From Monosporascus cannonballus (Eukaryota > Ascomycota > Sordariomycetes > Xylariales), in contig QJNS01000158.1 in the NCBI GenBank assembly GCA_004154925.1, positions 62,001 through 126,000 on the forward strand: a DNA stretch of 64,000 nt. The letters are read 5' to 3'. The position numbers and the translations under genes are program-made. Of this stretch, positions 1 through 64,000 are shown one piece after another. The notes beneath the pieces were generated by a model that was not told the origin of the DNA, did no database searches, and saw only the letters and a list, made by a program, of their open reading frames with translations. How positions within the stretch are numbered: position 1 is the stretch's first letter; the number at the start of each line of letters is the position of its first letter.

Positions 1-721
1 AAATGCCCAACAACATCCACTGCAGCACATACCGGCTTCTTTTGCCTCTCCCTTCGCCCAGCATGGCTCGGCAGGAATAAATGCGCAAATGCCCGCCTCA
101 CCAGCCACCATTCTGAACTATCCTCCACGTATTAACTCGCCGACTGTCATGAGATATGGTGGTGCCTCCTACACAACTGCTATTCCTGCTGGGAGTCCAG
201 ATTTGCCGGAAGGCGTGGTCATCCCAGACGGTTGGTCGCTGCTACCGCTACAGCGCTTAGACGGCCAAACAACACATGCGCCGCAAGATACACAACCAAC
301 AGGAGCGCCTTCGGACAATTCCGAGCCAACACGAACAGTAGCGGATACGATGGGTGGTAATGCCATAACAATCAATACCTCTGCGGATGGTAGCGGTCCC
401 AACCCCGACGCTGCGAAAAATGGCGATCAATATACTAGCGTCGAACGTGACGGTCATGACGCGGCAGGATCCAGCTCTACTTCCAACCAGGCGGCAGAGC
501 CGGCCGCTGTTGCGGCACCGACACCGGTGATGCCTAATTGGGGCGGCGCGGCACAAATCTTCGCCAATGGGGGAGCACGAGAAGAGGAGGCTCACAACGA
601 AAATGAAGATACCCACCGCTTAGATCCGGGCAGTAGTTACGATGAACGAATGGGAACATCTAGTGCCGAATCGAAAGGCAAGGCAAAGGCAGTGACGGTC
701 GAAGATGCGGAAGATGAATAA
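1..721 (+). CDS. 3' end of a gene; C-terminal tail resembling fungal Hrd1/synoviolin-type E3 ligase (partial)
   Basis: The reading frame is open from base 2 to the TAA at 719-721, so only the last exon or part of it is inside the window; the ATG at 89 is internal. The visible tail (about 239 residues) is low-complexity, rich in Pro, Ala, Ser, Gln and acidic residues, with no transmembrane segment or RING. The segment LPEGVVIPDGWSLLPLQ (about nt 200-250), followed by a disordered stretch, the short PNWGG motif and a charged end with SKGKAKA, resembles the tail that follows the RING finger in fungal Hrd1 (ER-associated degradation ubiquitin ligase). That assignment is by resemblance only: the diagnostic membrane segments and RING would lie upstream of base 1. 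It could be another proline-rich protein. Confidence 0.5.
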   Translation, partial: NAQQHPLQHIPASFASPFAQHGSAGINAQMPASPATILNYPPRINSPTVMRYGGASYTTAIPAGSPDLPEGVVIPDGWSLLPLQRLDGQTTHAPQDTQPTGAPSDNSEPTRTVADTMGGNAITINTSADGSGPNPDAAKNGDQYTSVERDGHDAAGSSSTSNQAAEPAAVAAPTPVMPNWGGAAQIFANGGAREEEAHNENEDTHRLDPGSSYDERMGTSSAESKGKAKAVTVEDAEDE

Positions 722-3696
722 AAATTTATTGTGTTTGCATGAGGCTCGTGTGTTGGCTTACCACCCGCGGGGGTCTGATTAAGGGCATGGTGTTTGAGGC
801 GTTCATACTTGTATCTATAGGCAACAAGAAGTAAGGAGCCCACTCCTTAGCGTACCTTCGGAAACCATACGGTTATGAGCACATTGCTCGGCCTAAAAAG
901 CTCTGTAAATATCGCAAGTGACGTACTGTGTCAGATGATGTTCAAATGGCGATTTTGGCTGCCGGGACTGTTGGCTGTTTATCACGACTGGTTTAACGGG
1001 AGGGGGACCCTTAAACATGATATTGCGTGACGGAGTATTCCGGAGCGGTCTCTACTAACCGCCCCCTATCCTGTTTGGAAAAGAAAGGCCGCTCGCCCGT
1101 TAGCCAAGAAGCGGAAGTCCCAGAATCACCGGGCGGCTAGACCAGCCGTCGCCCGAGATGGTTGTCCGCATCCGAGGAGCTGGCTGCTGCATGATGAGCC
1201 CGGGTTAACTAAGACGAGCCCTATGTCAATAGTCAGACAGCCTCAAACCATCCCTCCCCCGTTCTAAGGAAGTAGCAATATATCTTCCAACTAGATGGCC
1301 ACATGGCCCCAGCACACCAATTTTTACTCAGTACTAACGCCTTAGGGCGCTCTAGCGGATACACTGGTCAGGGCCTCCACCTTGACATGCGGTGTGGGAG
1401 CTGAAATCAGCTGAGGCGAGATTCGTCTAGCTCGGTTTCTTGACTAAGTAACTGCACCCGGATGAGGCGTCCTATCTGGTAACAATGACGCGAGGCGGCT
1501 GCTTATGTGGGCTTGCCGGCTTTGTAGCTACTAGCTATGGAGCTCAGTTGTGAGATAAATGCTAACTAGATACGTCGGTAGGCGGTGCCGAAGATGGGGC
1601 TTGAAATAGGTACCGCACCTGGTTGGCGGCCAGGCGGAGAGGCCCGTTTATCAAGGGGATACTACTACGTGGTGTTCATGATATGTCTGAGCAGGAGGGG
1701 AGCTCGATGGCCATATGAAGGCTCGGAATGGGACTACACTTTAAAACTATCATGGACTAACACGCACTCCCCCATCGGCGGCGTCAAGAATGATAATATG
1801 GTCTGATTATTCGTGGTTCTAGTTGTCTTGTAGAGGAACCTTGCTGACCCTGCAGCAGCAGATTTTGCCTACTGCATGTCGGGCACCTCATTATGGCGAA
1901 CTAAGAGGACGACCAACCCAAATCTGCAATACGACCTGACCTGATAGGCCCGCATCCCAGCTCCTTAAGGTAGATAATCTGATTTTCGAGAGCCCAGGCC
2001 GAAAATAGGCAGGATAGACGAAGAAGATCCCCTCCTGCTTCAATGCCAATGCAATGCAACCAAGGGCTCGATCTTAATCGCGTATTCCCACCCATACGCA
2101 CAGAGTCCCTCCTTGCATCCCCCCATCCCTCCAGTCATCTATTGCGTTTTCTCCCTTTTTTCGCTTACACCGACCCTGCACCCATATGCATTTATCTATC
2201 CCTCTTTCGTCGTGCCGTTAGCTCAGCTCTCACTGCCCCGCCAGTAAGCATCCCGCCCAGTAATGGGGGAGGAGGAAGGAGAGGGGGGGGGCTGTCCGGA
2301 TCGGGCAAATCTGCTGACAAGCAGCCCGGGTCGATAGTTCCGAGCAGTCGGGATTTCTCACGCACACCGCGCTCGCGCCCACGACGCATCCCATCCATCA
2401 CGTCACCCGCGGTGCCGTATTCGCGCGAGTCCGGTGGTTGCTTGGCTGGTCAGCTACAACGTCGCGTGACGCGGTAAGCGATGGCGGCGAAGGGGATGAG
2501 GATGGGGGAAGAAGGAGGCTCTTTTCGTAGGGCTGCATATTGCCTGCATAGGATGCATGCACGTACGCGCTGCATGCGCATGCGGCAAGCAGGGTCTTAC
2601 CTGTCTACTACGTCCATACGCGGCCGGAGCCGGTCCTCCCTCGTCACCTTCAATCGCGGTCGCGGCCGCGGCCGCAGTTCCGCTACCTACTTGGTCTGGA
2701 TGTACGTATATATATGTGTATGTAGCCGGATTTATCGGCGTCACTGTAGTAAAAAGCGCCGTACTTACTCACGCGCTTACTTGCGTCGTCGATACTTGAC
2801 TGTGAGGTCAGGTAAGCAGGCCAAGCCAGGCCGGGCCCAGGGAACGCCGCGCGACTGACTGAGCGGCCCGACCGCACGGTACTATTCTTGCGGCCGACAC
2901 AGCCGCTCGGTTAGTCGGTTGGCTGGTGGGCTTGGGCGAACGTAAGCAAGGCGTGTGCGCCGCCGAAGACGATTAGAAAGGGAGGCGTGTGGGGGTGTGG
3001 ATGGGCTCAGAACCACCAGCGAGCGTTCTTAGACCCCCGTCGCTGTGTGCCTACTTGGGGGAACCCCCTGGGCGCCCCCCCCCCCCCGGGCCTGGTTCAT
3101 CGATATGTGTGATGCTTCGAGTTAATGAAGACCTCCTCATGGATGTCTCGGTTTCGCATAATGAAAAGAAAAGGGGAGCGAAAAGTCGGAGAAGGAGGTT
3201 TGTGCTATATGTTCATGCGGGAGAGGCTTAGCGGAAAGTGGAATGCAAAGGTAAAGATAAAAACCATCGTAATTCTACGGGAGATACTACCGTGACATTA
3301 TCCTGCAGTTTGGGGAGCTTGTGGCAAGTGCATGCACCGCGTTTAAGGATCTGCCTAACGGCGGAGAACAATACTCTAAGCTTCTGGAAAAGGAGGATGC
3401 TCGAGGAGAGATGACAGGTGTTGATTAGATGATAGTAACAGTCTGTTAAGTTGATGCCTTGAGATGATGTTGCCTTGCTCTCCCACCGCATCCCGCATGT
3501 GTCCAGATGCCTGAAACCAGATACCGAAACCGCCACCCAATGCAGCCACGAAAATGCGGATATGACACACGATGCTGCCCCCTGGGGTATAGGAAACCCT
3601 AACGCCTTGTAGTATGCATGCCAGATGCCACCGACCCCACCAAGTCCGTCATGAACGCCGGCCCGGTGAATGAACGCAAGGTTTGTCTTCCCTTGT
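722..3696. other. Intergenic region, no convincing gene
   Basis: About 3 kb between two genes. Reading frames here are short and overlap on both strands. It contains a G-run near 2284, a C-run of about 14 near 3079, and a GC-rich (GGCCGC)-like stretch near 2658-2675. The part just after 721 is presumably the 3' UTR of the upstream gene, and the part before 3696 the 3' flank of the minus-strand gene. I see no tRNA, rRNA or recognisable transposon. Confidence 0.5.
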
Positions 3697-4479
3697 TCAC
3701 TCCGTTACGGGGAGGACGAATCGAACCTTCTTCTTTGGCTTCGCAGCCGGTATATCTATGGGTTTTGTCCTCCCCGGCCCCTCGTCTTCAAGGTCCTCGA
3801 CGCTGAAGCCCCTCTCGCTCATCGTCTCCTTCTCCGGCTCCTCCTCGATAGACCAGACATCGGGGCTTGGTTCGCGCCAGGAGTGGCGTCGCTGCAGTGG
3901 CGGAAGGCCCCGCGGCCTGTCCCCAAAGGGACGTCGGGGCGGTGCAAAACGCCTAGCTGGACGGCCCCTGGGCGATCCGACGTGAAAGCTCACTGGTGAC
4001 AGCAAGTCCTCCTCGGTGTTGGTTGCGCTAGTCGCTGATCTTGATCTCGGCCGCACCAGGAAGTCATCGAAGCCGAGCGGCTGCGACTTGGTGGGCCTGA
4101 AGCGGATATAATCTTCTTCATCACTATCGTCGTCGTCGTCGTCGTCGTCCAAGATAGCACATTCCGGATCTCTGCTCTTGGGCTTGTACTTCTTCAGCCC
4201 ATCGAGGGTAGAGGGGCTGACACTGCGAACTATGTTCCGAGACCGGCTGGAGTCTTCGATCCCGGCGTCGAAATCGAAATCGAACTCAAGATCCTCCTCC
4301 TCTTGGGGAGTAGCCGGCGTCAAAAAGTAGGTGAGCGGCTCCTCTTGAAGCAGGGGCGGCACATCTGATTCGTCTTCCGTTGAGTTATCCTCATCTAACG
4401 GTGGTGGATGACGACTAGGACTCGGCGGCCATAATTCTGACTGCGTAGCAGTGAGGGTGTCCGGCCGGAGTAGGCGCAT
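3697..4479 (-). CDS. Acidic, disordered fungal-specific protein (260 aa)
   Basis: Single-exon frame read from an ATG at 4479-4477 (protein start MRLLRPDTL); the frame stays open three codons further, but only to a TTG. The protein is Pro/Ser/Glu/Asp-rich. A GAT/GAC-repeat codes for a run of eight Asp followed by SDEED at about residues 111-123, and an earlier segment (EEEDLEFDFDFD, about 60-71) is also acidic. The middle is Arg/Pro-rich (RGRPARRFAPPRRPFGDRP). It ends in a basic then hydrophobic tail, KPKKKVRFVLP, a tail seen in several fungal hypothetical proteins. No enzymatic motif, signal peptide or membrane span is visible. Function unknown; the basic tail could be a nuclear-localisation element (inference). 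Confidence 0.75.
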   Translation of the reverse strand: MRLLRPDTLTATQSELWPPSPSRHPPPLDEDNSTEDESDVPPLLQEEPLTYFLTPATPQEEEDLEFDFDFDAGIEDSSRSRNIVRSVSPSTLDGLKKYKPKSRDPECAILDDDDDDDDSDEEDYIRFRPTKSQPLGFDDFLVRPRSRSATSATNTEEDLLSPVSFHVGSPRGRPARRFAPPRRPFGDRPRGLPPLQRRHSWREPSPDVWSIEEEPEKETMSERGFSVEDLEDEGPGRTKPIDIPAAKPKKKVRFVLPVTE

Positions 4480-6738
4480 TTTAACCAAGATTGATGAATA
4501 TAATTCGATTGCAAAGAAATAGCAACAGTGTGCCGTTGGAGTGATTTGAGATGTAGACCACTTGGGCAGTAAATTGAACCCTAGTCCTTCTTATCCTGCG
4601 AGCCTTAACGAAGGCCGCCGGGCAGCAGCCGGCACAAGAAGGCAAAACAGGCAAAGGAAAACACGAGGTCGCCAAAATCCTGAGGAAGATAACTGACGAG
4701 TCACGGAATACAAAGGGTAATACCAGGAGACGGGGAGAGCGGAGATACCATCTAAAGTTATATAGTGCTACTAAGAATGGATGGAGTCCCTACGTAAGAA
4801 ATAAGATGGCGCGCTCCTTGCATCACCCGTCAATTAAACCCGCTGCCTTGTAAATACATGGGCTGTGAGGGTGGTCATCCCGGATCATATAACTGGGACT
4901 CAAGAGCACTCGTGAATGGGTGAATCACAACGAACTACTAAGGCTGAGCTTAGTAGGGGCCCTTGAAACCATCGATGTCCCAATTGTGGGATTGCCAAAA
5001 ACGGCATCACGCGTCTATTGAGGGTGGGTAGATTCTGGGCGTGTGGAGGGCGCACGTTGGTGTGAGTAGAAAGCGATGGAGATACGAACGAAATGCCTGA
5101 TTACTCACAAAGCAAATAAGACATGGAGGCCACTATCATATCTGACCGTGCGCATCTGACATTGTAGCACACACACTATCTGCCGAATCTACCGGGCCTC
5201 GAGGCAGATGTCTCTGTTGGTTTACGAATCCTGAGGCTCGTGAGCTCTCTTCTTATTCGGCACTGCTCAAGAAGATCAAATTTTCGCTGCTGCGGATATC
5301 TGGACGCGTATGCATCGTACCTTGCATGACGCTGCAGGCTGCAGACGAAATCGAGTCTGAGCATTGCGAAGAATCTTTTGGCCCAAGGTTTACCAATGTG
5401 TAATTCGGTGAGCGCCTAGATATTTGGCCTCTCCGGTTGGCTGCCTAGTAGGCATCCGCAAGGCCTTCATTTTCTGGTTTAGCTTCTGACTGATAGTAAA
5501 GCAAACAAGCTTCCTCCGTATTGTGAGGTGTATGACAGCGTTCGACAGCCGCATGTAACATACAACCATAGCCTAAGGCTGTGCGATGCCATTGGGTGCG
5601 ATGGAGGAGCAAGCAAGGCAGGACAATCGGCTGGCCGTTGACTGGACACACTGCTCGGTCAGGTAGTAATGCCAAGTGCAAAGAAGCGGGATAGTCGCGT
5701 CGAAGCTTGATTTGGAGAGAAGCTATCGATGAACTACCCCGTGAATTAGCCCCGAAAAGGTTGCGGATGTTTCGTCTTAGGTTGTATTATAGTGCCATCA
5801 GATGATGACTCGTACCATTCCGAGAGGATGTGACGAATATCATATGCGGGCCATTATGACCGCCGATGCCACTGTCTCCAAATGCCCGTTGGGGGTTTAG
5901 GTACTTTCGTCCCCGTTAGGCATTCCCAGAGGCGGATATCGTTGGTGGGGAGGAGGCGGGCTTGATAGGCATCGTGTAAACTGTAAATCGTTCGACATCA
6001 CCGCTTGCTCTGGAATCCAAATGCTTAGGCCAACCATGCTCCTACGATAGGCGTATACGGCGATATAGAAAAATTCTCGGTAAGGATTTCACTGAATGGG
6101 ACCTCGGTCAAGACCTTACGCAAGATGTGAGTGGGGGAGGAGGGGGTGCTAGATCCATGTCGGGAGCTATCGGCATACTGATCAGCGCTGATTGGAGTTG
6201 GATTTGACTCATTCTTCTGAGATCGTCTCCCAGCGTATCTGGCTGGGACTCACGACTGGCATGTGTATCTGTAGGCACCGTAAAGCGTACATGCATCAAG
6301 GAAAACTTGTTATTAGTTTCCCATTCATCGTCCCATTCATATGCACGATACTAGTTAGTGCCTACTTAGTATGGGACCACAGAAAAGGGATGTGGAGATC
6401 CCTTAGTCACGTAGATCATTGCATAAGGTATCTCCCGACTTGACGCTAAGGTAGGAGAAGTCGTGAGAAGTTAGATCACACGAAGGTTTACCCACAAAGT
6501 GCCCACATAACGTCCTATTCCTAGCCAAATTAACCCAGGCGACAAGGGTCATTGGAAATATCGACGCTTTTCATATAAGGCTGCTTTTGGGCTACACCAG
6601 CACACCCGACTGTATATGCAAGAAGATAAGGACTCATTAAGTACTCCCTGAATACGAGTTACCTTGGAGCATATAATAAGCGGTTAGGTATGGAGTGTGC
6701 GCTTATCAAGGATTATGAAGGACTTACCTTAAGAAACC

Positions 6739-6777
6739 GTCGAAAATAATTGTCGAAAATAATTGTCGAAAATATCT
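6739..6777. repeat. 13-bp tandem repeat, about three copies
   Basis: The unit GTCGAAAATAATT occurs twice perfectly (6739-6751, 6752-6764), followed by a third diverging copy. It lies in non-coding DNA. Confidence 0.8.
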
Positions 6778-7197
6778 GAATATTGGCGAGTAACCGGCGA
6801 AGGTGTCGGAAGCTCGACGACCTTATTGCCGACACCTCAATTAATACCCCCCACAAGACACATACTATGAGATAAACTTTTAATAATCCTTGGTTTGGCC
6901 TATGCACTAAGATATATGTGGGTAGACCCACGTGTGATTTATGCGGTACTCCCATGCCCCTCCCTAGTCGGGAGCACGTAGAGGCCGGTCGTCATCCCGA
7001 GGTCTTCTCTGTTGGTTTGGTGAATCGTCATTGAAAATGCAGACATTATCTCAAGGTCGCCTTATCTGCCAAGGGTGCTTTTTCTCCTTTCTGGCGGGCA
7101 TTACTGTATCAGACTCACTGAAGCTATTCTAAATGAGAATGGCTGGGGGGAGACTGTATGGGCTTAGAAGGTTGGCAGCTCTGGTAAGCATGAGGGA

Positions 7198-7278
7198 CAA
7201 GTCGTTGCCAAAATAACTGGACACACCCCACTATGGTATGGCCGGGTTGAGTGTGCTAATTATTTTGGCAGCGACTTG
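7198..7278. repeat. Inverted repeat with about 20-bp arms, possible MITE remnant
   Basis: The left arm CAAGTCGTTGCCAAAATAAC (7198-7217) is matched by the reverse complement of 7278-7259 with two mismatches; pairing continues weakly into a GGACACACC-like stretch. The loop is about 40 bp. The core CAAAATAACTGG with a following ACACACC recurs near 47504-47530 and 50503-50516, suggesting a dispersed family rather than a local hairpin. Confidence 0.7.
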
Positions 7279-10200
7279 ATTGCTGCAACGCATAACCAGA
7301 GAGTATCTGAGTATGGATATATCGAACATACAATGAGTTTGGGCCTACAGAGAATCCTGGTAAGTAGAGACTTGTCTATTGGCTATTAGGTAGATTTGGC
7401 GGTTACCTAGTAGGTGCCTGTACTAAGTACCTAGGGAATTTGGTTACGTAGAGCCGTGGAATACTGACCAAACTTGAAGTCATCTGCGGTTGCGGGCCGC
7501 TGCTGTCGATTGTTTCACAAGCTGCGAAGCCACGTGTTGGCGGCGGAACCCCAACCGTTCACACTTGCCACCAAGAGTTTTGGTCATCCGCCTTGTTCCT
7601 CATCAAATTTCCAACAATATCATCACCTCAGGGACGCTTGTTTCCGTTTCGGCAAGCGATCACTGTAACTTACGATATTTTCTCGTGGAGATTGATCTGT
7701 TCCGCATGTATGCCTGCCCTTGGATGACTCTTCCTGGTGGTAGGGCTTGGTCCATGACCGTTGCATCCACGAGCATAAAAGGGCATCGTTATATTTACAG
7801 GCTCTGCTATACTCTTTTCAAGAGGCTCATGCGTTGATCCAGTCGTGAACAGAATACCTTACACGATCCTCTCTATCCTGGTTCGCACCTCTCACTTAAC
7901 TGGAATGACGGGCAAACAACACACCCGCGAAACGGAGAAATAGCAGCCCGTACCCAGACCAAGTGCCTCTGGGTAGACATTCCTGAGATCAGGTCCACGA
8001 TGTTTTAGGCGTCGACCGAGTTCCTTTTCTGAAGAGTATCTTGTTCGGTACCTTCACTTCGGCCGTGCAGCAAGTCGACGTGCCATTTGTTGTACATGGT
8101 ATTGCGGATATGGCTAAAAAGACCTCCAGGCAGGGCTGGGGTCACTGATAGCACGTGTCGGTGGTAGTTGAAAAGGGATCACAAAGCTCTCTTTCGTCTG
8201 TGGTATCCGTCGGTAACTCGATGTGCAGGCAGCGCCAGGTCATGCCGCAGCGTCGAAAACCCGGGGAGCCTACGCGGAAGTATGATGCTGAACTGCGCGA
8301 GGTTCCTAGTGTTACCCTCTTGGCATCGCCGGATGAGAATCGTCGCTGTCTTTGTAGGCGCTCATATCGATCGCCATGTCGGAACGGCTGGCAAAGGCGC
8401 TGCGACGTGTAGCCCTATTGCAATCGCCAAAGAATCGGTTGGCGTAGATGGTACTCCTGCCATCAATGATCTACTTCTTCGATGAGGGTTTCTGCCGTTC
8501 AGCTGAAGGCAAAACTTTCCGCTGCCTCAAGTGACGGCTTGATCAACGCCCATGTTTTGATTCCCGCTTGCAAGGAAAGAGTATCACGGCACAAGCCCTT
8601 GATCGGAGGGCTGGCGGTGCCTACTTAGTAAGAGGGAGGCGTGCTTTTAAAGGGTTCCTTCGACTTGTTGCTCGATTGAGAATCATTTTCGCTAAATTTG
8701 GCAGCACTTTTCGAGCTCCGAAGTATTTATGGGGAGATGTTCCGAAATAGAGGAACCTCTGAATTCGGCCCTTGAGGCCCTAAGGTAGGGCGGTATGATA
8801 CCTATGACGGGGTGGTCAGATATCCTTATCTGTAAAGGACACGAATCTGCGATCCCTTACTTCTGGTGTCCCATCTGGCGAACTCGATGGAGAAATCTCG
8901 TCAGACCAGCAGACCGGCATGCTAGCTAGCATCACTCAGAACTGGGGATTCTTGCTATGACAGATCAAAGGCTGGTTATCTGGGCGACGGCAAAGCATCA
9001 ACTCTTGATGTTAAGCCTGGAAGGACTTCATATCTGAAGGTTAGGTCACAACCCCCAAGGCCCGCGACCCCCTTTGTGCGCGTTCATTCACCGATATATG
9101 TTTCTTAAGGGTAATTCGCTTCTCATGGTCTTTATCCCTTGCTGCGTACAGTGGGTTTGGAGACCGAATTGTCTGCTGCGATCCCCTCCGAGCCGGGCAC
9201 ATGGTCCGCCTTGAGCGGCTACACAGTCTCACAGTTTTAAAACTCCGAGACTGAAGGGTGATGTATTCCGAAGATCTGCATAGCATTGATCGAGTACGCA
9301 TGCAGAAGTGAGGTTCGGCGTGCTATGGGGGACACAACCGCACCAGCGTTTTCTCTTCTTGCCCTAGAAGATCGCCCTGAGTACGAACCCATGCAACAGG
9401 CGATCATTTCAGGACGGACTCTTGAAATGACGACAGTGGCAGGGCTAATACCGCCTCTTATCACCGTCCAGGGATGGTGCCGCGGCGTTGGGTTGCAGTT
9501 CCAAACATGCAGAAGCCTATCCCGATTATCGAATTCATTTCCCCACAGACTAACTACCGACCATATATGGATATGTGCGTATTCTGCGCATACTATGGTA
9601 CCACCACCGCGGTTCGCTTGCATAGCCTGGAAAGTGGCGGGGTTGCAGCCATTCTGCAGTAGAATTCAGGAAAAAAAGAAGAAAAGCGGTGAAGTTCTGA
9701 TGGATGCCAAAAAAACGACACCACTCGTCCCAATCAAGTCTGTAGGTCCACTAGCGGACTCCGCTAAACTGTCAGTACTCTACCGACGCCGTTCCCGGAG
9801 CGTTTTCTGCCGTTCTGGAAGACGATTGACTGCTTCTAGACTTCTGACGCCCTCGGGACGGGAACGACCTGTAGCTTTCAATGGACGAAGGAATATCTCT
9901 CAAGCCCAATGCTCTGCTAAGCGGCTGACTACAGCCGCCTCGGCCTCGCTCTCTCTTCGTGTAACTGCGGTGTGGTGGGCCCCATACTCACTCTGGCGAA
10001 ATGTCACGACTGGGAGCTTGAGGGTTACTGGTTGTAGCTCTCACGTTACTTCATCCCGCCGCAGCAGTTACTGCGGCTTTTGAGGGATCATGCACCTACC
10101 CGAAATTGTAAGTGATCGTCTTGCTACACTCTATATCCTTGTAGTGGCGCCCAACGCTCTGTCCACTATCAGTACCACCTCCATATTGACGGGTCTCGCT

Positions 10201-13200
10201 ACTGACGGTGGTGAATCACTTCGCAGCGAAGACGGATTTTGCAAGGCGATGTGGGTGAGTGGTAACGTGTCTAAAACGGAATATGGACTCTAGGCTCATA
10301 CAACTCAATACACAAGTGACGAAAGTGCCGGATTGCTGACTACTGGTCTCGTCGAACACTCTGGAATTCGCTTGAGCGGCTTCACACCCCTAAACTTATC
10401 CGTGTGGGGGACTCTTGCGTCCCGGCAAGACGGTAGTGGTTCGCCGGGTGGTACTACATCCAAGAGTATTGCACTCCGGCAACCAATGCCGTGTATGATC
10501 CGCGCAATGGACAGGCAGTTCCAGACCCGTCTCAACGCCAATCAATATGCCTGCATTCACCGAAACCGAAATGTTTCCCGTACTTGATTTGGGGGCACAA
10601 CCGTCACGCGGTTGATGTCTTGCAGCTGAGGCCCCGCGCTACCCCGAATATCCGAAATTCCATGAAATTTGGAGGGTAGCTCTCTATATAATAGAAGACG
10701 TCAGGCCGGTCCCTACAATACTACACACCGAGCCGGTCGAAGTCTCAGATCGACCGACATGGGCATAGGACTTTATCAGCGGCATTCGTTCCAGACGGCC
10801 CAAAACGGTCGAGGTGCTGCTGGTAAGCTACATGACATTCCACTGGATGCTTATGCACTGGATCCGATAGGATCCCAGCGGAATCGTTGTTAGCCGTGTT
10901 ACTGGTCGATTTGAGAATTCACAGGGTAGTTGTGGGATCCGCCGTATCTCGCACGTCAAAGCTGCCTAGGCGTTTTGGGATTTAAGAGGGCTGGGAAGCC
11001 AGAAAAACATTGCTATATGTTCCATGACGGTAGGACAGCATTCGAAAGCCGACAATAGGATCGCGGGCGGAGAAGAGCATTTATGGTGAGGTTGATGGAC
11101 CAGACTGGGTCCACCAGTGTGGGCGGTTTCGCTACATATGTATGTAAATGTGCATGACTCTGGGCAGCGCCGTTCTACTGGGATCGGCAAATGTCCCCAA
11201 TGCCATTCGCTCGAGCCTGCCGTCTTCTCGGCCCTGACGAGGGAAGATCCTACGCTTTCCCTCATGCATATGTCCTGCACGCGAGCAATGGAGCCTAATT
11301 GGAGCGTGAAATTTTTCAGTGCGTGCTGATTGGGAATAGAACGGTAGGTGTGTTGATATCCATCTCTGCCACCAATTCTTCGCCGTCCGCCAACGAATAG
11401 CATTCCGCATGCCCGTGCTGGAAGCGCGGAATGCATACAATGGAATCATAATCCTACCCCCGACGTCTTCCCGGTTCTCTAGAAGACCCTTCGTCGTCCC
11501 CGGAATTTTTCTTAGCTCGGAATTATTTCAATTTGGAGGTCAAGAAGGTTATCCTCAAAGAAGTCGAAAAGGGCCAATACCCAAGACATACTAGGACCCA
11601 TTTCACAGCAATTCGCTCGCAAGGCCGCGAACCCTGGATCTATCTACGTATTGCTACCCAAATTCTTAATTCGGGTATAAAATTCAGCCAGCCAGGGAAA
11701 GGAACTGACCACCCTTTCTCAGTCAAGACAGTTTGTCCTCAATTGCCTGCCAGCCTCTGTCTTTCTATTCGCTCTCCTGGGGTCCTTATTTGTCCATAAA
11801 TCCATGTCCTCGATTCACTGCTGGATTAGCCACCGGTTAGCCACTCAAGGCAGCGCGAGTTACGCCCAATTCGGGCATTTGTACCCTGAGGCGTAGCGCG
11901 ACGCCCGCCGACCTCCTATCTTTAAAATAAGATCTGACCACGGCGAGATACTTAGTAGGATTAGATGTTAGCTGCTTGCAAGGTTAGTCACTGGTTGAAA
12001 TTGTATTTGCCGCCATTGTTCAATCCGTCGATCGCGGACGGGCAAGCCTTATAACTGATGGGCTTCGTATGAATCATCAAGGAAGACCGTGCCGCCTTAC
12101 TTGCGCCTCGCCTTGCTAGACTCCGTCCAGGCTCCAAGACGAACGGTTGAACCCAGCCCAACGAGGCGGCAGCTCCACCCTATCTTTAAAACATAACACT
12201 TGACTCTTGAGGGCTTCTGGAATCCCGTTTTTCCTTGTTATTGCGGGTTTCAGACCCACCATTGGGCCGTTACGGTCCCTCGGTCCTCTGCCCCCATCGT
12301 TCGTCGGGTTCCATCAGCGTCAGGTGGTGCCCAATTATGCGTACCCAGAGTTGGACCCGAGACACAACACTAGTCTAACCAAGTTGAGGCAATGGGGCCT
12401 GCAAGCACTCAACTTTAACCCCCCATAAGGGTCAAGACTCCTGCAGTCAAAGACACACTCGTTGGTCTTTTTGAAAATAAATAAAGAAAAAGGAAAGGAC
12501 ACGAAGGCACCGAGGGGCGAACAAATCTCAGAACCCAACCAGAGGGGAAACGGGAAACAGGGAGAAAAGCCCAAAATGTCTTGAATATTCAAGACCCCTT
12601 GACATCGTCGACCGTGCGGACCCATCATTACCAGAAAATACCGGGGGTTGCAGGGGGACAGGGTGTCGGGTTAGTGTATCGATTAACTGTCCTTCCCGGC
12701 TCTTCACAGCATCATCTACCCACCCGCTTGTCAACTAATCGATCCCAATATTCTCCATACCCCCCTCATCGCTTGTCACACAACCTCAACCGCCGCCACT
12801 AATCCCTCCCACCATCATCGTCACCATAACGACCTTTGCCTGGACTGGCCAGCTACATACCTTCTACCGTCGCCTGCTGCAAGCTTACCCGGCAACACCC
12901 TCCCCTCCGCATCTCTCTCCACCACCCTATCGCACAAATACCACACCCCAGGAAGAAAACATTTCTCTTCTGAGATTGCGAGAATATTATTCTTCCTCAC
13001 CTGTCACCTTTTCTCCTCCCGCGATTCCCGCTTCTTTTTTATTTGGGCTACCCCGATTCCGAGTGCCTAAAGATCATACTATACTTCCAATTCGCCCGAG
13101 AAGAGTATCCAACTTATGGTATCCATCTTCTCGCTCTAGATTATCCGTGGATCCCCACCTGGCCAATTGTTCCATCGCATTTTACCTGCCTGATATTGTG

Positions 13201-13255
13201 AGAAATTGGCGGGACGCATACGCACTGCCACGTTTCTCAACGCCCCCTCTCAAGG

Positions 13256-13282
13256 ATTGACCGCATTGACCGCATTGACCGC
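13256..13282. repeat. 9-bp tandem repeat, three copies
   Basis: ATTGACCGC is repeated three times in the 5' flank (presumed leader) of the gene starting at 13388. Confidence 0.8.
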
Positions 13283-13387
13283 GTTTTCCTCCTCTGAGGC
13301 CTGTCCTCTACCTGATCCAATCCTCTTTGGTCCTTCTGCGTACTAGAGTGGAGTAGACCTGAAAGGTTTTCTTACTTTCTCCTCGCA

Positions 13388-15217
13388 ATGGGGAACAAAC
13401 CTTCTCCAAAGCCTATGCAGTGCGAAGAAGCGGATGAAGACGGCGCCGTTATCCCAGGTGCAGAAGTACACTACGCTCGTTCCATCCCACCTAGCCCTAC
13501 ATTGAGCCCTACATTGAGCCCTACATTGAGCCCTACATTGAGCCCTACGAAGGAGAGACCCAACACAGGTAGATCAAGAAGGGAGTCCAAGCGGCGAGAG
13601 TCCGCCGTCCCTGTCGACTTTGCCCTGTCTGATTCCGATTCCACGGCACACCCTTCCTCATCAAGGAGAAACTCCAAGATGAAGTCCAAGGAGGATAGGA
13701 AAAGCTCATCCACGGGCAAACCACGCAACGTGGTCGTGCGAGACAGAGAACGGGAACGTGACCGGGATAGAGACTCAAAAGAACGAGACACTGTCAAGCG
13801 TCCTCCTGTGCGAAGTTCGAAAACCACACCCCTTCCCAGTTCTCGAGCCTCCGACGAGGCTGCCTACTATGGAGCGGCTCACCAGAAGACCATCGCCGCC
13901 TCAAGGCCTCGCTCACATACTCGACCCCTTAGCTATCATGGCCGCCCCCCTCTCTCAGGATCGGCATATTATCCTACTCATCCTACTCATCCTGCTACTC
14001 CGCAAGCGTATCCTCCTCCACCAGCATTCTCCCCTCCTTCCTGGATCCCGCCTCCAGGACCAATGGCGATTCCGGGGCCACCGCCAATGGGTCCTATGCA
14101 CCCCCCACCGCCCCAGTTACCACCTCCTTCTCCCGATTTCCATCATGATTTCAACCGCGCCAGCACCCGGGACTTATCATCCCGCTTTGAGCGGCCTCAA
14201 TCTGCCATGGGTTTCCGCCAGCCCCCCAATGACTACGACCATGAACCTCCACACCCGTCATATGACAGGACAGTCGCCAGGCGAGGTTCAGTGTCCAGAA
14301 AATTGAGTAAGCACCACGAGGACCGAGTGCGGATGCCGCCGCCCGCTCGGCCAACGTCTGCACTACCAAGCGAACGTAGAGTCCTCCGGCCACCGCCCCC
14401 ATCTGGGATGCGGAAATCCGTCGGTTTTGAAGACGATGATCTGGATGATGATGAATCGGACCAGGAATTTTACGAGCCTTTGTCCCGTCGTGCTTCGGTC
14501 GAATACGGCGCTGGCGTCCTGCAGGCCAGATCTCGGCGGGACAGTCACAGTCTGAGCGATGATTCTTTTGACGATGTTGAGAGATATCAACTTGAGCCGG
14601 CTTCCTATACGAGGCGCCGAAACTCGTCATACAACCTAGAGGATAAAATGCGCAGTGCTTCGCGCTACCAGAGCGATGTCACTGGGCCTGCCGCTCCCCT
14701 GACAGCTGAGACTCTGAGGCGGGTGAAGGATGGTGATAGTAGAGGCTCGACTCGCAGCAGCGGAAGTCACGACGAGAGCGACTACAAACATTCCGCAACC
14801 ACTCGGACCACACGGTCTGCAAGCGGGGAGGATGACCTTACCATTAAACTTCCCGAAGGCGCTGTTGTCGAAATTAATGGTGCCAGGATCACTTGCCCCG
14901 GGGGTGGTGATGTCAATATTGGCCGCAATAATGGAGCATCGCGTGTTGGTAGCGACCGTGCCACCTCTATTTATGAAGACGACAGAAAGAGTCGGTACGA
15001 AGATGATAGGAAGAGTCGATACGAAGACGACAGGAAGAGTCGGTACGAAGACGACAGGAAGAGTCGACATGAGCGTCTTCCGCTTCGCACTAGAGCGTCC
15101 TCTCAAGCCGCCTACACTCGTTCTATGTCGCACGCGCCACCTCTATACCCCCATGGCTACCCACCGTATCCCGGATATAATTCCAGCTTTTACGACACCG
15201 ATGATCATTACTATTGA
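13388..15217 (+). CDS. Disordered Pro/Ser/Arg-rich fungal protein with internal repeats (609 aa)
   Basis: Single-exon frame from ATG 13388, preceded by a long C/T-rich leader. The protein is almost wholly predicted-disordered in character. LSPT is repeated four times (residues 39-54); basic Ser/Arg stretches and an RDRERERDRDRD run follow (about 117-130); a Pro/His-rich core spans about 190-260. Near 500 lies the only compact-looking segment (LTIKLPEGAVVEINGARITCPGG, split here as LTIKLPEGAVVEIN and GARITCPGG). YEDDRKSR is repeated four times at residues 529-560, and the C-terminus is Tyr/Pro-rich. No catalytic motif, signal peptide or membrane span is seen. Probably a scaffold or nuclear/cytoskeletal-associated protein, but that is a guess; function unknown. 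Confidence 0.8.
   Translation: MGNKPSPKPMQCEEADEDGAVIPGAEVHYARSIPPSPTLSPTLSPTLSPTLSPTKERPNTGRSRRESKRRESAVPVDFALSDSDSTAHPSSSRRNSKMKSKEDRKSSSTGKPRNVVVRDRERERDRDRDSKERDTVKRPPVRSSKTTPLPSSRASDEAAYYGAAHQKTIAASRPRSHTRPLSYHGRPPLSGSAYYPTHPTHPATPQAYPPPPAFSPPSWIPPPGPMAIPGPPPMGPMHPPPPQLPPPSPDFHHDFNRASTRDLSSRFERPQSAMGFRQPPNDYDHEPPHPSYDRTVARRGSVSRKLSKHHEDRVRMPPPARPTSALPSERRVLRPPPPSGMRKSVGFEDDDLDDDESDQEFYEPLSRRASVEYGAGVLQARSRRDSHSLSDDSFDDVERYQLEPASYTRRRNSSYNLEDKMRSASRYQSDVTGPAAPLTAETLRRVKDGDSRGSTRSSGSHDESDYKHSATTRTTRSASGEDDLTIKLPEGAVVEINGARITCPGGGDVNIGRNNGASRVGSDRATSIYEDDRKSRYEDDRKSRYEDDRKSRYEDDRKSRHERLPLRTRASSQAAYTRSMSHAPPLYPHGYPPYPGYNSSFYDTDDHYY
13502..13549 (+). repeat. 12-bp in-frame tandem repeat (LSPT x4)
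   Basis: Near-identical copies of TTGAGCCCTACA encode Leu-Ser-Pro-Thr; the identity at DNA level suggests recent expansion by slippage. Confidence 0.9.
14972..15067 (+). repeat. 24-bp in-frame tandem repeat (YEDDRKSR x4)
   Basis: Four consecutive 24-bp units encode Tyr-Glu-Asp-Asp-Arg-Lys-Ser-Arg. The protein repeat is perfect while the DNA differs at synonymous positions, so the peptide is probably under selection. Confidence 0.9.
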
Positions 15218-18200
15218 ATGCGAGGTAGCGAAATCAAGAACCTACCACCTTATATCTTTTCCTTTTAGTTTGATTTACGACTGCTCTGTCATGTGGAGCA
15301 AGCGACGCAAAGAATCTTTCTGGTCTACGTTGAAATCTGGAAAGTTACTGCGGGGCTTCTATCACTGGCGCGATGTTATATCCTGGGCTATCTTTGGGTG
15401 GTTTTCTTTTTTCCACCATCGCCACACGAAAAGCGGAAGGGCTGATTTCCCCAAAACTTGATCACATAGACGATGCATGATGGGGAAACGCATGCCCCTT
15501 TCTTTTCGTCTGGTTCTGGTGGATATCGACACATGTATACGAGGAAATGAGTGATGAGATGAATGGATGATAAGGTTTCGGGAGCCGCTGGGAGGGATAT
15601 TGTGTGGCTGTTATTGTCAGCCGGGCGCTTCGATTCTGCGTTGTTACTCTTTCTTTTGTTTGGGGCCTCAAGTCCCCCAGCATTCGAGGTCAGTTCTATT
15701 TTCGGCTTGTTTCACGTACATAGGCAGAAATGGCAGGACCATGCCGTTGCGATACCCTGTTCCGCTTTGAGAGCCGAGTCATTCGCATTCGCATGGCGCA
15801 AGAGTTGGACTGATAGATCAATTTGTTTAATCGCGATGTCACAGGAAGTTCGCACTTCCGTTGGCCGTGAGGATTACGATTGCTATCTTTAGCAAGGGGG
15901 CTTTTGCCATCTCGATGGTTGGGGGTTTTACTCTTCCTTTTTTATCCTTCATACTTTATTTCTTCTTCAAAAGATAGACTTCGCATTCGGACATTTGTTC
16001 CACTTCCTGCTGTTTAATCGCCCTTGCTGCCTCCCGACGAGGCTAGCATAAGGCATGATGGGAGGGTCTGGGAATATAAAGCCGCTGGGCAGTGCATGCC
16101 CAGCACTCATGTATGCGGTCAGTTTCCACTGCGGGAAGGACGCAGCCAGAGGGGGTTTCATATCACATCGCGCGAACGTTAGATAGATAGCTCACCTCTT
16201 TCGTCAATGCACCTCTCTGTCTCTCACTCATCCGCACGCCGTAGGAACATTCGTGGAAGCGAATGACATGCTTAATGCGACCTCAGGCGATACTATGTGT
16301 GATTGCCCACATACTCGCTCTTGTTGGACTAGTCTAGTAACTCCATGCGCGACATATTGTATTTGCCGCGGCCCGCCTCCTAAATGGGGTTATTTTGCGT
16401 ACAGATGACTAACTGACTGACCGACTGACTTGCAAGCCCTCCACGATCCCCAGGGACGCCGATCGTACCACGTCGTGACGGCTGTGTGGTTCGCCTCCTC
16501 CGCATACTTACAGATAATCACTCGGTCGCCTTACCTAGGGTACTCACACATGCATACGCATATACGCACATATGTTATCGCCGGAGGTAGCTTCGTCACA
16601 ATGTAACTCACGTGGACCGGCTTCACTGTCTCCGATTATCGTTCTCGTGTTCGCAGTGCATTCTTTAAACCCCACGCGGGTATCGAGAATATGTACAGGC
16701 AGGGAGCCTGTTTCTCCGATACTCGCCTTTGAATATCGTATTATATCATCTAACCAAGAGGCTGCTGAAGTAACGGGGACAGATGCTACGTATAGTTGGT
16801 TTGAAGGGTCGCCTAGTACCGTGCCGCTCGGTAGATAGCTATATGGATGTCATAGCAAGTAATATATGTGGGAGGCCCGCTGGAAAGCTGTCGATGCAGT
16901 CAGCAGCGATGCCGACGATGCGATATGTCATTTCGCATCCTGCCGGTAGCGCGGCCGTCCCATCATGGTCTTGGGACTTGCTCGCTAGCCAGACAACTGG
17001 CGGCATATATATACATATGTATGTGTGCATGCATCATGAACGGCATGTATGCATTCATAGCCCGCTGGGGTTCCGCATCCTGTGTACATAGGTAGTGACT
17101 CGCTGCGCCGCTGAACTCCTGTGGGAAGAAGGGGGACCCTACTCCGTGTATATGTCAGATGAACGCATATACGCCAATCGGGAGCTCTAGAAGGAGGATC
17201 GGTTCCGTTAGTTGGGAGTTCTAAGGAGGTGCCAGAGAGGGGGAAGTTGGGCCCGCATGTCATCAATCTCGAAAAGTTATCCCGTCTTAACTCCCCGGGC
17301 ACAATAACTCCTCCGCCGTTGGCCAGGTATGTATCTACGGAATGTAATATACCAGCCAGCAGTGAAAGAAGGCCTAGCAGCCCGGCAACGGAAGCTGACA
17401 CATTTGTGAAACATGAACTGCTGCTCCTAGTAGCTCACGGATTTTCCTCGACCATCCATACGATGCGGAGAAGAGAGTCTCGGCTCTGATTCGCAGTTGG
17501 TTAATTTCCGCCGGCGGCTAGAAATACCCTTGTCGCGAGGCCTCGTTTCGAATGGCGCTGGGGAGCACTCGTGCGAGCGTCGCAACTGCATAGGAGATGG
17601 ATGGGACACCCCGCGTTGCTGCTTTGATGTGCAGATGAGACGGGACCGATGCGCCGTGAGGTTGATCGATGCCAACTGCGCTACCCGATCAGGCTCTGGT
17701 CAATATTGCTGGGACACCCCACCACCCACAACCCTACACCCCATATCAACAACCATATTTATTTATACGTAATTTAACCTAGAAAAATCGCAGGAACGTT
17801 CCAAAGCATCTACCGTAATCTCTAGTTTTTGGTTTTCATAATAATGCTAAAAGAAATTATTATCTTCGATGCGTTGTCGATTTAATTGCAGGTGAAAAGA
17901 AAAAGGATATTTATCGAAACTGGGGACGTTTTGGTACAGGGTATGGGGTGTGTCCCAGCAATATTGACCAGAGCCTGCTGATATGGTACAACCCGTTTAA
18001 GTAAGGTGGTGGAGGGGGTGGGGGAGGCGGCTATTCCCCCACAGTGGGGTTGTCTTATCAGCCGGGGTAGTGCGCGGCTGCCGCCAGCCGTTTTCCCTGT
18101 GCACCAGACCGTTAACCGTCCAGCCCAAGTGCCCCACAAGTGACTTCGTGCACGAAGCCCCGGTTGCTGCAGCAATTATTTGGCTACGTAATCTTTTGTT

Positions 18201-18603
18201 GACATTCGATGAGCTGGCCACCCCAACCTCCTCGTTATCATCCCATGCCCAGCCACGGCTTTTTGGGTGAGTGGCCATAGAAACCACCCGACAACCGAAT
18301 TCCCAGAGCTGGATGGAACTTGAATTCTTTCCTACCAACATTCATTCTGCTTGCACGACAGGTTGACTATCACCGACACTCCATCATCACACCGCGAATT
18401 TTGGATGGCCATTTCCCCACTAGCCAACGCAACACGGCAACCGAGCTGGTCACGTTCATCCCATATCGGCTTGGCTGGTTTTTCCAGCAGAACACCAGCC
18501 GAGTCATTCCATCCGACACCAAGTTCATCACGCAAACCTATTCTCCGGTTTAGGGACGCATCATATCGTCACTGAAATTCTAACACACCGCCACACCGCC
18601 GAA
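15218..18603. other. Intergenic region with a MITE-like insertion
   Basis: The first 250 bp are probably the 3' UTR of the upstream gene. Reading frames between 16.5 and 17.7 kb are unconvincing, although a minus-strand frame (17401-16985) begins with SASVAGLLGLLSLLAGI, reminiscent of the N-terminal domain of fungal STAND proteins. The 288-bp inverted-repeat element is at 17690-17977. The last few hundred bases before 18604 are C-rich, consistent with a promoter and leader. Confidence 0.45.
17690..17977. mobile_element. MITE-like element with perfect 27-bp terminal inverted repeats
   Basis: Bases 17690-17716 are the exact reverse complement of 17951-17977 (27 of 27); the arm runs from CAGGCTCTGG to GCTGGGACA. 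Both arms are followed inward by CCCC-containing sequence. The 234-bp interior is AT-rich and codes for nothing, as expected of a miniature inverted-repeat element mobilised by a transposase elsewhere. A clear target-site duplication is not visible. The CAATATTGCTGGGACACCCCA end resembles the CAAAATAACTGGACACACCCCA arm near 7208, so it may belong to a related pogo/Tc1-mariner-type family (inference). Confidence 0.75.
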
Positions 18604-20166
18604 ATGGCACCTCTTCTGCCGAGCCTCGTAGCACACGCCCGCGATATCCTATCCTCCGCCATTGATTCCAGAAATGAGCCCGTAGCGAGCACGTTGGACG
18701 TCCCAACGCCCAACCACTCCATCATCTCCCGGCTCGGACCGCTCGCAGCGCGGTCGATCCTCCTAGCGCGGGATGGCGAAGGCGAAACGGGGTACAAGAA
18801 TAACCCGCACGAGGGCGCGACCAACTTCCGGGACATCAACAACACCGGTGTGTTCGTCGTGTTTGGGCTCATCGGGGTCACGTTCGTGGTGGGGGGCATC
18901 TGGTTCTTCTTCTGGGCCAAGAACGGCGGCTTCTACTTCAAGGAGAACGACTGGGACGACTACAAGAGCACGGTGCTGCGCCGCAAGGGCCCCAACGGCA
19001 CCATCCTGTCGGGCGCCACGCCCAGCACCCAGCTCGGCGGCGGCAGCGCCTACAAGGACTACGACGCCAACACCGAGTACACGGGCGGGCTGACGCAGGT
19101 GTCGGGCGGCACCGACGACACGCAGAGCACGCTGACGGGCATCACGGGCGGCGTGTCGGACATCATGGGGCGGGCGCGGCGCAAGGCCAAGCGCGAGCGC
19201 AAGGAGCGGGAGCGCGAGAAGAAGAAGGACCGCCGGAGCCGGGAGAAGGCGGCCCACCGCGGCGAGGACGGCGTGCTCGTCGACGAGGAGGCCGAGGCCG
19301 AGGCCCAGAGCCACCTGCGCGCCTACCGCGGCGAGAAGCCGGCCCGCGTCGGAGGCATCAACAAGGAGAGCGAGGGCAGCCAGTGGGACGGATCTACGAA
19401 CCCCAGCCACTCGGCCTTCTCCGCTGACAGCGACCTGCTAAGCAACCGCCAGGAGACGCCCACGCGGTCCGACAAGAAGAAGAGGAGGAGGGAGGACCGG
19501 CACCGCGACCGCGACCAGGAGAAGGAGGCGTACTACCGCGACGACCAGACCACGTACACGGACGCCGAGACCACCACCACCGCCACCGCCCCGACTAGGG
19601 ACAGGTCCAGGTCCAAGTCCAAGGCCAGGGACCGGGAGGCGAGCTCGGCCGCCGCCGGCAGCAGCAAGAAGGCCGGCGGCATCCGCAAGGTCTACAGCAC
19701 GGCGCAGCGCAACACGGACCGCGAGGAGGAGCGCATGCGAGCCGAGGCGCGGCACCTCGCCACCGACAAGAGCCGGTCCGCCGGCCGGCGCGACTTCAGC
19801 TACCAGCGCGCCGAGAGCTACCACCGCCACAACCGCTCAGACGGCGCCGGTCGCGCCGCCACCATCGTCGAGGAGGAGGGCGACATCGGCATGCTGGGCG
19901 GCGGCAGATACCTACCGGCACCCGGCGGCGAGAGCGAGGTCGGCGGCGGCGGCTACGAGAACAACAACAGTGCCGACTATGACAACGGTAACAAAAAGGC
20001 ACAGGACGATGACCTCGGTACCAAGACCTACCACTGCTACATCCCCGGCCTGTCGTCGAGCGCCGGCGGCAGCAGCGTCGTCGGCACCGAGGTCTCGTCT
20101 TCGTCGTACCAGGAAGAGAAGCGGAAGAAGCGCGCTGCCGGTCGGAATCGGAGGGGCGACGACTGA
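18604..20166 (+). CDS. Conserved fungal single-pass membrane protein with charged cytoplasmic tail (520 aa)
   Basis: Single-exon frame from ATG 18604. Residues 1-82 form a lumenal/extracellular-type N-terminus with one strong transmembrane helix at about 83-104 (VFVVFGLIGVTFVVGGIWFF, flanked by Asn-Thr and Lys). After the helix come the motifs NGGFYFKENDWDDYKSTV and RRKGPNGTILSGATPST, conserved-looking in ascomycete hypothetical proteins, then an Arg/Lys/Glu helix (about 190-216), a long disordered region and a conserved-looking TYHCYIPGLSS motif near the C-terminus (about residue 476), ending in basic residues. No signal peptide is obvious. Function unknown. Third codon positions are extremely G/C-rich compared with neighbouring genes, giving long spurious antisense frames. 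Confidence 0.85.
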   Translation: MAPLLPSLVAHARDILSSAIDSRNEPVASTLDVPTPNHSIISRLGPLAARSILLARDGEGETGYKNNPHEGATNFRDINNTGVFVVFGLIGVTFVVGGIWFFFWAKNGGFYFKENDWDDYKSTVLRRKGPNGTILSGATPSTQLGGGSAYKDYDANTEYTGGLTQVSGGTDDTQSTLTGITGGVSDIMGRARRKAKRERKEREREKKKDRRSREKAAHRGEDGVLVDEEAEAEAQSHLRAYRGEKPARVGGINKESEGSQWDGSTNPSHSAFSADSDLLSNRQETPTRSDKKKRRREDRHRDRDQEKEAYYRDDQTTYTDAETTTTATAPTRDRSRSKSKARDREASSAAAGSSKKAGGIRKVYSTAQRNTDREEERMRAEARHLATDKSRSAGRRDFSYQRAESYHRHNRSDGAGRAATIVEEEGDIGMLGGGRYLPAPGGESEVGGGGYENNNSADYDNGNKKAQDDDLGTKTYHCYIPGLSSSAGGSSVVGTEVSSSSYQEEKRKKRAAGRNRRGDD

Positions 20167-21563
20167 ATGAGCGAGTGAGCGACGAGTATCGTATGTGCAC
20201 CCGTGAGGAGGTCAGAGGAAGAAGGCTAGGGGGATGGTATGGATTGTATAGCCCTGTCTTGATGAGTCGAGTCAGTCGCATGTCTCTTTATCCGGGAATG
20301 TGACGAATGAGAGAAAGACTGTATACGAACGAACGATATGAGAGATGAGATCCAGGGCCCAGGGGTTATTGACGGGAATCTCGCCGGAAGGGGAGCGCGA
20401 TACATGGCATTAGGTCGGATTGGTTTGATTCATCGATTGCAGGGGTGAAGCGAGGGCCGGGATGGAAAGGGGGGATACGCGCGGGGATACTATGCTTCTT
20501 TGTTGTACTCTTCCGGCCGATCGATTAATGGTAGGCGGCCGGAATCTTCGTGCATGTAATGTAGACTACGATTGGGATCATAGAGCAACGACTCCGGAAA
20601 TGAACATGATGTTTTCTCGTATGGATTTCTTCTGAGTACTCCGAGATACACGACTAGTGGCTCTAGAAAGAGTTCGAGTTCTGTAAAGGTGGCCGGTGGG
20701 TGGGCTATACAATGGCTATTTAAGCTGCTCCGACGGCACATCGGATGGGAGGATCGAGCCGTCGTGTGTGCGTCAAAGAACTCGAGGGTCAGCATGCTTA
20801 AGAGGATGGCAATTCCTCTACCGCAGAACCCGGGGCTCTCACCATTCCAAGGTAGGATAAATATGGTGGTAGGTCTTGCAATATGCTGCCAGTTTAGGGG
20901 GGAGCCAGAGCAAGGCTGACGTTGCTTAGTCAGAGACACCTGCACAGTCGTCCAGACGCAACAAAGCAGACGGGCAGGTATAAAAGAGTGTAGGTTTTGG
21001 GATATCATACAAGACCGCATCTCATATCTAATTCGTATGGGTGATCCTATAGAGAAAAAATGGGGCGAAGGACTGGGGCCCTAAAGAAGCGGGAATAGAG
21101 GTGGTACTGAACCAATCTCGGAACCGGAGAAAAATCATCGCAAGGAACGCCGTTTGCTTATCAAGAGATTTTGAAATGAACACCTTTGGAAATATATTGA
21201 CCAGAATGCCTCGATACCCGAGAAATCTGCCGCCACGCCCGCACCGCCCGTGAGGCAATCTGCAATTTCCTAGTCTGCCGCGAGCCCCCCGACTAGCCCG
21301 CCTGCTGGGCGGGGGTGCTGTTATCCTTCTATGAGAATTGAGCGCCATTCGTTAGTCATTATATGGTGGAGTTCCGAGGTGAACTACCACCACATCGTTT
21401 GTGTTTTGGTTGGTGTTTACCGGCCAGTTCCGGTAATAGGAAAGACCAAGACGGTCATCCCGGTGACCTGAACGTATAGCGAATCGCATATAACCCGCAG
21501 CCAGCATTGTAGGGCTCATGGGCATGATAAACGTGGTGTTGTGCCTGGGGTGAGCCCAGGGGC
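20167..21563. other. Intergenic region, nothing recognised
   Basis: About 1.4 kb between the 3' end of the plus-strand membrane-protein gene and the 3' end of the minus-strand DUF6590 gene, so it should hold two 3' UTRs. The minus-strand frame at 20490-21020 shows no domain. Confidence 0.45.
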
Positions 21564-23454
21564 CTATTTTCTATGCTTCCTCGAGCGCTCCGTCTTTTTC
21601 TTACTCCAGCACTCGTTGACCGCCTTCTGTACGTAGTCTAAGTGCTGCTGTGCGACCTTGCCGATGAAGAAAACCTTGACGTTATGCTCGATCGTCACTA
21701 GTTTCGAGTAGTTGACCCTAGATTCGAGCTGAAGCTTCTCGTTGTCCGCATAGATCTCAACGGCGACGGGTTCGAATCCGAGCTCCGGCTCCCTCTTCAG
21801 GGGCCTGGGTGGCCTCTTATGCTTTGAGAGTTCGTACACGATACCATGTTTCGAGGCTCGCACGCCGTTCTTTGTGCATGCTTTACCTTCATAGGTTGAG
21901 ATGGGCCTTACCAGGTTAGCTAGAAGAACACCTGGAGGGGATAGTGTAGCTTACACGCAAGTGCTGTGGCCTTCGTCGGTCCTAACGACAATAAACCTAC
22001 GATATCCGACGTAAAATGGACCGGAAGAGGTTGTTTTGATTTCCCATTCAGAGAAGCGGCTGTTTGCGGCACCTCGAGGTTCAGACCAGAGTATCTTCAG
22101 TACCTGCGCAACATTCAGGACTCGGTATCGGTAGAGGAAAATGACTGAGGGGTTAAATTAAAATCTATAATACCTCTCCGGGTTGGTATCTATAGGAATA
22201 TTCAACAATGAACCCCGCGGAATGTTAGTAAAGGTCATGAGCAGGGTGGTGAGGTCACCTACTAGGGTCTAGTATTTCTGTGCTCCCACCAGTCCCGCTA
22301 ATGTAACTCCCTGTATGATGGGCTGGCGAGCTATTGCCGCGAGGAGTGATGGTACCTTCCTCTTCTTCCTCATCTTCTGCTGCTCGTCATTAGCCCCGAG
22401 TCTGACCGAGTAAAAGCGTTTGAACAAACCATGGGAGTAGGTATTTGGGTCAATAGTTGGTTGGTCGTAAGCGGTAGGTTCGGTGTTGTACAATGAGGCT
22501 TCGCCGGGGTGGGCCTGTCCAAAGTTCTGGCTGTGGCTTTCTGCAGCAACCTGATCGAATCCTCCGTCCACGGGAGCGTTGCCTGCCACGGTGTCGTACA
22601 GGCCGCCGAATTGTTCTAAGTAGGTCAGCAACTTTACCCACGGACGGGAACCACAGAGGGAACGTGTGTACGGACCCGAATATGGATTTCGATAGGTAGC
22701 CGACCCCGTCATGTCAGTGGCTAGGTTGTCAGAGCCTATACTGAGGTGAGCTCATGTATGATGAAGTGCTTGTTCAAATGTATCTTACCTCCACCACCAC
22801 CATAGCCACCCCCTGAAAGTCCAAAGCCAGGATCAATAGGGTGTACATCACCCTGCATCAAGGCTACACCAGAGTCCATGTGCTGTTGGTCGTCTGCGCG
22901 GGCCTTGCCTTTCCCCTCCCCAATAGGAGGATCTATTTCCACCACCCCATGATGGGTATAGATTGACGGTGAGAACGAGTTTGAGTCTATCGAGGAAGCC
23001 TGTCAGCTAAGTCTCGCTACTCGTTATTTTAAGTAAGGTCACATTACCTCCAATAGAGTCAGCAGGTAGATGTGACTGAGAGGGGTCGATAGTGCTAGAA
23101 TGTCCCCCTACTTGCTGAATTTGGTGTGTATATTGTTGTCCTCCACCATAGGCAGCTTGGGCAATATTCATGTCTTGGACACCCTGGGTTATCTGGTCGA
23201 CATGTTGCTGACTGCGAGGAATCGCATCGTCCTGACCTGCCGCGGCCGGGGGGAGTGCCCTGATCCAGTTAAACTCAGTTTTACCTATCTCGTGTGTGAG
23301 CACTCAAAGGTTATGCGGACGGCGGACATCGCAATAGGGGCATACCATCTCTCCCTACCCGCTGTGTATACCACTGTTGATATGCTTCGGACCATATCGG
23401 GTCGCTCCAATTGTTGTGGGAGGACGAGGACGCATGGCTGTTACCTTTCCCCAT
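21564..23454 (-). CDS. DUF6590-domain protein, multi-exon
   Basis: Reconstructed by joining frames at splice signals. Start ATG 23454 (MGKGNSHASSSS, then WSDPIWSEAYQQWY). Supported exons: 23454-23346, 23284-23048, 22986-22789, 22720 to an uncertain donor, 22103-21955 and 21906-21564. Introns 23345-23285 (61 nt), 23047-22987 (61 nt), 22788-22721 (68 nt) and 21954-21907 (48 nt) keep phase, and the last three have CTGAC- or CTAAC-type branch sites. The C-terminal half reads as DUF6590: VLKILWSEP, then FIVVRTDEGHSTC joined to VPISTYEGK, then ESRVNYSKLVTIEHNVKV. DUF6590 is a fungal domain of unknown function; the N-terminal half is Gln/Gly-rich and disordered. The join between the exon starting at 22720 and 22103 is unresolved and may need a 16-nt exon at 22189-22174. 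Relic status cannot be excluded. Confidence 0.7.
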
Positions 23455-25915
23455 CGTAACATCTTGTATAGGTTTGTCTCTTTATGGGGGGATGTAGCGC
23501 AACTTGCAGGAAATCGAGTCAGGCGATGGACGCCGATTTCCACAAGCAATCGAGTAGGTAGTCTAGCGACGGGTCGAGCCTTAAATCGCACATGCGGCTC
23601 CGCCCTTATAGTAAGCTTGTCCAAGGTCGAGCAACCTTACAATCGCGCCGCCCACTGCAGGTCGGGTCGTGAAGGTTGCTTGTCGGGTGTGGCACTGTGT
23701 CAAATTGTGCTTTGCCTAATAGGCGCATAAATAATCGGTTCATGGCCTATCGTATCTCACGACTGGTGACTGGTTCGGAGTAAATGTCATTGGCCGCAGA
23801 GTAGCACAGCAACGCAGAGTGGTAGTGAGCTTGTAGGGTGCATCTACACATCTAGAAGTTTATAGGGAAAGGGAAGGAAGAGGAAGACGCCAAGTCCGCC
23901 GAGATAAGCAGGCTGTCTCCGACCTAGCGAATGGTGTACCACCCCAGAGAGAAACAGAAGAGGAAAAGAGATACTACATACTACAACGAGCTGACGGGTA
24001 GCGGTCTGGGCCGTAGCAGCGCTCTTCGGTTACAAGTTAAGCTTTCCCAAAAGGAGAGATGGTGAGTATTGTCCAGTACAGTCAAGAGAGTTGAAGCCGA
24101 CTGAACGACACTACGTATTTAGTCATCGACACTTATCAAGCAATAGCTACACAGAGGCACAACCGGGAACCGGGATGGTGGGGTATGCATCGTACTAGAT
24201 GAAGAGGGGAGTTCTTATCAACGGGATTTTCTAGCATCCAGAGGTCCTAACGAAACTCTGTCCTTCAACGGCATCGCGTGGAAGTGCCAGGTCCTAGGCT
24301 GCTGAGCCTTCGTGGATCCGTACAAGAATTCCGTTCCCAAGGAAGCGCCGAAACCTGCAGTTCGACAAAATACAGCAGATGCGACGAGGATGGTGTGGAA
24401 CGGATGGTGTGGATAGTGTGGAGGATGTGGATGACTGAGATGGAGACAAGGGCGGTTCACTACCTATACCTAGTTAGCACGCACATCAAATGCAGACAAT
24501 CCTGTCATTGGAAAAGAAACGACGCACGTGTAGGATGGATTGCATATGTTTAAAATGGCGCGCTAGGGATGTTTGGCGTGAGAACTCTGGCTCTACTACG
24601 GTATCAAGCAAAATATTTAGCACAGCTTCAGGTACCAATGGGGCGCGCTAGGAACCATGCCATACATATTAGGTGTAGATTTTGCATGGTCAACGAAGGT
24701 ACATCCGAAGAATTGCAGCCATCTTGCTTCTTAGCGAAATGCGCTAATCCAAGGTAGGTTGTTACACATGGCCCGTATACCTGACTCTGTGCTAAAAGAT
24801 ACCCATAACGCCATAGTAGCTTTAAAGGAGCGGTCCTATCGGGGCTATATTTTGTATTTCCAAATTAATTCTGCAGCTGCCAGCCAGCTAATCCCATAAG
24901 TTGACCGGCCCCGCCGTAAATGGTAGATATCAAAATACCAATGCTAAGGTATAGCACGGTCGAATCAGGTTTGAAAGCATTACATTTCCGTCGAAATTAC
25001 ATGCGACGTGGTATAGTCGAATTTTTATGGCGGCAGCGGCGGCGTTAACTACCTTTTCCAGCGCCAGCCATCCGGCCTAAAATAGCCCCTCATAGCATTA
25101 TGCGGCAAATTATGGTTGCGTCGCGTTTATTATAATAATAATAAGCAATTAATACGCGCGAATAATGACCGGGTTAATTAAAAACATCACAAGATACATA
25201 CAACATCAGGTTTACCAAGTGGTTTCTAGTTTTAGAGCTGTACGGGCGCGTCGGGTGCGGTATTGAGAGGCTGACAGCCGTCAAGGTGTCTAGGACAAAC
25301 AAATTATAGTCCGGATAGGGCTGCTCCTCTAAACAGCTCGCATCTCCCTGGCGTCTCCCTTGTGAACCTCTAGAACCCCCTGAAACCCTGGCTTCAGAGC
25401 GAGTCTGGCATGGGGCCGTGCTGGAGGACAGGGACTTAGCGGGGGTGGGGCAGGCTAGTACATCAAGTGTTCCGTTTGAGCCTCAATAGAGTTCTCCACC
25501 GCCTTCTCTTTCAAATACCGTGACATTGATTACCTAGGTACTTACTATTGCAGCCACTCCCTTATCTGCTACTGAGTGGTCGGTACCCTTGACGGACTCT
25601 CTAGTAAGATGCATTGCACAAATTAGCTAGGAGCTGTCACACATAACATGTGGCGGATTTCATTTGGCTCCTTCTGACCAAACACATTCCATCAATAGCT
25701 GGCTGCTACACATGGACGCGGCTCAGCTGATGCCCTGTTTTTGCTTATCCGCCATTGCCTGTCACAGCCTGTCTTAGGAGCGGGACGTCGGAGACGACAG
25801 TCCTGTCAACAACGAGAGGCTGGCTCTACGCGTCTTCCCTATCGAGATCTCAATAGGTTTGCTCCTCGGTCAAGGTCTGTCTGTTCCCAGGAGTGCTACT
25901 GTTTATGAGCTGTAC
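23455..25915. other. Intergenic region between divergent genes
   Basis: About 2.5 kb between two divergently transcribed genes. It includes GGATGGTGTGG-type imperfect repeats near 24390-24440, a motif ATGGCGCGCTAGG repeated with changes at 24554 and 24641, and a more AT-rich patch with TAATAATAATAA near 25130. No gene is supportable; promoters for both flanking genes should lie here. Confidence 0.45.
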
Positions 25916-27940
25916 ATGGCGAAAAGTGCGGAACAACAGCAACAACGCCAGAAGCAACAGCAAGAGCCGCAGCAACATGATGGGGAAAGGCTCCCCTCCG
26001 GCCTGGAGCTAGGCAATCCCATATCCGCTATGAGCGTAAATAACGGCTCTGTGACGACGGGCCGGAGCTTCAAACTGGACCGCCAAGGCTGGAGCAGCTC
26101 TGACTACGCGTCCAGTTCATCAAATGATGTTGAAGAATATACTGGTCGTATCCCCCCAAGCCTTCCACTCTTGACATTATCGACTACGGGCACGAAGCGC
26201 ATAGGTCGAAGGATTGCAGCGACCATTTCTTTAGTGGATAGCTCACTTAATAACTCCAACGCAGCCCCTGGCTCTCGTAGCGTTGGCCGATCATGCCCCG
26301 GACCTGAGAGCCAACAACGGGTCGCTTCAACTGCGAACAAGACCAACAGCTCCGTTACTAGGCAAGATGGCACGAGCCCTCTCTCCTCTCGGTCCAGCGG
26401 TCAAGTACGGCGGCCTGGATCATATCAGCAGACTAGCTCCGGATCTCCGTCCAGCCCCACACCTAGTCATATCCGAGGGGCGGCAGGGGGTTCGGAAACG
26501 GGAGGAGCAGAAACCAAGGACCCTGCGCATTCAGTCTGCGGAACGGACACTCTAGCGGATACCGAAATGAAGCATGAACGGCTCCTAGAGCAATACGCTA
26601 AACTTAGGCGCAAGCGAACAGAAACCTGGGAGATTTTTGGTTGGCTTCGAAACGAACGTATAAAACTCCAGGATTTGCGCGAAAGAAGGGTTAGCACCGG
26701 CCGCGCCTTTATGGCAGCTGCCCAGTCTATATTACCAGATAATCCGGGACTTGTCCCTCTCTTCAAGCAAATGCAGGACGCACAACTTTTTTATGACCAG
26801 GCTGAACATCGCCTGGAGGAATTGATAGATCAGTTTGAGGATGGACAGCTTGAACTGGGCCTGGAAGAAAGGAGGTTCTACGACGAAGCTGCCCGCCCCG
26901 ATAGCGTGCCCTCGTCTCCGTCAGAGTCGTCGACGGAGGACTCCACTTCTAGACTCACATTAAAAGGCATTTCTGGTGACCGTCCGGAGGACATCCATCC
27001 TTTGTTCGAAGAGCTTCTCGAGGCCTTCAAGGACCTTCAGCTCGCTAAGGAATCATTGACGGATCTACAGATGAAGAGGAAGGCTTTAGAGTGGAAACTC
27101 ATTCCAAGTGATAATGTCGATTTGCGGCAGGATTTTGGGGGCTTTGAGAGAACGAAAGCTTTTATGGCAAGGCATGGGAATTTCAAACTTATGTCTGAAG
27201 AAGAAATCGATTTCCTACAGGAGTATGATGATCTTCAGAAGCAGGCTATTTTGGACATCGAGTTGTATTCCAACAAGGCCAGAGACCTCCGGAAAGACTG
27301 TCTGGACAGGGGCCTTATGCCTAGAAATACCCCTTTTCGAGAGGAAGGGTTCGGGTTTGACCCCTTCTTCCGGGACGATATTCACCTGGGAGATCTGCCA
27401 CCCAGCTTCGACAGGAACCATCCGCGCACCTTAGCACACGGTGCATTTTCTGTCCTCCTTTCGAACCCGGTACATCTGCTTGAAGCCTTCCCCCTGACAC
27501 CCCAACAGTCTCTGAAGATGGCAACTTCCCTGCCACCAACTTTTCCAGCGCGACAAAAGTTCATTGACGATGCAACTCGCGAATGCGGCATCTATTCGCT
27601 AGTCGGGGACGCGAATCCAGAAGACAAGGGCGATTACATTAACCGGTGGCTGCTCCATAAGTTGCGCTCGTCCGCCCTCGAGGCAGAAATATTATATGCG
27701 ACATTCCGCGTCCGCCTCAAAATTCGAGATATGACCCGATGGCAGCAAGACGTGCTCAAATTCTGGACCCTCGACCAGGCTGCAAACCTACCCGTGGCGC
27801 AATTCCAGGGTGTCTCTGAGACTCCCAACAGCGCCTTCAACGATTCGGGGACAGATCAACCAAAGCCTACAAGACATCTTTCCGACCCTGGCCAACTGAA
27901 CTTCGTAGGATCTTGGGACGTTGACCAAGATTGGCCTTGA
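25916..27940 (+). CDS. Fungal-specific protein, Gln/Ser-rich N-terminus and helical C-terminal half (674 aa)
   Basis: Frame from ATG 25916 (MAKSAEQQQQ); it stays open upstream to a TTG at 25859 but without an earlier ATG. Residues 7-25 are Gln-rich, and about 30-215 are Ser/Thr/Gly-rich and disordered. From about residue 218 the protein becomes charged and helical: a coiled-coil-like stretch (EQYAKLRRKRTETWEIFGWL and following, to about 260), a second helix around the QMQDAQLFYDQAEHRLEELI segment (about 285-305), an acidic Ser-rich linker, then more helices. The C-terminal block has ECGIYSLVGDANPEDKGDY and INRWLLHKLRSSALEAEILY, which look like a conserved fungal module. No known catalytic motif; function unknown. 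Confidence 0.85.
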   Translation: MAKSAEQQQQRQKQQQEPQQHDGERLPSGLELGNPISAMSVNNGSVTTGRSFKLDRQGWSSSDYASSSSNDVEEYTGRIPPSLPLLTLSTTGTKRIGRRIAATISLVDSSLNNSNAAPGSRSVGRSCPGPESQQRVASTANKTNSSVTRQDGTSPLSSRSSGQVRRPGSYQQTSSGSPSSPTPSHIRGAAGGSETGGAETKDPAHSVCGTDTLADTEMKHERLLEQYAKLRRKRTETWEIFGWLRNERIKLQDLRERRVSTGRAFMAAAQSILPDNPGLVPLFKQMQDAQLFYDQAEHRLEELIDQFEDGQLELGLEERRFYDEAARPDSVPSSPSESSTEDSTSRLTLKGISGDRPEDIHPLFEELLEAFKDLQLAKESLTDLQMKRKALEWKLIPSDNVDLRQDFGGFERTKAFMARHGNFKLMSEEEIDFLQEYDDLQKQAILDIELYSNKARDLRKDCLDRGLMPRNTPFREEGFGFDPFFRDDIHLGDLPPSFDRNHPRTLAHGAFSVLLSNPVHLLEAFPLTPQQSLKMATSLPPTFPARQKFIDDATRECGIYSLVGDANPEDKGDYINRWLLHKLRSSALEAEILYATFRVRLKIRDMTRWQQDVLKFWTLDQAANLPVAQFQGVSETPNSAFNDSGTDQPKPTRHLSDPGQLNFVGSWDVDQDWP

Positions 27941-30900
27941 CATTTCCTTATGTTTGTTCCTATGGAAGTCTCAGACTGTTTCCCGGCATTTTGTTTACTC
28001 CTATAGTCCGTATTTATGGGCATGCCTGTATCTTGTCATTCCCCGGAATGGTACGGAAACGGGCCCGAGCTGGGCGTTATGTATGGTTACAGGACATCGT
28101 ATGAAGCGATCTACGAAAAGTCACTCTCACGCATGAGAATCGGGTTTACAGAGTTGAGAGGCGTCCAACATGACGCAGTCATACAAGGCTACGCGTAGCC
28201 AGCTATCTTCACTTCTAAATCTCCCTCAGCCTTTTCGACCGGACCTGTCCACCCACATGCTGACGGCCTCTTCCATTGGTGGCCTATCATGAGCACCCGC
28301 CTGAGGGGCACCCTCGATTCACGCTCGCCTCTGATTTGCAGTCGGTGATCCCTCCGCCGATTGCGGGATGTTTGCCTATGCGGGAAGGGAAGTATTATTT
28401 CTGGGCATTAGGTGGCATGCGAGTCACCTAGCTTGCCTTAGTGTAGGCGGGATTCCCAAAGGCCTCGTTCATGTACCCGATTGCGAGTGGTTACTTTCGA
28501 CGCCCATGGGCAGCTTGTACCTAAGTGGAGAAGGCACCTGCATGCACACGTGCATATATAGAACCAAAAGGTGGTCGTGGTAGCTTCCAGGTGGAGCGTC
28601 TCGCGAGTTCGTCTACCAAATCGCCGAAATCAAGTGACCACCTAGAATCTAATGATCGTCTACATCCACAAAACGACAACCACTTCTACCACATGGCTAT
28701 AATCTGCTCCGGTCCAATATCCAATGTTCGTTCTGAGCTTCAGCCTCTTCTGTTGCTCCCTCCCCACACCACCTCGTCTCTGATTCCGAGTTTCCACTTT
28801 ATTTGTCACTTATAGGGCTCCGCTGCAGACAAAGAGGCAGCCAGGAAGAGGAAACCGAAAGAGCGGTGATGCCAGAAATCAGCATAAGCTCTACCCAATT
28901 TTCCTATCCCCCTCCTTTTCTTTCCAATCCTGGACGTTGGCGGGCGGGACTATATGATTTCTGCCGTGATAGGCCATTCTCGGCGGAGCGGTGATCGCCA
29001 CGCTCCGCTCCAGAGGAGGGATTGGGCGAGTCGAGCGCGCTGATTATGGTTGCCTATATCTTATCTCGTCGAAGAGGAGGGTACGACAAGCCAGGGGGAT
29101 TCGAAATTGGCGTCCATTCCCCCCTCGACAGGCCTAGGTGAAGCGGATCCCCCCTCGGCCACACTAACAAATTCCTGGGGGTGATAAACTAAACGGCGCT
29201 GGTGAAGTTAAGTAGGAACTGGCCAGACTAATACTTGAGTCGGATTTTCGTACCGGCATCGGGGAAAGGAGACTGGCACGATTTCTGTTGCGGCCGTGGG
29301 CCAAGTTCAACGCCCCTTAAGGTCCCCCGGATTTTCGGGAGGGGTTGGGCTGTCCAGAGGTCTCGAGGTAAAAACAGCCATAAAAGCGGGAAGAGAAAAG
29401 AAGATCAGAAATTTGTAGGAAAACTTCTCATCGTGCGTCAGTCAAATAGATCAGGGTTTACTTGATGCATTGAAATTTGATGAATGGGGACCATCCTCCT
29501 GCAGGGCACGGGCCGGTTCCTACCTTGCAGCAGCAGTAACCGAGCCCGCATTGGCCATGTCCCGGGCCGCGCTGTGACTTTATCGCCGGAGCTCATCTCC
29601 GATGGTTCGTTGGATTGTGCTCGGGTTCGCTTCGGGCGGTCGGGAACACCTGCGGCCGACAACGCCCGGTTGCTGGCGGGATGGGACGATTGAAGATGGA
29701 TGTTAAGGCGATCGTACCCCCGATCTATATCTTTTCCCCCTAGTGCATCGCTGCTCTGATCAAACGCCCACCCCGGCATCCGTATAGTCCAACACCTTTA
29801 TTAGTTTGCTTCGGAGTCGCCCAGCCGTGCCGGTGAGTATCCAGTAGCCGCCACTGGGAGACATGCGTGATCCTAGCTGAGATGTAACTAGTATCCATAG
29901 GTATATGGAAGCAGTTCCGTAGTTGTTTATTTTAACTATCCAGACTACGTAGGACGTGCGATGCGACTTATGTACACTCACTCAACGGGTCTCTTCTTCC
30001 CAACCTTACTGTTGATGTTGGGATAATTAGGTATATTCTTGTTCAGCGAATCGAAAATAAGAGATGATCTACTCTCCTGCCCACCTGCTTCCCATATACG
30101 TCAGACCGGGGACCAACGAAGCAACAACTAGCTTCGTTGCTTTTATGACTCACATCGATTCTTCAAAGAAGGGGGAACATGATTACATAGCTACTCCCTT
30201 CTCTTGACACGAGTTCGATACCTTGGTATAGCCCCGAATCTCAGGATTCTCATAAGCTACACGGATGCGACAACTGGAAATGTTGCTATACGTATAGCCT
30301 TTCTTCCAATATACACTTCATCTGCTTTTATATGACGGTCATTTAGCACTGCTCGGATGCTAGTGACATACCGAACCCCTGGCAGCAACTGCAATTTACG
30401 GTATAACTCGGACATGTGTAGATTAGATAGCGATCTTAGTTTGTAAATTTTAGGAGCTATACTTGCCTCTATGCATGATTACTCGGCAGCCTTGGGCAAG
30501 CCGTTGGGTCTCATGAGTCTCACCACCAAACTTATATGTAACTACGTCGGTGTTCCACCATACAACACATTCCCGGACCTTCGCCTACAGGAACTCACTT
30601 CTATTGGACTCTGGCTGCATTTATTTAAGCTACCTAGATAAGTCCATACGATTTGAACCTCTCCCTGTATGTCAAGTTGTCTCTGTAATTGCCTGTCGAG
30701 CGTTTCGAAACATAGGAGATGCCACATCACTTGTCTGATATACATACGTGGAAATGTTAGGTAGCCGAGGTCTTTCCATAATGAGAAACTAGATAGAAAT
30801 GGGTAGTAGTATAAGTTTGGAGGAGTTCACCTAAAGCTGAATCGAAATACCCCTAAGGTTCAAAGGGTTCAAAGACATCTAGAGTCATGGAAGCCGTGTG

Positions 30901-31543
30901 GTTATTTTCTCGCACCGACCACCCGATATCCTAACTTAGCGCTCGTTGCAGTTGCTAGAAAGTTAGTCTACCCACTAGTTAGCAGCACACCCTAGGTACC
31001 TCTAATCCTAGTTACGCACTTGTGGCCAAAGCCAAAGCCGCCTGCGGGTCAATATCGGCCCTCTCCCACGGTGACCGTAACCTTAGGTACCGCCCGATGC
31101 ATGGTTATCTCGCCCCATTCTAGGTGAAATACTCACTCGTAAGGCTCATTGGGTCAGCTTTTCCTCCTGGGAGGATTTACAGCTTGCGGTATTCGTTTGC
31201 GCGTGTATCTCTTTCTGAAACCATCCACAATAGCCTACCCAGGGGCTCCCTCCGAAATTTCTTGCCCACCGCTATCCGGCAGCCCCCAAGAACAACTCCG
31301 AGGGGTCCAGGGGATCGCGTTAAGACACCACGACTGTTGGCCCACTGCCCCCCGGCCTGCCCGCCAACATGAGTGCCTTGGCGTCTAGTAGTAAGCACCC
31401 CCCAGCCATCATTATCGTCACTATATACTCGGCTCTTTGCTCCCTTATAACCCTATCCCGTGTTACCTACACCCGGACGATCTATTCAACGGCTTGAATA
31501 ATTTTGACTTGAATCTTAATACGAATTTGAGGACGCCTACTAG
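27941..31543. other. Intergenic region, no supportable gene
   Basis: About 3.6 kb. It includes a hairpin-like CAACGAAGC...GCTTCGTTG near 30114-30140 and scattered short frames without domains. The first (5') exon of the F-box gene that starts coding at 31544 must lie in the last part, but I could not fix it: an ATG near 31371 followed by a GTAAGC donor is a candidate, yet its phase does not fit. Confidence 0.4.
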
Positions 31544-34185
31544 CTTACCACGGCCGAAATTAGCGACTGTGTCGTTTCGGATGAAGCTTGTGAGAGAGTT
31601 ACTGACGGGCTTGCGACAGACATCGCCTGGCCCGCCGGGAAGCTGCCCATCGAGATTTTCATTGCCATCGCCGAGTATGTCGATCGCAAAGATGTGCAGG
31701 CTCTCCGGCTCGTCAATCGTGAATGCTACCGGTGCCTCTCAGGCTACTATCTGCGACAGCTGGTTGTCCATGTGGGCCCTAATCTCTGTGCGACTCTTGA
31801 CAGCGGGCTTCGACAGCAGATCGACTCTGCCGCTGTCGACGTGACGAACCGACTCGTCGACACTAGTTGTGTCTTCAGTTCGTTTGGTGACCAGATCCGT
31901 CGCTTCGCCTTGGCTTTGGAGCTAAGCGAGCCCGAGCTCGCATCTCCTAAGGTCTATAGTGACCTTGCCCTCTATGTCCGGCCTTGGGGTGTGTACCGGT
32001 GGCCTGTAGAAGCGCCCCTGTCGACGCAGTCGACCCTTCAGAGAATCACGGAGTCTCTAGAAAGGTCTAAAGGCATGTTCCGGATTCTAAGTCACCTAGG
32101 TAATGTTCGCGAGCTAGCACTGTCCTGCGAAGGGGGCTTGGGCTATCTGCAAGGTCCTGATGTCACGACGCCTCCGCATCGACCCGTCATCTTCGGAGAG
32201 AAGAATGGCGGTCATGTCTCGGAAGACTCATACATGCTTGACTTCGATACCCCTTATTCCCACGAAGCGCTTGCTTCCTTGGTATCCAATACTACAGTCC
32301 CCGCTGTATCCATTCCTGCTTTGGTCAATGAGCTTCTCAAGAGAGAGGGCATCTCGCTGGAGAAGCTTGCCGGCGAGGAGCGGAGGAGGTGCCCGTTGCC
32401 CGAGAGCCGACCCAGGTCTATCCGTCCCTCCATACCTCTGCTGGATTGCTGCAAGGAACGGGCCAAGACGCTACGCCTGCAACCCGATATGCTTACTCGA
32501 AACCAGAAGATATTCTTGTCACAGCGTAGGTGCCTATGAGTCGTTCCACTGGCATAACACCTATCCCGGGTATTCCGGCTCCATGCACTTCAGGGCCATC
32601 CTCTCTAGCACACTACCCCTATCCTTTAGCGAGCCGGGGATATTCCTCGTTTATGCTTGATGAGGATCTTCTGGCCTTGCGTCTGGAGCCCCAACGATGT
32701 ATGGTGATCAATTACTGACCGAATCGCTATATGATAGATATCGCGGCGCAGCAAGCGTTGATTCAGTCCTATCTGCTTGGCGTGTTGGACAACGCATCTT
32801 CTTTTAACAACCTCACCAATGTCAAAATCGCGAGTCTACCAAGTCTACACGTTGATCTGCTATGCCGGGACGATTTCTGGTCTAAACTGACAAGGTTGGA
32901 GGAAGTGTTCCTGGCGGTGGTGCCAGACTGGAGAACAGTCACGCAATACGGATCCCAGGTCGAAGACGCCCAAGTATATCCAACTGACGCAATCCCAAAG
33001 GTTTTTCGATTGCTCGCCGATCACATCGGAAAGCAAGAACGCATCAAGCGTCTTCACTTTGAATGGCTCTGTGGCGGTGAATTAGCGTCGGGATCTCAAC
33101 AACGCAATAAGCATGTCCTGCCGGCGCCGTTCCTGAAGAATCACCGAAAGATTGTCGATTCGCGGCCCGAACACCTACTGATACTTCCTCACGTCACGCA
33201 TCTTTCGTTAAAGAACTGCTGGTTTACCCCTCATATCTTCTACCGCATCGTACGCGAGATGGCTTTGAAGTCCTTGGTGTCGTTAGAGCTAGTGACCGTT
33301 TCCCTTAGCGGGCCTCCCATTGAACGATCGAATAGGGGTAGCCTGAGCGGCACGAACGGAACTCCCGACAATGTTCAGACTCCAGCCCCGCCGATGGACC
33401 CAGCGGCAATTCGCCGTCAGCTAAGGGTGGCACCTCAGCCTTGCAAACTCTCCTGGGGCCATATAATCGACATGTTGACGCCAGGCGGAACTATCAGGGA
33501 ATACCTACATGAGAAAGACCGAGACGAAGACGTTAAACCGCTTCGTCTCAAAAGGGAACTCAAGCTGGAGAAACTGTCCTTCAAATCTTGTGGTTATGTT
33601 GAAGTGCCTGACGGCCGCTTGATTGCCTACTGGCCGTTTCCCGGCTACACCAAGGACGAAATCGAGCCTCCCGTCACAACACGGCCGGCAATACACTCCG
33701 GCTGCCCCTGTGTTGAATTCTTCATGCAGGTCAGCGCCGACCCACATCTCGCTCGTGTAATCCAAGGCATCCCAGAGAGAGAGGAGGAGATCTTGAGCAG
33801 AGTTTTCGGCTTCCGATTCGGATGGGAGGGCATCTACGACGACGCCACCATCGATGCCGCGCGGAACGACGGGTTCCGGCGCCCAGGCCGCGGCCGCTTC
33901 AGCGGGACGATCGAGCGCCACGTCGAGCCCTCGCCCCTGGAGCGCTACGCGGGGGTCTTCTACCCCGATGAGTCCAACGACGACAGAGTGCCCGTCGAGG
34001 TGTTCGACACGTCGCCGTTCGACCGCGACTACGACGACGAGGCATCGCTGTCCACCTTAATCGACAGGATCGAGGCTCGTATGGGATACATGAATCCCAG
34101 TAGAGCTGGGCCGCATCCGGTCGCCGCCAACGACGACGACGACGATGAGGTCTTTGACCGGCTGCGCCGTAGCATGTTGATTTGA
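31544..34185 (+). CDS. F-box protein (start incomplete), at least three exons
   Basis: The frame follows a likely acceptor (CTACTAG, 31537-31543) and contains no ATG before the F-box, so a short upstream exon is missing. Exons: 31544-32525, 32609-32698, 32738-34185; introns 32526-32608 (83 nt; an acceptor at 32629 also keeps phase) and 32699-32737 (39 nt, GTATGG...TTACTGAC...ATAG). Phases agree (1 and 1). The F-box begins at 31643: LPIEIFIAIAEYVDRKDV, then LRLVNRECYR. The rest (about 800 aa) has leucine-rich patches (VTHLSLKNCWFTPHIF, LVSLELVTVSL, LKLEKLSFKSCGY) like the LRR-type substrate-binding part of fungal F-box proteins, and an Asp-rich run near the end. Expected role: substrate adaptor of an SCF ubiquitin ligase through Skp1; the substrate is unknown. 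Confidence 0.8.
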
Positions 34186-35686
34186 AGGAAATCCTGGACG
34201 GTCTAAGGAAAGAGCGTTCATCAACGAACCCGACCTGTATTCGACAGTCATTATTGCATGTCGCAGGGAAGTTTCTGTCAATGGGTTGAAACACCACCCA
34301 AGGCCGTCATCACTTGCGATATGCCTAACAAGTTACTGCACACGCCTACCATGATCGTCGGAGACCCCCCAACACAATCTTCAAGCTCAAGTTTCTGGGG
34401 GCCACCCCACCAAACCCATTCATAACCTATTTCCTACTCTGCTACCCATAACCTTATTTCTTACCACCAACTCGCCGAGTCTCGATCCCCACGAGGATCG
34501 ATGCCAGAGAATATCTGGTGTCGATTGAAACGCTTTACGATGATATTCCCATTGGGGCAACGGCAGGCTTGCCGCATCTTCCCAGCAGCATGACCAAGAC
34601 CAGATCAACGCTGTCAACAGCGAACCGCAAACTGAGAGACACACAGCATACCCAGCAAGTCTATCGCTAGTTCGGCTGTTATTCCGGCGTTTACTTCCCC
34701 CTACAGGGGCACCTAACCCCATACTTGGACCTTGTGTAAAAGCTTGGGCCCGGCGGGAATAAACGAAACTGTGCTTTATATTTGGTATGCCTCGTATATC
34801 CATGCTTTCGTAGAGTTCATTCGCTAACCCTGTCAGTCACCACTACTTTTCTCCATCAACAGTACACCCCCGAGGACATTGGACACCTAGTGGCCGGCAG
34901 CCCAGCAAACCTGGTACACAACAGCTTACACAATCACAGCCAATCGTCCTAATAGGCATGCCGGCATCCATAGATGGCCCTGTAAGAATATTTTGCCCGG
35001 AGGAGAAACCACATTGAGCTCCAGCCGCCGGGAAAAGAATTGGTTGTTTACCCCTCGATAGCCCCCGGTCGCATCGATCTATTTTGATACTAAACTTATG
35101 AAGAACTCATGTAGCTTACCGCGCAAGGGGTTGTTTTGGCCAATGTTCAACAGCCACGTTCGGATACCGCCATTTTTCGAGCATTCTTTGGCAAAATGAG
35201 TTTCAGGTCCATCTTTGACCGCAGAAAGTGCCCACGATGACTTTTTCCGAGGCGAGAATGCCTATCATACCTGGACAAGACTGTTGTACGATTTCAAGCA
35301 AAGAACCCCCGGCGTTATGGCATATAAGTCATTGGTGGGTAAATGCGAGGATGACCGAACTACCAACCCTCCATCCACTCCTTCACTGAGCATGGGTGGA
35401 ACAAGGATGACCTCCCCAAGACATTGTCTTGCTCTAGCAGAAAAAGAGAACGGTGTTGTAGTAGATTGCAGCAAAAGCTTATTCGTGGTATCAGCCGTAA
35501 ACTGCTAGGTTTCCATTGAAATACTACGCGCAATGTAATGAGTATTAAGCAGCCGAAAACACCCGCTAACGCCAGTCGCCTTTCCCTTTAACGAGAACCC
35601 CGTCCAATGAACCGCGTAGAGTATGATCATCACACCTGAAAGTTGTACAGTGCAACTAGGATTCCTCTTCAGAGATGTGATGCACC
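34186..35686. other. Intergenic region between convergent genes
   Basis: About 1.5 kb between the 3' ends of the F-box gene (+) and fibrillarin (-). It should contain both 3' UTRs. No gene, RNA or repeat recognised. Confidence 0.5.
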
Positions 35687-36907
35687 TCACTTCGCCTCCT
35701 GGTACTGTCCCACCACCAGCGCGTGGTCTCGTTCATAAGGTTCTGGAGTCTAGGTTAATATCGGATGCAGGGTCGGCCACAGGGGGAAAGTAGACATACC
35801 TAGAGTCAGCTGTTCTTGCGGCTTGATACGCTCCGCCTTCAGCTTCTGGACCTCCTGCGCGAAGACGGCCTCGGGAGCAGCCGTGCTATCGATGCAGTTC
35901 GCCTTAATAGAGATAACCACACCACCGCCGATTTTCAGGAACATGTGTGCATTGAGGGCAACGATACGAGCCTGATCGGGCTGTGCAACGTCTGCGAAAA
36001 TGCAGTCGACCATGGGGACCAGCATCCGATAGCGGAGAGGATGGCGGGCGTCGTCGACGATAGGAATGACGTTCGTCCGGTTTTGGGCCATGTTGACCAG
36101 ATCGCGACCGCTGCGGTGACTGAACTCGACAGCGTAGACGTTTCCGGTAGGGCCAACGATATCGGCGACATGGGAGACAGACGTTCCCGAAGCGGCACCC
36201 AGGTACAGGACCTGCAATATCAAGAGTTAATACCACCTCTACCAAAAATATGGTTGGAGGATACTCGCCTTCGAGCCGGGCTTCATGTAGATGTTGTCAA
36301 TACCACCAATGATACCGGCGGCCAGCTTGCTGCGGAAAGGGTTCCAGACGCGGTATTCGACCTTGGTAGTAACGGGGGCGCCGTCAGCGTCCTTGGTGGT
36401 GCTGTCGACAGATACGCGCTTCTCGCCATAAACCTCGATACCGGGAGCGATGCTCCTAGTGAGCAAGTGGTCCTCCTTGCCTCTGCTGACGAAGACACCT
36501 TCGTGACGATGGGGTTCCTACAAACGGGCCAGTTGGCGGCAGCTCAGAACCAGAGGGGAAACTGCACTGGTAACTTACGACCACGACCTTCGCGCCGCCC
36601 TTGGCACCACCGCCGCCGGGCTTGCCGCCCCTTCCACCCCGGGCACCTCCACGGCCACCGCGAGCAGGACCCCCGCGACCGCCCCTGTCGCCAAAACCGC
36701 CTCGGCCACCACGACCACCTGTACGAGACGAAGTAAGCAATCCAGTCGCGAGCGTACAGACGGACTCCCCGGGAAGGAAGCCGACTCACCTCGATCGCCG
36801 AAGCCGCCACGGCCGCCGCCACGACCACCGCGACCACCTCTGTCGCCAAAACCGCCACGGCCACCACGACCGCCGCCACCACGTCCTCCTCTCGGTGCGA
36901 AACTCAT
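35687..36907 (-). CDS. nop1: Fibrillarin / Nop1, box C/D snoRNP 2'-O-methyltransferase (apparent 1-base frameshift)
   Basis: Catalytic subunit of box C/D snoRNPs, methylating pre-rRNA in the nucleolus using S-adenosylmethionine. Exons (minus strand): 36907-36790, 36718-36579, 36518-36269, 36211-35800, 35742-35687; introns of 71, 60, 57 and 57 nt; about 324 aa. The start [11 protein letters not shown] leads into a long RGG/GAR domain, then [12 protein letters not shown] and [24 protein letters not shown], the SAM-binding motif [59 protein letters not shown] and the end [11 protein letters not shown]. Two oddities: the third intron (36268-36212) starts with GC, and one extra G at about 36480-36482 separates VFVSR from GKEDHLL, breaking the frame. 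Either a sequencing error or a real lesion; since the gene is essential and otherwise intact, error is more likely. Confidence 0.95.
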
Positions 36908-37656
36908 GATTGTGCTCTGGAAACCGAGTTGTTCAGATGAATTGAAGTTGGGATGTGGAGGGGCGAGCTTTGGAGGAAGTTTCCTGCCCTTTTATTACTT
37001 AATTGGTTTGGTTGGTTGGTTTGCGGACGGAAGAGCTTCTAAAGTTCTTCAAGCAGCTTATTTTTTTTTTTCTCCTCCAGAGCTCGAACGCAAAAAGCTA
37101 AGTTAAAGCCGAAAATCTAAAAAAGATATGGAGCTCAGTTAATCCGGTACCGAAAAGTGGGGCCCCTTAGAAAGGTGGGGCGGCGGTTGGACCTCAACCT
37201 TCAGGGGCTGTCGGCACGTACCTACTACAGGTTACCTTATCTCAGCCAATCATGCAGTCTCACCGCGATATCATCAAATTGCGCTGCACGTGAAGCAGAT
37301 ATAATCACTGAATGCTACTGATTCCGAACTCGAGAATTCAATTGAATTAATTCATCATCTCTGCACCTATTCTCCGAGGTAAGTTTGAAGTCGTTGAACT
37401 TTTTGCCAGGTTCGTTCCTGCATGATAGGGTTGCTGAGCCCTACGGCAATCGGAGAAAAGATAAAGCGGGGCTTCCGGTAGCCACAGCTCACAGGCGATT
37501 GGCTCGCTAGCGTGCACTGGACAGAAAAAAGTTCACAATTTCTGTGATTACTGGATTTGATTGTTTTAACATTTGAAGCGACTGACTGACCCCCCGAAAA
37601 CCGCCAGATACTAACCAACGACCACCCGCGAATCCATCTCCACGACAGCCGACAAG
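36908..37656. promoter_or_regulatory. Shared divergent promoter region of fibrillarin and uL22 genes
   Basis: The two start codons face away from each other 749 bp apart. Visible elements: a CCAAT box (37246-37250, AGCCAAT), an E-box CACGTG (37287-37292), and a T-run (about 37060-37069) nearer fibrillarin. CCAAT boxes bind the Hap/AnCF complex and CACGTG is a bHLH site; which is functional here is inference. A common control of two ribosome-production genes is plausible. Confidence 0.6.
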
Positions 37657-38612
37657 ATGGTATGTGTCTGATTGTCTCCTGATGCGAGAGAACACCAATC
37701 CCCAGATCTCATGCATCTCTGTACCCGAGAATGCGACGTGTGGATCTGGAATGACGAGATACCCGTTCCCTACCGCTCGACTTGCCCGAACTCGAGAGAA
37801 AATGATGCCGGACTTTTGCAGTTTACGAGGGAATAAGAGCTAATGTCCGGGTTATTTTGCAGGTTCGATACGCCGCCACCGAGATTGAGAGCGCAAAGTC
37901 AGCCCGCGCCCGCGGTGCCTACCTGCGAGTCTCCTTCAAGAACACGCGCGAGACCGCCCAGGCTATCAACGGCTGGAAGTTGACCCGCGCCGTCAAGTTC
38001 CTCGAGAACGTCCAGGAGCACAAGGAGGCCGTGCCCTTCCGAAGATACGCTGGCAGCATTGGCCGGACCGCCCAAGGTACGAATTTCGAATGCGATATTT
38101 CAGTGGCGGAGGACGTAGTTGGGACGCGATTGGAAGGAAGGGAGAGGCTGACAGTTCATGATTTCCTACAGGCAAGCAGTTCGGTGTCTCCCGCGCCCGA
38201 TGGCCGGTTAAGTCGGCCCAGCACCTGCTCGGCCTCCTGAAGAACGCCGAGGCCAACGCCGATGCCAAGGGTCTCGACACCAGCAACTTGATCGTCAAGC
38301 ACATCCAGGTCAACCAGGCCCCCAAGCAGCGACGACGGACCTACCGCGCCCACGGTCGTGTATGTTATAGCCCCGCTACCTCCTGGGCCATCCGCTCCCA
38401 CCCTACCTGCCTGGGGGACTTGTATCGAAAGAAGGCATCTGACAATTGGATAGATCAACCCTTACATGTCGAACCCGTGCCACATCGAGCTGATCCTGAC
38501 CGAGGGCGAGGAGGTTGTTCAGAAGTCGGAGGCTGTTGCCGGACGTGACCAGGCCCACCTGAGCTCGAGACAACGTGGTGCTCGTATGCGCAAGGCTATC
38601 ACCTCCTCTTAA
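37657..38612 (+). CDS. rpl17: 60S ribosomal protein L17 (uL22)
   Basis: Structural protein of the large subunit lining the peptide exit tunnel. Four exons: 37657-37659 (the ATG alone), 37863-38076, 38172-38359, 38454-38612; introns of 203, 95 and 94 nt, all GT-AG and in phase; 187 aa, the usual length. The sequence begins [19 protein letters not shown], contains [47 protein letters not shown], the highly conserved [20 protein letters not shown] and CHIELILTE, and ends MRKAITSS. An intron directly after the start codon is common in fungal ribosomal protein genes. Divergent partner: fibrillarin. Confidence 0.97.
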
Positions 38613-39249
38613 CTGAAGGCGAAATGGACGACGGTACGAGAGAGGAAGAGGGTTGGGGCTAGTTGCTTTTCACTCCAGGTGTCACGGCGGTCGTAAAGCA
38701 TTAGGGGGTCTAGGTCTGGCATGCAACTCTCGCGAAATGGCACTTCATGAGATTCCCAATACAAATATGGATTTGAGCAAGTATCTCTCTTGCGAGGCCG
38801 TGTATCAGAGACTATGCGGCTATGAAACAGAGGCGTTCGAGCCCTGGAATGGAGTTATTAAGGAGATTCCATGCCTTATCATCTAAAGGATGCGAGTCCT
38901 CGTCTTTCGCGCCGACTATGATTCTGACATAGAGACAACTAGCTCGGAGCGGCTAAGACGGACGATAACCATTGCTACGCACCTGGAGACGAGCAGTGAT
39001 ACACAGACCCTTGTCTATCCTGGGCTGAATTACTGACCTGCCAGACTAAGCTCATGCAGCACTCGCGGCTTATGTACGCCGCCGAGTACTCGGAAACCTT
39101 TCCGTCTTGAAAATTTCTAGTGGTATCTAGCGATGCATATCTTCTGTTCCTATTATCTCATTGCAGCACGCTTCTCGGGCTCATATTCAAACTCTGCAAA
39201 CGCCGTTCCTAATCCGATCAAGTACAGAGGGTGGGGCGTTGTTTTCTTC
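38613..39249. other. Intergenic region between convergent genes
   Basis: About 640 bp between the stops of the uL22 gene (+) and a minus-strand gene; two 3' UTRs expected. Nothing else recognised. Confidence 0.5.
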
Positions 39250-40533
39250 TTAGCAGATGTCGCCCCAGCTCTCCGGGGATGTCAGCGCCGTCCGGGCCGG
39301 CTCTCTCGGTTGATACCACGTGCTCGCGATGACGCTCATATCGGGGGCGCCGCCCTCTCTCCCCGTCGTCCCCGGACCCGGACCTCCTCCCCATACCCAG
39401 GCGGCGCCCGGATGGTGGTATCCGGGATTTTGCATCATGCTCATCAGGTATGGCGGCGGTGGTCGTCGCGCGTAGTATCCTCCTTCCGTTCCTCCTCCCC
39501 CTCCTACTGCTACTTCCACCCCCATCCCGGGCCCCAGACCACCGTCTTCCCCTGCCCGTCCCCCCGCGCCAGGAACCGAACCCGGACCCATGCCTGTACC
39601 CGGGTGTCCCGGGGCCGCACCATCGCCTCCGACGCCGTCTTCCGATCCCCCACACGCCCGCCAATAGCCCGGAAGCGTCGGGGGCGGCCGTCCCAGCGGA
39701 CCATCACCGACACCGACACCACCACCAGCATCACCTCCCTCTCCGCCCGGACCCGGAGGCGGCGGTGGGGGCGGGGGCGGGGGCGGGGACGCGGCCCTCA
39801 GCACGAGCACCCGGACCAGCGGCTCCGGCTGCCAGTCCATCTCCTCGCCGGCGTCGAGCCCGACGCCCACGGCCGCGCTCCAGTCCAGCACGCGCCGCGC
39901 CGCGCGCTCCAGCCGCCCCCACGCCCAGTCCCGGAACCGCGCGTTGGCGCGCCGCACGTCCCGGCACTCGGTGCAGAGCGCCGCCGCCGGGCGCGGTGGT
40001 GGCCTGTCGTTGTACTGTCGGTGCTGGTTCGCGCGCCCGCGACCGCCGCCGGCGGCCGACGAGGCGAGCGTCGGCGCCGGCGAGGACGGGCACGTGGTCA
40101 TCGTGAGGAGCAGGTCGTCCGGGTCCCTCCCGAACGGAACAGCCGCGGGGCCGTTCGGGCTCCTCCCCCGGCGCCGCTTCTGGCCCGGGTTCTCGTGCGC
40201 GTGCGGCCGACGGTCGCGCTTCCCGCAGCGCGGTGCCCCGGGCGTCTGGAGTTGGTGCCGGCGCGGCGCGTGGCCGCCGGACCAGGAGGCGAGATGGGGG
40301 TGCGAAAAGGGATTGGCGGCGCTGTTGCTGTTGCTGCTGCCGCCGCGGAAAGGGGCCGCGTTTCCGCCGTTGGGGTACCCGAAACCGCCGTTCGCTTGGC
40401 CGCGCTGGTGTAGCTTCTTCTTTCTTGGCCGCGATAGACGAGGGTCGGCGAGCTGTGCGTGGTCGTCTACGCCGTGCATGGTCACGTCGTCGTCGCGGTC
40501 TCGGTTGCTCTTCCTGCCCTTCCTCCGTGCCAT
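39250..40533 (-). CDS. GC-rich hypothetical fungal protein (427 aa)
   Basis: Single frame from ATG 40533 (MARRKGRKSNRDRDDD, a basic start) to TAA at 39250. Low complexity dominates: Gly/Asn/Pro-rich before about 130 and Pro/Gly-rich after about 255, with a run of 11 Pro near 259-269. One compact segment, about 187-250, may be a real domain: LCTECRDVRRANARFRDWAW followed by GRLERAARRVLDWSAAV and MDWQPEPLVRVLVL, with a Cys-x2-Cys pair and amphipathic helices. No known family recognised. The very high GC content also opens long frames on the opposite strand, so the coding claim rests on the start context and the non-repetitive segment. Confidence 0.6.
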   Translation of the reverse strand: MARRKGRKSNRDRDDDVTMHGVDDHAQLADPRLSRPRKKKLHQRGQANGGFGYPNGGNAAPFRGGSSNSNSAANPFSHPHLASWSGGHAPRRHQLQTPGAPRCGKRDRRPHAHENPGQKRRRGRSPNGPAAVPFGRDPDDLLLTMTTCPSSPAPTLASSAAGGGRGRANQHRQYNDRPPPRPAAALCTECRDVRRANARFRDWAWGRLERAARRVLDWSAAVGVGLDAGEEMDWQPEPLVRVLVLRAASPPPPPPPPPPPGPGGEGGDAGGGVGVGDGPLGRPPPTLPGYWRACGGSEDGVGGDGAAPGHPGTGMGPGSVPGAGGRAGEDGGLGPGMGVEVAVGGGGGTEGGYYARRPPPPYLMSMMQNPGYHHPGAAWVWGGGPGPGTTGREGGAPDMSVIASTWYQPREPARTALTSPESWGDIC

Positions 40534-43500
40534 GCTCGAGCGGCTATAGCTAGTCTATTTCCCTGCCGCCTGGATAAGCTGTTTTCCTCACACCGGGAAG
40601 CGATTTCGAGATGGCAATACCTCAGATCCGTCGGATGGACATCGGGTGGGAATTTCTACGAAGTCTAGCATATTCAGGTAGCGGGTAGGGAGGACGGTTA
40701 GGCCCCAAGATATATCCTGGCGGCCCGGGGTCTCGAGCAGCTGTAAAGGGGGCATTGTGGTTTCTTAAAGAGGCTTTATCCATCGTGAATATTCGCCGGG
40801 GTTGCCGTTTCTGAAAGAAGAAGATCTGGGTTTACGCGGCGCGATTGTGAGACCGGCAAGAACGGGCACCTATGTTGATGAACAAAGGTTGCAAAACCCA
40901 CCTAGGCAGGTAACCCAGACAGCTCTCTACGTCGTCCCGGAGGAGCTGGTATGGCGGGAAGGCGCGACGATTGGGAGCATGCGAGGGCTACTAACACGGC
41001 AGACTCTGGGAGGTTCCTGGAACGCAGTCTTATTGAAGGCCAAGGACAAAGGCGGGCTTCACTTTAGAGACATGCGGCCGTGGTTATGCAGTGAATCGTT
41101 TGGACAAAGTCTTATGTTAGAGGCCGCTATTCGGAGGCGTCAGAGGCCGACCAGTAGCGTATGACCGGCTTCGATATGTGCGTCAGCCTACCGTGTAGGC
41201 GCCTTTGTTCGGAGCTGTCTGTTCTCGCTCCCACAAGACATGGGGGATGATTAGCGAGCAGAACAAGGATAGAAGGGAGGCACGGCCACTGGGGACTGAA
41301 GTGACTAGAAAGCCGATCATCGATAAGGGAGCTTCTTAGGAGGATCGTTAGGTGGTCCAGTCATCCAGATCCTGGTTGGGTGTTAGTTTTCCGTCGCTCG
41401 CCTGGCAAGACATTAGAACTCCGCTATGGCTGTCACCTTGAGGCTCTATTGAGTAGCAAAGCGAGTAGTGTTAAGATTGGGGGATGGGCTACGGTATAGT
41501 AAAGTGGCTTTCACAATACGTTCATGTAGTCTACAGACGTAGAAGCCTAGGTTGAGCTCTCAGGGGCTAGTTATCGATGTTAGAAAGGCTTGCATGCCTA
41601 TGTGAGCCTATGGGAGCAAGGAATGAAGTAAACTGCACTACCGGTACATTAGGGTGTAAGGTCAGAAGGGTAAGGCGAGGACATTTAGCACATCAGTTAC
41701 CTCGAATGTTTTCCAAACTTGTTATCCAACAACACGTTCTAGCCTGGTACACGGGTTGCCGTTGTTCTGTATGTCTTCCCACCCATTCAAATATTCTGTC
41801 TCTCTGCCTCTATCAGCTCTGAAATCTCAGTGTCTGATCTGTTTCTGTCGAGCAGGTTCAGTACAGGAGCCCGGTCATGATTGCGTAAGGTCTTTGCGCC
41901 AGAGAACGGACTGAACCAATTGAACGGGACTCTCAACTGGTCATTGACGCTTCTCAATGGAACGGAGATGGTGGGTTACAGGTAGTCGGAGGCTAGCTTA
42001 GTGATGCATGCGGCATAAATAAGTAATGACTATAGCTCAGGTCTAGGCTGCAACCATGACCGTATTATTCTTTCGTCGTCGGTTTCCTGGCAGAATGGAA
42101 GGGCAATGGCCATAGTAGAGTTGTAGCATACGCCATGGCTATCAACGTAAGGTCTCTTATACATGTCCTATTACCTTACTAGTGTATCCAGTCCTCCCTA
42201 CTTGTGTGACCTAAGTCAATTCGAGGTCTCGATCAGCCATTCGTGGGAATGTTTCTGGATAGCACTGCATCGCTTAGCACTATGATGCTCCCTTTATGTC
42301 AATCCGATCCAAACAGCATCCGGGTCGGGTAACGCGGCAAGTCATATCGGGTAGACGCAACCATGCATCAGGATATCTCTCCATCCCAGTGGTGTGACTA
42401 CTTAGGGTCCAGGCACCATTTGGTGTCACGCAGAATGGCATTCCATTGCATACAAGGCCTTCACCAATCAGAGCCCTTTCATCCTAACTACTCGCCGGGA
42501 TTCTCCTTGAAGGAGTGCATCCCACTTGAGCTAGTGTTGGTCATGGGCCCTGGGTGTTCGTTGGGTTGCGCGCTAAAAGCACAGCCTCTGTGCGCGGTCA
42601 TATTATGGGACAGCAGCCACAGAGGATGAAGACGAGGCGGTGGCGATGGTGATGGGTGTTTCCATCGTGGAATGGCCAGCTTCTGAAAACCAAAGCCTAC
42701 TGAGCGGGAAAGCATCAGCTGATCGGGCTCCCGCCGGAGTAAGTTCATTTCACGAGTGTCACCGGTCAATGGAGACCGACGTTTCACCCTTCGGCCGGGC
42801 AGGCACGGTCAAGTTCGGGAATAGCGACTGCATATGAACAGTAAAATGCCAACAGGGTAGCAATGGAGTGAATCCTCAACTCCAAACTCTGGCGCATGTA
42901 CTTGGAAGTCTTTATGGTTGCCTGACACTGCGCGGGCTTCTCAGCTTTTGCACCTTTCCAGTCAGAAAGAACGGCTGGGTACCATGACACACCTACTGAT
43001 GAGAGCCTAGCGACCAGAGCGTCCTGAAGTCTCTACATCCCACTTTATCCTGCTAAGCCGTTCCAGAACTTGGTCACACCCCGTGCTCGTTCTACGGCAA
43101 TGGGAGATGGACGGGCAGTGATCTTGAACTCAGCTGCTAACGTTATCACCCGCGAAAGACAGGTAACACCGCTGCCCGGAAGGAAAGACACATAGAAACG
43201 TACATAGCGAAACGCGCACGACAGCTGCAAACCACGGAAAGCCGAAGTGCAATACTGACCCAAACCTGAGGCCACGAGAGCGAGAAAGTCTAACAAGACA
43301 AGCGAGGAACATCATCTGGCAAGCAGCTGGCAGTTCTAAATGACAAGGCCCTTATCCTTATCTTGAAATAAGCTTTCTGTGGTGGGTGCGTGCATAATTA
43401 CTGGAACCAGATCTGCCATCCTCCACACTTACCTACCACACTTCAATCCACTCGTCAGTTTCGACATGATCGCGCGAATAATAACTCGATTTAATTGCGA

Positions 43501-44570
43501 AAGCCATCAGCCTTTCTCATTAGCTGGCAATCAGTTTCCCATTCACCGCAGATCCTCCACGGGCTGGACACGTGCACCGCAGACCACTGCTCGTATAATC
43601 CTGTATCGCTGACGACACAGCTATGAGCAACGACATCTTAACATCTTTCAGCAGTTGGAACTTCTTACCCCTTGCATTGGCTGCTGTCATTTGCTCCGAA
43701 TCGGGACATTCAACTGCAGTGCATCAGCTCCCCCGCCTTACTTGGCCACACCGCAACGTCAAAGCACACGGACGCTCGGAGCAAACTGTTGTTGAACTAC
43801 TCTAAATATCAAGACCGTGCTAATTCGAGCTCTCTGAGGGGACGGCACTATGAAGGACGCCATTTATCTTCGAAGTAATGATTTGGCAGCCACCATGCAT
43901 GGCACGTGCCTGGTCGCCAACGGTATACGTATATCCCTGATCCCTGCGGTACCTCGTAGTCGGTACCAGGGCCTTTCTTCACTTGGAGCATCCAGGCCAT
44001 CATGGCAGGCAGTATTTCCGAGGTTAACCAGCCCCTGATTAGGGTCTCGCTGATGCCTCTGCTAATGCAGCTTTATCTGGGCCTGGCTTACAGGGTTTCG
44101 CCTCTCCACATCCCCGTGGGAAGGACTTCCCTCCTGGGCCCGTGTCCGTCCAGCTGGAAGTCCCGCGAGGTTGGTTATTTCTAGTCCTACCCCCCTAAGC
44201 TAAATACAAACCATATACCCGAATCCACAATATCAATTCAGCAGTCTTACTTCTTCCCACTCCATAACCTGCCTCTTGTACCACTGATCCCGGGCATCTA
44301 ACGGCAGTAAGAGATATTTACTCCAGGTGTGATCATGGGAATGTCGAGGTCTACTGTCATCATCGCAGTGCAACCATACCACTGAGTTGGAGTAAACTGG
44401 CTATCGAACGCATTGTCGCCACTCTCTGAAACCCTCAACGGCTATGCTACTGTTCTCTGGATAAGTGAACTACGTCAGGGCTCCCGGACATCCCTAGGCC
44501 TCACCGACTCTCTCTTCTACCGCGATTGTTGGCCACCCGTCCACTCCTTTCTCGATATCGGACTTCAACA
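40534..44570. other. Intergenic region (4 kb), no supportable gene
   Basis: Short overlapping frames on both strands, none with a recognisable domain. The frame at 40802-41164 (+) is the longest but unidentified. The last 300 bp before 44571 are C/T-rich and probably the promoter and leader of the GPCR gene. Confidence 0.45.
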
Positions 44571-46035
44571 ATGCCAACCTTATTCCCAAGGGAGCATCTC
44601 GATAATCTCACGATCATTGAGAGGGTAGGCTCGGCCTTGTCCCTTCTGGGATGCTTATTTGTCCTCGCTACATTTGCTTTCTCGGACGCGTTCCGTAAGC
44701 CCATCAACCGGCTTGTATTCTATGCGTCATTTGGCAACTTACTGAGCGTTGTGGGAACGCTTATGACGACTAATTATACGGATAACATCGACTCGTTCGG
44801 ATGTCAGCTTCAGGCCTTTTTAATTCAGATGTGGGTTCGCTTTGCTTCACCCGCGAAACCGGCGTTTGTTCACTAACTTGTATTCTTCCCGCTCAGGTTT
44901 ATGCCAGCTGACGCTTTTTGGACATTGGCGATGGCTGTTAACGTCTACATGACCTTCTATTTCAAATATGATGCCGAGAAGCTGCGAAGGTTGGAGGTCT
45001 GGTACTTCATACTATGCTATGGAGTTCCCTTTATCCCTGCACTTACGTTCATCTTCATCGCCAACGAAAGTCAAGGCAGAATGTACGGGAATGCTACTCT
45101 ATGGTGTTGGATCTCCCCTGAATGGGAGATTTTCCGCATTGCTCTGTTCTACGGGCCAGTCTGGTAATACAACCTTTGAATATGTAGCCTCTCGGGCTTC
45201 CTGTTGCTGATGAACTCGCAGGGTATCTATTCTCATCACGTTCTTCATATACATCAGAGCAGGAGGCGACATATACAAGAAGCGCAGACAAATGCGCTAC
45301 TTTAGCAGCTCCCACGACCGCTCTGAAACGCTTACCATGGACGACCCCTATTCCATTAAGACGACAGAAGTCACAGTGACTTGCGAAACCGTCGGAGAGG
45401 ACACCAGAGGTATTGGCTTCGCATCTCTGGAACAGGGTATTTCTACGAGGGCGTCCCTAGAACAACGAAAACCAGTTTGCTCGGTGACGATATCGGCCGA
45501 CGCGAGAGCCTCGCAGGGGCTCGCGAATGCTTCCAAGAGCGGTGGGAGCGGTCTCCCGCTGCCAGCCCGGAGTGCCCGAATAAAGCGAAGGGCGAATTAC
45601 CAGGCGAACAGTGCCGCCTGGTCCTACACGAAGTGTGCCATTCTGTTCTTCACGGCCCTCCTCATCACCTGGATACCCTCTTCTGCGAACCGGGTCTACA
45701 GCGTCATCAACGTCGGCAATGTGTCGCCGCCGCTAGAGTACCTGAGCGCCACCGTGCTGCCGCTTCAGGGGTTCTGGAACACGGTGATATATATCTCCAC
45801 ATCGTGGACCACGACTAAGACGATGTTCTCGGATATCTTTCGCCACCTGACGCCGCGGCAGGGGACGTCGCAATTTGTGCCCGACTCCGAGGACAAGCGC
45901 AACAGGCGCTTTAACATATCAAGGCTGGGTACCCGGAAGGATGATGGGGGCGAGAGCATGACGGAGCTCGCCGACAGGAGGCCGAGCTCCAACGGGGACG
46001 GCAGCAGCGAAGATCATACGCGTCAGGGGGCCTGA
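44571..46035 (+). CDS. Class V (cAMP receptor-like) seven-transmembrane GPCR
   Basis: Plasma-membrane receptor of the Dictyostelium cAR-like family (Aspergillus GprH type). Exons 44571-44830, 44897-45163, 45222-46035; introns of 66 nt (with CACTAAC branch) and 58 nt; 446 aa. Helices: TM1 about 16-38, TM2 46-66, TM3 78-106, TM4 118-140, TM5 165-190, TM6 312-334, TM7 347-369. Family signatures: FRKPINRLVFYASFGN after TM1, CQLQAFLIQMFMPADAFW in TM3, ATLWCWISPEWEIFRI before TM5, and IYIRAGGDIYKKRRQM after TM5. The third cytoplasmic loop is very long (about 195-311), Ser/Thr-rich, and ends in basic residues, fitting G-protein coupling and phosphorylation. The ligand is unknown; nutrient/cAMP sensing is known for relatives. 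Confidence 0.93.
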
Positions 46036-47452
46036 CAAATACAGAGCTCCCTGACTACACGCGATCACTTTCCATTTACCGGTTTTTTTCGTCGCCATCA
46101 AGTGGCTCTTACGTAACTAAATCTTGGTGTACCCTGCTGCCAGGAGGCCCACTATCGAAATTATTTCCATAGCTAATAAGTGTGGCTAGCGCCAGAGAAC
46201 AGGTAGGCTTTGGGGAAGCCTCACGTCCTAGAGAAGATAGCCGTGGCGATCATCATTATCTCCCGTGATACGCTAAACACTAGATCTAAGGACAGATAGT
46301 TTAATATACATACATGTACGGGAGCCAAATATACGGACAGTAAAACTATATATAAACGTCAGAACGGGCCATGTGATGGAGACTTACACTGCCACATGTC
46401 CAATATCGTGTCTCAAGCACGAATAAAAAAAATAGCATGACAAGGGGGGGGCGAAAGGGCTGTAAGGCGTGCCCAACAATGTAGATGGTTTGAACGAGCC
46501 CCTGCTCCTCTGTGCAACGCTTCAAGCTGATTAGAATACCTAGGGGAAACCTACCTCGTGCCTTCAACGGTTTACTGTGTATTTGCTTCGCTGAATCGTC
46601 GCGACCCTGGCTAGTTCCCGTGACTTTTAGTAGGACGTTCGCTAATGCGACACATCCGATTCGATATGCATGTGCCTACCGGCAGTGGTTTGAGCGCCAC
46701 CAGACCACACGCCGCCGCCGCGTCCCTGCCTTCACTGTAACCCGCGGGTTCCGCAGCGGGCCCGGCTATATCAACAGTTTGTCTTCAGAGTTACCGCGCC
46801 AGTCAGGTACAGAGGGGCAATCGCGCTAACTTACGTTGGTACACGACCTAAACCTGTCTATCACATCCCTAAGGCACGGTAGTGCCACCGGCTTTCGCAG
46901 ATCATCGAGAACTGGGCTAATAACAAATCATTCCCATTTCCTCTTATAAGGTAACTCACTAACGGAAACCTCTGGGAATCGTTATAAGTGCTGTCCTATA
47001 GCGCCTTAGCACCAAGGCCATATAACACAGAATGAGCTTGTTTTGACTACGGCTGGCTACATATAATGAAAACTATGTAACCAGCTGCATTTCCCCTGTG
47101 AAGCACTATCTGCTAAACCATACGGAAGGGGAACTGGTCGGAAACACGTTACTTACACGTACCTCCTTATGCATCCGCAGCGAAAATAACACTAACGTGC
47201 ATCCTTCTGCTGACTGCACCCCGCGACTCATACCCTCTTCAACCGGCCGTCCCGGGCACCATACCCATGTTCTTCACTTCCTGAGCACACCTCGTTATTA
47301 CAGGGTCCGTCAGATAGATGAGGTACTTCACATCAAAGCACCACCTGTCACCCCGAATATAAGATTGCTATGCATGCGTGATGCGTGTAGTGTATGTAGG
47401 TTGGCGCCATTCGAGGAGCTAGAAAACAGGGGGTAAGGGAGCCGTCACAGCA

Positions 47453-47524
47453 GTTAGTTGTTTTGTCATAAGGCTGTGCCGCAAACGCCATCCTTGCTTG
47501 GCAGGCCGTAGACAAAATAACTGA
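47453..47524. repeat. Imperfect inverted repeat, GTCAGTTATTTTGTC type
   Basis: The left arm (47453-47474) GTTAGTTGTTTTGTC...GGC pairs with the reverse complement of 47524-47504, GTCAGTTATTTTGTC...GGC. The right arm is followed by ACACACAACCCCCAC, like the outer sequence of the 7198-7278 element. Confidence 0.6.
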
Positions 47525-48510
47525 CACACACAACCCCCACACTGCTTCAAAGCGGCTTATTCCGATGCACCTCTTTGTAAAGAATTAGCCAGAACGCTAT
47601 AAAAAAAAGCTATTGGTATTGGTACGTTGCTTGTTTATTCGATAATAAGTAATATATATATTGAAGTCGGCAGTTATCAAATAGTTTATACATAGGTATC
47701 TTTTTGCTACGGTTTAGGGGGGTAATAGTAATATGTGACAATTATTTTAGCCGCAGCCTGCTTGCCCCCCAACCAAGTTTCCGAGATTGCCAGTAATCAA
47801 ATCCAGAGGCGAAGCACAGACACTACCTCCACGCTAAGACATGCTAAGCACAGAGTTCGCGTGGAACCTGGCCCGACCCCCCGATCCATCGCTTATGCAC
47901 GTCTTGTTTTGCGGGGTAATTACTGAACAGGTCGAAAAGGATGTTCCTAACGTTACTTGGTGCGCATGCTACAGTAGCGTTAAGGCTGCGGCTTCCACGT
48001 GGATGACAATTCCGTGAGGATGGTACCCATTCGCGCTAATGTACTTTGTATGCTCAGCTCCCTTGTTCTACTGAAAGGAGGGGTCCTTGTAGCCATCCAC
48101 GCGGTGCGGAAAAGTACTGGCGCATGAATGCAATTTTACAGGACTATACGATAAAATGAAAGCTATAAATGAAATAAAGAAATAAGAAAACAAAAAGAGA
48201 CTATGTACAAGAAATTTTCGTTTAAAGCGCTTTTGAATGGCGGTGTATTCCAAAATAATATATCCTCACAGTAATAAACTGTCGGTATTAAGTTTTGAAA
48301 TATATTTGTAATGCGTTCGTGTGCTATAAAATTTCGGCACCGCCTGCCATGCAGCTACGCCAACCCCCATACAAACCAGTGGGGAGCCCAGGTCAAAGTT
48401 GGCACTTCCGCCATAACACCACTACTAACGCCACCAACCAATTATCAGCGCAAGTATCATCGCGATACGTAGTATACCCATACGGGGACCCCTCGCTAGC
48501 TTAACTACAT

Positions 48511-48560
48511 AAACCTAACCCCGACCCTAACCGCTAACCGCCAGCCTTAACCGTTGCCCG
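48511..48560. repeat. Degenerate telomere-like CCCTAA motifs
   Basis: The plus strand reads CCTAACCCCGACCCTAACCG and then CTAACCG and CTTAACCG: several imperfect copies of the fungal telomere unit CCCTAA. Confidence 0.6.
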
Positions 48561-48645
48561 CTGGTTATAGTCTGCTCTGTTAAGACCTGAAGTACCATCG
48601 TTAATAGTGATTTTCCAGGGCTATAGACAATTGTCGGTGGGGGTG

Positions 48646-48706
48646 GCCGAAAGCGTTTGTTTCGGGTCAATTGATGATTCGGCAAGGTGGGGCGTAACTG
48701 GGGCCC
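48646..48706. repeat. Diverged direct repeat, copy 1
   Basis: Shares GCGTTT, CGGGTCAATT, GATT and TAACTGG in the same order and spacing with 50461-50517. Copies are about 1.8 kb apart in the same orientation. Confidence 0.55.
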
Positions 48707-50281
48707 TTGTAACTCCCTGAGATCTCTTTCCGAAGGAATTGCAACTTCTCAGCCTGATTCCTGGTTAATTGCTTCGCAGGCAGGCGGTTAACTCAAAAAT
48801 TCGCGCACTTCCGAATAACCGTCCAACGACTCCACGGAAATTAACTGCCTGGTTTCAACAGATAGGCATATACGGGAACTTCCAGGCTGTTTTCAATTAT
48901 TCCTTTTATGTAGATACGGTTTTTCGAATTTGCACGTATTCTGTATTGATATCAGAACTCGCATGCGAAATCTTTAACTCATTTGGGTCACGGCGCGAGT
49001 TTTTGTGTCAACCACCTGGCAGGGAGTTAAATCAATGCGAGACGCGACAGGCGATGGTCAGCCAGGAGGCTCCGCATACCGGAGCTCCTCCCACAACAAA
49101 TCAAGGGGCCGGGTGCGCAAGTCACAGGGGTAAATTTTAGCTCGCCATGTGGCATGAAGGGATAAAATATAAACGTGCATAGAAGTTCTTTGGTAGGTAA
49201 CCGCGTTGACTTCCCTCGAATCGTAATTTCCGAAGATTGACAACCTGCGATAGCGGCAAGCATCGGCAGCACGACGCGCATTGTCCAAGGCCATACAAAT
49301 ATGTATGCGATTCTACCCAGCTGAATAGTGGCCTGGTGGAGGGAACTAGCTACTTTATACCCCTGCGACTTGTACCTACCTACGCTAAAAAAGTATATGT
49401 TAACTCGGCGCTATGACAGGGGAAAATAAGACGCGAGTGATATCTCCGCGCAATTATCATCGCAATCCAGACCCTGGCACGCTGAGAAGAGGGCCCTGCA
49501 GCGCTCGTCACTGGCTCCCTGCTAGCCATCCCTATAGTAGCTTTAGTCTGGTTTGAGCAAGGGTAAATGAGCTCACTGGGAGGAGCCGCCGACTACAGAC
49601 TCGCGGATCATCCTCGAATAATCGTCCGCGCAGTTGCGCCGGAGTATAAGACCCTGACATCACACGCCGAAGCATCGGCAGCTGAAGAAATAACATTATC
49701 CGGTTGACCTTCGAAAGGCCCCTCGCTACGGATCAGAAGGTACTGAGAGTCCTATATACACATGGGAAATAGCTGAAGGTACGAAAAACGGCTACCGGGA
49801 GTGGGGTGTAGGATCGCCCGATATATATATGGGCCCAGGGCTAGGTCCGCCGTGGAGCTACGAATAAACCATTTACATAATGATTAAGAGAGAGTAACAC
49901 AAGATGCCAGATATAAACAGCACACTCAAGCAAAATTTTCAATGTGAGTGGTTCCGCACCGGGGACCCAGCCTACCGAACCAAATATTCGAGACGAGCTG
50001 GTACCCAGAGCTATTCCTGATCTGGGCGGCGGGGTCTTACCTATTTATTCATCATATGTTGTTCCTAGATATCCCCTGGTATATATTCCGAGATCCTCCA
50101 AAGTGTTGCGGGCCAGTTATTCTGACCACGTCGAATTGTTAATCGACCGGAGCTAAACGCTCTTTGGCAACCCCACCGATAATCACGCGCGCCGTCGAAA
50201 ATCAACCGCACTTGGCAAGTAAGCGTAGTACTTTCGCCTTTAACATCCAACTTTATAGCAACTGTTTAGCGGTTGCCGTTT

Positions 50282-50302
50282 TAGTTAGGGTTAGGGTTAG
50301 GT
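50282..50302. repeat. Telomere-like TTAGGG motif
   Basis: TTAG followed by TTAGGGTTAGGGTTAGG on the plus strand: two perfect units and flanking partial ones, opposite in orientation to the CCCTAA motifs at 48511-48560. Confidence 0.75.
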
Positions 50303-50460
50303 TCCGGGGGGTTTGGGGGGCCGGCGAGAGGTCCCCTGTTCAGGCATATATATGACCAAGATATTATAGTGGTGTTTTTGGTAGTGTTATAAGAGTTGTA
50401 CCAGCCCTGCTTTACCATGCATTTAGTCAGTATGGGGGAAATAAGAATCCATGGGGGTTG

Positions 50461-50517
50461 CCAAAAAGCGTTTAGCTCCGGTCAATTAACGATTTGACGT
50501 GGTCAAAATAACTGGCT
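50461..50517. repeat. Diverged direct repeat, copy 2
   Basis: Counterpart of 48646-48706; here the end reads GGTCAAAATAACTGG, matching the CAAAATAACTGG core of the inverted repeat at 7198-7278. Confidence 0.55.
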
Positions 50518-53500
50518 CGAAGTGTTGCATCACGGCAGCGTCGGGCCGAGATGTCAAAATCAGAGGAAGCTTCCCCAGCCGTGAAACCCCTGGAAACCCC
50601 AATACTGCGAGTCACGTCTCCGTCACCGCGACCCCACTATGATTGGTGAGTTCTACATATATGGGGAATGCCGTCGATATTAGACATTCTAGCAGCCAAG
50701 AACGCTTCCGTTCTCATTACAAGTGACTGGGGTGAATTTAGTTCGTTACCTCCACGTGCTCACTAACATGCCATATAAAGGTAGGGTGCAGACGCCTATA
50801 GAAATTATATGGAATATACATTGGCCACTTCTAGGAAGATCGATCTTTGCTAGTTCGCCATAGCGGTATGCACTCGCAGAACGTCTGAATTAGAGTTTGC
50901 AATGGATACCCAATAGGTACCCACGGACTACCCACGAGCTAACCACTTACGAGTATCCATTAGATAAAAATTATAATAATGTTAAAATATAACAAACTAA
51001 ATTTTTTTTATTTTAAAAATATGATTATTATTAAATACGTATTAATTTATATAATAACCGCTTTGCTTTATAAATTAAATAGAATTAATTATAATTTTTT
51101 TAATTTAGCCAAATTACTTAATTTATTATGTTTTATGAACTAAACAAATATATATTTAAAAAATTATTTCCAAATGTTTTAAAAATAATCGAAAAGATTT
51201 TCAAAAAATATTATTAATATTACTGCCAATTTTATTTTTCTTTTGAAAGCTAAACCAAAAACGGCTTTTTAGAATTATTATATTACCGCTTTATTTTAAA
51301 ACCTAGCCGGGCCGAAAAAATAAAGCGACCAAGATTTATAAAGTTTATAAGCATTATAATCGAAGAAAATTAATTTTTTTTAATATTTTTATAACCGTAA
51401 GCTGAAAGTACAAAGATATTTTTAAGAAATAATTAAAACGACGAAATTTGTAATTCGAATGAAGGCGAAAAAAATATATTAATACGAAAATTAATACGCT
51501 AATAAAATAAGTATATAATTAGTTTATCGAAACTTATAAAATTGGAGGTATAATTTGAATTTATTTACTATTTGAAAAAATAACCTTTTTTAAGCTTTAA
51601 TATCGAAAGATAAAATTTTAATAAAATTAATTAAGAAATTTTTTGTTATTCGTTATTTAAAAATAAATATTAGCAAAATGGTAAAAATAATAAAAAATAA
51701 AGGTAATTTAAACGTTTTTTATTTTTGATTATAAATAGAATCAAAAATACCTAGTAGAAATTTAAATATTAGATTTTTATTACCTAAATAATAAAAGCTT
51801 TATCTAAGCTTGTAATATAAGATTTATGAAAGTTTTTAGAAAAGTTGAACTTAATAAATATAAACATAATATAACTAGTGCTATAAATTAAGTTAATATT
51901 AAATATGCGTATTAATTTACATATTAATTAGTTTACTAATTATCGTTACTTAGCGAAAACACTATAATATTTGTATCTTAAGAAAAGTATTTTCCTCTAG
52001 CATATTTTATAATTACGCCAATAACTATTTACGTAAAATGTTTCGTATATAGGGGTGACGAATAAAAATATAAGATAAGCTTAAGTTTACGATCAAGTGT
52101 TTAAGAAATTTTAGTTAAATATATAAAAAGATAAAGAATTAAATAAATAGAAATCTAGAAAAAAATAATAAAAATTTATCTTTTTTACAACCGATAATAT
52201 AACGTTAAATTTATTCGAAATAAGTATTAATAATTTAGAAAATCTTTCGGCCATAGTATATATCGTATCGTTAATTACTAACGTTAATTTGTCTTCGAAT
52301 TTCAAAAAATAAAGATAATAATAGGTCGTATTATCCCATTATAATAAAGCGATTTGTTCGTTTTTCGAAAGCTTTTTTTCGAAAACAAATTTATATTTTC
52401 CGTTAATAAACGTCTATAAAAATTATTATCTAAATCAGAAATTTATAAAATAACTAATCCAAATTACTTATAATCGCTTTTATTATACTAGAACGTAATT
52501 TAAGGTCGATATTATATTAAGTTGCATATTACTTTAGGTATTTGTTTTACAAATAACTAAAATAATTAATACAAAAATTAATACGTTATTAAATGCGAAA
52601 TTTATAACAAATTATTAACGGCATTTATAATGTTTTTATAGGCTTTATTTTGAACAATAAAGTCCGGTTTAGAATGTTTTTATCTTAAGTTGTTTTATTA
52701 CAGTAAATCTTAATTCGTAATATTTGTTGAGCATTTTTACGGCCTTTTTATTAGAATTTTTACGAAAAAGTTTTTCGTTACGGTTTTGTCTTTTCGCAAT
52801 ATATTTATTATTTAAATACGTATCGTCAGATTTACGACGTTTGCAAAAAGGTTTATAACTATTTTTTTTGAAAGCTAGTATTATGTTAAATAGAATAAGA
52901 TATTAATTAATACGAAAATTAATATATATTAATACGAAAATATAAGATATTTATATTTTGGCCTAATATTTGCAGTGTAAAAAAAGTAATTCTTTATTTA
53001 TTATAAAATTTACTTTAAATTAATTTTAAATATTAAAATTATTATCGTATTATTAATGCGATTAAAAATATAAAAAATAATATAAATGCCTTATTTTATA
53101 ATAGAAATACGTTAAAACGGAAATTTAATACTTAGTATATAAATTAAAAAAGGTGAAGTAAATATATATATAATTAAACTCTTTAAAAAAGTCCCGGCTA
53201 TATTTCGAGTAAACTTTTTTTATTAAAAAATATATTATATTTAATATACGATTTTAGAAAAAAAACTTTAAACTTATTAGTTTATAAATTTATTTAATTA
53301 AACGGAAATCTTTTTAGTAAATAATAACTTTTTTCGCGTAAATCGAATAAAAGTTATTATTAATAAATAACGTAATGAATTTATTTTCCACCGTTTTCTG
53401 TAATATTTTTAATACGAATCGTTAAATTCTAAAATCGTTTTCTAATTATATATTAAATAGGATTTCTCGAATCATAAGCCTAAAAACGATTATAAAATTA

Positions 53501-53599
53501 ACAAAATATATAATTTCTGAAATTGCTTAGTTTTACGTAAACCTCTTTTTTTTAAGTCTAAAACCGTATTAATTAATGTATTAATCTTGTAATCTATAA

Positions 53600-53830
53600 C
53601 TTACTCCCTGGTTTAAAGCGACGATACCAAGCCTGTGTTCTAATCTTTTTTTTTGCACCTGGTAACTATAAGCACTTTGTTTCGGGACTTGTCCTTGCTT
53701 AGTAAAAGCAGTCGGCGGTTATTATTGAGATAATCTAGTCGTTTTTATCGTTCGAATTGCAGTCGGCGATTGTTATTAGAATAATCTAGTCGCTTTTGTT
53801 ATTCGAATTCCCGAGATAAGAGTTTCGTTT
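53600..53830. other. Island of ordinary composition inside the AT-rich block
   Basis: About 230 bp with balanced base content and intact CpA/TpG, for example CAAGCCTGTG and GCACCTGG. It includes the 51-bp tandem repeat at 53708-53809. No coding frame. Confidence 0.7.
53708..53809. repeat. 51-bp tandem duplication
   Basis: Two adjacent copies (53708-53758, 53759-53809), each beginning GCAGTCGGCG and ending TCGAATT, differing at a few positions; AATAATCTAGTCG or GATAATCTAGTCG is central in both. Confidence 0.85.
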
Positions 53831-54399
53831 TTAAAAAAAATAAGATTAATAATAATAATAATAATAATAAAAGATAAATTTACAAAATAATTAAACTATA
53901 TATTATTACGATTATTCAGGGTTTTTCTTATAATATCGCCTAATATGCGATATAATAAAAATATAACTTTATTTATTAGAAAAAGCATTCTAGCTATATA
54001 GAACGCGAAAAAATTAAAAGGAGAAATAATATCAAATTTTTAAAATTTATTCGAAAATTCCGAAATAAAATAAGCGCTAAATAAATAATTCGGATAATAA
54101 ATAATCCTGTTATAATATTATGCGTACATACTTTATTTGAATTTTATTTTTAGATTTTCGTCCGTATTAATTTTCTATTTTCAACTTATTAATCTTTTTA
54201 CTTTTAGCATATTAATTTTTTGTTTTCAAATTGCTGATTACATATAAATACATTTAATAACATAGTTTGGAACATAATTAAAATACTATTCGAACTTAAT
54301 ATTATAAAATATTATCACTTATTATCGACTTTTTTAGCCAAATTATAATCGACAAAGACAATTTTAGATCGAGCTTTATCGAAAAAGTTGTCGAAATAA

Positions 54400-57300
54400 A
54401 AAATTAATTATAAAAATTAAATAATGCCTTATACGATCAAAGTAAAAACGAAAGCGAAAATAAAAGCGAATCTAAATTTGGAAAGTAACTTAATATCGAG
54501 GACGAAAACGAATTTAAAGATAATTACGTGTTCGACGAAATAGATTATAAAAAAAGTAACGAGAAATTAAAAAACGAATTTAATTATAAAAACGAAAAAC
54601 ATTTTAACAAATTAGATAACGATAAATTACGTAACAAATACGCTAAAAAATGATTAAATCTCAAGCTTAACTAGAGTTTAGTTTACAGTTCGAAAATAAC
54701 GTATAAAAATATTCGAACTATTTTTACGATTTAGTATTTTAATATATTACGTTTATAAAGCGATAAACGCCGAAATATTTAAAACGTAGTTTATATAGCG
54801 GTCGTGGTTTTAAGAAAAAGTTATCTTCGATAACGATATAAATAAGGTATTTTTTCAAAAAATTTTCGTTTTTAATTAAAGATTTTAATATTAGCAGAGC
54901 TGGTTTTATAGCGTAACTTTAGAAATAAGTTAGTTCATAATAATTCGTTAATTTTATTATAACATTGAAATATATTCGAAATTAAATAAAAATAATTATA
55001 GTATTACTTTATTAACAAAACAATATAAATAATAAATTTTGCGAAAAAAATTAACTCGATATAGGAAAAATTAAGTTACTACAGATTTTATTATAGATAA
55101 GATTTCTTAATACGTACTATTTATCGTATTAATTATTATATTAATTATAGTTTAATAATATTTATCTAACGTTGTTAAAATCTTGTCCGAAAATAATCGT
55201 TATATAGTTAAGATATAGACTAGCTTGTATTTATTTTTTAACATGCTCGAAAATTCGCATTTTATTAATTAGGTTCGATATATATACCTTATTTATAATT
55301 TTTCAATTTTCGTATATTTTAGGACAGATATAAAAAGTGCGCAAATGAAGTCGTATAGTTAAAGTTATAAGATTTTTTTCTAAATTTTACGTTTTAATAA
55401 TTATTAACGTTTAGATTTCTTCTAGTTTAGCATAAAGTTTCTAAAATATATATGTATATATAAAGAAAGTTGAATATTCTAATATTATACAAGGCGTTAA
55501 AAAATACGAATTTCATATAAAAGTCCAGGTTATAACAGTAAATAGCGAAACGAATTTCGGTATACAACATTTTAGAAAATATAAAAAAATAGAAATAAAT
55601 TTAAAAGGCGAATTATTTCCATTATTTTTCGCATTTCTAATAAAATATTAATAGGCGTTTTTTTAAACTTTTAAAAGTTACAAATAGCGCAAATATAAAA
55701 CATTATGTGAGTTTAAAAATAAAGAAAAACGAGAAAAAAACAATTAAAATTAAGCAAATTAAGTCCGATATGGCTAATTGTATTATAACAAAAATTCGTT
55801 AACATTTGTTATTTCGCTAATAACGTCGTATTAATTTTTAGCCAATTTAAATTAGATAATTCGTAATATATATCAATTTTAGTATCAAACGCTAGTAACA
55901 GTTTAGAGGCGTATAAGTTATTTTCAAAAAGAAAAATATTTTAAATATCTAAAAATTACTGCAAATTATTCGAAACGTAAAGATTCGTTAAAGCTCTATA
56001 GTATATATGCTTATCCGAGTTCGTCGATTAAGACTTGTAATCGAGGATTATATATATCGCGAAAAAATATCTGGTTTCAAAATTACGAAAATTATCTAGA
56101 ATATTATAAATTACTTTATCGATATTTGTAAACCGTTTTTCTTATTATTACACCTTTTTGGTGTTTCGAAAAATTCGAATTATAATTATATTTTTATAAT
56201 ATTTAAACCTATAAAAAAGTGTTTTTATAAATATGAAATTTATTTGTAAAATCGAATTTTTATTAATATTTTATAACCTTGCTTTCAAAAATATTTTAAA
56301 TTATTTAAAATTACGTTAAACTTTTTCAGATTTATATTAACACACCTTTTAAAATTAACAAATATTATCTTATTTTTGTTATATTTTTATATTCTTTGTT
56401 CGATTCGAAAACAGAAGTTTATTACGATAAATAAAAATCGTTTTTAGACTAATTATTTGCAAACCATTTTTTTCCCGATAAAATAATTCGTTATTTTAAA
56501 TATAGTTATAAGTTTTATTACGAAAAATATAGAAATAACGTAACGAAGCTATTTTGCTAATAGCGTATTAATCGAAGCCTATGGAAAATTATAATCGAAA
56601 ATATTAAAACTTCTTAAAAGGTATTTATTTTTTCGTATTATTTTTTTTCAGTAATACCTTTACTAATATTTAATAACGTATTTTTTCGAACTTATTAAAT
56701 CTCGATAACAGTTAATCTTAGGAACAAATCGTCGACTATTATCTAGAAATACGTAAATTATATAAGTTTTTAATATAGAGATTAATACGTTAATTAAAAC
56801 GTAGGCTTACCATTTAACTAAATATTTTTTATTTTGACGTAAAATAGAAATATTTTTCTCTAAGCTAGCCGTATTCGTCCATAATTACTTTTATATTTAG
56901 ATTATTATCGTATTAATAAAACGAACGTAATTTTGAGTTAAATTAATTTATTCGCATAATCGTTTAGAATTAAAATACTTTTTATTTAGAATTAGCTTTT
57001 TTATCGTATCTTATCTGCGAAATGCGCGAAAAGATCTACTGCTTAATATTTGGTACGACTATACTGAAAGCAACGAACTTGTCCAAACTGCGAAACGTCG
57101 GCAAAAAAAAATCGAAAAAACTTTCTATACGAAATTTTCGAAAAAAATAAGATTTAAACGTTATCTATTTCACTTTTCACTATTAACGAAATCAATAATT
57201 CCCAACTCGTTTCTTAAACGGCTATATTTCAAATCGATAGCGGAATAACGCCAAATATAGCTAATTTTTTATTAAAATAATAAATCTACTATAATATTAT

Positions 57301-57430
57301 CGTATAACAGGAACCTGGCCAATTAACGCCTTTAGTTAATTTAGGCGCTAGGAAGCAGACGAAAATTGAAAACGCTATAACTGGATCGGCAAAGATACGG
57401 AAAAAGAAATTTTCTAGAAATTCTAAAAAG
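54400..57430 (+). pseudogene. Unidentified RIP-degraded, formerly coding repeat
   Basis: Near 54430-54650 the plus strand reads as a long acidic, Lys/Asn/Asp-rich segment with few stops, and frames from about 55490 to 55760 and near 57000-57130 keep amino-acid-like runs (for example LSKLRNVG at about 57078). With G-to-A and C-to-T changes reversed in thought, these could be one transposon protein, but I recognise no family and cannot name catalytic residues. Confidence 0.35.
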
Positions 57431-57446
57431 TTATCGCAATCTATTA

Positions 57447-57640
57447 GATATAGGGGACATTAGTTATGTTCTTGTATTCAGCTAAGTTGTAGATGCTATC
57501 GCACGCGTACAACTCTAAGTAGCTAAGCCACGGAACATATATGAGCCGATTAGTATGAGACCTTTTCGTATATAGAGAGCGCTCTACACTTCTCAGCTAG
57601 CTAATACAATCCGTTCAAAAACGTACACCAAAAAGAAATA
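57447..57640. other. Island of ordinary composition inside the AT-rich block
   Basis: About 190 bp with balanced composition between two RIP-degraded stretches. It contains several short GCTA/AGCT-rich palindromic pieces and no coding frame. Possibly a solo LTR or MITE; ends not resolved. Confidence 0.6.
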
Positions 57641-58241
57641 GGCGTACTGCTAATTAATTTATACATTATTAAGTAATAAAAATAGTTTAGTTTAATTCGT
57701 TATAATATATTCGGATTTATAACTTTAGTTAAATAATACTTTCTTTATAAAATCTTCTTTATATAATTTATTTTATTAAATATAGTTCAAATAAGTTTTT
57801 ATTTTAATTTATTAATAATTTGTTTACTTTATAATATTAAGCGTATTTTAAATTTGGGTTTTTAAATTTTCAAGTATTATTTAATAAATATTTTTAATTA
57901 TAGGCGTATATAAAATTTGTTATATTAAAATAATAATCTTTAAAAAATGAGTTTATAAATGGGTTATCTAAAATATCGTAATACTATCACCTCGTTTTGT
58001 CTACACTATATACAACATACTGCAAATTTTTGCGCGATTGTATTTTGGTGTAATTATACCTCCTTATTAATTTTAATTAATTTCGATTTTGATAATACTT
58101 TTTAAATACGACAAATAATTCTTTCGTTATAGCGCGCGTAAAAACTCGTAAGTTAATACTTGTATTAATTAACGTATTAATTTGCGTATTAATCGATATA
58201 CTAATCTTAATTTAGAACCGCGCGTAATTTCGTAGACCAAA

Positions 58242-58790
58242 GACGTCGAAGATAAAGATCTACCTAAAGACAAAAATACGACTAAAGGCAAAGACAAAGT
58301 TAAGCCGACAGTCAAAAAAATCTTTGCGGATATAACCGGTACAATTAAAAGACCCAGACGATGGAAGCCCGGTAATAAGTATTTTAGACCTTATTAATTA
58401 ATTTTTTAAATAATTTTTTAGTAAGCCGTAGCGTTTCGAAAAATTCGTAAATATTAAAAAGATTTTAGCCTTTTAATACCAAAGGCCTTATTTTAACGTT
58501 TTATACGCGAAATTACTTAAGGTTTATTCGGTGGAACGGATTTCCGATTCCAGCGATTAATTATTAAATTTTTATAAAAAATAATTACAGATATTTTTAT
58601 TACATTTTTACTAATATATTTGCATTAGTAATATATATATTATATTACGTATTAATCGTTAATTATTGTTAATTTACGCTATATTTACGGTAAATGCGTT
58701 ACTTTAATAATAAAAGATATAAAACTTGTTTACTATATAACTAGAATAATAGAACCGGTCGATTCGTTAAGTTTTTCCAGATACGGCGGC
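58242..58790 (+). pseudogene. RIP-degraded histone H3-fold gene relic (H3/CENP-A-like)
   Basis: Read along the plus strand, the frame gives a Lys-rich tail (KGKDKVKPTVKK), then DITGTIKRPRRWKPG, matching the H3 stretch ATGGVKKPHRYRPG. A likely intron follows (GT at 58372, AG near 58421 or 58425), then AVAFRKIRKY-stop-K, matching VALREIRRYQK; LLIPKALF-stop-RFIREIT, matching LLIRKLPFQRLVREI; TDFRFQ, matching TDLRFQ; and a helix with an LQ-like position. After a second probable intron comes GKCVTLIIKDIKLVYYI, matching AKRVTIMPKDIQLARRI. All stops and several substitutions (Arg to Cys, His to Tyr, Gln to stop) are C-to-T or G-to-A changes. Two extra residues between REI and RFQ and the divergent tail separate it from canonical H3 and recall CENP-A, but its class is not settled. 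Non-functional now. Confidence 0.75.
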
Positions 58791-59390
58791 CTTATCCCCA
58801 GGTTTTATTTATCCGTAAAAACCGCGAAAATTCGTATATAACAAAAACAAGAACGAAAGATTTAATAAACCCGAATCCGAGAAAAGCAGTTAAAAAAAGC
58901 AAAACAGTAATAAAATAAGACGTATTTTGTTAAACGAACGAAAAAGTTACGCAGCCTCGAGATTATATATAAAGGCCAGCTAAAATAATTACTAAGCCAA
59001 TACCCGAATAAAATTTATTATTTATTTTCTGCCAGCATTAATACTAATAATTTCGAATTATTTCAGCCTTTAAAAAATAATTTCAAAAAAATAATATGCC
59101 GATTAGTACGGCATTATTTTTGCTATTAATAGTTAGGCTAAAGTATAACATTTAAACGTTTTAAGTACGTTATTAACATATAAATTAATATGGTATTATA
59201 TTACGGTTAATTTTATAGAAATCATAATTCGATTTAAGTATAACAATTACACGTTTTAATTTGGAAATTAATATTTAAAAAAGCATATAACAAGATATAA
59301 TCTTAAATTACGTAAATTTTTTATTTTCGTAATATATAATTTATATTGTGTTTATTTGATAAATGCTTAAGTTTTAAAATAGGTATCTAT

Positions 59391-59690
59391 TGTTACGACC
59401 TGGTCACTCGTAAGAGCTCCAGTATATATGCAGCTGTAAGCACTAGGATGACTGCCACAATTGCGATCCTTCCACCGATCTTTTGCCCTGCTGGCGTGAT
59501 GGTATGGTGCAGCCATAACATCTATAGTTACTTCAGCTAGCTCAGGCCTCCCTGGCTCGTTTTTCCAATTTCTTCAAAGTCACTCAAGTACCGCTCCACA
59601 ACGCTAAATATTAACCAATCAAATCCCAAATCCCCGTAACGAGTTAGCAAGGCCTGAGTTGTAATTACGTAAAAACGGCTTCGTTTAATA
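59391..59690. other. Island of ordinary composition, possible LTR
   Basis: About 300 bp of normal base content. It opens with TGTTACGACCTGG, like the 5' end of many fungal Gypsy LTRs (TGTTA...), contains TATATATG, and lies directly upstream of the chromovirus internal region. A matching 3' terminus (…ACA) and primer-binding site are not clear, so an unrelated later insertion is possible. Confidence 0.45.
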
Positions 59691-62600
59691 TATTTACTTT
59701 TTTTAAAAAAATCCGTAATAACTTAATAATAAAATATTTTGTTATAAATATATATATATATTGTTATTTTTGCTATAGCTTATTATTAATATTATTTTGG
59801 TCCTAATTAGGACCTATTTGCTATTTTTAAACCGTAATGCATATAATAATTGCTGTTCGAACTTATCGTATTATTATCCTCTTTTTCAAAATACGATAAA
59901 TCCGAATTCTTTTAATTTTACTAGGCTACGCCCTTAAAACAAATTATACGTACGCGTATCTTAAATTACTGGCATTAATATAAAAAAATTAATAAGAACG
60001 ATAAATAATAGTATCGATATTTTCGATTTATAACTTTAGAAAATATTTAATAATTAGCCGAAATAAAAAATTAGCTCGAAAAAAAATAATACCTATAGAA
60101 AAACCCCTTTTGTTATTTCTAATAATATAATCATCAAACGAAAAAAATTGATTTAGCATATAGTAAAAAAGTATTACTAGAAAATTATTATAAATTTTTA
60201 TATTTAGTTAATATTTATTATAAACCCTTACAAAAAAAGGTTATTAAGAAAATAATACGGTAATTTATAAGAAAGCTTTAAAACGATAATTAAAATAACG
60301 TATAATAGAATATAATCGCAAATATAAGAAAACAATTTATTCAATAAAGAAAGGAATTATAGCAAAATTAAAAGCAATTAATATGAATTAAAAGACAAGT
60401 ACGCCGACAATAATAATAAATATAGCAGCTTAACGCGTTAAATACAAAAATACAAATAAGGCTTGACAAATTCGAATAAGAATTAAAAAAAAGTTACTTA
60501 TAAAAAAACCACAAATAACGAAACATAGAAAAATCAGAAAGAACTTCCGAAAAAGGCTTTAAACGCGACGATAAAAGCCGTTAATAACTCTATTATTTTG
60601 GATATATAAATCGGAACGTACTAGTATACCGTAATAATAGATTATAGAGCTCTGGGCGGAAATTACATTACACCAGATATGGTTAATAAGTTTAGATTGT
60701 TATAGAGATATAAATTAAAACCTTATATAATAACAAATACCGAAGATTAGGAATTCGTTTACAATAACGAAAAAATCATACGCGAAATTAATTACTTCGA
60801 GATTTTTATCTAAGAACGATATCAAATAATTGATTTCGATATCGTTTTACTTAGAAATTACGATATAATTTTTAAGATTATTATAAATACGCCAGCAGAA
60901 AATCTTAATTAATAAAAGGATTAGTTAGGTAAGGTTTATCTTATATTTTATCAGCAAACAAAAAAATTAAGATCTTAATACTTAATCGATAATGGCGACG
61001 AATGCAAGCATAAAGATACGATAGAAACCTTACCACCCAAAAGGACAAAATACAAAAAAAGAATAGGTATCAAAAAAATACGACGTATCGTTATTATTAT
61101 TAAAACGAAATTAAAGCAACTAAATAACGATTTAAAATAATAGCAGCCTTAAAAACCAGAAAATCTAACTAATATATTACTATAATTCCTTAGATACGAA
61201 TAGCTTTTTTAAAAAAAACTTAATACGAAATTACTAAAACATAACAAATAAAATCATAAGATAATCCTTAAGGAAAGATCTTTTATAAAGTTTTACCCCA
61301 TTTACAATCTTAGCGAAAATAAATTACGTACTTTTAGAACATACCTGGAAAATCGGCTATAAAAAGGATGGATTCGACTTTCGAAGTTACCAGTAGAATA
61401 CTTTAAGTTTTTCGTATTAAAGAAAAACGAAATATTACGACTTATAATTAATTATTAATAACTAAATAACATTATTATTAAAGATCGAATATTATTATCT
61501 CTGATTATAGAAATAAACGACCGATTTTATAAAGCTAAATAGTTTATAGTATTCGATTTTAAAAATAAATATAACCTTATTAAAATTTTAAAAAATACAA
61601 ATAGAAAATAACCTTTAAAACGAAATACGGACTGTTTAAGTATTTGATTATACTAATAGAACTTACGAACGTACTAGCAACTTTCCAACGGATAATTAAC
61701 TATATGCTACGAAAATACCTCGATATTTTCGTTATTTGCTATTTTAACGATATTTTTATTTTCTTAAAAACGGAAAAAACGCATACAAAATACGTTTACA
61801 AAGTTTTTTAAGCTGTATAAAATACAAAGTTACTTATTAACGCAAAAAAAATTATTTTACGCATAAAAAATAAAATATCTGGGACATATTATTACTTCAG
61901 AATATATCAGAATGGATTTTAAGAAAATTACTGCAATTATAAAATGGCAAACGCTAACGATAATCAAAAAGGTATAAATATATTTTGGATTCGCCAATTA
62001 CTATAAAAAGTTTATTCGAAACTTAACAAAATAACTATACCCTTAATAAATCTTACAAAGAAGAAAAAGTTTAAATAAACGTCCAAAACGAAAAAAACGT
62101 TTTAGAATATTAAGAATACGATTACCAGCGAGCTAATATTAATTATGTACGATTTAAACTGCCACGTTAAATTAGAAATCGATATTTCGAATTACGCGTT
62201 AAACGTAATAATTGAATAATAAAATAATTAAAATAAATTATATTCTATTATATTCTATTCGTATAAATTAAAAAAAACTAAGCTTAATAAGAGCATTTCA
62301 AATAAAAATTTATGGCCATTATTATGGCATTTCAAAAGTTTCGGCATTTTCTAAAGAAAAGCTTGCACTAAATCAAGGTTTATACGGATTATCAAAATCT
62401 TATCCAATTTACTATAACCAGAAAATTTAACGGACGATAATTTCGTTACGCGAAAAAATTGGCGAACTTTAACTTTGTTATTATTTATAAGAAAGGCTTA
62501 GAAAATAACAAAGCGGACGCTTTAAATAAACAATCAAACTTCGAAAAGAAATTAGTTAAAATTAGTTAAATAATTTTCGATACTACTATAAAAAATATTT

Positions 62601-64000
62601 ACGCCCGTAATAAATTACGACAATTCGAGCAGTACCTTTCGATATGTACTAAAAAAATCTAGTAATACAACGATAATCTCTTAAAAAACCAAAGAATAAA
62701 CAAAATACAAATTCTAGAAAAATACTACAAGGATCTAGTACGAAAAATATACGAATACTAGTTACATAGACATTTAGAGATCCATAAAACCCTAAAACGA
62801 TTTTAAAGCATATATTCTTTTTTTAAAATAAAATTAACGATACAGAAAATCATACGATAATATAATATTTACGCCAGAATAAAGATTCGACGACATAAGC
62901 TATACGAAAAATTACAACTATTATCAGTTACAAAGCAAATATAATATTTAATTATATTCAACTTTTTTATCAAACTTTTTATATTAGAAAATATATTTAT
63001 AGAAATATATTACGATAGCATTTTGGTAATCGTCAACCGTTTTACAAAATTTTTTTATTTTTTTACAATATTAAGAAAATATAAACGCCGAACAAATAAT
63101 ATATATTTTCTTTAAAATTAGTTTCAGCGTATGCGAATTACTAACAGAAATTATTTTAAATAAAGGATTAATATTTGCATTTAAGTTTTGACAAAGCCTT
63201 ATAGCGTAAATCGACCTTAATTACAAATTATTTAACGTATCAAAACCTTAAATAAATAAATAAATAAAACGAATAAATTAAATTTTAAACATTTATTTAC
63301 GATATTATATAAATTACGAATAAAATAAGTAAGTTACAAAATTGCGAATCGCATAATTGGCTTATAATACTAGTTATTACGAAAATTTTAAAATAATACT
63401 TATAAATACAAATTTTGGTTTTATTTTAAAAATTTATAAAAAAGTACGCGATAAAGATTTAATTAATATTAAAGCAATTTTTACGTTAAACTAATTACGA
63501 TAATTATATTAAGAAATAAAGATAAAATTAGAATTTGTATAAAATTAAATAAGTAAGTATTACGACAACAAAGTTAAAAAAACTAATTTTCGAAAAAGAG
63601 AAAATAGTTTTTTTATTACAAAAAATATTTAAATAAAACAACTTAATAACAATTTCGATTTTAAATATATCGATCCATATAAAATCGTTAAAGAAATCTT
63701 AAAAAATAATTATTAATTAGAACTTTTACCAAAATTTAAATTTTATTTAATTTTATATATTTTTTTACTTAAGTTAATAATAGATATAATTAAAATATAT
63801 ATAGTATAAGACGATATGAAAGTAAAAGACGAATAGACATATGAAATTGAGAAAATTTTCGATATGCAAAAATAAGACGGATTTACCTAATACCTGATTA
63901 AGTGGAAAAAGTATTCGGATTTCGAAAATATCTAGAAACCTGCCAAAAATCTTATTGGCGCCTAACGCCTATTAAAAAAATTTTATTAGCAATGCCGAAA
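59691..64000 (+). mobile_element. RIP-degraded Ty3/Gypsy chromovirus (gag region and pol), truncated by window end
   Basis: Domains in order despite frequent stops. Gag-like charged region about 59.9-60.6 kb. Aspartic protease about 60.61-60.93 kb, with the active-site region now reading D-Y-R-A-L-G-G-N-Y-I and a downstream NYDIIF (hydrophobic-hydrophobic-G type) motif. Reverse transcriptase about 61.31-61.96 kb, with FFVLKKNE, IIKDRILL, FIVFDFKNKYNLIKI and the YLDD site decayed to YFND at about 61740-61752. RNase H about 62.11-62.56 kb, with YTDYQNL (62385) and KADALNKQ (62512). Integrase about 62.6-63.5 kb, with DSILVIVNRFTKF (63013). A FYILYIFLLK-like stretch marks the integrase end, then a chromodomain. 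The order RT-RNaseH-integrase-chromodomain defines chromoviruses. Inactive. Confidence 0.9.
63840..63990 (+). pseudogene. Chromodomain at the end of the chromovirus pol
   Basis: The frame reads YEIEKIFDMQK, then YLIKWKKYSDFENI and KPAKNLIGA, matching the chromodomain pattern Y-x-V-E-x-I-L ... YLVKWKGY-x(3)-ENTWEP-x-NL. Three in-frame stops are at sites where Gln or Trp is expected. In active elements this domain binds H3K9-methylated nucleosomes and targets integration to heterochromatin. Confidence 0.85.

Follow-up and report, generated by a model that had tools for sequence, protein, structure and literature searches.

According to the accessible text of two reports, H3 genes inside RIP-killed hAT elements are of a kind already published for Dothideomycetes (PMC6710886, PMC3538342). 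Dhillon et al. (2019, PMC6710886) described hAT elements of about 9.5 kb from Pseudocercospora fijiensis and five other Mycosphaerellaceae (6 of the 12 examined), with one or two H3-like copies that were killed by RIP; in the part of that paper available to us, no introns are reported in the element H3s, and a captured transcript is inferred. Manning et al. (2013, PMC3538342) described an intact hAT element with an H3-like gene, H3L, in Pyrenophora tritici-repentis. The object of our analysis was a window of 64,000 nucleotides from contig C81 (QJNS01000158.1, positions 62,001 to 126,000 of the forward strand) of the sordariomycete Monosporascus cannonballus, for which a relic of an H3-like gene had been proposed from the sequence alone. 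The accompanying opinion that mobile or repeat-borne genes of this type had not been described is contradicted by these publications, as far as their accessible parts show.

As described in that accessible text, the Mycosphaerellaceae elements resemble the one found here in being DNA transposons of similar size (about 9.5 kb versus about 8.6 kb here) with terminal inverted repeats (TIRs), an 8-bp target site duplication (TSD) and one or two H3-like copies, and in being present in many RIP-inactivated copies in AT-rich blocks. They differ in that they come from Dothideomycetes and their H3s are reported without introns, whereas the H3 genes found here come from a sordariomycete, contain introns, and are represented by two open frames on contig C90; their TIRs of 18–20 bp, compared by description, are longer than the 11 bp read here. 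It may be speculated that the 16-residue insertion in the second Mycosphaerellaceae H3 copy is an unrecognized intron. The P. tritici-repentis element, compared by description in the available text, is likewise a hAT-type element with a transposase, an H3-like gene that can be assigned to neither H3 nor CenH3, and an additional ORF without known function, but it is 5.6 kb in size, carries one H3L, and occurs as near-identical intact copies, in contrast to the two H3s and heavy RIP observed here.

The plus-strand reading frames at 58,242–58,790 of the window represent pieces of histone H3 split by stops and intron-like stretches. When the window exons were joined manually, with stops replaced by X, they matched the Pfam Histone model with 41.6 bits (E = 1.8e-10), and the top PDB matches were chains of H3 and of H3/CENP-A chimeras, with E values down to 2e-13. 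Independently of this joining, a six-frame genome search with the protein of the homologous gene, H3-B, of the best-preserved element copy at C90 matched C81:120206-121081(+), corresponding to window positions 58206–59081, with E = 2.8e-65 and 53% identity over residues 4–261, reading through 18 stops. Such a frame-tolerant match rules out chance resemblance to H3 and is not confined to one short motif. Sequence comparison confirms that this locus is a RIP-degraded histone H3 gene, located where the relic of a divergent H3-fold gene had been proposed. The proposed span of 58242–58790 was correct in location and too short in extent: the gene begins with a former start codon at 58129–58131, now ATA, and continues in the 3' direction to 59081 as a C-terminal extension. 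Introns had also been rightly recognized, although the alignment with the C90 copy reveals three of them instead of two. A six-frame scan of the genome (88.8 Mb in 618 contigs) with PF00125 gave 63 matches at E ≤ 1, and the H3-B locus of the window was not among them; the general family model is therefore too weak for this gene.

The remnant lies within a DNA transposon of about 8.6 kb (see the table). DNA comparison showed that the region from 50.9 to 59.4 kb of the window is one repeat, which among the fetched stretches is also present at C90, C118, and C570, in agreement with the expectation that the gene was multicopy or travelled in a repeat. The 11-bp TIRs are flush with an 8-bp TSD that has one C/T mismatch between its two copies. 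The transposase gene is located between two H3 genes, on the strand of H3-B, and a third gene, for which no Pfam family was found, lies beyond the second H3 gene, H3-A.

Table. Features of the H3-carrying transposon and its insert. Coordinates are those of the window unless the contig is given.
Feature	Position	Strand	Basis or remark
Left target site duplication, 8 bp	50883..50890	.	GTCTGAAT; paired with right copy GCCTGAAT
Left terminal inverted repeat	50891..50901	.	TAGAGTTTGCA; starts at C81:112891; one change from TAGGGTTTGCA of C90
DNA transposon body	50891..59390	.	Repeat common to C90, C118, C570; ends read; RIP indices
Third gene remnant	51527..52854	-	tblastn; query, pieces of the C90 gene joined by X
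Second H3 gene remnant, H3-A type	53260..53955	-	13 stops; E 2.0e-37, 48% identity to C90 H3-A
hAT-like transposase gene remnant (putative)	54324..56751	+	Six tblastn pieces matching P0241 (query, its first 680 residues); best E 2.65e-55
H3-B gene remnant	58129..59081	+	Alignment to C90 copy; frame-tolerant match covers 58206-59081
H3-B remnant introns	about 58148-58215, 58375-58425, 58614-58665	+	Alignment with C90
Nested retrotransposon-like insert	59391..64000, on to C81:127013 beyond window	+	Start TGTTACGACC
Transposon, last 142 bp	C81:127014-127155, beyond window		After nested insert
Right terminal inverted repeat	C81:127145-127155, beyond window		TGCAAACCCTA
Right target site duplication	C81:127156-127163 (window coordinate 65156-65163), beyond window end		GCCTGAAT

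Elements of the hAT type are characterized by an 8-bp TSD flush with short TIRs and a TAGGG-type start. Borders of this type were found both for the window copy, where GTCTGAAT and GCCTGAAT differ by one mismatch, and in a second element family, where ACTTTGCT occurs twice at C489. Transposases of hAT elements have DUF659, hAT dimerisation, and RNase H-like core domains. The transposase found here, represented by the pieces from C90 and by the annotated protein P0241, had no significant Pfam or PDB match, so the name hAT relies on the termini, the TSD, the published parallel, and motifs read by eye, such as TTDVWTS, ITADGGTN, and TRWSSVVYML, which we take to be hAT-like. P0241 carries the precomputed domains PF27041 and PF27039. 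The vehicle is probably a hAT-type DNA transposon encoding a hAT-like transposase. As it is multicopy and has an H3-like gene enclosed by its TIRs, it may be assigned to the H3-carrying hAT elements. A database search with the transposase yielded two proteins among 1707 candidates, both from Monosporascus; in one of them, from strain MC13-8B, seven collinear segments are identical to C90 (533 of 535 residues). NCBI annotates a fused transposase and H3-B protein in two Monosporascus strains (P0241 and P0242). Since portions of the transposase and of the H3 fold are missing from each of the two models, the fusion was taken for a putative prediction artefact.

The direction of mutations in the window copy is that of RIP. 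Relative to C90, window H3-B has 222 transitions, 218 of them from C/G to T/A, and 18 transversions at 1018 aligned sites, which bears out the suggestion that the relic was RIP-mutated. The TpA/ApT and (CpA+TpG)/(ApC+GpT) indices are 1.23 and 0.45 for the H3-B gene and 1.14 and 0.53 for the element body in the window. The corresponding values are 0.84 and 1.12 for positions 1–50000 of the window, and the C90 element has 0.93 and 1.03. The window element, being multicopy, with an excess of C-to-T and G-to-A changes, high TpA, and low CpA/TpG, is a RIP-mutated repeat.

The transposon is interrupted by retrotransposon-like DNA of about 5.6 kb, which separates its final 142 bp from the rest. The original prediction placed the H3 gene upstream of a retrotransposon; the two are indeed adjacent, but this DNA is an insert nested in the H3-bearing transposon from about 59391. 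The close spacing in the window, along with strong matches to the retrotransposon-like repeat at seven of the nine contigs fetched with histone elements, would fit an H3 gene that belonged to the adjoining retrotransposon. However, the entry points of the repeat differ between loci (six junctions were read), C90 lacks it, and the transposon end and TSD resume on the far side of the insert. The far terminus and TSD refute a retrotransposon origin of the H3 gene at the window locus, and we regard this reading as extremely improbable. The repeat, starting with TGTTACGACC or a close variant, was also found at C118:140284, C570:29028, C33:191160, C511:213900, and C522:133200, and may favor the DNA of histone elements. 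Its first part of about 260 bp in the window (59393–59650) has a GC content of 0.465 and a CpA/TpG index of 1.29, that is, no RIP signature by this index, while the insert body (59990–64000) is heavily mutated (GC 0.225, index 0.58).

Intact homologues of the window gene, whose existence in the same genome was to be checked, are available at C90, where two H3-type frames are open. Gene models based on splice signals and H3 homology gave a 265-aa H3-B with three introns on the minus strand (443568-443500, 443340-443285, and 443095-443044) and a 237-aa H3-A with one intron on the plus strand (448112-448168). They matched Pfam Histone with 119 and 86.9 bits, respectively (cut-off 26.4), and H3-B matched PDB H3 with E = 5.5e-35. 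H3-B has a C-terminal extension, and H3-A has a long N-tail. The match to the core histone domain covers the whole fold, and the window remnant and both C90 genes are accordingly assigned, by sequence, to the histone H3 family. The first intron of C90 H3-B contains several GTACTAATC-like motifs in a row; such repeated motifs, resembling branch sites, are present in element introns of both C90 H3-B and the transposase. Protein searches of the genome gave at least 115 matches for H3-B and at least 95 for H3-A, including cross-matches between the types and host genes. A matching TSD was not found for the C90 copy and its transposase contains stops, so no complete active copy of the element was seen.

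The original prediction also linked the relic to CENP-A. The folds of the element H3s are 50–59% identical to those of host H3 (encoded on C110) and host CENP-A (C5): H3-B shares 54 of 92 residues with host H3 and 47 of 94 with CENP-A, whereas H3-A is about equally distant from both (49/92 and 48/94). Descent from centromeric H3 would agree with loop 1, which in both H3-A and H3-B exceeds that of host H3 by two residues, and with the helix 2 sequence ALQEAAE/ALQEATE, compared with ALQEAAE in host CENP-A. On the other hand, neither protein has in FRxQ the W that marks CENP-A (FRWQ), H3-B is nearer to host H3, and the 31-row H3 tree (3 of the 28 reference proteins were dropped because the search motif was missing), although poorly resolved, groups neither of them with CENP-A. 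An element-borne CENP-A is not supported by these fold identities and this weak tree, and appears very unlikely. Among the best 120 of 3367 database matches for H3-B, most were plant and composite H3 proteins, while the best 120 of 809 for the H3-A fold included an Exserohilum H3-like protein and H3-like proteins of Sclerotiniaceae. The Exserohilum protein has 56% identity in the alignment used for the tree; its grouping with H3-A is weakly supported and involves long branches.

A second element family, with termini TAGGGTGAGGGA, was found at C33, C511, C489, C522, and C13, with the perfect TSD ACTTTGCT at C489. This family, too, has a pair of H3-type genes, termed C and D. In a tblastn search, the transposase of the first family had 25%–36% identity at C13, C33, and C511 (three of the five loci) and no match at C489 or C522. 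Wherever the transposase was seen, both families have the same layout, with one H3 gene upstream, pointing away from the transposase, and the other downstream of it on its strand. Downstream type C scored closer to B than to A at all five loci, and upstream type D closer to A than to B at four of five. Among the DNA matches listed (minimum length 250 bp, E 1e-8), none connects the coding regions of one family with those of the other; the subterminal repeats near their ends are similar.

All four transposon H3 types (A, B, C, and D) have an intron in the same codon, between KPG-T and VALRE. Of 19 stretches, 6 still show the exact donor GTAAGT (B, 3/4; A, 1/4; C, 1/7; D, 1/4); in the remainder the donor is mutated or, in two scored as misses, the place is not covered (the C stretch of C444 is not homologous at the cut, and the A stretch of C81 stops short of the donor). 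The introns of the host genes are located elsewhere: those of host H3 lie between QRLV and REIA and between TIQS and KDIQ, and host CENP-A is intronless at KPG-T. The simplest reading is that a single ancestral element H3 was probably duplicated within the element before the two families diverged. A host-like H3 fragment at C165:13105-13567, with an intron at the host place (between QRL and REV) and one stop, is arranged head to head with an element piece of 169 bp that holds the H3-B start and is 96% identical to C90:443570-443738; host H3 and element DNA may have been combined here a second time.

The shared layout and the shared intron speak for element genes that are old and have been retained, and against a recent capture without introns. 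Passive transduplication, in which a hAT element captures a host H3 transcript or gene and carries it unused, as Dhillon et al. propose for Mycosphaerellaceae in the accessible part of their report (PMC6710886), has this published precedent, and we consider it possible, if doubtful, for Monosporascus. Most copies are dead, as expected for unused cargo: 39 of the 63 PF00125 matches, with host histones counted among the 63, have internal stops. Such a capture is at odds with an intron that host H3 lacks, combined with the absence of the host intron between QRLV and REIA from the element H3s, with two H3 genes in the same arrangement in two families with such distant transposases, and with the open H3 frames in C90.

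Comparison of the C90 protein with a relative from strain mg162 also speaks against passive carriage, since the fold is conserved: 48 of 54 residues of the shared fold part are identical, versus 44 of 105 in the C-terminal extension. Transversions are not made by RIP and were used to look for constraint in 13 of the 14 B copies and in all 14 A copies picked from longer match lists; C604 was left out of the B set because of poor alignment (53% identity). Counted over all steps, their distribution over codon positions was not significant (B, 25/61, P = 0.13; A, 33/79, P = 0.072), which fits transduplication, and pairwise counts by codon position were mixed. For transversions shared by at least two copies, a version of the test chosen after this non-significant result, 16 of 27 in the fold fell at third codon positions (P = 0.005 pooled; 0.027 for B and 0.077 for A). 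Together, these data give modest support for constraint on the H3 fold.

We conclude that the locus is very probably a dead copy of a hAT-type transposon of about 8.6 kb that encoded a transposase, two H3 variants, and a third protein, and that the H3 genes are probably old and retained. The histone identity, borders, multicopy state, direction of mutation, and layout were read directly from the DNA. In the proposed course of events, an element with H3-B downstream of the transposase on its strand and a divergent H3-A on the other side would have inserted with an 8-bp target duplication as one of many copies; this copy would then have been mutated by RIP, and also split by the retrotransposon-like insert. 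The H3 genes would have been old genes of the element, retained without fresh capture.

The products of H3-A and H3-B may have been able to enter nucleosomes with host H4, although this prediction is weaker. It follows from retention in the element H3s, judged by eye, of the sequence around IHxKRVT, KD, and FRxQ, which we take to be the surroundings of H4- and DNA-contact residues. The surroundings of K9 and K27 in H3 are ARKS motifs. Host H3 has two such motifs in its tail, while none was found in the tails of the two element H3s. Since both N-tails lack the ARKS of K9 and K27, nucleosomes containing an element H3 would not take the H3K9 mark, and, speculatively, this could help the element escape silencing. 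In a bolder reading, a lineage of fungal hAT-type transposons would encode, as functional components, a constant pair of H3 variants of its own. These would be nucleosome-competent, have tails without the ARKS of K9 and K27, and keep the heterochromatin mark away from the chromatin of the element; the genes described in other fungi as captured housekeeping genes would then be eroded remains of the same old two-histone lineage. We consider this combination rather unlikely.

A search of the accessible literature on transposon-borne histones and on Monosporascus found the reports PMC6710886 and PMC3538342 and no case from Sordariomycetes, and the main text of PMC7407469, as available, contains neither "histone" nor "transpos". 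As far as this search reaches, the H3-carrying element in Sordariomycetes (Monosporascus, Xylariales) is new, as are the paired-H3 layout common to two families with transposases 25%–36% identical and the intron that the four transposon H3 types have in common and that host H3 and CENP-A lack.

The paired layout and the private intron suggest that the histones have long been part of the transposon itself. The recent-capture reading is questioned by an intron present in the element and missing in host genes and by a two-histone layout common to two deeply diverged families. If the histones are working parts, this would be a transposon bringing its own nucleosome components, and a test case for how mobile DNA deals with chromatin and silencing. 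Even otherwise, H3-carrying hAT elements reach beyond Dothideomycetes.
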